DNA from: Myxococcota bacterium
GTDB taxonomy: Bacteria; Myxococcota_C; UBA6777
NCBI GenBank assembly: GCA_023150835.1
Contig: JAKLKB010000131.1
Location: 1-30,856 of the forward strand
Length of the DNA: 30,856 nt
Direction of reading: 5' to 3'
The notes below the pieces were generated by a model, which was not told where the DNA came from, did no database searches, and worked only from the letters and a program-made list of their open reading frames with translations. This document shows positions 1 through 30,856 of the stretch, piece by piece (within the stretch, counting starts at the first letter, position 1; every line of letters begins with the position of its first letter). The position numbers and the translations under genes were made by a program.

Positions 1-207
1 TTGTTGGGGAAAGCAGGGCGTGAGGCCGGAATGGAGAAGTATCTGGGCGCGACACGCCAAGGTGAATTGTCTCTGTTTCGTATGGGTCTGATGTTGTTTG
101 ACTTGATTCCTCGTATGGAACAACGTCGCTTGCATACTCTCCTTCTCCACTTCGAGACACTTCTTCTCGGTCACTCATCGCTTTCAGAACTTCTCGGAGT
201 TTTATAA
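1..207 (+). CDS. C-terminal fragment of an unknown protein, possibly a transposase (cut by window edge)
   Basis: The frame is open from the first base and ends at TAA 205-207, so this is probably the 3' end of a gene that starts outside the window. The last 40 or so residues are rich in Leu, Met and Arg and look helical, with pieces such as SLFRMGLMLFDLIPRM. This resembles C-terminal tails of some IS-encoded transposases, but no catalytic motif is visible. The first codon is TTG and need not be the start. A short hairpin (CTGAGG/CCTCAG, about 211-227) follows the stop. The location next to a toxin-antitoxin pair and other IS remnants suits a mobile element. Function is not established. Confidence 0.3.
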   Translation: MLGKAGREAGMEKYLGATRQGELSLFRMGLMLFDLIPRMEQRRLHTLLLHFETLLLGHSSLSELLGVL

Positions 208-238
208 TAAACTGAGGGGACGCCTCAGGATAAAGAGC

Positions 239-267
239 TTGTTTTTGATATCAAAGTGACATATACT
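239..267 (+). promoter_or_regulatory. Putative sigma70-type promoter of the toxin-antitoxin operon
   Basis: A TTGTTT hexamer (239-244), a 17-bp spacer and TATACT (262-267) lie about 75 bp upstream of the antitoxin start codon. The region is AT-rich and nothing else competes for the role. This is a pattern match only. Confidence 0.35.
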
Positions 268-340
268 GCGAAGGTTGGTGTGCGTGAGTATTTGGCAAGT
301 ATCCTTTACTTTGTAAAAACCAGAGGAGATATACAACACA

Positions 341-571
341 ATGGAAAAGACTGCCTTTGATGCAATTTATGAAAATGGAGTTTTCCGTCCACTATCTCCG
401 ATAGTTATAAAAGAAGGAGAACGTGTTCACATCGTAATTGAACCTCCCCAACATGGAAACGATATTCTGTCCTTGGCTTTTCAGGTTTATGAGGGACTTT
501 CCGAAGACGACATCAAACAGATTGAAAAAATTACTCTCGACCGTCGAGACTTTTTTGAGGAACATTCATGA
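341..571 (+). CDS. DUF104 (AF2212-like) antitoxin
   Basis: This 76-residue protein fits the DUF104/AF2212-like antitoxin family. The N-terminal half carries the family pattern of a beta strand followed by YENGVFRPLSP and an EGERVHIVIE strand. The acidic C-terminal half (EGLSEDDIKQ and onward) is the part expected to wrap the toxin. It would neutralise the PIN-domain RNase encoded immediately downstream and probably represses the shared promoter, as is usual for type II pairs. An AGGAGA ribosome site precedes the ATG by about 11 bases. Its stop codon overlaps the toxin start in ATGA, which indicates translational coupling. The genes are clearly more AT-rich than the rest of the window, which suggests horizontal acquisition. 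Confidence 0.8.
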   Translation: MEKTAFDAIYENGVFRPLSPIVIKEGERVHIVIEPPQHGNDILSLAFQVYEGLSEDDIKQIEKITLDRRDFFEEHS

Positions 572-987
572 GTTCGCCTACAATTCTCGTAGATACTGAC
601 ATTTTATCAAAATTGCTTCGTGCTGAACCTATGATTGTTCGTAAAACACAATCATATCTACAAGAACATTCCTGTTTAACTTTTTCGATCATCACAAAAT
701 ATGAGATATTACGAGGATTAAAAGTAAAAACTGCTACATCTCAATTGCAAAAATTTGACCTATTTTGTCAGGCCAATGAAGTTGTTCCCATCACTGAACA
801 TATTGTTGAACTTGCTTCTGAAATTTATGCTGACTTATATCGAAGAGGGCTTTTGATTAGTGATGCTGACATTCTGATTGCTGCAACAGCCATACATTAC
901 AATTTTATTCTCTCCACTAACAATGAAGACCATTTCTCTAGAATTCAACCTCTCAAAATAGACAATTGGAATAAACAAAATGTATAA
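568..987 (+). CDS. vapC: VapC-type PIN-domain toxin (RNase)
   Basis: This 139-residue PIN-domain protein is probably the toxin of a type II toxin-antitoxin pair and would cleave RNA using divalent metal. The PIN acidic residues are recognisable: Asp9 and Asp11 in ILVDTDIL, Glu46 in TKYEIL, Asp99 and Asp101 in LISDADILIAATA, and a C-terminal TNNEDHF motif with Asp121. Its length is typical for VapC. The start ATG overlaps the antitoxin stop by 4 bp, so the two are co-translated. The coding sequence is AT-rich and uses A/T-ending codons, unlike the later genes. The exact RNA target cannot be read from the sequence; the VapC name reflects family membership. Confidence 0.85.
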   Translation: MSSPTILVDTDILSKLLRAEPMIVRKTQSYLQEHSCLTFSIITKYEILRGLKVKTATSQLQKFDLFCQANEVVPITEHIVELASEIYADLYRRGLLISDADILIAATAIHYNFILSTNNEDHFSRIQPLKIDNWNKQNV

Positions 988-1194
988 TATTCAGATAGTT
1001 ATCAAGGCGAACAAATCACTGCACCAGACAGCCGAGAGTTTGATCAATCAACTTTCTCGATACACACAACGGATCTCCAATTACACATTTCCCGGCTGAC
1101 GGGTGAGTTCATCGTTGGTGCCGCACACCACTGAAGGGTTCAGGGCGGTTTCTTTACGTCGCCTCATCGAACAAAGAGAACAGACTTTCCAGTT

Positions 1195-1368
1195 TTCTAA
1201 TTTTGCGAACTTCACTTGCTACTCCATCACACGAGAACAACGAACAAACAGAACAGACCTTCCGATCTTCTAATTTTGCGAACTTCACTTGCTACCCCAT
1301 CCCACGAGAACATCGAACAGTCCGAACAAATCTTCCGCCATTCTAATTTTGCGAACTTCACTTGCTAC
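1195..1368. repeat. Three-copy 73-bp tandem repeat with a 28-bp conserved core
   Basis: The core beginning TTCTAATTTTGCGAACTTCA and ending CTTGCTAC occurs at 1195-1222, 1268-1295 and 1341-1368, exactly 73 bp apart. The 45-bp segments between cores are similar to each other (both contain ACGAGAACA, CGAACA and ATCTTCCG-like pieces), so the whole 73 bp is the unit. Degenerate partial units flank it, from about 1165 and to about 1410. It lies in the 458-bp gap between vapC (ends 987) and the next minus-strand gene (ends 1446). No gene is convincing in that gap; the small overlapping frames there are repeat artefacts. Confidence 0.85.
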
Positions 1369-1445
1369 TGTTCTTTCCGAACAGATCGAACAGACTTTTT
1401 TGGGAAACTCCCTTGCTGACTGGAGAGAAAACAGAAGAGAAGTGA

Positions 1446-1745
1446 TTACTTTTCCTCTGATAACAACTCTAATAACATTCTTCTGGCGGCTTGGTTTGGT
1501 GATTCACCATCTTCAGTTTTTTGCTCAAGAAGCTTGAGTTGTTCTTTTGTGAGGCGAAAGATCACTCTTTCTGAGGTGGGGGCTTCACCAATAAGAGGGC
1601 GCCCAGCACCTTCACGTTGTCCACCTCGTTTTGGTTGAAGACTTTCGAGTGCTTTGGAAATATTTTGGCCTCGTTGATGGATATTTTTTTGAAGTTCTCC
1701 AAGAACATCCAAAGCATTTTCTTTTCTTGTTTTGGTCTTGCTCAT
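1446..1745 (-). CDS. Small unknown protein with a GGxREGAGRP basic motif
   Basis: I do not recognise a named family. The 99-residue product has a basic N-terminal third (MSKTKTRKEN), then GGQREGAGRPLIGEAPTSER around residues 42-61, and a helical C-terminus ending in MLLELLSEEK. The GGxREGAGRP motif is common in small phage and plasmid DNA-binding proteins and is often followed by a short ribbon-helix-helix or other helical DNA-binding segment (VIFRLTKEQLKLLEQK fits). DNA binding is therefore a reasonable guess but not shown. I chose the ATG at 1745 because a GGGAG lies 10 bases upstream; an ATG at 1775 in the same frame is the alternative. It lies about 50 bp downstream of the coiled-coil gene on the same strand and is probably in one operon with it. 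Confidence 0.6.
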   Translation of the reverse strand: MSKTKTRKENALDVLGELQKNIHQRGQNISKALESLQPKRGGQREGAGRPLIGEAPTSERVIFRLTKEQLKLLEQKTEDGESPNQAARRMLLELLSEEK

Positions 1746-1795
1746 TTGCCTTGGACTCCCTTGCATTTTGTTCATGTTTTTGGGGAAGCAAAAGC

Positions 1796-2047
1796 TTAGT
1801 GAAATTCTTTTCCTTCTAATCTTTCGAGTGCATGGTCGATATCGTCAGCAAGCTTTCGAATTCCCGAAGAGACCGTCCGTAAAGCAGCTTTGATCGCAAC
1901 GTTTTCGTTTTCAACACCTTCAAGAGCATCTTTCAATATGAGGTTTTCTTCCGCAAGGGCATCATTCGCAAGTTCAAGAGCTTCAATCTTTTTCAGTAGC
2001 TCTTTGTCTGTCACAATCTCTTCCTCTCTTCGTTTAGGATGACCCAC
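1796..2047 (-). CDS. Small coiled-coil protein, unknown function
   Basis: This 83-residue protein is almost wholly predicted coiled coil. Heptad-like Leu, Ile and Val spacing runs from about residue 15 to 80 (KELLKKIEALELANDALAEE onwards), with abundant Glu and Lys. It has no cysteines and no catalytic motif. The start is GTG at 2047 and a short AGGAT precedes it. A TTGACA hexamer lies about 30 bp upstream, so the transcript may have a very short leader. The next gene on the strand begins about 50 bp downstream, suggesting a two-gene operon. A helical partner or oligomerisation protein is plausible; no specific function can be assigned. Confidence 0.6.
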   Translation of the reverse strand: MGHPKRREEEIVTDKELLKKIEALELANDALAEENLILKDALEGVENENVAIKAALRTVSSGIRKLADDIDHALERLEGKEFH

Positions 2048-2049
2048 AT

Positions 2050-2082
2050 CATCCTATCTATACTCTAATTTGATTTTGTCAA
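2050..2082 (-). promoter_or_regulatory. Putative promoter for the small minus-strand operon
   Basis: On the minus strand TTGACA (2082-2077) is followed after about 16 bp by TAGATA, just upstream of the GTG start at 2047. The region is AT-rich. With this spacing transcription would start within a few bases of the GTG, giving a leaderless or very short-leader mRNA. This is a pattern match only. Confidence 0.35.
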
Positions 2083-2256
2083 CAAAATTTAAAAAAGCAG
2101 AACAAGCGCTCCGCGCTCTGATTTTTGTTGCGAGAACATGGAGATTGACAGAGAGGTGTGGGGGTAGATATGTATGAAGTGAAGGAACCTCTAGAAAGAG
2201 GGAGAGAAGTGATGCAACTTTCTTATGGTCAAATCGAGCGCCGAAGGGCAGGAACA

Positions 2257-2766
2257 ATGGATATCAAAGAGGTTTTTGGGTTTGTGGACCCAAAAGTGCG
2301 GAATGCAGCGTTGCAAGTGGCAGAACAACTGGAAAAATTAGGGATTCGCTTTGCTCTTGCGGGCGGTTTGGCGGTAGGCGTTCACGGCTATGTAAGAGCA
2401 ACAAAAGATGTTGACTTCCTTGTTGGGGAAGAAGCTTTCGAACATCACGGGTTACTCGTGACTTTCAAGGCAGGAGTTCCCATTCAAGTGGGTGGAATCC
2501 AAGTCGATTATCTTTCGGCCCTTTCTTTGGGAAAACATCTTGTTCAAGATCTCGAACATCCTCCTGTTTGCGATGGCTTACCCGTTGTTTCCGTTGAAGC
2601 TTTGATTTACATGAAGCTGATCGCAAGAAGAAGACAAGACCAACTTGATGTGATCAAGCTCATCCAAGCGGGTATCAATGTTCGTTCCGTTCGGAAATAT
2701 CTTGAGGAATATGCCCCTGATCAACTTCCTTTCTTTGAAGAACTGCTCGAAGAAGCCGAAAAATAG
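2257..2766 (+). CDS. Nucleotidyltransferase-fold protein (AbiEii/MNT-like)
   Basis: The 169-residue product has the nucleotidyltransferase signature: AGGLAVGVHGY followed by RATKDVDFLV, where the glycine pair and the Asp-x-Asp metal pair sit about 20 residues apart. A third acidic residue lies in the strand GIQVDYL. The C-terminal helix region RRRQDQLDVIKLI is typical of the AbiEii and MNT-type group, whose members often act as toxins, abortive-infection proteins or unassigned nucleotidyltransferases. No antitoxin partner is adjacent. I prefer the ATG at 2257 (agggcagga lies upstream); an ATG at 2158 in the same frame would add 33 residues that do not look like the family. The stop codon abuts a transposase remnant, so the gene may have lost its natural downstream partner. 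Confidence 0.7.
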   Translation: MDIKEVFGFVDPKVRNAALQVAEQLEKLGIRFALAGGLAVGVHGYVRATKDVDFLVGEEAFEHHGLLVTFKAGVPIQVGGIQVDYLSALSLGKHLVQDLEHPPVCDGLPVVSVEALIYMKLIARRRQDQLDVIKLIQAGINVRSVRKYLEEYAPDQLPFFEELLEEAEK

Positions 2767-3145
2767 GATCGTCTTTGCTTTGAACCCACTCTACAAGCCG
2801 AAGACTTCGATGACGACACTCTCGGTCGCGCACTCGACGCTCTATTCGAGGAAAATCCCACGACGATCTTTGCTCAAGTTGCGTCTCACACCCTTCGTAC
2901 CGCAGGAATCGAGCATCACTTCTTTCACCTCGACACCACCTCGAAAGCTTTCACGGCGAAGACAAGCCCTCGAACGAACCAAACGAAGATGAACCCAAAG
3001 TAATCTCGTTGTGTCACGGGTTTCCAAGGACAACCATCCTGAACTCAAACAAGCGGTGGTCTCGTTGATTTGCTCGGGTCAAAGCTCCTTGCCGACGTGG
3101 TTTGAAGCGCTCGACGGCAATTATTCGGACAAATTATCCGTTGAT
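2767..3145 (+). pseudogene. IS1634-type transposase remnant, frameshifted
   Basis: Translation directly after the nucleotidyltransferase stop reads DRLCFEPTLQAEDF, then LGRALDALFEEN, then FFHLDTTS, the characteristic order of IS1634-family transposases. The family's next block (SFHGED and HG) continues only after a frame change near 2945. A second change, consistent with one lost T near 3022, restores NHPELKQAVVSLICSG and the WFEALDGN motif. The reading ends near 3145. Both the N-terminus and the C-terminal half of the transposase are missing, so this is an internal fragment that cannot encode an active enzyme. The region 3146-3268 beyond it holds nothing recognisable. Confidence 0.75.
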
Positions 3146-3268
3146 AGAGCTAAAAAAACGTGAGCCCGAGCAAGAAAAACGTTCCCCCCACCCCGCCGAT
3201 GCGAGTTCAACCGCGCCGCTCTCCTCTTGGGGGACGCAACGACGGCACCACATAGATGAAGTCGCGCC

Positions 3269-4135
3269 CTAGCGACGGATGATCGAGATGTTAAAGATCC
3301 CACGTTGCCGCGCCCGAAAGATCATGATCACGACGCGTTGAGCGCCTTTGCGAAAGTTGAACACAAACTCGAACTGTTCAAAGACCTTGCGGGAGCGGCC
3401 TTCTGCGAGATCGCGAAAGCGCCCCTCGAATTCTTGAACACGGGTACACGGAGCGACTTCTTGAAAGAAGTTTCGCCCGATAACCCGCTCTTTTGGCAGC
3501 CCGACCATCCGCGACTCGGTATCGTTGTAGCCCACCACACGGCCTCTTGCGTCAAGCTGGATCACTCCGTAAGGCAAATCATCCAATTGTTCGTTGCTCA
3601 ACTGATTCACAAAACCGATATCCACGTTCATCGAAGAGGGCATCCCCGCCATCGGAGCTTGAGCAGGCCCTTGGAACGCATAGCCGGGAGGCAAGCCCAC
3701 GCCCAAAGCACCTTCGATCGCCTCCGAAGAAAGCGGAACCGTCGCAACAGCGCGTGGCGTCTGTGACACCCAGCGCGTCTCGTTTCCTGAGGGTTCCGCA
3801 TAAGGCGGATAAGGCGAAGACGGGCGCAGGCTTGAAGAGACAGGAGACAAGGCATCACGTGCAAAGGCCGCACGATTGGGTGGATCCAGTTCAGAAACAC
3901 TTTGGAATGCCTTGCTGTCTAAGGATTCAAGCGGCATCAACGGTGCGCGGATATGATCGGGAAATTCTTGAAACAACGAAACCAACGCATCTTGCGCCGC
4001 AAGCGCATCATCGTCTTGGTTTTCGCGCAACGTCGCTTCGATCTGCCCCAATTGGCGCAAACGCTCTCGGACTTCTTCTTTGAGCTTTTGAACGATCTGC
4101 ATCGTCGGTGAAACAGAAGCCCCTGATGGCGGCAT
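3269..4135 (-). CDS. Photoactive yellow protein-type PAS protein with long N-terminal extension
   Basis: The last 120 residues (about 169-288) align by eye along their length with photoactive yellow protein, the blue-light photoreceptor that binds p-coumaric acid on a cysteine. The chromophore residues are present at the family spacing: Tyr203 (family Tyr42), Glu207 (Glu46) and Cys230 in EVAPCT (Cys69). Thr50 and Arg52 are replaced by Val211 and Leu213, which could shift colour or kinetics. Residues 1-168 have an N-terminal helical stretch (QKLKEEVRERLRQLGQIEAT) and a Pro/Ser-rich linker, with no recognised output domain. The start at 4135 has GAGGAG 7 bases upstream. It lies downstream of the Roadblock-like genes on the same strand. 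The light-sensing role is an inference from conserved residues; a non-photoactive PAS sensor is the alternative. Confidence 0.85.
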   Translation of the reverse strand: MPPSGASVSPTMQIVQKLKEEVRERLRQLGQIEATLRENQDDDALAAQDALVSLFQEFPDHIRAPLMPLESLDSKAFQSVSELDPPNRAAFARDALSPVSSSLRPSSPYPPYAEPSGNETRWVSQTPRAVATVPLSSEAIEGALGVGLPPGYAFQGPAQAPMAGMPSSMNVDIGFVNQLSNEQLDDLPYGVIQLDARGRVVGYNDTESRMVGLPKERVIGRNFFQEVAPCTRVQEFEGRFRDLAEGRSRKVFEQFEFVFNFRKGAQRVVIMIFRARQRGIFNISIIRR

Positions 4136-4189
4136 GCTCGACTCCTCAACAAAAACATCGCCCCCTCCGAAAGAAGGTGGCGATCGCGT

Positions 4190-4233
4190 GGATTCTTTTG
4201 ATTCACGACGGGACGCGGATTCTTTTGATTCAC
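4190..4233 (-). promoter_or_regulatory. Paired 17-bp direct repeat upstream of the PYP-type gene
   Basis: GGATTCTTTTGATTCAC occurs at 4190-4206 and again, identically, at 4217-4233, 27 bp start to start. On the transcribed strand both read GTGAATCAAAAGAATCC. They lie between the PYP-type gene start (4135) and the preceding gene's stop (4257). Each unit has a partial inverted symmetry (GAATC...GATTC). A repressor or activator site, or a simple leader duplication, would both explain it. Confidence 0.5.
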
Positions 4234-4256
4234 ACAAAATCAAGAAGCGGCTTCTC

Positions 4257-4991
4257 TCACGATTGAGCAAGAGGTTGAAACGCCGAAGGCTGCGTATCCA
4301 GATGCCATCGAAGCGCCGAAGACAGCGCATCGACCGCACGGACTTCGTGGCTTGTTGCACCAACGAAACTCAACGGGCTTTGGGTGTCATTTCCCAAAGG
4401 ACGCACAAACATCGCCTTGCCATCGAGACTTTGTGCAGACAGCAAAAAGGTCTCTAACTCGATCCCTCGATTCCAAACCCGCTGCGCGATACACCGCACC
4501 AGCGGCATCAAAAACAGAAAATCAGGTAGATGTTTCGTGTACGTCCCCAACAGCAACACACCATCCGCATCATAAACGCCCATCTCTTGGACGGGATAGC
4601 GCTGTAGCCATGCTTGAATCTTCGATTGCAACGGCAAAGCGTAGGTTCCAATCAACGAGGACGCCTTGGCGCGGGAAGAGAGAGGCACCACACCCTGCAC
4701 CGCAGCCGGCGGAGCAACGAGCACTCCGCCATCTTTGGGAGAGATCTCACCACCAAGACGCAGGGCTGCCCGTCCTATCGCCATCCAAGGGATCTCCGCT
4801 CCACCACACACCAACACATACAACGGCGATCCATCCAAACGCAGTATGTGGATCCCTTGGCCTGCAAACTCTTGCGTTAGCACACGCACCGGCCCCTGAA
4901 ACACACGCTCCACCGCAGACCACCCACGATGCAAGATCGCCGCAAGCGCCGCACTTTGCTCACATAACCCGCGATCTCCCACAGCATCCAA
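4257..4991 (-). CDS. Roadblock/LC7-like protein, C-terminal part of a split gene
   Basis: The product (244 residues from the TTG at 4991) has no enzyme motif. Its first 85 residues, read together with the end of the upstream frame, have Roadblock/LC7 features: a strand, a GAPLDA turn, a long helix (QSAALAAILHRGW), two strands ending HILRLDGSPLYVLV and a final helix. A second similar module may start near residue 110 (EMGVYDADGVLLLGTY). Roadblock proteins bind or regulate small GTPases such as MglA. The frame is the direct continuation of the 5001-5318 gene: only a TAA codon at 5003-5001 separates them. It may be made by reinitiation or readthrough, or it may be the dead half of a pseudogene. 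The PYP-type gene follows on the same strand after 121 bp. Confidence 0.55.
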   Translation of the reverse strand: MDAVGDRGLCEQSAALAAILHRGWSAVERVFQGPVRVLTQEFAGQGIHILRLDGSPLYVLVCGGAEIPWMAIGRAALRLGGEISPKDGGVLVAPPAAVQGVVPLSSRAKASSLIGTYALPLQSKIQAWLQRYPVQEMGVYDADGVLLLGTYTKHLPDFLFLMPLVRCIAQRVWNRGIELETFLLSAQSLDGKAMFVRPLGNDTQSPLSFVGATSHEVRAVDALSSALRWHLDTQPSAFQPLAQS

Positions 4992-5000
4992 AGGCGCGCC

Positions 5001-5318
5001 TTACGCATCGACCAACACCACCGCATCGGCTTGCGCTTCGAGTTGAAGTTGCACCAATGCTTGATGCGTCTGCGTACGTTGCGACCAAGCCAGCGGTGGC
5101 TGCGATGGCGGTTGCAGATCTAGCCCCACCCACCGCAAAAGACCTTGCGCTTCGAGTAGCTGCCCTTGAATGGCTTCGGCTTTTGCACGAAACACCGCAG
5201 CATCCGACTCCATGCGCTTTTTCTTCTGTTTGTGCTGCACCCAAAGAAAGGTGGTTGTCATCGCCCAAAACAACGCCAAGACCGCCAAGACGCTCCACAC
5301 CATTTCACTGCCGCTCAT
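5001..5318 (-). CDS. Membrane-anchored N-terminal part of a split Roadblock-like protein
   Basis: The 105-residue frame starts at an ATG with GGGAG 6 bases upstream. Residues 5-27 form one hydrophobic membrane helix (VWSVLAVLALFWAMTTTFLW), followed by a basic stop-transfer run (KQKKKR), a helical linker with proline-rich spacing, and the first helix and strand of a Roadblock/LC7-like domain (ADAVVLVDA). It then meets TAA. The next codons in the same frame (GAPLDAVGD) continue the domain, so the undamaged gene would encode about 353 residues with a single N-terminal anchor and a cytoplasmic Roadblock-like body. A single C-to-T change of CAA (Gln) would create the TAA. Whether this is a real nonsense mutation, a sequencing error or recoding cannot be settled from the sequence. 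Confidence 0.6.
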   Translation of the reverse strand: MSGSEMVWSVLAVLALFWAMTTTFLWVQHKQKKKRMESDAAVFRAKAEAIQGQLLEAQGLLRWVGLDLQPPSQPPLAWSQRTQTHQALVQLQLEAQADAVVLVDA

Positions 5319-5386
5319 CGCTATCTCCCAGAAATGCTACTCCCACGCAGGATATCTCTCTTTTGCGTGGTGCTTCTTCGATCGAT

Positions 5387-5615
5387 TACGATATCCGAGT
5401 GATACGAAGTCCGAATGATCTGTGATCGAAGGAGAGCGCCCAGACGCCCGATTGTTGGGCAGCCACACCTGGCTGCCCCTACATTTTTACGATCACACTA
5501 CGGGCGGATCTCGTATGATGCGTTTGCGTAGGATAGTACACAGACGCCCTATTCTTGGGCACCCGCACCTGTCTGCCCCTACGCTTTGCGATCACACTAC
5601 GGGCGGATCTCGTAT
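5387..5615. repeat. Dispersed repeat family B, two tandem copies (B1, B2) with GATATC motif
   Basis: Two copies of a roughly 75-bp element lie at 5441-5516 and 5541-5615. They share CAGACGCCC, a GGGCAGCC-loop-GGCTGCCC hairpin (perfect in B1, degraded in B2) and the tail CGATCACACTACGGGCGGAT. A TACGATATCCGAG motif at 5387-5399 belongs to the same module, because related copies near 8735-8812 and 27056-27143 have the same motif at a similar distance. In the direction of the minus-strand genes the motif lies about 70 bp before the start at 5318. Confidence 0.75.
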
Positions 5616-5630
5616 CACTTGTTCGCCAAC

Positions 5631-5763
5631 AACCCCCGTGTTCGCGTCGGTTCAAGCGAGAGCGTCATCGTGTTGAAAAACAGAGATCGTCTCGCCAAAT
5701 ACGGAGGCATAGGGGCTGTGGCCCCTTGTGGGGTGTGGGGTGAAACCCCACCAAAACAAACCA
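5631..5763 (-). repeat. Dispersed repeat family A, copy A1
   Basis: This intergenic element of about 130 bp shares blocks with 6801-6930, 14031-14160 and 17823-17953. In transcription direction the blocks are a GTGGGG/CCCCAC stem, a second GGGGC/GCCCC stem (5712-5725 on the plus strand), GGCGA-AGA, then a CTCTCGC-like block and CGAACACG. It lies between two minus-strand genes and reads in their sense. Confidence 0.75.
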
Positions 5764-5796
5764 ACCGCGTCACTTCGAGAACAAGCCACGCCTCGA

Positions 5797-6168
5797 TCAC
5801 TCGCCTTTGAGTTGCTTTGCACACTCGCGCAGATCGTGAAGAATCAACCCCAACGCCGCCCGATCACGCGCAAGCGCCGCCAAGATCGTTCCATCCCCCA
5901 GATCTCGCCCAACCAGCACGCCTTGCGAAGCTTCGATCAAAAAGCTCTCCAACATACCGCGCCCCAACTCTTGGGCCGAACGATCCGCCACATCCGCCAC
6001 GCCAACCACCAACGGAGCGATCACATCCGACAACGCCGTCTCTCTAGGCGAGTGCGCACGGATCTGTCCGTCTCCTTCGATCAACGCCAACATCTCGATA
6101 TCTGGCGAGGCTTGGCATACCTGATCCAACAACAATTGAGCTTCGTATCGCTGCATAGACGCCACCAT
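5797..6168 (-). CDS. Roadblock/LC7-family protein (MglB-like)
   Basis: The 123-residue product is the length of a single Roadblock/LC7 domain, the fold of MglB-type GTPase regulators that control polarity and motility, and of related dimeric scaffold proteins. It shows the family order: an N-terminal helix (RYEAQLLLDQVCQ), a strand with EMLALIEGDGQ, a long middle helix, two strands (ESFLIEASQGVLVGRDLG and TILAALA) and a C-terminal helix (LGLILHDLRECAKQL). The start at 6168 has GGGAG 8 bases upstream; the frame is open further upstream but without a better site. No MglA-like GTPase is in this window. With the split Roadblock-like gene downstream it forms a small group next to the PYP-type gene. 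The partner is unknown. Confidence 0.7.
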   Translation of the reverse strand: MVASMQRYEAQLLLDQVCQASPDIEMLALIEGDGQIRAHSPRETALSDVIAPLVVGVADVADRSAQELGRGMLESFLIEASQGVLVGRDLGDGTILAALARDRAALGLILHDLRECAKQLKGE

Positions 6169-6314
6169 CTTTTTGTCTCCCAACAAGGCCAACAAAACAT
6201 CGAAAGAAAAAGCCCTCTGGCATTTGGACTGTTGGCACGGCGCGCTTTCGTGCAACGCCGATAAGATGCAAGCCCACATCAAAACGTTGCGGGTGATGGA
6301 CTCCGAAAGTACGG

Positions 6315-6722
6315 TCAAGGGTTGGATTCTTCGGCGGGATCTTTAAAGTCGGGAGGGAGATCGCGGAGGGGAGAGGCTTTGGTGGTTTCAAACTGGAGCA
6401 GTTGAACTTGTCCAGCGGGCGCGCCACGGGCTTTTTGGACGTATTGGCGTTGCGTGTAATGAACGTCCACACGGCCACCCTCGCGACTGCGGCTAAAGAA
6501 AACGGCGAGCGCAGCGGCTTCTTTGAGGGTGGTTTTGGGCAAGCGGCTACATTGATCGGGGTTTTGAACGATCACATGCGAGCCAGAAGTAGGCGCGATA
6601 TGCAGCCAAAAATCGTGGGGTTTTGCGATCTTAAAGGTGAGCAGATCGTTGTCTCGGGCATTTTTCCCTACAAGGATCGTCCACCCATCCGAAGAAGTAT
6701 ACGAGCGGTAAGATTCAGCCAT
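6315..6722 (-). CDS. Stand-alone NFACT-R (DUF814) RNA-binding domain protein
   Basis: This 135-residue protein is essentially one NFACT-R domain, the C-terminal RNA-binding module of RqcH/NEMF proteins that add tails to stalled nascent chains on 50S subunits. The key blocks are present: SSDGWTILVGKNARDNDLL, then PHDFWLHIAPTSGSHVIV, then LKEAAALAVFFSRSR and VDVHYTQRQYV. The NFACT-N, HhH and coiled-coil parts of full RqcH are absent from the frame and its neighbours, so this is a natural single-domain version rather than a visibly broken gene. Start ATG 6722 has GAGGA 8 bases upstream; an ATG at 6734 is possible. A role in ribosome rescue or tRNA/rRNA binding is inferred from the domain only. 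Confidence 0.85.
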   Translation of the reverse strand: MAESYRSYTSSDGWTILVGKNARDNDLLTFKIAKPHDFWLHIAPTSGSHVIVQNPDQCSRLPKTTLKEAAALAVFFSRSREGGRVDVHYTQRQYVQKARGAPAGQVQLLQFETTKASPLRDLPPDFKDPAEESNP

Positions 6723-6800
6723 CGGGATCCTCATCGATATGACGGGGTGAGAGGAGTGACGCAATCGGCAAAAAAATCGATTTCTCGGAACTTATTGACA

Positions 6801-6930
6801 ACCCCCCCGTGTTCTCGGCCTTTCAGGCGACAGAGTCGTTGGCTTGAAAAACGACGCTCTCTTCGCCGACACGGGGTCAAGGGAGCCGCGCTCCCTTGCG
6901 GGGTTATGGGGCAGCGCCCCACAAAAACCA
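6801..6930 (-). repeat. Dispersed repeat family A, copy A2
   Basis: This copy lies between the dehydrogenase gene and the NFACT-R gene, both on the minus strand, and reads in their sense. It has two strong stems (GGGAGC/GCTCCC and GGGGC/GCCCC), the conserved CTCTTCGCCGA and GGGGTCAAGGG blocks, and a CCCGTGTTC end. The rest of the 232-bp gap (6723-6954) holds nothing else recognisable. Confidence 0.75.
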
Positions 6931-6954
6931 CTCAAAGCAAAAAGCGCTTTGGCA

Positions 6955-7875
6955 TCATCGAGAAGCGGGAGAGGAAGGCCCGCCCGCCATCTGTTCAAGC
7001 GCAAGGATCAAAGCGTGGGTGCCGCAGCGACCGTGTCCTTGGGCTTGGACGGCGGTATAGAGTTGATGGACCAAGGCCAGCCCGGGCAAAGGCAACCGCA
7101 TACGGCGTGCTTCATCCAACGCAAGCTGCATATCTTTGAGGAAATGCTCGACGAAAAATCCGGGATCGAAGTTGCGGCGCAAGATCCGAGGGGCGAGGTT
7201 TTCGAGGGTCCAACAGCCTGCGGCCCCTTTGGAGATCGAGGCCAGCATCACTTCGAGCTGGAGACCAGCGCGTGCGCCGTACAAAAGCGCTTCACACACA
7301 CCGATCATCGTCCCCGCGATGGTGATCTGGTTGCACATCTTGGTGTGCTGGCCGCATCCTGCGGGGCCTTGGTACATGATCGACTTGCCCATCAGCGAAA
7401 ACAGCGGAACTACCGTATCGACGGCATTTTTGTCTCCGCCGACCATGATCGCCAAACGCGCTTCCCGCGCTCCCACGTCGCCGCCCGAAACAGGTGCATC
7501 GATCGAAAAGACGCCTTTTTTCTGAGCGACTTCTGCGATCTCTTCGGCCAAGGATGGGGCGGTGGTCGTCATATCCACCAAGATCGTCCCCACTTCTGCC
7601 CCGACCAGCATCCCTTCGGGTCCAAAGAAGACTTGCCGCACATCTTCAGGGAATCCGACGATCGAAAAAGCGACCTGACTTTGTGCTGCGACTTGTGCCG
7701 GTGTATCGGCCCAGATCGCTCCTGCGGCAAGCAAGGGTTCGGCTTTGGCCTTGGTTCGGCTGTGGATGATCATCGAATAGCCCGCATCCAAAAGATGCTG
7801 GCACATCCAACGCCCCATCACACCCGTACCGATCCAACCGATGCGCGTCTTCTCGGGTTCAACCATCTGCAACAT
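6955..7875 (-). CDS. Beta-hydroxyacid dehydrogenase, 3-hydroxyisobutyrate dehydrogenase-like
   Basis: The 306-residue protein belongs to the NAD(P)-dependent beta-hydroxyacid dehydrogenase family (3-hydroxyisobutyrate, tartronate semialdehyde and succinic semialdehyde reductases). The N-terminal Rossmann fold has GTGVMG at 16-21. The substrate-binding block [14 protein letters not shown] is at 126-139, and the catalytic lysine is Lys179 in GQHTKMCNQ. The helical C-terminal domain is full length. The ATG at 7875 is preceded by AAGGAG, which lies inside the last codons of the upstream GST gene; the genes are 2 bp apart, so they are one operon. Substrate cannot be told from the sequence. Pairing with a GST suggests handling of reactive aldehydes or acids, but this is inference. 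Confidence 0.9.
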
Positions 7876-7877
7876 GC

Positions 7878-8684
7878 CTACGCTCCTTGGTGCTGAGGAC
7901 TTTTTGAAGGGACGCGCTCGTCTCGATACAAGCGCAAAACAAACCGACCCGCTGGATGTTCTTGAAGCGCCACCAGATCGGGGCGAAGATGTGCAGGGAC
8001 TTCTTGTGCAGGAGGAAGAAACGTCCCGTAGTTTGGGGCCAACACAGCGGGAGCCACCAAAGCAGCAAAAGTCAGATCCGCCGCGCTCAAACGATCACCC
8101 ACCAAATAACGCCGTCCATCCGAGAGTTTTTGTGCAACGTCGTCAAAGATCGCAAAAACACGCTCGCGATCTTTTTCGGCTTTGTCGCGACGGATATTCA
8201 TGGCTTTGCGCATCACAGCCCGCATCATCGGGAAAAACAAGCTCCATCGCAACTGCGACCACCGATCCTGCGAGATGCCAAACAACCGCCCCACCATCTG
8301 CCCGTCAGGCAGCAAATGGAAGTACAACCAACGGCGCACCGCAGGCCCCAAACGCTTGTCAAAGTCCGAGGCCAACGCGATCACTTCTTCCCGCTGTTCG
8401 GGAGCTTCGGGATACAAGCGCAGCGCAGGTTCGACATAGGGGTCCAAAAACAAGAGGATCGCCGCCGAATCATCGACGACTGCGTGGGGCGTCACCAACA
8501 CAGGCCGCGTGCGCCCTGCGCCAAATCTACGATTGACGATCGCGTGAAACGGCGGAAGATGCGCCTCTTCTTGAAATGACAGACCGCCGCGCTCCAAAGC
8601 CCACCGCGCTTTTTCGCAGTAGTGGCTTGGTCCGATGGTCAACAAACGCCAGCGTTCTCCTTGGGCTTGTTGCTTTTTTTCCAT
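7878..8684 (-). CDS. Glutathione S-transferase family protein
   Basis: The 268-residue product has an N-terminal thioredoxin-like GST domain: [18 protein letters not shown] (helix-1 region, with Ser and Cys as possible catalytic residues), a TRPVLVT cis-proline segment and the [11 protein letters not shown] glutathione-contact block. An all-helical C-terminal domain follows, with the N-capping motif [17 protein letters not shown]. It would conjugate glutathione to, or reduce, an unknown substrate in the cytoplasm. The ATG at 8684 has AAGGAG 7 bases upstream; the open frame upstream of it is not coding. Its stop is 2 bp from the start of the beta-hydroxyacid dehydrogenase. Glutathione reductase (gor) is also in this window, which supports a glutathione-based thiol system in this organism. 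Confidence 0.85.
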
Positions 8685-8734
8685 ATCATCACGCTCCTTG
8701 TACGATCGAAGTGACGCAGTATCCGTCCGTGAAG

Positions 8735-8812
8735 TAAAAAAGTAGGGGCAGCCCCCCGTGGCTGCCCAACCACAGGGCTCTTTTTTGTGTACACGTCCCT
8801 CGGATATCGTAG
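8735..8812. repeat. Dispersed repeat family B, copy B3, with terminator-like hairpin
   Basis: A perfect 8-bp stem GGGCAGCC/GGCTGCCC lies at 8746-8767. On the minus strand it is followed by CTACTTTTTTAC, which resembles an intrinsic terminator between the acyl-CoA synthetase (ends 9064) and GST (starts 8684). A CTCGGATATCGTAG motif at 8799-8812 matches the motif beside the other family B copies. The rest of the 379-bp gap 8685-9063 shows no gene. Confidence 0.65.
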
Positions 8813-9063
8813 ATTGGGCCGTTTTCGTGGCGTTTTGAGTGGGCGAACGGAAGTTGGCGGACGGAAGGAAAAAGCCACCATGAAGAGGAGGGATGGTTCG
8901 CCTCAGAGACAAGAGGCCGTCATGAAGCAGGAACATCGGGGATCATACGACATCCTGAAGTCACGTGAGCGAAGGTATCGGAGCAGCCGCCCTTAGATGC
9001 CCGAAGACAGGGCCGTCGCAGCAGATCGCACCGAGATGCCGCGCACTTCTCTCGGCTCTCGTA

Positions 9064-10890
9064 TCAATCGCCACCGCCGCCGGGTACATCGCCTTGATAG
9101 AGAGAGTCGAGCAGGTCTTGGTAGCGCTTCATCACGTTGTTGCGCTTGATGCTCATCTTGGGGGTCATCATATCGTTTTCGATCGTAAAGCCTTCGTCGA
9201 GCAAAGCCCATTTTTTGGGCCGTTCGTAGCCTTTGAATTCGGCGCTGTGCTTTTTCAACTCTTCGCCGATCAAAGCGTGTGTACGGGGATCTTTGTTGAT
9301 CTCAGCCAAGGTCTCGCCCGGGACACCGTTTTGCTTGGCCCATGATTTGATGGCTGCTTCGTCGGGGTACACCAACACGACGTTGTAGAGCTTGTTAAAG
9401 CCATACAGGAAGACTTGGTCGATATAACCGCTGAGTTTGAGCAGTTCTTCGAGCGGCGAAGGCACCACATACTTGCCGTTTTCGAGCTTGTATTGTTCTT
9501 TGACACGGCCTGTGATCTTGATAAAGCCCTCAGGATCGATCGAACCCATATCACCTGTGCGAAAAGCGCGTTTGCCGTCCATATCGAAGATCACTTTGGC
9601 CGTATCTTCGGGGTGGTTGTGGTAGCCTTGCATAATGTTCGGCCCGACCACCACGATCTCCCCTTCTTGGCCTTGGGGTAGCTTTTTGCCTTCATCGTTG
9701 CAGATGTAGATCTGCACGCCCGGGATCGGCTTTCCGATCGTGCCGATTTTACGGGCTTGTGGCGAGTTGGCCGACGCGATCGGCGATGTCTCGGTCAAAC
9801 CGTAGCCTTCAAACACCAAGATGCCCACGTTGTCGATGAACATCGCCACTTCACGAGAAAGTGCTGCGCCTCCCGAGAAAGCGTACTTGAGGCGGCCCCC
9901 AAAGCGCGCTTTGACCTTGGAAAACACCAGCTTGTCAAAAAACTTGTACTGTGCATCAAGGAATGCGCTTTTCTTGCCTTGTTCAGCCAATTGACGACGC
10001 TTTTCCGCAACCTTCAAACCTTTTGTAAACAGAAAACGTGCAACCGCCGAACCTGCCGCCATCTTCTTGTTGAGGCCATCGTAGATGCGGTTAAAGATGC
10101 GTGGGACCGCAAACAACAAGGTCGGTTTGACCTCGCCAAAGTTGTCCATCAACGTGGACACACTCTCGGCGATGCCCATCGATGCGCCGCAACTGAGAAG
10201 CACATGCAACTCCACCGTTTGACCAAACGAGTGCGCCCAAGGCAAAAAGCTCAAGCTGCGGTCGTTTTGATCCATCGGAAAGAAACCGTGTACTGCGTTG
10301 ACGTTGGAGATGATGTTGCCGTGTGAGAGGATCACGCCTTTGGGTTTGCCCGTGGTTCCCGATGTGTAGATCAATCCCGCCGTTTCTTCTTCGGTGGGAT
10401 AGATCGGTGGGACGGGAGAAGCCGCGCCTTTCTTCAAGTGCCCTGCGTACGAATAGGCCGCACTTTCGGGTGCTTCAAAGCTGACGATGTGCTGAAGACC
10501 CTTGATCTCTTGGAGAAAAGACTTGGTCTTTTCGTAGATCGCTTCTTTGGCCACGAGCAGCACCTTGGCCCCAGAGTCTTCGACGATATATTTCCAATCT
10601 TTCGGCAGTTGCGACTCATACATCGGTACATAGTGCGCAGCCAAACCATACGTTGCGTACGCTGCCACCGCCCATTCCACACGATTGTCCGCGATCACCG
10701 CAACCTTGTCACCGCGTTTCACCCCAAGCAAGGCCAACGCAGCACGAAATTTGTCCACATCTTGACCGAATTCTTCGTGGGTCATCCACTGATACGCGCC
10801 GTTTTTCTTGGTCCCAAACAACAAGTTCTTTGCGTACCGTTGGCGGGCTTTCACTTGCATATCCACAAGCGAAGAAAAATTCTCAGCCAT
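9064..10890 (-). CDS. Long-chain fatty acid-CoA ligase (AMP-forming), FadD15-type
   Basis: This 608-residue ANL-superfamily enzyme activates a fatty acid with ATP and joins it to CoA, forming AMP. Diagnostic blocks appear in order: YTSGTTGKPKG at 175-185 (P-loop), LPWAHSFGQ near 216-224, the AMP-binding GYGLTETSP at 362-370, TGDM with the ribose-binding Asp, and the C-terminal lysine region MTPKMSIKRN close to the end. Length and motif spelling match the long-chain group rather than 4-coumarate-CoA ligases. ATG 10890 has GAGGAG 6 bases upstream. It is transcribed alone or with a leader from the 585-bp divergent gap shared with rpsD. Fatty acid degradation or recycling of membrane acyl chains is likely; the substrate chain length is not visible. 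Confidence 0.92.
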   Translation of the reverse strand: MAENFSSLVDMQVKARQRYAKNLLFGTKKNGAYQWMTHEEFGQDVDKFRAALALLGVKRGDKVAVIADNRVEWAVAAYATYGLAAHYVPMYESQLPKDWKYIVEDSGAKVLLVAKEAIYEKTKSFLQEIKGLQHIVSFEAPESAAYSYAGHLKKGAASPVPPIYPTEEETAGLIYTSGTTGKPKGVILSHGNIISNVNAVHGFFPMDQNDRSLSFLPWAHSFGQTVELHVLLSCGASMGIAESVSTLMDNFGEVKPTLLFAVPRIFNRIYDGLNKKMAAGSAVARFLFTKGLKVAEKRRQLAEQGKKSAFLDAQYKFFDKLVFSKVKARFGGRLKYAFSGGAALSREVAMFIDNVGILVFEGYGLTETSPIASANSPQARKIGTIGKPIPGVQIYICNDEGKKLPQGQEGEIVVVGPNIMQGYHNHPEDTAKVIFDMDGKRAFRTGDMGSIDPEGFIKITGRVKEQYKLENGKYVVPSPLEELLKLSGYIDQVFLYGFNKLYNVVLVYPDEAAIKSWAKQNGVPGETLAEINKDPRTHALIGEELKKHSAEFKGYERPKKWALLDEGFTIENDMMTPKMSIKRNNVMKRYQDLLDSLYQGDVPGGGGD

Positions 10891-11475
10891 CGCTCTCTCC
10901 TCAAATGTAACGAAAGACTGCTTGTGCCGACGCGTACGCCCGCTCCTGCGCAGCGCACACCCCTCAAACAGCAAAAATGTTTCTTATCAGCGCTGCAACC
11001 ACCTAGGCAGCTATGCCCTCTCAAGCCCTTCTAGGGTCCCGAGATATCGCCCCTTTGTGGATGCGCATTGCAGGCTTAGCAGATGCCCATCCGAAAATCA
11101 AGCCATCGCCCTGCTTTTGTTTCAACGCCTACTGAAAATTCGCTTGACAACAGGAACCTCTGCGTTGTATCTCTGTCCCCCTAAAAATGCGTCGTTTGGA
11201 TCACACGATCCTTGCCATCCACGCAAACACCCTTTGCACAACGCACACGACGCACACCAAATCGAGATCAGACTCCACATCTTAGACCTGTGGCGTTCTC
11301 CTCGTCACAAGGCCCTTTCATGTTTCGCGCAGGTTTCTTCTCTGCGGCTGGAGAATCGACCTACCTCAATCGCGAGATCATCCGTCAAGCCTTGCTGCTT
11401 CACCTTGCAAACACAAACTATCCTTTTGACTTTCTTGCGCAACATCGCGCAAAACGATTCTTTGGAGGTTCCCTC
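10891..11475. other. 585-bp divergent intergenic region between the acyl-CoA ligase gene and rpsD
   Basis: No convincing gene is present; the open frame running into rpsD is only an upstream extension without a ribosome site. A sigma70-like TTGACA lies at 11144-11149. The final 300 bp would then form a long rpsD leader. I see no recognisable riboswitch or S4 autoregulatory fold, but cannot fold it here. Confidence 0.5.
11144..11173 (+). promoter_or_regulatory. Putative rpsD promoter
   Basis: TTGACA at 11144-11149 is followed after 18 bp by TATCTC (11168-11173), a weak -10. It is the best sigma70-like match in the divergent gap and would give a leader of about 295 nt before rpsD. Confidence 0.35.
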
Positions 11476-12090
11476 ATGGCCCGTTATACCGGCCCCCGTG
11501 TAAAAAAGATGCGCAGCTTGGGCGTCAACCTGCCCGGCCTTTCTCGTAAATCCATGGACAAGCGTCCTTATCCCCCCGGTCAGCACGGCAAAGTCGGACG
11601 TCGTAAACTCACCGAATATGGCCGCCGTCTGCTCGAAAAGCAAAAACTCCGCGTCAACTATGGACTTACCGAACGCCAACTGCGCAACACCATGTCTGCC
11701 GCCAAAAGCAGCAAACTCGACACGGGTATCAAGCTGCTCGAACTCCTTGAGCGCCGCCTTGACAACGTCGTCTTCCGCGCTGGCTTCGCCGCCACCATCC
11801 CCGCTGCACGCCAGTTGATCAACCACGGGCACATCACCGTCAACGGACGTCGTGTGGATATCCCCTCTTACACCGTCAACCAAGGCGACCTTGTTCGCCC
11901 CCGCGAAAAGACCGCCAAAAAAGCCTTCGTCTTGGAAGCCGTCAAAAGCCCCTCGCTGATCCGCCCCAACTGGATGTCTTTCGATGAAGCCGAGATGACC
12001 GCCACCATCATGACCCTCCCCGACGGAGAAAGCGTGCCTTTCCCCATCGAGATCCAGTACGTCATCGAATTCTACGCCAAAAGCCTCTAA
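11476..12090 (+). CDS. rpsD: 30S ribosomal protein S4
   Basis: This 204-residue protein is the primary 16S rRNA-binding protein of the small subunit that nucleates body assembly and takes part in decoding accuracy. It starts MARYTGPRVKKMRSLG, has the YPPGQHG motif and EKQKLRVNYGLTERQLR in the N-terminal region, and a clear S4 RNA-binding domain (RRLDNVVFRAGFAATIPAAR, then INHGHITVNGRRVDIPSY). It lacks the zinc-binding cysteines, so it is the C-minus form. The ATG at 11476 has GGAGG 7 bases upstream. It stands apart from any other ribosomal or rpoA gene; an NhaC-type antiporter follows after 69 bp. In many bacteria rpsD lies in the alpha operon, so a separate locus is a useful taxonomic hint. 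Confidence 0.97.
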   Translation: MARYTGPRVKKMRSLGVNLPGLSRKSMDKRPYPPGQHGKVGRRKLTEYGRRLLEKQKLRVNYGLTERQLRNTMSAAKSSKLDTGIKLLELLERRLDNVVFRAGFAATIPAARQLINHGHITVNGRRVDIPSYTVNQGDLVRPREKTAKKAFVLEAVKSPSLIRPNWMSFDEAEMTATIMTLPDGESVPFPIEIQYVIEFYAKSL

Positions 12091-12159
12091 GCCCCTCCCA
12101 CACCTCCACTTCCCCCCACATCTCCAAGCACAAAGGGCGCTTTCGGTCCAAAACCCTCC

Positions 12160-14004
12160 ATGCCCCAAAACCACGCACACAACCCAAGCCTCTGGCTACG
12201 GCTCTTTCAAACACCCACCCTCTGGCTGTGGGGATTGGCCTTGTCTGTGGGCTACGTTGTTGGAGCCTACATCCCCGCAACGTGGACCGTTGAACAAGTC
12301 CCCTTGGATGTTCAACAAAAGCAGGAAAAGCTGTCTGACTCCGTCGAAGAAAAGTCGGTATCTCCGAGCGCAACTCGACCTACGCCCATAATGAAGCTAT
12401 TTTACACCGTCGAAGGAAAGTCCGCCGCTCTCGAAAAGATCTTCTCTTATGACACTTCACCGCTTCATCCGCAAACGATCCTCGCCCACAACAAAGCAGG
12501 CACTTCACCCACCCTTCGCCAAGCCGTTGTCAAAAAAGACATCCTCGGACAAGGCTCCCCCACATCAAGCTATCTCCTCCAAAAAGCCCGTCGCCACTGG
12601 GGTTGGTGGTCTCTGCTGCCCGCAATCATCGCGATCCTGTTGTGCTGGATCACCCGTGAACCCATAACCGCCCTCTTTGGTGGAGTGCTTGCGGGCGTAT
12701 GTTTGCTCGGTCGCCACAACATCACGGAGGCTGTGTCCGCGATGACGGCACAAAACACCGCTGGCGTGTTGCTGTTGTACTTGGTGCTGCTTGGTGGGTT
12801 GTTGGGACTGTGGTCTCGAACGGGTGCGGCACAGGCGTTTGCGGACTTGGTGGCACGAAGGTTTGTGCGTGGGCCGCGCAGCGCACGTTTGGTCGCGTGG
12901 GGTTTGGGCGTGCTGTTCTTTCAAGGCGGAACCATGAGCACCGTCTTGGTCGGAACCACCGTCAAACCCCTTGCGGATGCCCACAAGATCAGCCACGAAG
13001 AATTGTCCTACATCGTGGACTCAACCGCTTCTCCGATCGCCTGTTTACTGGCCTTTAACGCATGGCCGGGCTACGTCCAAGCCTTCCTTTTTGTACCCGG
13101 CATTGCTTGGCTTTCGACCGAAACCTTGCGCATCCAATTTTTCTTTCTGTGTATTCCTTTTTCTTTTTATGCGATCTTGGCCGTCATGGGGACCTTTTTA
13201 CTGTGTATCGATCGGGCTCCATTTTTGGGGCGTCGGATGCACGCAGCGATCCGCCGCGCCCGAGAAACAGGGCAACTTGACGCGCCCGATGCCCAACCTC
13301 TCGCCGCCAAAGAACTCCACGCCAACCATGTCCCTTCGGGCTATACTCCCCATGTGATCGAGTTCTTCCTTCCTTTCGGCGTCTTGATCGGCATCGCGGT
13401 TGGAACCTTTTTGTGGATGGGAACACCGCAGATCCGTTGGGCTTTTGGAGCCGCTGTCTTGATCGCTTTTGTGACCACGATGCTTCGCGGGATGTCTTTG
13501 CGTTGCTTGATCGAGGGCTTTGGTGACGGACTCAAGGGCGTTGTGATGGGTTCCGTCATTCTGGTCTTGGCGATCACCCTTGGCGGCATCAGCAGCGAAG
13601 CGGGTGGCGGTATCTTTCTCGTCGAGCTGCTCGGCAAGACCGTTCCTTTTTGGGCCTTGCCTGTGATGCTTCAACTGATCACCATCGTGATCTCCTTTTC
13701 GACAGGCACAAGCTGGGGAACGTATGCCGTCACCTTCCCGCTCGCGATGCCCCTTGCTTGGGCTGTTGCACAATCGCAAGGACTCGCACACCCCCAATTC
13801 TTCATGATCTTGTGTTTTGCTGCCGTCATGAACGGCAGCGTCTTTGGCGATCAATGTTCTCCCATCTCCGACACCACCATCCTTAGCTCGATGTGTACGG
13901 GCTGCGACTTGATGGATCACGTCCGCACACAACTCCCGCAAGCCTCGGTCGCTGCGCTGCTTGCGGGCATCGGGTGGACTGCGTGCGCTTTTTTGGCTGT
14001 CTAG
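12160..14004 (+). CDS. NhaC-family Na+/H+ antiporter
   Basis: The 614-residue inner-membrane protein has about 11-12 hydrophobic segments. The NhaC-family hallmark is near the C-terminus: AVMNGSVFGDQCSPISDTTI, with charged and polar residues inside the membrane. Supporting blocks are FQGGTMSTVLVGTTVKPL and FSTGTSWGTYAVTFPLA. It should exchange cytoplasmic Na+ for H+, or a related solute such as lactate/malate or arginine/ornithine. Between the first membrane helix (about residues 20-40) and the second (about 145-165) is an unusual hydrophilic segment of about 100 residues rich in Lys, Ser, Thr and Pro. The start ATG has no obvious Shine-Dalgarno, so the start is less certain, but the first helix looks real. 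No terminator is seen between it and rpsD. Confidence 0.88.
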   Translation: MPQNHAHNPSLWLRLFQTPTLWLWGLALSVGYVVGAYIPATWTVEQVPLDVQQKQEKLSDSVEEKSVSPSATRPTPIMKLFYTVEGKSAALEKIFSYDTSPLHPQTILAHNKAGTSPTLRQAVVKKDILGQGSPTSSYLLQKARRHWGWWSLLPAIIAILLCWITREPITALFGGVLAGVCLLGRHNITEAVSAMTAQNTAGVLLLYLVLLGGLLGLWSRTGAAQAFADLVARRFVRGPRSARLVAWGLGVLFFQGGTMSTVLVGTTVKPLADAHKISHEELSYIVDSTASPIACLLAFNAWPGYVQAFLFVPGIAWLSTETLRIQFFFLCIPFSFYAILAVMGTFLLCIDRAPFLGRRMHAAIRRARETGQLDAPDAQPLAAKELHANHVPSGYTPHVIEFFLPFGVLIGIAVGTFLWMGTPQIRWAFGAAVLIAFVTTMLRGMSLRCLIEGFGDGLKGVVMGSVILVLAITLGGISSEAGGGIFLVELLGKTVPFWALPVMLQLITIVISFSTGTSWGTYAVTFPLAMPLAWAVAQSQGLAHPQFFMILCFAAVMNGSVFGDQCSPISDTTILSSMCTGCDLMDHVRTQLPQASVAALLAGIGWTACAFLAV

Positions 14005-14030
14005 TCCCGTTAGAACTTACGCGGTTGGGC

Positions 14031-14160
14031 TGATTTTGTGGGTTTCACCCCACACCCCACCCTAGACTGTCGCCCCTTGACCCCGTTTTGGCGAAGAGAT
14101 CGCAGGTTTTTCAAAACAACGACCCTCTCGCGAGAAGTGACCCGAACACGGCTTTTTTTG
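14031..14160 (+). repeat. Dispersed repeat family A, copy A3
   Basis: This copy sits between the antiporter gene and gor, both on the plus strand, and reads in their sense: TTGTGGG...CCCCAC, then CCCCTTGACCCCGTTTTGGC, GAAGAGATCGC, CGACCCTCTCGCGAGAAG and CCCGAACACGGCTTTTTTTGG. The final T-run after the GC-rich block could assist termination. Confidence 0.75.
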
Positions 14161-14202
14161 GCTACTGCGCAAGTCCTATCCCATTCAAGGAGCCTAAGAG
14201 AT

Positions 14203-15555
14203 ATGGCAAACAAAACATACGATTATCTAGTGCTTGGAGCAGGAAGCGGAGGTTTGGCTTCCGCACGACGTGCGGCTTCTTATGGCGCAAAGGTCGCGCT
14301 GTTTGAGGCCGATCAGATCGGCGGAACCTGTGTCAATCGCGGGTGTGTCCCCAAAAAAGTGATGTTCCACGCAGCCAGTCTGGCCGAAGATCTCCAAGAT
14401 CTCCCCACCTACGGCTTTGAGATCGAACGCAAAGGCTTCGATTGGAAGGCGCTTGTCGAACGGCGCACTGCCTACATCCATCGCCTTCACGAGATCTACC
14501 ACCGCAATATCAAACGCGAAGGCATCGATTACATCCAAGGATGGGCGCGTTTAGTCGGCCCACACACGGTCGAAGCCAATGGCGAATCCTACGAGGCCCC
14601 GCACATCCTTCTTCCGATGGGCGGACGGCCCGATATCCCCCGTGGGATCAAAGGCTCCGAACATGGCATCACCTCCGACGAATTCTTCAAACTCGACCGA
14701 CTACCGCGTCGCGTGGCCGTCGTCGGTTCGGGCTATATCGCGGTCGAGATCGCTGGCATCCTACGCGCCCTTGGTTCCGACGTTTGCATATTTGTTCGCA
14801 GCGACCGCTTGCTGCGCTCGTTTGATGTCATGCTCCAAGAACGCCTACGCGACGAGATGATCGCCCAAGGTATCCACATCCACTTTAACTCCGCCATCGA
14901 ATCCATCGAAGGCAAAGACGGCGAAGAACTCCATTTTTATTGCAGCAACGGACTTGTTCACAAAGGTTACGACTGTCTGCTGTGGGCTGTTGGCCGCGTC
15001 CCACTCACCCGCGATATCGGCCTCGAAGCCGCAGGCATCGAGATCACTCGCGAAGGCCATATCGTTGTCGATGCTTTCCAAAATACCACTGCCCAAGGGA
15101 TCTATGCCCTCGGTGATGTGACTGAAAGCCCCGCCCTTACGCCACTTGCGATCGCTGCTGGACGTAAACTCGCTGACCGCCTCTTTGGTGGACACAACGA
15201 CGCACGCCAACTCTACGATCAGATCCCCAGCGCGGTCTTTTCTCATCCCCCCATCGGAACCGTCGGTCTCACCGAACGCGAAGCCCGCTCTCGCTACGAA
15301 GACGTCAAGATCTACACCGCCCAATTCACCAACATGTTCTACGCTCTCGGCGACCACAAACCCAAAACCGCCATGAAGCTGATCGTCCACGGCAAAGATG
15401 AACACATCCTCGGCATCCATCTCATCGGACGCAACGCCGACGAGATCATCCAAGGCTTCGCTGTGGCCCTTCGCATGGGCGCTTGCAAAGCCGACCTTGA
15501 CGCCACCCTCGCCATCCACCCCACCAGTGCCGAAGAACTCGTCACCTTGCGCTAA
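14203..15555 (+). CDS. gor: Glutathione-disulfide reductase
   Basis: This 450-residue FAD- and NADPH-dependent enzyme reduces oxidised glutathione in the cytoplasm. FAD binding is shown by LGAGSGGLASARRA at 11-24, and the redox disulfide by GGTCVNRGCVPKK (Cys43 and Cys48). The NADPH Rossmann motif is GSGYIAVEIAGIL, with basic residues further on in FVRSDRLLRSFD that match NADPH-specific Gor. The active-site base of the partner subunit is in the C-terminal AIHPTSAEELVTL (His439, Glu444). It is full length for the family. An AAGGAG lies 11 bases before the ATG. Its stop overlaps the convergent small membrane gene by 4 bp. With the GST gene in the window it supports glutathione-based thiol chemistry. 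Confidence 0.95.
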   Translation: MANKTYDYLVLGAGSGGLASARRAASYGAKVALFEADQIGGTCVNRGCVPKKVMFHAASLAEDLQDLPTYGFEIERKGFDWKALVERRTAYIHRLHEIYHRNIKREGIDYIQGWARLVGPHTVEANGESYEAPHILLPMGGRPDIPRGIKGSEHGITSDEFFKLDRLPRRVAVVGSGYIAVEIAGILRALGSDVCIFVRSDRLLRSFDVMLQERLRDEMIAQGIHIHFNSAIESIEGKDGEELHFYCSNGLVHKGYDCLLWAVGRVPLTRDIGLEAAGIEITREGHIVVDAFQNTTAQGIYALGDVTESPALTPLAIAAGRKLADRLFGGHNDARQLYDQIPSAVFSHPPIGTVGLTEREARSRYEDVKIYTAQFTNMFYALGDHKPKTAMKLIVHGKDEHILGIHLIGRNADEIIQGFAVALRMGACKADLDATLAIHPTSAEELVTLR

Positions 15556-15851
15556 TACAAGTACATCCGTACCAACGGGAACACACGAAACACAAACGCG
15601 GTTCCTGCCGCCCCCAACACCAACATCCAACACATCATCGGATGCCCGGGAAAAGCACCTTGCAACCACACCGTCAGCACACTTAGCCTCGACGCGGTCG
15701 CCAACACCACCGCCACCGCCACCCACTCGATCCCCTCAAAAACATCCGCAAACAAGATCAGCCCGCAAAATGTACCCATCAGCGCAGCCGCTCCCATGAC
15801 CACCGCAAAGGTGAACCATCGGGATCGTTGATCCAAATGTTCTTGGTGCAT
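15552..15851 (-). CDS. Small three-helix membrane protein, unknown
   Basis: The 99-residue product has a charged N-terminus (MHQEHLDQRSR), then three hydrophobic segments at about residues 12-35, 39-58 and 67-88, with a CWMLVLGAAG core in the third. No known family is recognised. The gene converges on gor and the two stop codons overlap (15552-15555), so antisense or terminator sharing is likely. I took the ATG at 15851, which has AAGGAG 12 bases upstream; a TTG at 15878 would add nine residues. A role in the membrane is all that can be said. Confidence 0.55.
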   Translation of the reverse strand: MHQEHLDQRSRWFTFAVVMGAAALMGTFCGLILFADVFEGIEWVAVAVVLATASRLSVLTVWLQGAFPGHPMMCWMLVLGAAGTAFVFRVFPLVRMYLY

Positions 15852-16174
15852 CGCCTCTATATGCTCCTTTTCGTCCAAACCGCGCTGGGCCGAAAACCAT
15901 CAACCCACACAATCGGGCACTTTAACCCGCAAACAACACAGACGCTGTCTTTTTGTTTTGTCGCGTTGCCCCACGCAAGATCCGCTTCCGTGCATCCAGC
16001 CAGCTAAACAAATCTTCTCCGCCACGTCAACATTCCCCTTCCCAAACCTCACGCTCACGGCCACCTTTCACCCTTCCGCCATCTTTGCTGCTTGCAAGCC
16101 CCGCCGTGCTCGTGCTACCAAAAGCAGCGAAATCGGCCCAAATGCCCCATCCTATCGCCCAAGAGAGGCCACCG

Positions 16175-17803
16175 ATGACCACGCAGCGTTTTCTTTCCAC
16201 CTTATCTGACGCCTTACGGCTGCTGCCTGTACCCTTGCTCGAACAAGCCGAGCGGCTCCAAGAACAAGCTGCAAACGCCCTGTTGAAACACCCCGATGCC
16301 GCACGACAACCTGCGGCCCTCTTGCGGATGTTGCTTTGCGCTGCGCGGCGTTGGTCCGCCCTTCAACAGATCCAACAAAGCCAAGCCACCCTCGCCCTCT
16401 CTGACGACCTCCAAGCGCGCATCACAGAACGCGCTCATCTGGGATTGATCGAACGACTCCAACGCTACTTCGCCGCCTACCCTCAAACAGAGAGCGCCTC
16501 AGCTTGGGCGGCAGCGTTCGATCTTTGGGATGCTTGCAACAAGATCGCATGGCGCGATGCACAGCTTTCGGTCGAAGCCCGCGACACACAACATCCTCGA
16601 CTCGATCATTTTGCCGATCTGATCGGCGCTCAAGGCCCTTGCCATGAAGTCCCTGCTCACCGCTGGCTTGCGATCCGCCGAGGACAACAAGAAGGCGTCC
16701 TTGCGCTGCGATTCAAATGGCCCGAACCATCGCTACTTGAACAGATTCAGCTTTACCGCAAAGCCCTCAACGCCCCTGAAAGCCGCAGCGATGCCTCTTT
16801 GCTCCAAGAGCTTGTCTTGGATGCCCTTCCCATCGCCCTCGAACAGCAACTCCAAGAAAGCGCCCAACAACACACCTCCCTCCAATCCCAAAAAGAACTT
16901 CATCGATTGTTGACCGCTGCACCGCTCACCCAAGCACCCCTCGCCTCGCTTTCTCTCAGCCGTGAAGACCGACCCATCGCCCTGATCGTCCTCGATGGGC
17001 AATCTGCCCTTATCCACAGCGAAACCTTCCCGATCACCGCGCAAACTCCCCAACGCCTCAAGACGCTGCTCCAAGGCATCGCTCCTGCCGCCATCGCACT
17101 CCCCGTCCGCGCCCCCGCCATCCAAACCCTCAACGAGATCGCCAGTTCTCTCCACGGGATCGCCCCGATCCACCGCGTCCGTGAAGCCGCCCTTTCCACC
17201 GCACGCCAGCGCTGGATGGACCCCCCCCACCACCTACCCCGCGAGATCGCCAACGCACGCGCACAAGCCGAACGACTCCAAGATCCCTTCAAAGCATGGG
17301 ATCGCATCGAACCGCTCCAGATCGGTCTGGCCGAATACACCGAACAGATCGACACCGCACGCCTCGAACAAGCCCTGCTCGATGAAAAGCAACTCGCACG
17401 ACACGCCCTCACCTACAACACCGCCGAAGAAGAAACCCCTGAACGCGCCAGCTTCTCCCTCCAAGGCTCACTCAATCCCCTCGTTCGTTCCATCGCCGAT
17501 CTGCGGCCCGGAATGACCCTCCAAGGCGTCGTTTCCCACACCACCGACTTCGGCGCATTCGTCCAACTCGGACTGCCCGAAGAAGGCATGATCCATGTTT
17601 CGGAACTCGCCGACCGTTTCATCAAACACCCCAACGAAGTCGTCCAAAGCGGACAACAGCTCCGTGTCCGTGTGCTTTCCGTTGAACCCGACAAAGCCCG
17701 CATCAGTCTCACCCTCAAAACACCCAAACCCAACGCTCCCGCTCCCGCAAAACAACGCAAAGCCGATAGCCTCAAAAAGCTCGAACAACTCTTCAAAAAA
17801 TAG
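16175..17803 (+). CDS. Shortened Tex-like protein with C-terminal S1 RNA-binding domain
   Basis: The 542-residue product resembles Tex/YqgF-S1 transcription-accessory proteins, but is shorter than the usual 720-780 residues. The C-terminal S1 domain is clear: RPGMTLQGVVSHTTDFGAFV, EEGMIHVSELADRF and KARISLTLK (about 444-515). The segment DPFKAWDRIEPLQIGLAEY near 370-388 corresponds to the IDPKSIGVGQYQHDV block of Tex. A region around 267-360 (IALIVLDGQSALIHSETFP) may be a YqgF-like fold without the usual acidic catalytic motif. The double helix-hairpin-helix region between that block and S1 appears lost, since only about 40 residues separate them. The start at 16175 has GAGAGG 6 bases upstream. 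It probably binds RNA; its relation to Tex function is inference. Confidence 0.75.
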   Translation: MTTQRFLSTLSDALRLLPVPLLEQAERLQEQAANALLKHPDAARQPAALLRMLLCAARRWSALQQIQQSQATLALSDDLQARITERAHLGLIERLQRYFAAYPQTESASAWAAAFDLWDACNKIAWRDAQLSVEARDTQHPRLDHFADLIGAQGPCHEVPAHRWLAIRRGQQEGVLALRFKWPEPSLLEQIQLYRKALNAPESRSDASLLQELVLDALPIALEQQLQESAQQHTSLQSQKELHRLLTAAPLTQAPLASLSLSREDRPIALIVLDGQSALIHSETFPITAQTPQRLKTLLQGIAPAAIALPVRAPAIQTLNEIASSLHGIAPIHRVREAALSTARQRWMDPPHHLPREIANARAQAERLQDPFKAWDRIEPLQIGLAEYTEQIDTARLEQALLDEKQLARHALTYNTAEEETPERASFSLQGSLNPLVRSIADLRPGMTLQGVVSHTTDFGAFVQLGLPEEGMIHVSELADRFIKHPNEVVQSGQQLRVRVLSVEPDKARISLTLKTPKPNAPAPAKQRKADSLKKLEQLFKK

Positions 17804-17822
17804 CAGCTTGTTCTTTTGTTTT

Positions 17823-17953
17823 TGGTTTTGTGGGGCGAGGTACCAAACCCCGCCATAGACCGATGGCCCCTTGACCCCATATCGGCGAAGAGAGCATCGT
17901 TCTTTCACTCAAACGACTCTGTCGCTTGACATGACCCGAACACGACTTTTTTG
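17823..17953 (+). repeat. Dispersed repeat family A, copy A4
   Basis: This copy occupies most of the 215-bp gap between the Tex-like gene and tsaD (both plus strand), again in the sense direction: TTTTGTGGGG, CCCCTTGACCCCATATCGGC, GAAGAGAGC, then a CGACTCTGTCGCTTGACATG block and CCCGAACACGACTTTTTTG. The middle differs from A3 but the outer blocks are near-identical. Confidence 0.75.
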
Positions 17954-18018
17954 TTTAGACCGCAAATACGGCTTTTTTCTCTATCACGACATCTCTCAAA
18001 ACAAAGAAAAAATCTTCT

Positions 18019-19101
18019 ATGAAAACAAGGTATTTACTTGCCATCGAAAGCTCTTGTGACGAAACGGCGGCTGCTGTAATCGCCATCGCAGAAGACGGAG
18101 CTTTCGCCCTTCGCTCTAGTCTCGTCGCAAGCCAAGTCGATATACACGCCCGTTATGGCGGAGTGGTGCCTGAGATCGCAAGCCGCACCCATCTCGAAGT
18201 CGCCTTGCCCCTGATCCAAGATGCTTTGCGTGAAGCGCAGATCCAGCGCCAAGACCTCGCAGCCATCGCCGTGACACGCGGCCCCGGTCTGATCGGAGCT
18301 TTGCTCGTTGGACTCCAGATCGCCAAAGCCATCGCCTTTGCATGGAAACTCCCGCTAATCGGCGTCAATCACCTCGCAGGACACCTCGAAGCCGTCTTTC
18401 TCGAAGACCGCACCCCCACCTTTCCTTTTCTCGCCCTCTTGGTTTCGGGCGGACACACCACCCTTTATCGCGTCGATGAACACGGGCAATACAAACATCT
18501 CGGCGCAACCCGCGACGATGCCGCTGGCGAAGCCTTCGACAAAGCCGCCAAGATGCTCGGCCTCGGTTATCCGGGCGGTGTGCAGATCGATCGACTCGCG
18601 CAACAAGGCGATCCCTCCCGCTTCCCCTTCCCACGCTCCATGATGCGCCAAGATCAGGGCCTCGACTTTAGTTTCTCTGGACTCAAAACCGCCTGTCGCA
18701 ACACCCTCGAAAAACTTGCCCTCCCACTCGAACCCTCCATCCTGTCGGACTTTTGTGCGTCCTACCAAGAGGCCATCGTCGACGCACTCTGGCAAAAAAC
18801 CGCCCTCGCCCTTCAACTACAATCCCTCTCCTCCGTCGTCGTGACAGGTGGCGTTGCCGCCAACAGCCGCTTGCGCAGCCTCTTCCAAAACCAATGCCAA
18901 AAATACGGATACAGCTTGTTTTTGCCCTCTCGCCGCTTTTGCACCGACAACGCCGCCATGATCGCCGCTGCCGCTGTCCCTCCCTTCCTCCAAGCCCGAT
19001 TTGACGACCTTTCCCTCAACGCTACAGGCAAGCTCCCCCTCGATCCCAGCGCCCTCCCTCGCGGACCTCGCCGACCTCCCCGCTCCACCCAAAACACATA
19101 A
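18019..19101 (+). CDS. tsaD: tRNA N6-adenosine threonylcarbamoyltransferase
   Basis: This 360-residue ASKHA-fold protein transfers threonylcarbamoyl from TsaC-made threonylcarbamoyl-AMP to A37 of ANN-reading tRNAs, together with TsaB and TsaE. It begins YLLAIESSCDETAAAV. The iron-binding histidines are in VNHLAGHLEA (His118 and His122), with the third ligand Asp310 in FCTDNAAMIA. The nucleotide-fold blocks LLVSGGHTTL, GEAFDKAAKMLGLGYPGG and VVTGGVAANSRLR are intact. The C-terminal tail is basic and Pro-rich (RGPRRPPRSTQNT). The ATG has only a weak AAAGAAAAAA upstream. The stop codon directly abuts a 119-nt pyrimidine tract. tsaB and tsaE are not in the window. Confidence 0.96.
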   Translation: MKTRYLLAIESSCDETAAAVIAIAEDGAFALRSSLVASQVDIHARYGGVVPEIASRTHLEVALPLIQDALREAQIQRQDLAAIAVTRGPGLIGALLVGLQIAKAIAFAWKLPLIGVNHLAGHLEAVFLEDRTPTFPFLALLVSGGHTTLYRVDEHGQYKHLGATRDDAAGEAFDKAAKMLGLGYPGGVQIDRLAQQGDPSRFPFPRSMMRQDQGLDFSFSGLKTACRNTLEKLALPLEPSILSDFCASYQEAIVDALWQKTALALQLQSLSSVVVTGGVAANSRLRSLFQNQCQKYGYSLFLPSRRFCTDNAAMIAAAAVPPFLQARFDDLSLNATGKLPLDPSALPRGPRRPPRSTQNT

Positions 19102-19220
19102 CTTTCCTCTTCTTCCTCTTCTTCCTCTTCCTTCTTCCTCTTCTTCCTCTTCTTCCTCTTCTTCCTCTTCTTCCTCTTCTTCCTCTTCTTCCTCTTCTTC
19201 CTCTTCTTCCTCTTCTTCTT
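19102..19220. repeat. 119-nt pure pyrimidine tract, (CTTCTTCCT)n microsatellite
   Basis: Every base from 19102 to 19220 on the plus strand is C or T, mostly perfect 9-mers of CTTCTTCCT with one shift near 19130. It begins immediately after the tsaD stop. Beyond it come three close copies of TTCCGTG (about 19223-19248) and a hairpin AGAGCC/GGCTCT (about 19452-19483). No gene is supported in the 402-bp gap 19102-19503; long Glu/Lys/Arg-rich minus-strand frames are artefacts of the tract. Confidence 0.9.
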
Positions 19221-19503
19221 ATTTCCGTGTTTTCCGTGCTTTCCGTGGACTCTTTTTGTGCGTACCTGTTTGAACCTTTTTCCTTTCGTTGCGTCCAAGG
19301 CCGCATCTTTCTCTTTTGCAAAGGATTTTCGCGCCATGCCTGTTTGTTTGCTCGTTTGAATGCCCACAGCCCTTTTCCCTCGATAGATCCGCGTATTTGC
19401 GGGCTTCTGTATTTCTCGCAGGAGAGAAGGTCTGTGTTTGTGCGATCGACCCAAGAGCCCATCGGACAGCCCGTCTATCGGCTCTCTACAAACGAGTCAA
19501 CAC

Positions 19504-21162
19504 ATGCCACGCCATCGCTGCCACGCCAAAAAACAGCATCACGCGCTTTCTTCGCTGCGCACCAAACAACCTGAAAGCACCCAAGCCCAGCGCTTTCCCG
19601 TCCCCGCACAATCCGCCAAGATCGCAGCCGAACCCAGCCCGTCACAACGCATCCAAGGTCTCCGTCAGACAGTCGCCGATCACACGCTGCACCTCGGAAC
19701 CCACGCTCGGCCCAATCCTCACAAACAAAAGCGTTCCCGCCATGCTTCTCGTGAAGCTGTCTTTGCGATGCTCCGCCAATCGAGCCTCCACGACACGAGC
19801 GAAGATGTCCGTGAGACGGCGATCTCGTTGATCGGTCGGCATTTTTCGCAAGATCGCGAGATCATCCCACTGTTGTTTTCAGCCCTCACGATCAACCGCC
19901 ACACTCCGCGCAATCACCCGATCTATCGCCTCTTAGAAGATGCCTTGACCGCGACTTCTGCCCAAGGCCCAGCGATGCGCCGCGAAGCCTTGCTCCAAAC
20001 CCACCTTCTCGCCAAACAACCGCCTTGGCACATCACACAGATCGATCTCCAACCCGCCGCAACACTACAAGCTGAAGAAGCCCTCGACGCTCTCGAACGC
20101 GACATCCCGACCGCATGGCTTTGGCGCATCCTTGAAGACGGACTCTGCGCCCCCACCGAAAACACCCTTGCTCATGCGATCCGTTTGCTTTGTGCGGCGA
20201 TGTCTCGTTCTTCTGCATGGCTCGATCTCGATGCAGTCCAACAACACATCCAACGCCTTACGGCTCCGCTGCGCGAACCCTACGCGCTGCCGATCACACA
20301 TTCATGGCAAGAACATCGCGCCCACCAACACCGCTATCTTTGCGCGTTGCTGTCGCTTGTGCTGCTACCCACAAGCTACACAACCCCTTTTGTCGGGGCT
20401 TTGCAAGCGATCTCCCGCTACAACCACAACACCGCAGAGCGCCCCTTCTACCTTTACGAACACGAACGCATCCAATTTTTCGCCATGCTCTGTTTGCTCC
20501 GCCTGCCCGAACAGATCGGCTTTGTCGAAACGTCTGTCGTCCAAAGCCTCCGAACCATCGGGCAAGGAGCCTCTCAAACACGCCACACCCACAACGTTCT
20601 TCAGCTTATCTCTCATCTTCCCCCTGAACATCCCGACATTGCGCGTTGGCTGCTTGCGCACCTGACCCACCCCTACGGGACTTTTGCGCTCCCCTCTCTG
20701 CCTCTTCTCGCACGCTACCCAACAGATACGCTCCAACGACTCACCGCCCCCTTGCAACAACACGAGAGCAAGCGCCTCGAAACGCTCTTACCGCACATCT
20801 TTTCACAAGACACCACAGACACGGGAAGCACAGCCTTTCGCTTGCTTTGCTGCTTGCCGACCCATCAAAACATCGAGTCTTGCTTGTCTTTGCTCTCGAA
20901 CGCAGGAATCTCCCATGCACCCGCGATCTTGCACCACCTCTGCCACACGCCACCAGTCCCGCTTCAAACGATCTATCTGTTTGAGCGTTGGCGTTCGGCT
21001 TGCCTTTTCTCCTTGCAACGCAATCCGCCCACCCACCTCCGTGCTCGCGCCCTTCTCGTTCAATTGGGCGGCCTTATTCGCCAACATCAACGCCAACAAA
21101 ACCTCACAACTCACCAACTTCTCCCTTGGCAACGCGATCTCGAAGAGGTACTTCTCACCTGA
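19504..21162 (+). CDS. Unknown helical-repeat-like protein
   Basis: I do not recognise a family. The 552-residue product has a basic, low-complexity N-terminus (about 1-90), then looks almost all helical with Leu-rich paired helices, for example EDVRETAISLIGRHF, EEALDALERDIPTAWLWRIL, YLCALLSLVLLP and HNVLQLISHLPPEHPDIARWLLAHL. This suggests a HEAT/ARM-like solenoid, a scaffold rather than an enzyme, but no repeat consensus was confirmed. There is no signal peptide and no membrane segment. The ATG at 19504 lacks an obvious ribosome site, so the true start may be downstream (for example before AVFAMLRQSS). It precedes rsmA by 90 bp on the same strand, which may put them in one operon. Confidence 0.6.
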   Translation: MPRHRCHAKKQHHALSSLRTKQPESTQAQRFPVPAQSAKIAAEPSPSQRIQGLRQTVADHTLHLGTHARPNPHKQKRSRHASREAVFAMLRQSSLHDTSEDVRETAISLIGRHFSQDREIIPLLFSALTINRHTPRNHPIYRLLEDALTATSAQGPAMRREALLQTHLLAKQPPWHITQIDLQPAATLQAEEALDALERDIPTAWLWRILEDGLCAPTENTLAHAIRLLCAAMSRSSAWLDLDAVQQHIQRLTAPLREPYALPITHSWQEHRAHQHRYLCALLSLVLLPTSYTTPFVGALQAISRYNHNTAERPFYLYEHERIQFFAMLCLLRLPEQIGFVETSVVQSLRTIGQGASQTRHTHNVLQLISHLPPEHPDIARWLLAHLTHPYGTFALPSLPLLARYPTDTLQRLTAPLQQHESKRLETLLPHIFSQDTTDTGSTAFRLLCCLPTHQNIESCLSLLSNAGISHAPAILHHLCHTPPVPLQTIYLFERWRSACLFSLQRNPPTHLRARALLVQLGGLIRQHQRQQNLTTHQLLPWQRDLEEVLLT

Positions 21163-21252
21163 TCCATCTGCAACGGATTTTTCGTGCTTGCCAAATCCGA
21201 GATCTCCGCTACACTTCGCTGCTTTTCAAGTCTTTTCACTGAGGTACAACGT

Positions 21253-22110
21253 ATGTTCCAAGACCCCCGCAAGACCCTCCGCCAACATCATCTCAAGCCC
21301 AAGTACGATTGGGGGCAAAACTTCCTGATCTCCGCCGACAAAGTCGAACGGATGATCTCGATGCTTGGCACACAACCCGGAGATCGCGTTCTCGAACTCG
21401 GCGCAGGGACGGGTGTTTTAACCTACGCTCTCGCAGAAGCCTCCCCCCAAGCCTCGATCTTTGCGCTCGAACGGGACCGCGATCTCGTCGCACTGCTCGA
21501 ACAGGAACTTGTCCCCGCATATCAACACGTTCAAGTGATCGCGGCGGATGCTGCAAGCTTTGCGCTCAGCGAACTCCCCGAAGGCGGACCCCTCCGCATC
21601 CTCGGCAACCTGCCCTACAACATCTCTTCTCCGATCCTCTTCCATCTCCTCGAACAGCGGCATCTTTGGACCCATGCCTTGCTCATGCTCCAAAAAGAAG
21701 TCGCCGAACGTCTCGCCGCCAAACCTGACAGCGGCAAAGATTACTCCGTTCTCTCCATCCGCTTTGGTATGTTTTGCGACGTCCTCAAAGTCCTCAACGT
21801 CCCCCGACGCTGCTTTCACCCACAGCCCCAAATCGACTCCGCCGTCGTCCGCATCCAAACCCTCCCACAACCGCGCTTTCCTCTCCACAGCGAAGACACC
21901 TTCGTCCGTACTGTCAAAGCCGTCTTCGCCAGTCGCCGTAAAACACTCCATAACACCCTACGTTCAGGCTTTTCTGAAATCTCCGTCGAAGCCATCGATG
22001 CCCTTCTCCACATCCTCCACATCGACCCCCAACGACGCGGCGAATCCCTCTCCCTCCAAGAATTCGCCCTCCTCAGCAACGCACTCCACGAACAACAGAC
22101 CACACCATAA
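21253..22110 (+). CDS. rsmA: 16S rRNA (adenine1518/1519-N6) dimethyltransferase
   Basis: The 285-residue KsgA/RsmA enzyme dimethylates two adjacent adenines in the 3' terminal hairpin of 16S rRNA using S-adenosylmethionine, and acts as a late 30S assembly checkpoint. Visible motifs are GQNFL at 21-25, the SAM loop LELGAGTG at 47-54, the catalytic NLPYNI at 119-124 and the family block QKEVAERLAAKPDSGKDYSV; FHPQPQIDSAVV is the later family block. Length is typical. ATG 21253 has TGAGG about 8 bases upstream. An unknown anchored protein starts 15 bp after its stop, probably in the same operon. Confidence 0.96.
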   Translation: MFQDPRKTLRQHHLKPKYDWGQNFLISADKVERMISMLGTQPGDRVLELGAGTGVLTYALAEASPQASIFALERDRDLVALLEQELVPAYQHVQVIAADAASFALSELPEGGPLRILGNLPYNISSPILFHLLEQRHLWTHALLMLQKEVAERLAAKPDSGKDYSVLSIRFGMFCDVLKVLNVPRRCFHPQPQIDSAVVRIQTLPQPRFPLHSEDTFVRTVKAVFASRRKTLHNTLRSGFSEISVEAIDALLHILHIDPQRRGESLSLQEFALLSNALHEQQTTP

Positions 22111-22125
22111 CAACGGGAGACCCCG

Positions 22126-23568
22126 ATGCGCCGAATGAAATCGATCGTCTTTGTACTTTGTCTGATCCCGCTCTTGCTGTTTGTGTACATCGCCGTTCTC
22201 TCGCGTATCGATCCCGAAAAAGATCCCCGCTACAGCCACTTCGATCTGCATTTCTCTCCGCCCCAAGAATCCGCCCTTTTCAAGCGCCTTCTCTACGAAC
22301 AGCCACCTTTCCAATACCGACGCGATCTCCCCGAAGATCTCTCCTACGAACTCCGAACCACCAGCATCACCGACGGCAAGAAAGCACGCGATCCCAACGG
22401 CTGGTACGCCGATCTCGCAAAAGCCCACCGCATCTTATCCAAACACCGCCCCTACTACCCCACTGCCCTGCTTCTTCTCCAAGAAAAAGGCTGCTTTCCC
22501 CTCCCACCGCCCCAACCCCCACCCACACAAGGCACCGACAAACCCAAACCAAAAACCAACAAACCGAACCTACCGCGCCCCTCAATGCACCCCTTGCTCA
22601 CAGCCCTCAAGATGATCAGTTCTCAAGCCCTCGCAGACGCACAAAGCGGCCATCCTGACCGTTCCGCTTCCCACCTCGCAGCAGCTCTCTCTTTGGTACT
22701 GCGCATCGAACAACAATGCCCAAACACCCTTGTATACGAGATGAGCCTTCTGATCTCGATGCAGATCCTCAGCGAAACAACTCCTTTTCTACTCAGCCAA
22801 CCCACGCTTTCTCCCGCCTCACGCCAAATACTCCTACAAGCGATGAAACAACACGCCGTGCTTTCCCCACAAAGCCTTGCTCGCGTCTGGAAGGTCGAAA
22901 ACCACAGCATCCAACAAGAAATCAAGGCCCTCCCCGAATTCCAAACAAACGGCCTCTCGTGGCCCGCGTGGCCTTTCTTAGACAAAAAACAATTCTTTTC
23001 TTGGCAAGACGAATCTTCTCGCCACAAGATCTGGCTCTCACTCTTGCCCCTTCCCTTCGATCCCCCACGCACCAAGTGGGACGATTTCTCCGACAAGTTA
23101 CGCTCCTCCTCCAACGTCCGAACCGCCCTCAGCTACAACTCCGTTGGACGCATCCTTTTCTCCATCGCTTCGCCGTCCACCGTTCGATACGTCCACAAAT
23201 GGCACCAACATCGGTGCCTTGCCAACTTCCACTTGGCTCGTGCGCTCCATCATGGCGGACACAACGGCCCTCTCCCCACCAATCCTCTCACGCAAAAACC
23301 ATTCGACCTACAAAGCACCCGAATCTGCGGCGTCAAAACCACCGCCACCCCGAAAAACAACGCCCTACCCGCCGAAGACATCCTCCCTTCTCTGCCTGTG
23401 TACCCTTGGCCGACCTCGCCTCCCCCCATCCCACCAAAGACCACGACACCAACCCAAAAGCCCATCCTCCCAACACAAGCGCCCGCCCCCGCTGCCCCCC
23501 CCAAAAAAATCACAAACTTTTCTGATGCACACCGCGAACGGAACGCCCCGAAGGATCGGCCATTTTAG
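22126..23568 (+). CDS. Unknown membrane-anchored protein
   Basis: The 480-residue protein starts with a single hydrophobic helix (IVFVLCLIPLLLFVYIAVL, residues 7-25) after a short basic N-terminus, so most of it is likely outside the cytoplasm as a signal-anchored domain. There is a Pro/Lys/Thr-rich insert at about 125-153, a helical middle (ALADAQSGHPDRSASHLAAA, then ALSLVLRIEQQ), the segment NSVGRILFSIASPSTVRYVH and a Pro-rich tail. No family is recognised. GGGAG lies 6 bases before the ATG, and the gene follows rsmA by 15 bp. Its last 59 bp overlap the 3' end of convergent asnB, so its C-terminal residues are encoded antisense to asnB. The overlap and tail may indicate a lost original stop. 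Confidence 0.65.
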   Translation: MRRMKSIVFVLCLIPLLLFVYIAVLSRIDPEKDPRYSHFDLHFSPPQESALFKRLLYEQPPFQYRRDLPEDLSYELRTTSITDGKKARDPNGWYADLAKAHRILSKHRPYYPTALLLLQEKGCFPLPPPQPPPTQGTDKPKPKTNKPNLPRPSMHPLLTALKMISSQALADAQSGHPDRSASHLAAALSLVLRIEQQCPNTLVYEMSLLISMQILSETTPFLLSQPTLSPASRQILLQAMKQHAVLSPQSLARVWKVENHSIQQEIKALPEFQTNGLSWPAWPFLDKKQFFSWQDESSRHKIWLSLLPLPFDPPRTKWDDFSDKLRSSSNVRTALSYNSVGRILFSIASPSTVRYVHKWHQHRCLANFHLARALHHGGHNGPLPTNPLTQKPFDLQSTRICGVKTTATPKNNALPAEDILPSLPVYPWPTSPPPIPPKTTTPTQKPILPTQAPAPAAPPKKITNFSDAHRERNAPKDRPF

Positions 23569-25168
23569 CGAAGGCTTCGTCCCAAGCGATGGCAACGGGG
23601 GTGCTACAAGCGATGCTTGGCCCTTCAGGGACGCAGCGGATCGCATCAGCGGTCGGATAATAGGCTTCAAACAAGCTGCGATAGAGATAGGCTTCTTTGG
23701 TTAGGGGGGTATTGAGCGGAAAGCGGAAGCGGGCATTTTCCATCATCTTGTCGGTGATCTCGCGTTCTGCATGAGCTTTGAGTCCATCGATCCAGCCGTA
23801 TCCAACGCCATCAGAGAACTGTTCTTTTTGCCGCCAGAGAACTTCTTCGGGGAGATAACCGGCGAAGGCCTCGCGCAAGATCTGTTTTTCCATTTTTCCA
23901 CCTGTCACCATCTTGGCGCTGGGATCGAGGTTCATGGCGATCTCAAGAAAGGCGAGATCCAAGAAGGGAACGCGGGTTTCGATGCCCCATGCAGCGGTGG
24001 ATTTGTTGGCGCGCAGACAATCGTATTTGTAAAGCAGCTTGATCTTACGGACAGTTTCTTCAAAGAAGGCTTGGGCGTGGGGGGCTTTGTGAAAGTACAG
24101 ATACCCACCAAATATCTCGTCCGCCCCTTCGCCGGAAAGCAACATCTTGATGCCCATGGATCGGATCTTTCGGGCCATCAGATACATGGGAGTCGAAGCG
24201 CGGATCGTGGTGACATCGAAGGTTTCGAGGTGATAGATCACATCGGCGATGGCGTCGATGCCTTCTTGAACGGTGAAATGGAAGGAGTGATGGATGGTCC
24301 CGATATGTGCGGCCACTTTGCGGGCGGCGGCAAGATCGGGCGAGCCTTCGAGTCCGATCGAAAAAGAGTGGATCTGTGGCCACCATGCAGGGCCTTGACC
24401 GTCATCTTCCACGCGATTCTTCGCAAAGCGCGAAGCGATGGCCGCGATCAACGAAGAGTCCAATCCGCCCGACAACAACACGCCATAAGGCACATCGCAC
24501 ATCAATTGCCGCCGCACCGCCTCTTCCAACCCTTCTCGCAAACGCACAAGATCCAGCGGCTGCTTCGGGGCTTCCACAGCATCCCACCACGGCGGTTGAT
24601 AAAATCGCTCCAAACGATCGGTCTGGCTCCAGTACACGTGACCGGGTGGAAAGTCTTCGATCTGATTACAGATCCCGATCAATGCCTTCATCTCGGAAGC
24701 CACATAACGATTGCCTTCGGCATCCAACCCCCAATACAACGGGATGATCCCCACAGGATCACGCGCCACAAGATACGCCTCTTGCGAAGCATCATACAGC
24801 GCAAAGGCATAGATCCCATTCAACTTATTCAGAAAACCCGTACCTTCGCGCTTAAACAAGGGCAAGATGATCTCGCAGTCTGACTCGGTGCGAAACGCAT
24901 AACTCGGATCCAACGCTCCACGCAGCAACTTGTGATTGTAGATCTCCCCATTGACGGCCAAGATCACTTGCTCGCTATCGTCCAGCAATGGCTGTGCGCC
25001 ATGATCGATATCCACGATCGACAGCCGTTCATGCGCCAAGATCGCTTGGTCGCACGCATACACCCCGCTCCAGTCCGGCCCACGATGCCGCAACATCCGC
25101 GCTTGCTGCAAGATCTGTTTCCGCATCTCCGACACATTCTTGCCAAACACACATACGATTCCGCACAT
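23510..25168 (-). CDS. asnB: Asparagine synthetase (glutamine-hydrolysing)
   Basis: The 552-residue enzyme makes asparagine from aspartate, glutamine and ATP. After Met removal, Cys2 (MCGIVCVFG) is the nucleophile of the N-terminal glutaminase domain; RHRGPDWSG, RLSIVD and NGEIYNH are the family glutamine-binding blocks. The synthetase domain has the pyrophosphate-binding VLLSGGLDSSLIAAI and LLSGEGADEIFGGY motifs. The C-terminal PSIACSTPVAIAWDEAFAKM matches AsnB of the Escherichia coli type in order and length. The start is fixed by the required Cys2. AAAGGG lies about 10 bases upstream. It is divergent from the PlsB-like gene across 144 bp and overlaps the convergent unknown gene by 59 bp. 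Confidence 0.95.
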   Translation of the reverse strand: MCGIVCVFGKNVSEMRKQILQQARMLRHRGPDWSGVYACDQAILAHERLSIVDIDHGAQPLLDDSEQVILAVNGEIYNHKLLRGALDPSYAFRTESDCEIILPLFKREGTGFLNKLNGIYAFALYDASQEAYLVARDPVGIIPLYWGLDAEGNRYVASEMKALIGICNQIEDFPPGHVYWSQTDRLERFYQPPWWDAVEAPKQPLDLVRLREGLEEAVRRQLMCDVPYGVLLSGGLDSSLIAAIASRFAKNRVEDDGQGPAWWPQIHSFSIGLEGSPDLAAARKVAAHIGTIHHSFHFTVQEGIDAIADVIYHLETFDVTTIRASTPMYLMARKIRSMGIKMLLSGEGADEIFGGYLYFHKAPHAQAFFEETVRKIKLLYKYDCLRANKSTAAWGIETRVPFLDLAFLEIAMNLDPSAKMVTGGKMEKQILREAFAGYLPEEVLWRQKEQFSDGVGYGWIDGLKAHAEREITDKMMENARFRFPLNTPLTKEAYLYRSLFEAYYPTADAIRCVPEGPSIACSTPVAIAWDEAFAKMADPSGRSVRGVHQKSL

Positions 25169-25312
25169 CCACAACAACCCTTTCTGCTCAAATGCGTGAG
25201 TCCTCAAACAAACAAGTCAATCCTACTTTGTTTCGCCTTTACAGCAAGGGGTTGTACGTGCAAAATAGCGCCGTCTGACCCCCGTTCACGCTGACCACAG
25301 AGGGAGCCAAGT
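25169..25312. promoter_or_regulatory. Divergent promoter region between asnB and the PlsB-like gene
   Basis: This 144-bp gap must contain both promoters. It is AT-richer than the flanks. The plus-strand gene has a good AGGGAG site 6 bases before its ATG. No clear -35/-10 pair or operator was resolved by eye. Confidence 0.35.
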
Positions 25313-26923
25313 ATGCGCAATGAGGATAGAGAACGAGCCATCGTCGAGATCACGGGACGGCTCGTGGATGCCAAGATGGAAGCGGCCAAACAAGGAGGCG
25401 TCCCCATTATCGAGGTGATCAACGATACGATCTACCACGAACAACAACGCTTGCGAACCGACCGTAGCTCGCCAAACTACGACGACGACAAATCGTTTTG
25501 GCGAAAGATCCAGCGCGCCCTTCCCCGCGCAAGCGAGCGCGAGATCAAGCAGATGCTTCATCGAACCGTCGATCACTTCATCCGCGAGATCGCAGGAAAC
25601 TTCAATCCTTATGTCTACCAAGCCTCTGTTCAACTCGTCCCTGTGGGCCTTGGCTTTTTGCTCAACGCGGTCTCTCCGTTTCGCCTGCTTCGACAACTCC
25701 CCCATCTGCCGTCGATCAACGATCACATGATGCTCACAGGGCGCATCGAATCCCTCCGAAAGCTCGACCGCAAGGGAACCATCGTCTTTGTTCCCACCCA
25801 CTCTTCCAACATGGACTCCCCCGTGATCGGTTGGAGTATCTACGCAATGGGCCTTCCTCCCGCCACTTACGGCGCTGGATTGAACCTCTTTACCAATCCC
25901 CTGCTCAGTTTCTTTATGCACAACCTCGGTGCTTATCGCGTCGACCGCCGCAAAACCGCCCCTCTCTACAAAGATATCCTCAAAGAATACGCTACCGTCT
26001 CGATGGAATACGGCTACAACAACCTGTTCTTTCCGGGCGGAACACGTAGCCGCTCCAATATGCTCGAACGCAAACTCAAAAAAGGGCTGATGGGAACGGG
26101 GCTTCGCGCCTACATCAACAACCTCCGCAACAAAAAATCCCAACCCCGTGTCTTTTTTGTCCCTTGCACCATCAACTACCAACTCGTCCTCGAAGCCGAA
26201 ACCCTGATCGACGACTTTCTCAAAGAGTCCGGAAAGTCCCGCTACATCATCGAAGACGACGAATCTTCCGACATCCGCAAGATCTACAACTTTGTCAGCA
26301 GCCTTGCGACGATGGACAGCCAGATCCGCCTTGTGGTCGGCCAAGCCCTCGATCCCTTCGGCAATCATGTGGACGATGAAGGCGAAAGCTACGACCGACG
26401 CGGACGACGCATCGAGATCGAACGCTACGTCATGCGCGACGGCGAACCCGTCGAAGACGCCCAACGCGACCACGAATACACCAACGAACTCGCCGAAAGC
26501 ATCGGCAAAGAATTCGCCCGCGACAACATGATCATGGTCACGCATCTTGTCGCTCGTGCCGCCTTCTCCCTCTTAAAGCAGAAAAATCCCGACATGGATC
26601 TCTATCGCCTCCTTCACACAGGCGGCGATATCGAACTGCTCACCCACAAAGAACTCATGGCCGAGATCGAAGACCTTCAAACCCAACTCCAAACCCTCGA
26701 ACAACGCGATGAACTCAAGATCGAACCCTCGATCAAAGAGCAAAGCGCCGAACGTCTCGCCGAACGCGCACTCAAACTCTTTCACAGCTACCACTCCGCC
26801 CCCGCGCTTACTCGACGTGGAGACCGCTACATCAGCGAAGATATGCGCTTGCTGTATTTTTACCAAAACCGCCTGCACGGTTATCCGCTCCAAAGCAAAG
26901 CCGCACACGCACGCGCTGCCTAA
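25313..26923 (+). CDS. PlsB-like glycerol-3-phosphate/1-acylglycerol-phosphate acyltransferase
   Basis: The 536-residue product is an acyltransferase of the PlsB/PlsC superfamily. All four blocks are visible: HSSNMD (His163 and Asp168, catalytic HxxxxD), LGAYRVDRR around 205-213, FFPGGTRSRS at 239-248 and VPCTINYQLVLEAE. The arrangement, long N-terminal helical region and motif spelling resemble PlsB (about 800 residues in Escherichia coli) more than short PlsC, though this one is shorter. It should transfer an acyl chain onto glycerol-3-phosphate or its monoacyl form, at the membrane. AGGGAG lies 6 bases before the ATG. The last seven codons (AAHARAA) lie in the first unit of a 40-bp tandem repeat. 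gpsA, which makes the substrate, follows after the repeats. Confidence 0.88.
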   Translation: MRNEDRERAIVEITGRLVDAKMEAAKQGGVPIIEVINDTIYHEQQRLRTDRSSPNYDDDKSFWRKIQRALPRASEREIKQMLHRTVDHFIREIAGNFNPYVYQASVQLVPVGLGFLLNAVSPFRLLRQLPHLPSINDHMMLTGRIESLRKLDRKGTIVFVPTHSSNMDSPVIGWSIYAMGLPPATYGAGLNLFTNPLLSFFMHNLGAYRVDRRKTAPLYKDILKEYATVSMEYGYNNLFFPGGTRSRSNMLERKLKKGLMGTGLRAYINNLRNKKSQPRVFFVPCTINYQLVLEAETLIDDFLKESGKSRYIIEDDESSDIRKIYNFVSSLATMDSQIRLVVGQALDPFGNHVDDEGESYDRRGRRIEIERYVMRDGEPVEDAQRDHEYTNELAESIGKEFARDNMIMVTHLVARAAFSLLKQKNPDMDLYRLLHTGGDIELLTHKELMAEIEDLQTQLQTLEQRDELKIEPSIKEQSAERLAERALKLFHSYHSAPALTRRGDRYISEDMRLLYFYQNRLHGYPLQSKAAHARAA

Positions 26924-27060
26924 CCACTTCGATGCAGGGGCCGCGCACGCACGCGCTGCCTAACCACTTCGACGCAGGGGCCGCGCACGCACGCGCTGCC
27001 TAACCACTTCGACGCAGGGGCCGCGCACGCACGCGCTGCCTAACCACCTCGATGCAGGGG
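26901..27060. repeat. Four-copy 40-bp tandem repeat spanning the acyltransferase stop codon
   Basis: Exact 40-bp units begin at 26901, 26941, 26981 and 27021, differing at only a few positions. Each contains ACGCACGCGCTGCCTAACCA, including the TAA that in copy 1 is the acyltransferase stop (26921-26923). The other copies lie downstream in the 278-bp gap before gpsA. Confidence 0.95.
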
Positions 27061-27143
27061 CTGCCCCTGTGGCTGCCCAAGAATCGGGCTGCTACAGCAA
27101 ATCGTGTCGCCCCTTACGATCACACATCTCTCAGATATCGTAG
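27056..27143. repeat. Dispersed repeat family B, copy B4
   Basis: The tail of the last 40-bp unit runs into a family B sequence: TGTGGCTGCCCAAGAATCGG (27069-27088), matching the minus-strand reading of the element at 5441-5516. Some 30 bp further, CTCAGATATCGTAG (27130-27143) matches the GATATC motif of the other copies, ending about 58 bp upstream of the gpsA start. The left hairpin arm is degraded. Confidence 0.6.
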
Positions 27144-27201
27144 AACCACAGCCAACAAGGCGTCTTGCACGCCCAATTCATCTCGCGGAGAAAAAACCAA
27201 A

Positions 27202-28248
27202 ATGAGCGAACAGGTCGCAGTGATCGGAGGAGGAAGCTGGGGTTGCGCCCTCGCCCATGTGATCGGCAGCAACGGCTTCCCCGTCACTCTCTACGTTCGG
27301 CGTGCCGAACAAGCCGAGGAGATCCGTACCCTTCACACCAATCAACGCTATCTCAAGGATTATCCGCTCTCTCACAATATCACCCCCACCATCCGCCTCC
27401 AAGATGCCGCTCCTTGCGGGATCATCGTGATGGTGGTCCCTTCCAAAGGCTTCCGCGAAACCGCCCGTGAGATGGGCGACTTCCTCAAGCCCGATCAGAT
27501 CTTGCTCAGCGCCACCAAAGGCATTGAACCCGGAACCCACCTCCGCATGAGCGAGATCCTCAAAGCAGAAACCGCCTGCCTCAAAGTCGGTGCCATCTCC
27601 GGACCCAACCTCGCCCTCGAAGTCATGGCAGGCCATCCCACCGCCACCATCGTCGCCTCCCGCTACAACGAAGTCGTGGCCGCTGGAATGCAGATCCTCA
27701 ACTCCACCACCTTCCGCGCCTACGGAAGCCAAGATATCGTCGGCGTCGAACTCGCTGGCGCTCTCAAAAACGTCATGGCCCTTGCTGCGGGCATTGTCAC
27801 AGGCATCGGTTATGGGGCCAATACCCGCTCTTTCTTGATTAGTCGCGGTCTTTCCGAACTGATCCGCATGGGCAACCATTACAACGTCGATCCCATGACC
27901 CTCAGCGGTCTTGCGGGTGTCGGCGACTTGATCGTCACTTGCAATAGCGAGCAAAGTCGGAACTTTCAAGTCGGTAAACGCCTCGGCCAAGGCGAATCCC
28001 TCAACGATATCCTTGGCTCCATGCAACAAGTCGCCGAAGGCATCCGCACCACACAAAGCGCCTACGAACTCGCCAAAGCCTTCCGCGAACCCTTCCCCAT
28101 CATCGAGATCATGTACAAGCTGCTCTACCAAGGCATGAGCGTTCAAGAAGCCAAACTCTTACTACTTGGTCGTCCAATGCACTACGAACACGAACCCGAA
28201 CGCGTCGTCCCCAAACGCGAAACCCCAAAGTCCCTTCCATTCGCCTGA
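27202..28248 (+). CDS. gpsA: Glycerol-3-phosphate dehydrogenase [NAD(P)+]
   Basis: The 348-residue cytoplasmic enzyme reduces dihydroxyacetone phosphate to sn-glycerol-3-phosphate, the backbone for phospholipids. The N-terminal Rossmann motif is IGGGSWGCALA at 8-18; Lys106 in SATKG and Lys189 in GALKNVMALAAG are the family's active-site lysines, and ISGPNLALEV is the substrate loop. The C-terminal domain has LSGLAGVGDLIVTC. Length is typical. A GGAG lies 12 bases before the ATG. The gene sits between a PlsB-like acyltransferase and an App1-like phosphatase, which suggests coordinated phosphatidate metabolism. Confidence 0.96.
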   Translation: MSEQVAVIGGGSWGCALAHVIGSNGFPVTLYVRRAEQAEEIRTLHTNQRYLKDYPLSHNITPTIRLQDAAPCGIIVMVVPSKGFRETAREMGDFLKPDQILLSATKGIEPGTHLRMSEILKAETACLKVGAISGPNLALEVMAGHPTATIVASRYNEVVAAGMQILNSTTFRAYGSQDIVGVELAGALKNVMALAAGIVTGIGYGANTRSFLISRGLSELIRMGNHYNVDPMTLSGLAGVGDLIVTCNSEQSRNFQVGKRLGQGESLNDILGSMQQVAEGIRTTQSAYELAKAFREPFPIIEIMYKLLYQGMSVQEAKLLLLGRPMHYEHEPERVVPKRETPKSLPFA

Positions 28249-28338
28249 TCAGTCCCTTTTTTTCTCTCGGAGCTGATCGGTGGGGGAGCGTTTGTAGTCC
28301 TCAACCAACCCTGATCCATCCCTTTTTCCCCTCGGAGC
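28244..28338. repeat. Imperfect 30-bp direct repeat across the gpsA stop and next gene's ribosome site
   Basis: CCTGATCAGTCCCTTTTTTT followed by CTCTCGGAGC (28244-28273) recurs as CCTGATCCATCCCTTTTT followed by CCCCTCGGAGC (28310-28338). Copy 1 includes the gpsA stop; copy 2 supplies the GGAG upstream of the App1-like gene. Confidence 0.7.
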
Positions 28339-28346
28339 CATCGACG

Positions 28347-29297
28347 ATGTTTCGCGAGCTTCTCCAACAGATCCTGACTTCGCGCAGAAAGCCCGGCTTT
28401 CCGCTGGTACGCTACGATCACCGCATCCTTCCCAACGAATTTCGCGGGATCATCGTCACCTCCGATATCGACAAAACTTATCTTGATACCCGCTTTCATT
28501 CCTTGCGCGACCTCGTCCGAACCGCCCTCGAACCCGCCGAATCCAAGCGCAGCCTCCCCGGCATGGGTCCGCTCTTGCGTGGCTTTCAACAAGGCCCTCA
28601 TCCCCACGCTCCCCCCACACCTCTCTATTTTATCTCCGCAAGCCCCCCCTTGATGCACGATGTCCTCCTCGAAAAAATGCAGATCGATGGCATCCAACCC
28701 GATGGCATCGTCCTCAAAGATCCTCTTCGCCTTGTCCGACGCGGTCGTTGGCAACACCTCCGCCACCACATCCTCTACAAACTCACCGCGCTTCTTCTCA
28801 ATCGCCACGCCCGACCCACCGAGGCCCACATCCAAGAGATCCTCATCGGTGACGACTCCGAAACCGATGCCGAAACCTACCTCCTCTACCAACGCCTGCT
28901 CCTCGATCAAGTGCCCGACGAAGAACTCCAACAACTCCTCCAACGCCTCGAAGCCACCCCCTCCGAAGCCGCTTTTTTGCGCGCACTCCTCGAACGCAAA
29001 GACCATAGCCGTGTCGCACGCATCTACATCCACCGCACCACACAACGCCCCCTTGATACACTCCCACCTCACCAACGCCACCAGATGATCGCCGCGCTCG
29101 ATAGCTTTCAAATCGCTGCCGATGCCTTCCTCGAAGGCTGGCTCGCCTCCTCCGCCCTTTGCGATGTCGCCCTTGCTTTCGGCCCGCTCTCCCTCCATGC
29201 CTCCGCCCAAGACGCCCAACAACGCGCCCTCTTTACCCCCGAACAATTCTCGCGCCTCAACGAAGCCCTCCCCCACGATAACCGCTTTCAACCCTGA
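28347..29297 (+). CDS. App1-like (DUF2183) putative phosphatidate phosphatase
   Basis: The 316-residue protein has HAD-type motifs in the pattern of the App1/DUF2183 catalytic domain: TSDIDKT (Asp40, Asp42, Thr44), LPGMGPLL near 70, YFISASP at 94-100, a lysine in the helix HHILYKL (Lys145) and ILIGDDSETD at 166-174. Yeast App1 dephosphorylates phosphatidate to diacylglycerol; bacterial members are little studied. The first motif reads DxDKT instead of the common DxDDT. There is no membrane segment or signal peptide, so it is probably cytoplasmic. GGAG lies about 10 bases before the ATG at 28347. Position after the PlsB-like gene and gpsA fits a phospholipid role. Activity is inferred; a general phosphatase cannot be excluded. 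Confidence 0.75.
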   Translation: MFRELLQQILTSRRKPGFPLVRYDHRILPNEFRGIIVTSDIDKTYLDTRFHSLRDLVRTALEPAESKRSLPGMGPLLRGFQQGPHPHAPPTPLYFISASPPLMHDVLLEKMQIDGIQPDGIVLKDPLRLVRRGRWQHLRHHILYKLTALLLNRHARPTEAHIQEILIGDDSETDAETYLLYQRLLLDQVPDEELQQLLQRLEATPSEAAFLRALLERKDHSRVARIYIHRTTQRPLDTLPPHQRHQMIAALDSFQIAADAFLEGWLASSALCDVALAFGPLSLHASAQDAQQRALFTPEQFSRLNEALPHDNRFQP

Positions 29298-29355
29298 GCC
29301 ATCCGCCGCACAACATCTTTCCCTGATAACCCATCTTTTTGCCTAAAAGCTTGGT

Positions 29356-29410
29356 ATCGGGGGGCGCTGCCCCATACGCGCTAGGGAGCCAGCCCTATCG
29401 ACCGATGTTT
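29356..29410 (+). repeat. Remnant of dispersed repeat family A (A5)
   Basis: GGGGGGCGCTGCCCCATA and TAGGGAGCCAGCCCTATCG resemble the stem blocks of copy A2 read on the other strand. It is again in the sense of the upstream gene and stops where the IS3-like element begins, so the element may have inserted into a family A copy. Confidence 0.45.
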
Positions 29411-29416
29411 GGGTCG

Positions 29417-30730
29417 AGGGCGGTAGTTGTCAAGAAAGTTGTCGCCTAGACACTACGTTTGTTCAGACTCTTTTTTGGGGGGTGGGTTCAAAACCACCGA
29501 GCCAACAGGTTGAAAGTTCCTGATCGGTTTGGCCCATCGTTCGGGATGTTTCTCTCGTGCTGCTTCGTACACTTTCTTTCTATGAGCCAGTATTTCTCGA
29601 TCTTTTCCTTCGTGCCGCTGTTCGGGCGTCACGTAGCCTATTCCTGAATGCCGATGCTCCGTGTTGTACCAACGCACAAACCGCAACGCCCACTCTCGCG
29701 CCTCTTCTATCCGCGTGAATCCTTTCTCTGGATATTCCGGACGGTACTTGCATGTCCGAAACACCAACTCACTGAAAGCGTTGTCGTTGCTCACTCTGGG
29801 CCGACTATGCGAGCGTTCTACACCCAACGACTCCAACAGTCCGCTCAAATGCGACCCTTTTTGCGGACTCCCGTTGTCGGCGTGAAGTACGCGCAACGTT
29901 CCTGCGCATTTTTCCGACCAGACCGCTTTCCGCACCACGTCTTCCGCATACTCACTGCTCTCTCTGTCGTATACTTCCCAACCTACGATCTTTCGGCTGT
30001 AGAGGTCGAGCAACAGGTACAAGTAGAAGAACAAACCCCGCACGGGACCCGGAAGCCACGTGATATCCCACGTCCATACTTCGCATGGACCGCTCGCTTC
30101 GTGTGTTTTCGCCTCTCCTCGTTTTTGTGGCCACGCCGCCCGTCCTCGCGGATGCACTGCGTCTTCTTCTCGTAGGATTCGATAAAACGTCGCTTCTGAC
30201 GCCAAATACACCCCTTCGTCCGCTAGTCGTGGCACGATCTGACTCGGAGGCATCGAAGAATACGTTGGGCTGTTGCACACCGCAAGCACTTGTTCTCTTT
30301 CCTCTTCTCGCAATTTGTTCGCTGGCACCGGACGTTTCGCGTTGGGCCTTTTGTCTTCCTGCACTTCCTCTCCACGCACCCAGCGCGGCCACGTTCTCTT
30401 TGAGATACCCAACACTTCGCAACAAGGCTCCAAGCGCGCTCCGCTTTTTCGGGCTTCTTCTACCCATTCTGCCACTTGACGCCGCTTTTCCAAGGGAATC
30501 ATTCTTCCTCTCCGTCCCTCCAAAGCGTGTCCACTTTTTTTTTCAGCACCAACAAGGCCGCTGCTTCGCACTTTTTTTTTCAGCACCAACAAGGCCGCTG
30601 CTTCGGCCAATGCCTTCTCTTTTCGCGTCAACTCTTTTTGCAACCGTTGGGTTTCTTTCTGCTGTTCTTTGACTTGCTGTTTGAGTTGTCTCTCTTGGGC
30701 TTCTCGCCAATCATTGCTGACTCTAACGGA
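29417..30730 (-). mobile_element. IS3-like insertion sequence, 5'-truncated
   Basis: The element carries the transposase described in the next entry. Its 3' end is probably near 29417, where TGTCAAGAAAGTTGTCGCC resembles an IS3-type terminal inverted repeat. The other end is missing: the OrfA N-terminal helix-turn-helix region is replaced near 30725-30735 by unrelated sequence. Exact ends are estimates. Confidence 0.55.
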
Positions 30731-30787
30731 TTTTGTGTAAGGTGACAAAAGTAGAAAGAGAGGGTACCCTAGACCCTGCATACCCAA
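29453..30787 (-). CDS. IS3-like transposase, OrfA and OrfB fused, N-terminus truncated
   Basis: The frame encodes 444 residues. Residues 96-444 are a complete OrfB with an HTH region (PCCEVLGISKRTWPRW) and a DDE integrase core: Asp241 in WTWDITWL, Asp304 in HADNGSPQ and Glu340 in AFSELVF, with exactly 35 residues between the last two. Residues 25-72 (NDWREAQERQL through ALAEAAALLVLKKK) are the C-terminal part of OrfA. Residues 73-95 are a junction created by a 37-bp tandem duplication (30532-30605). Without it OrfA would end in a TGA overlapping the OrfB ATG at 30502. The first 24 residues are unrelated to OrfA. The truncated OrfA suggests the element can no longer move by itself. Confidence 0.85.
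   Translation of the reverse strand: MGMQGLGYPLFLLLSPYTKSVRVSNDWREAQERQLKQQVKEQQKETQRLQKELTRKEKALAEAAALLVLKKKVRSSGLVGAEKKSGHALEGRRGRMIPLEKRRQVAEWVEEARKSGARLEPCCEVLGISKRTWPRWVRGEEVQEDKRPNAKRPVPANKLREEEREQVLAVCNSPTYSSMPPSQIVPRLADEGVYLASEATFYRILREEDAVHPRGRAAWPQKRGEAKTHEASGPCEVWTWDITWLPGPVRGLFFYLYLLLDLYSRKIVGWEVYDRESSEYAEDVVRKAVWSEKCAGTLRVLHADNGSPQKGSHLSGLLESLGVERSHSRPRVSNDNAFSELVFRTCKYRPEYPEKGFTRIEEAREWALRFVRWYNTEHRHSGIGYVTPEQRHEGKDREILAHRKKVYEAAREKHPERWAKPIRNFQPVGSVVLNPPPKKESEQT
30532..30605 (-). repeat. Perfect 37-bp tandem duplication inside the transposase gene
   Basis: Units 30532-30568 and 30569-30605 are identical and each contains a run of nine T (nine A in the coding sense). As 37 is not a multiple of three, the duplication shifts the OrfA frame into the OrfB frame. 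Confidence 0.95.
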
Positions 30788-30814
30788 ACAATGGGAGGTC
30801 TAGGATGTACCCTC
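30760..30814. promoter_or_regulatory. Imperfect inverted repeat covering a start codon
   Basis: GAGGGTACCCTAGACC (30760-30775) pairs with GGTCTAGGATGTACCCTC (30797-30814) across a 21-nt loop, with a small bulge. The right arm contains the ATG (30805) and overlaps the end of its GGGAGG site. A transcript entering from the left would hide the start in this hairpin. Confidence 0.5.
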
Positions 30815-30856
30815 AAGTGCAAGGTAAAACAATCGTGCTTCCTTTGGCAAGCCCCG
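30805..30856 (+). CDS. Start of a gene cut by the window edge, unknown
   Basis: Only 17 residues are visible (MYPQVQGKTIVLPLASP). An excellent GGGAGG lies 6 bases before the ATG, which is the main support. Its position right where the IS3-like element is truncated, and the start-masking hairpin, suggest another insertion sequence's transposase, but the family cannot be identified from so little. Confidence 0.4.
   Translation, partial: MYPQVQGKTIVLPLASP

Follow-up and report, generated by a model that had tools for sequence, protein, structure and literature searches.

A predicted photoactive yellow protein of Myxococcota and a recurrent set of Roadblock-like neighbor genes that may carry its signal

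To what does a photoactive yellow protein (PYP) pass its signal? The relay of the PYP signal is a gap named by the 2025 survey of the family (PMC12826048), and the question takes a concrete form at a gene of a Myxococcota bacterium (assembly GCA_023150835.1, contig JAKLKB010000131.1), which we analyzed within a stretch of 30,856 nucleotides, here called the window. The gene reads along the minus strand from an ATG at 4135, preceded by GAGGAG, to 3269; the same stretch on the plus strand contains six stops. Its parts are as follows.

3269..4135, minus strand: PYP gene, 288 amino acids, with an N-terminal helix, a disordered Pro/Ser linker, and a C-terminal PYP domain
3272..3619, minus strand: PYP domain, residues ~173-288, from the alignment; PYP fold, AlphaFold pLDDT ~95
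3527-3529, 3515-3517, and 3446-3448, minus strand: codons of Tyr42, Glu46, and Cys69 (PYP numbering)
3503-3505 and 3497-3499, minus strand: codons of Val50 and Leu52
4022..4108, minus strand: N-terminal helix, residues 10-38, coiled-coil-like, AlphaFold pLDDT ~90

The 288-residue protein almost certainly belongs to the PYP family, and its likeness to PYP, judged from sequence, is far beyond chance. The NCBIfam profile TIGR02373 matches residues 176-277 (E = 9e-26) with 90.4 bits, below the 143-bit cut-off of this equivalog (photo_yellow); according to one survey (PMC9664959), this profile recognizes just a fifth of the PYP homologs known. Searches with phmmer returned Ppr-PYP (1mzu; E = 2e-20) and the structures of Halorhodospira halophila PYP (E ~1e-16). 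The original prediction had equated Tyr203, Glu207, and Cys230 with Tyr42, Glu46, and Cys69 of PYP and had proposed a profile search and a structure prediction as checks; the assignment is borne out by TIGR02373, phmmer, and the alignment. The residue by which the family is defined, Cys69 (PMC9664959), is here Cys230, within NFFQEVAPCT. In the AlphaFold model, built on a 46-row alignment, the domain adopts the PYP fold with the pocket residues of a normal PYP, and every top Foldseek match is a PYP (E ~1e-11; TMt 0.83-0.91), with Ppr-PYP (1mzu_A) superposing at TMt 0.91 and 1.3 Å over 104 columns.

Within the clade of PYPs to which this protein belongs, pocket positions 42, 46, 62, 63, 67, 68, 69, 92, and 96 are identical in all 16 members, and from this intact pocket we infer that p-coumarate would be held covalently on Cys69. 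A different reading, that of a PAS domain which resembles PYP and makes no use of p-coumarate (a redox or ligand sensor, for example), draws on the few PYP homologs that have lost Cys69 and are possible redox sensors (PMC9664959). It is highly improbable in this case, given that Cys69, Tyr42, and Glu46 are retained both here and in 16/16 clade members and that the fold matches are to PYP.

Two tuning positions had been singled out as departing from classical PYP, and both residues had been read correctly: the alignment places Val211 at position 50 and Leu213 at position 52. Val50 is indeed unusual, occurring in 4 of 111 aligned PYPs, all four inside the clade just mentioned; the T50V mutant of the H. 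halophila protein, whose structure (1f98) is among the matches, carries the same residue. Leu52 is no departure, being the consensus over 984 PYPs (PMC12826048) and present in 35 of the 111 aligned here. Residue 100 is Lys in the window PYP, and Met100 and Trp119 are missing from all PYPs of the clade, an absence that predicts altered dark recovery; the lack of Met100 in particular would make it slow.

The layout described by the original prediction, a C-terminal PYP behind a helical start and a Pro/Ser linker, agrees with the AlphaFold model. Helix 10-38 has hydrophobic residues at 6 of 8 a/d positions in its best heptad register, and the linker (~63-165) is mostly of low AlphaFold confidence, Pro/Ser-rich, and predicted to be disordered. 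The extension had been called unfamiliar, but it is common to the extended PYPs of one clade, most other members of which also have helical, often heptad-like starts. With H. halophila PYP and Rhodospirillum centenum Ppr-PYP the window PYP shares the PYP/PAS fold, Tyr42, Glu46, Cys69, and the aromatic pocket; it differs from them in its C-terminal position on a helix and linker, in Val50, Lys100, and the lack of Trp119, and in its Roadblock operon. MCP-PYP and PAS-PAS-HisKA-HATPase-PYP fusions (PMC12826048) likewise carry PYP at the C terminus of a longer protein; the window chain, unlike these, has no output domain of its own, and the candidates are separate genes.

Those candidates lie immediately upstream, on the same strand.

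5797..6168, minus strand: gene 1, 123 amino acids, a single Roadblock/LC7 domain (PF03259, over cut-off)
5425..5790, strand not given: cluster of interspersed repeats between genes 1 and 2
4257..5318, minus strand: gene 2, with an N-terminal transmembrane helix, a coiled coil, and two domains resembling Roadblock; an in-frame TAA breaks the gene
5001..5003, minus strand: the in-frame TAA in gene 2, a sense codon in intact relatives (mostly R, D, E, or P)

A scan turned up 222 stretches encoding PYP, of which 80 loci were kept, and PYP was present in 46 of the 377 Myxococcota genomes searched. Gene calling around the best PYP loci showed a recurring order: Roadblock gene, transmembrane Roadblock gene, PYP. 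By the gene 1 profile, 14 of 16 loci in a single PYP clade (12 genomes, chiefly of Myxococcota) have this trio, whereas no Roadblock gene adjoins PYP at the 75 other loci (1.05 Mb); Fisher's test gives p ~1e-14 if loci are treated as independent, which they are not. The clade is supported at 95/84 (16 rows). Two of its loci, L003 and L004, are without gene 1, and L004 retains an apparent gene 2 end with frame breaks. At L134 the order is permuted (PYP, Roadblock gene, transmembrane Roadblock gene), and this permutation, along with flanking genes that change from locus to locus, suggests that the trio travels as a unit. Furthermore, the 7.6-Mb window genome contains just two PF03259 matches, gene 1 and a canonical MglB, which makes chance adjacency to PYP unlikely. 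Very probably, then, the PYP gene is part of a conserved three-gene module with Roadblock proteins. The protein would be a light sensor, and its output, described as unknown by the original prediction, now has candidate partners in this conserved operon.

No PYP was found in genomes G001-G004 of the same GTDB phylum; the contig of G001 stops at window base 6488, before gene 1, so the absence from that genome is uninformative. Viral contigs contained no relative. Mis-binning of the contig was considered and rejected: its S4 is 98% identical to that of a same-genus genome, the flanking genes are mostly 88-97% identical to those of that genome, and the repeat family is present on many contigs of G000.

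Roadblock-type proteins are relatives of regulators of polarity-setting small GTPases. Gene 1 of the window passes the PF03259 gathering cut-off (24.3 versus 23 bits), as do its relatives at L130, L131, and L137, with that of L132 falling below. A profile built from eleven copies of gene 1 matched Roadblock structures at E = 3e-18, CvnB5 of the conservons (3leq) at E = 9e-9, and MglB at E = 7e-5, placing gene 1 closer to archaeal and CvnB-type Roadblocks than to MglB. The trio differs from conservons in having neither an adjoining GTPase gene nor a conserved fourth gene among those called.

Gene 2 is more divergent. A hydrophobic N-terminal segment is present in 14/14 copies, and the coiled coil that follows varies in length among them. 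In profile comparisons its first and second domains matched gene 1 (E = 4e-5 and 9e-5, respectively) and each other (E = 2e-5). The copy of L131 stayed below the PF03259 cut-off (21.9 versus 23 bits), and no Robl_LC7 match was found in the window pieces or in the copies of L005, L006, L129, and L130. The window copy was modeled by reading through its stop, with a mean pLDDT of ~50. In this low-confidence model, the first domain fits Myxococcus xanthus MglB best among solved structures (6izw; Z 12.8, rmsd 3.0 over 124 residues), suggesting with low confidence an MglB-like fold; Ragulator p14/MP1 is among the structural matches, and the second domain would repeat the helix and strand order of the first. 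The M. xanthus MglA/MglB module (PMC9481161, PMC6876712) is comparable in its Roadblock-fold partners and in the predicted MglB-like first domain of gene 2; it differs in that the trio has no GTPase, that gene 2 is membrane anchored with tandem domains, and that a photoreceptor is added.

Relatives carry an intact gene 2. The in-frame stop leaves two readings for the window: either its copy is decaying, and the module may then be broken, or the assembly contains one wrong base. Reassignment of the stop codon was rejected because TAA serves as the stop of S4, TsaD, and RsmA elsewhere in the window. Genes 1 and 2, which almost touch in relatives, are split in the window by a cluster of the ~100-bp repeat family, which has 52 matches in the window genome and is also present in the same-genus genome.

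Supply of the chromophore bears on the same question. The original prediction had suggested looking for lyase and ligase genes, and this search returned a mixed answer: no tyrosine ammonia lyase (TAL) was found in the window genome (assembly 93% complete), only a Ser-His, histidine-type lyase, whereas nothing in the predicted fold or the pocket residues sets this protein apart from a normal PYP. Among clade genomes a TAL motif occurs in only two (G007 and G158), the others, the window's included, showing histidine-type motifs only. At L005, in G007, a CoA ligase and a TAL (His-Leu switch, YHLATGVG), divergent, adjoin the trio, and this TAL shares 44-49% identity with the lyases that neighbor pyp in Halomonas-type loci; the TAL of G158 lies near a second PYP gene. 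TAL is found in just 5% of pyp operons (PMC12826048), so its absence does not refute the chromophore. A 636-residue AMP-binding protein encoded at 9064-10974 is ~25% identical to the L005 ligase, and we do not claim it as a p-coumarate ligase.

Might the window module, then, be decaying or unlit, its PYP a leftover or an apo-protein? The interrupted gene 2, the repeats that part genes 1 and 2, and the histidine-type lyase as the sole lyase found all point that way. Set against them are a PYP frame that is open with every pocket residue kept, an intact gene 1, the lack of TAL near most known pyp genes (PMC12826048), a possible external source of p-coumarate, the possibility that the gene 2 stop is an assembly error, and an assembly completeness of 93%. 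On balance we judge a decaying or unlit module improbable.

Several other features of the window can be mentioned here. A 20-bp repeat, CGTGGATTCTTTTGATTCAC, is present in two tandem copies at 4187-4233, in the gap that separates gene 2 from the PYP gene. A PIN-domain protein (568-987) and an AbiEii-like nucleotidyltransferase (2158-2766, weak match) are possible toxin-antitoxin parts, an rve-type integrase core of an IS-like transposase is encoded at 29453-30787 on the minus strand, and a long low-complexity run (19022-19273, poly-Ser or Arg-rich frames) lies beside the TsaD gene.

Our preferred reading, to which we give a probability of roughly 45% as a whole, is that the three genes constitute a blue-light module with an MglA-type GTPase as its output. 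The PYP domain would bind p-coumarate via Cys69 and enter its photocycle in the light; the change would travel along the linker and the N-terminal helix and so reach two Roadblock-type proteins in a complex, one soluble and one membrane anchored; this complex would shift the activity or place of an MglA-type Ras-like GTPase encoded elsewhere in the genome; and the altered GTPase would affect polarity or surface motility. Signaling through a Roadblock complex is the probable part of this scheme. A small GTPase as the target, proposed by analogy, is more tentative, at slightly less than even odds, and a physical complex of the trio products and a motility output are inferred. A stricter version, in which a membrane-bound Roadblock complex that controls MglA is switched by PYP itself, so that blue light sets cell polarity or reversal, we regard as doubtful.

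The analogy comes from M. xanthus, which itself has no PYP gene (PMC11832031). Its MglB is a Roadblock GAP of MglA, and a partner, RomY, tunes MglB action (PMC9481161); by extension, light acting through the PYP trio could adjust an MglA. At none of the trio loci is a GTPase encoded within or close to the trio, but each of the 14 clade genomes tested encodes at least one MglA-type GTPase, and the window genome has a canonical MglB-MglA pair away from the trio. Because proteins of this type are widespread in this region of the tree, finding them in clade genomes counts for little.

The operon without a GTPase also suits an alternative in which no small GTPase takes part and PYP signals via Roadblock proteins that form a membrane scaffold, or a dimer for docking, for another partner, such as a kinase or the machinery of motility or of the surface. 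Roadblock folds act as scaffolds too, as the p14/MP1 matches recall, and gene 1, by its profile, resembles archaeal and CvnB-type Roadblocks more than MglB; on the other hand, no solved structure fits the first domain of gene 2 better than MglB does, and MglA-type GTPases are encoded by all clade genomes tested. We consider this scaffold function possible but rather unlikely.

Whichever of these holds, the clade supplies specific, conserved candidate PYP partners that are open to purification and testing, and if a partner acts on MglA, as in the reading we prefer, photoreception would be joined to the switch that sets polarity in gliding bacteria; no paper found in the open-access literature describes such a link. 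Two PYP surveys (PMC9664959, PMC12826048) do not mention Roadblock neighbors in their main text. Another possible output is suggested at three further Myxococcota loci (L138, L143, and L146), where PYP forms the N terminus of ~364-residue proteins encoded right behind serine/threonine-kinase-like genes.
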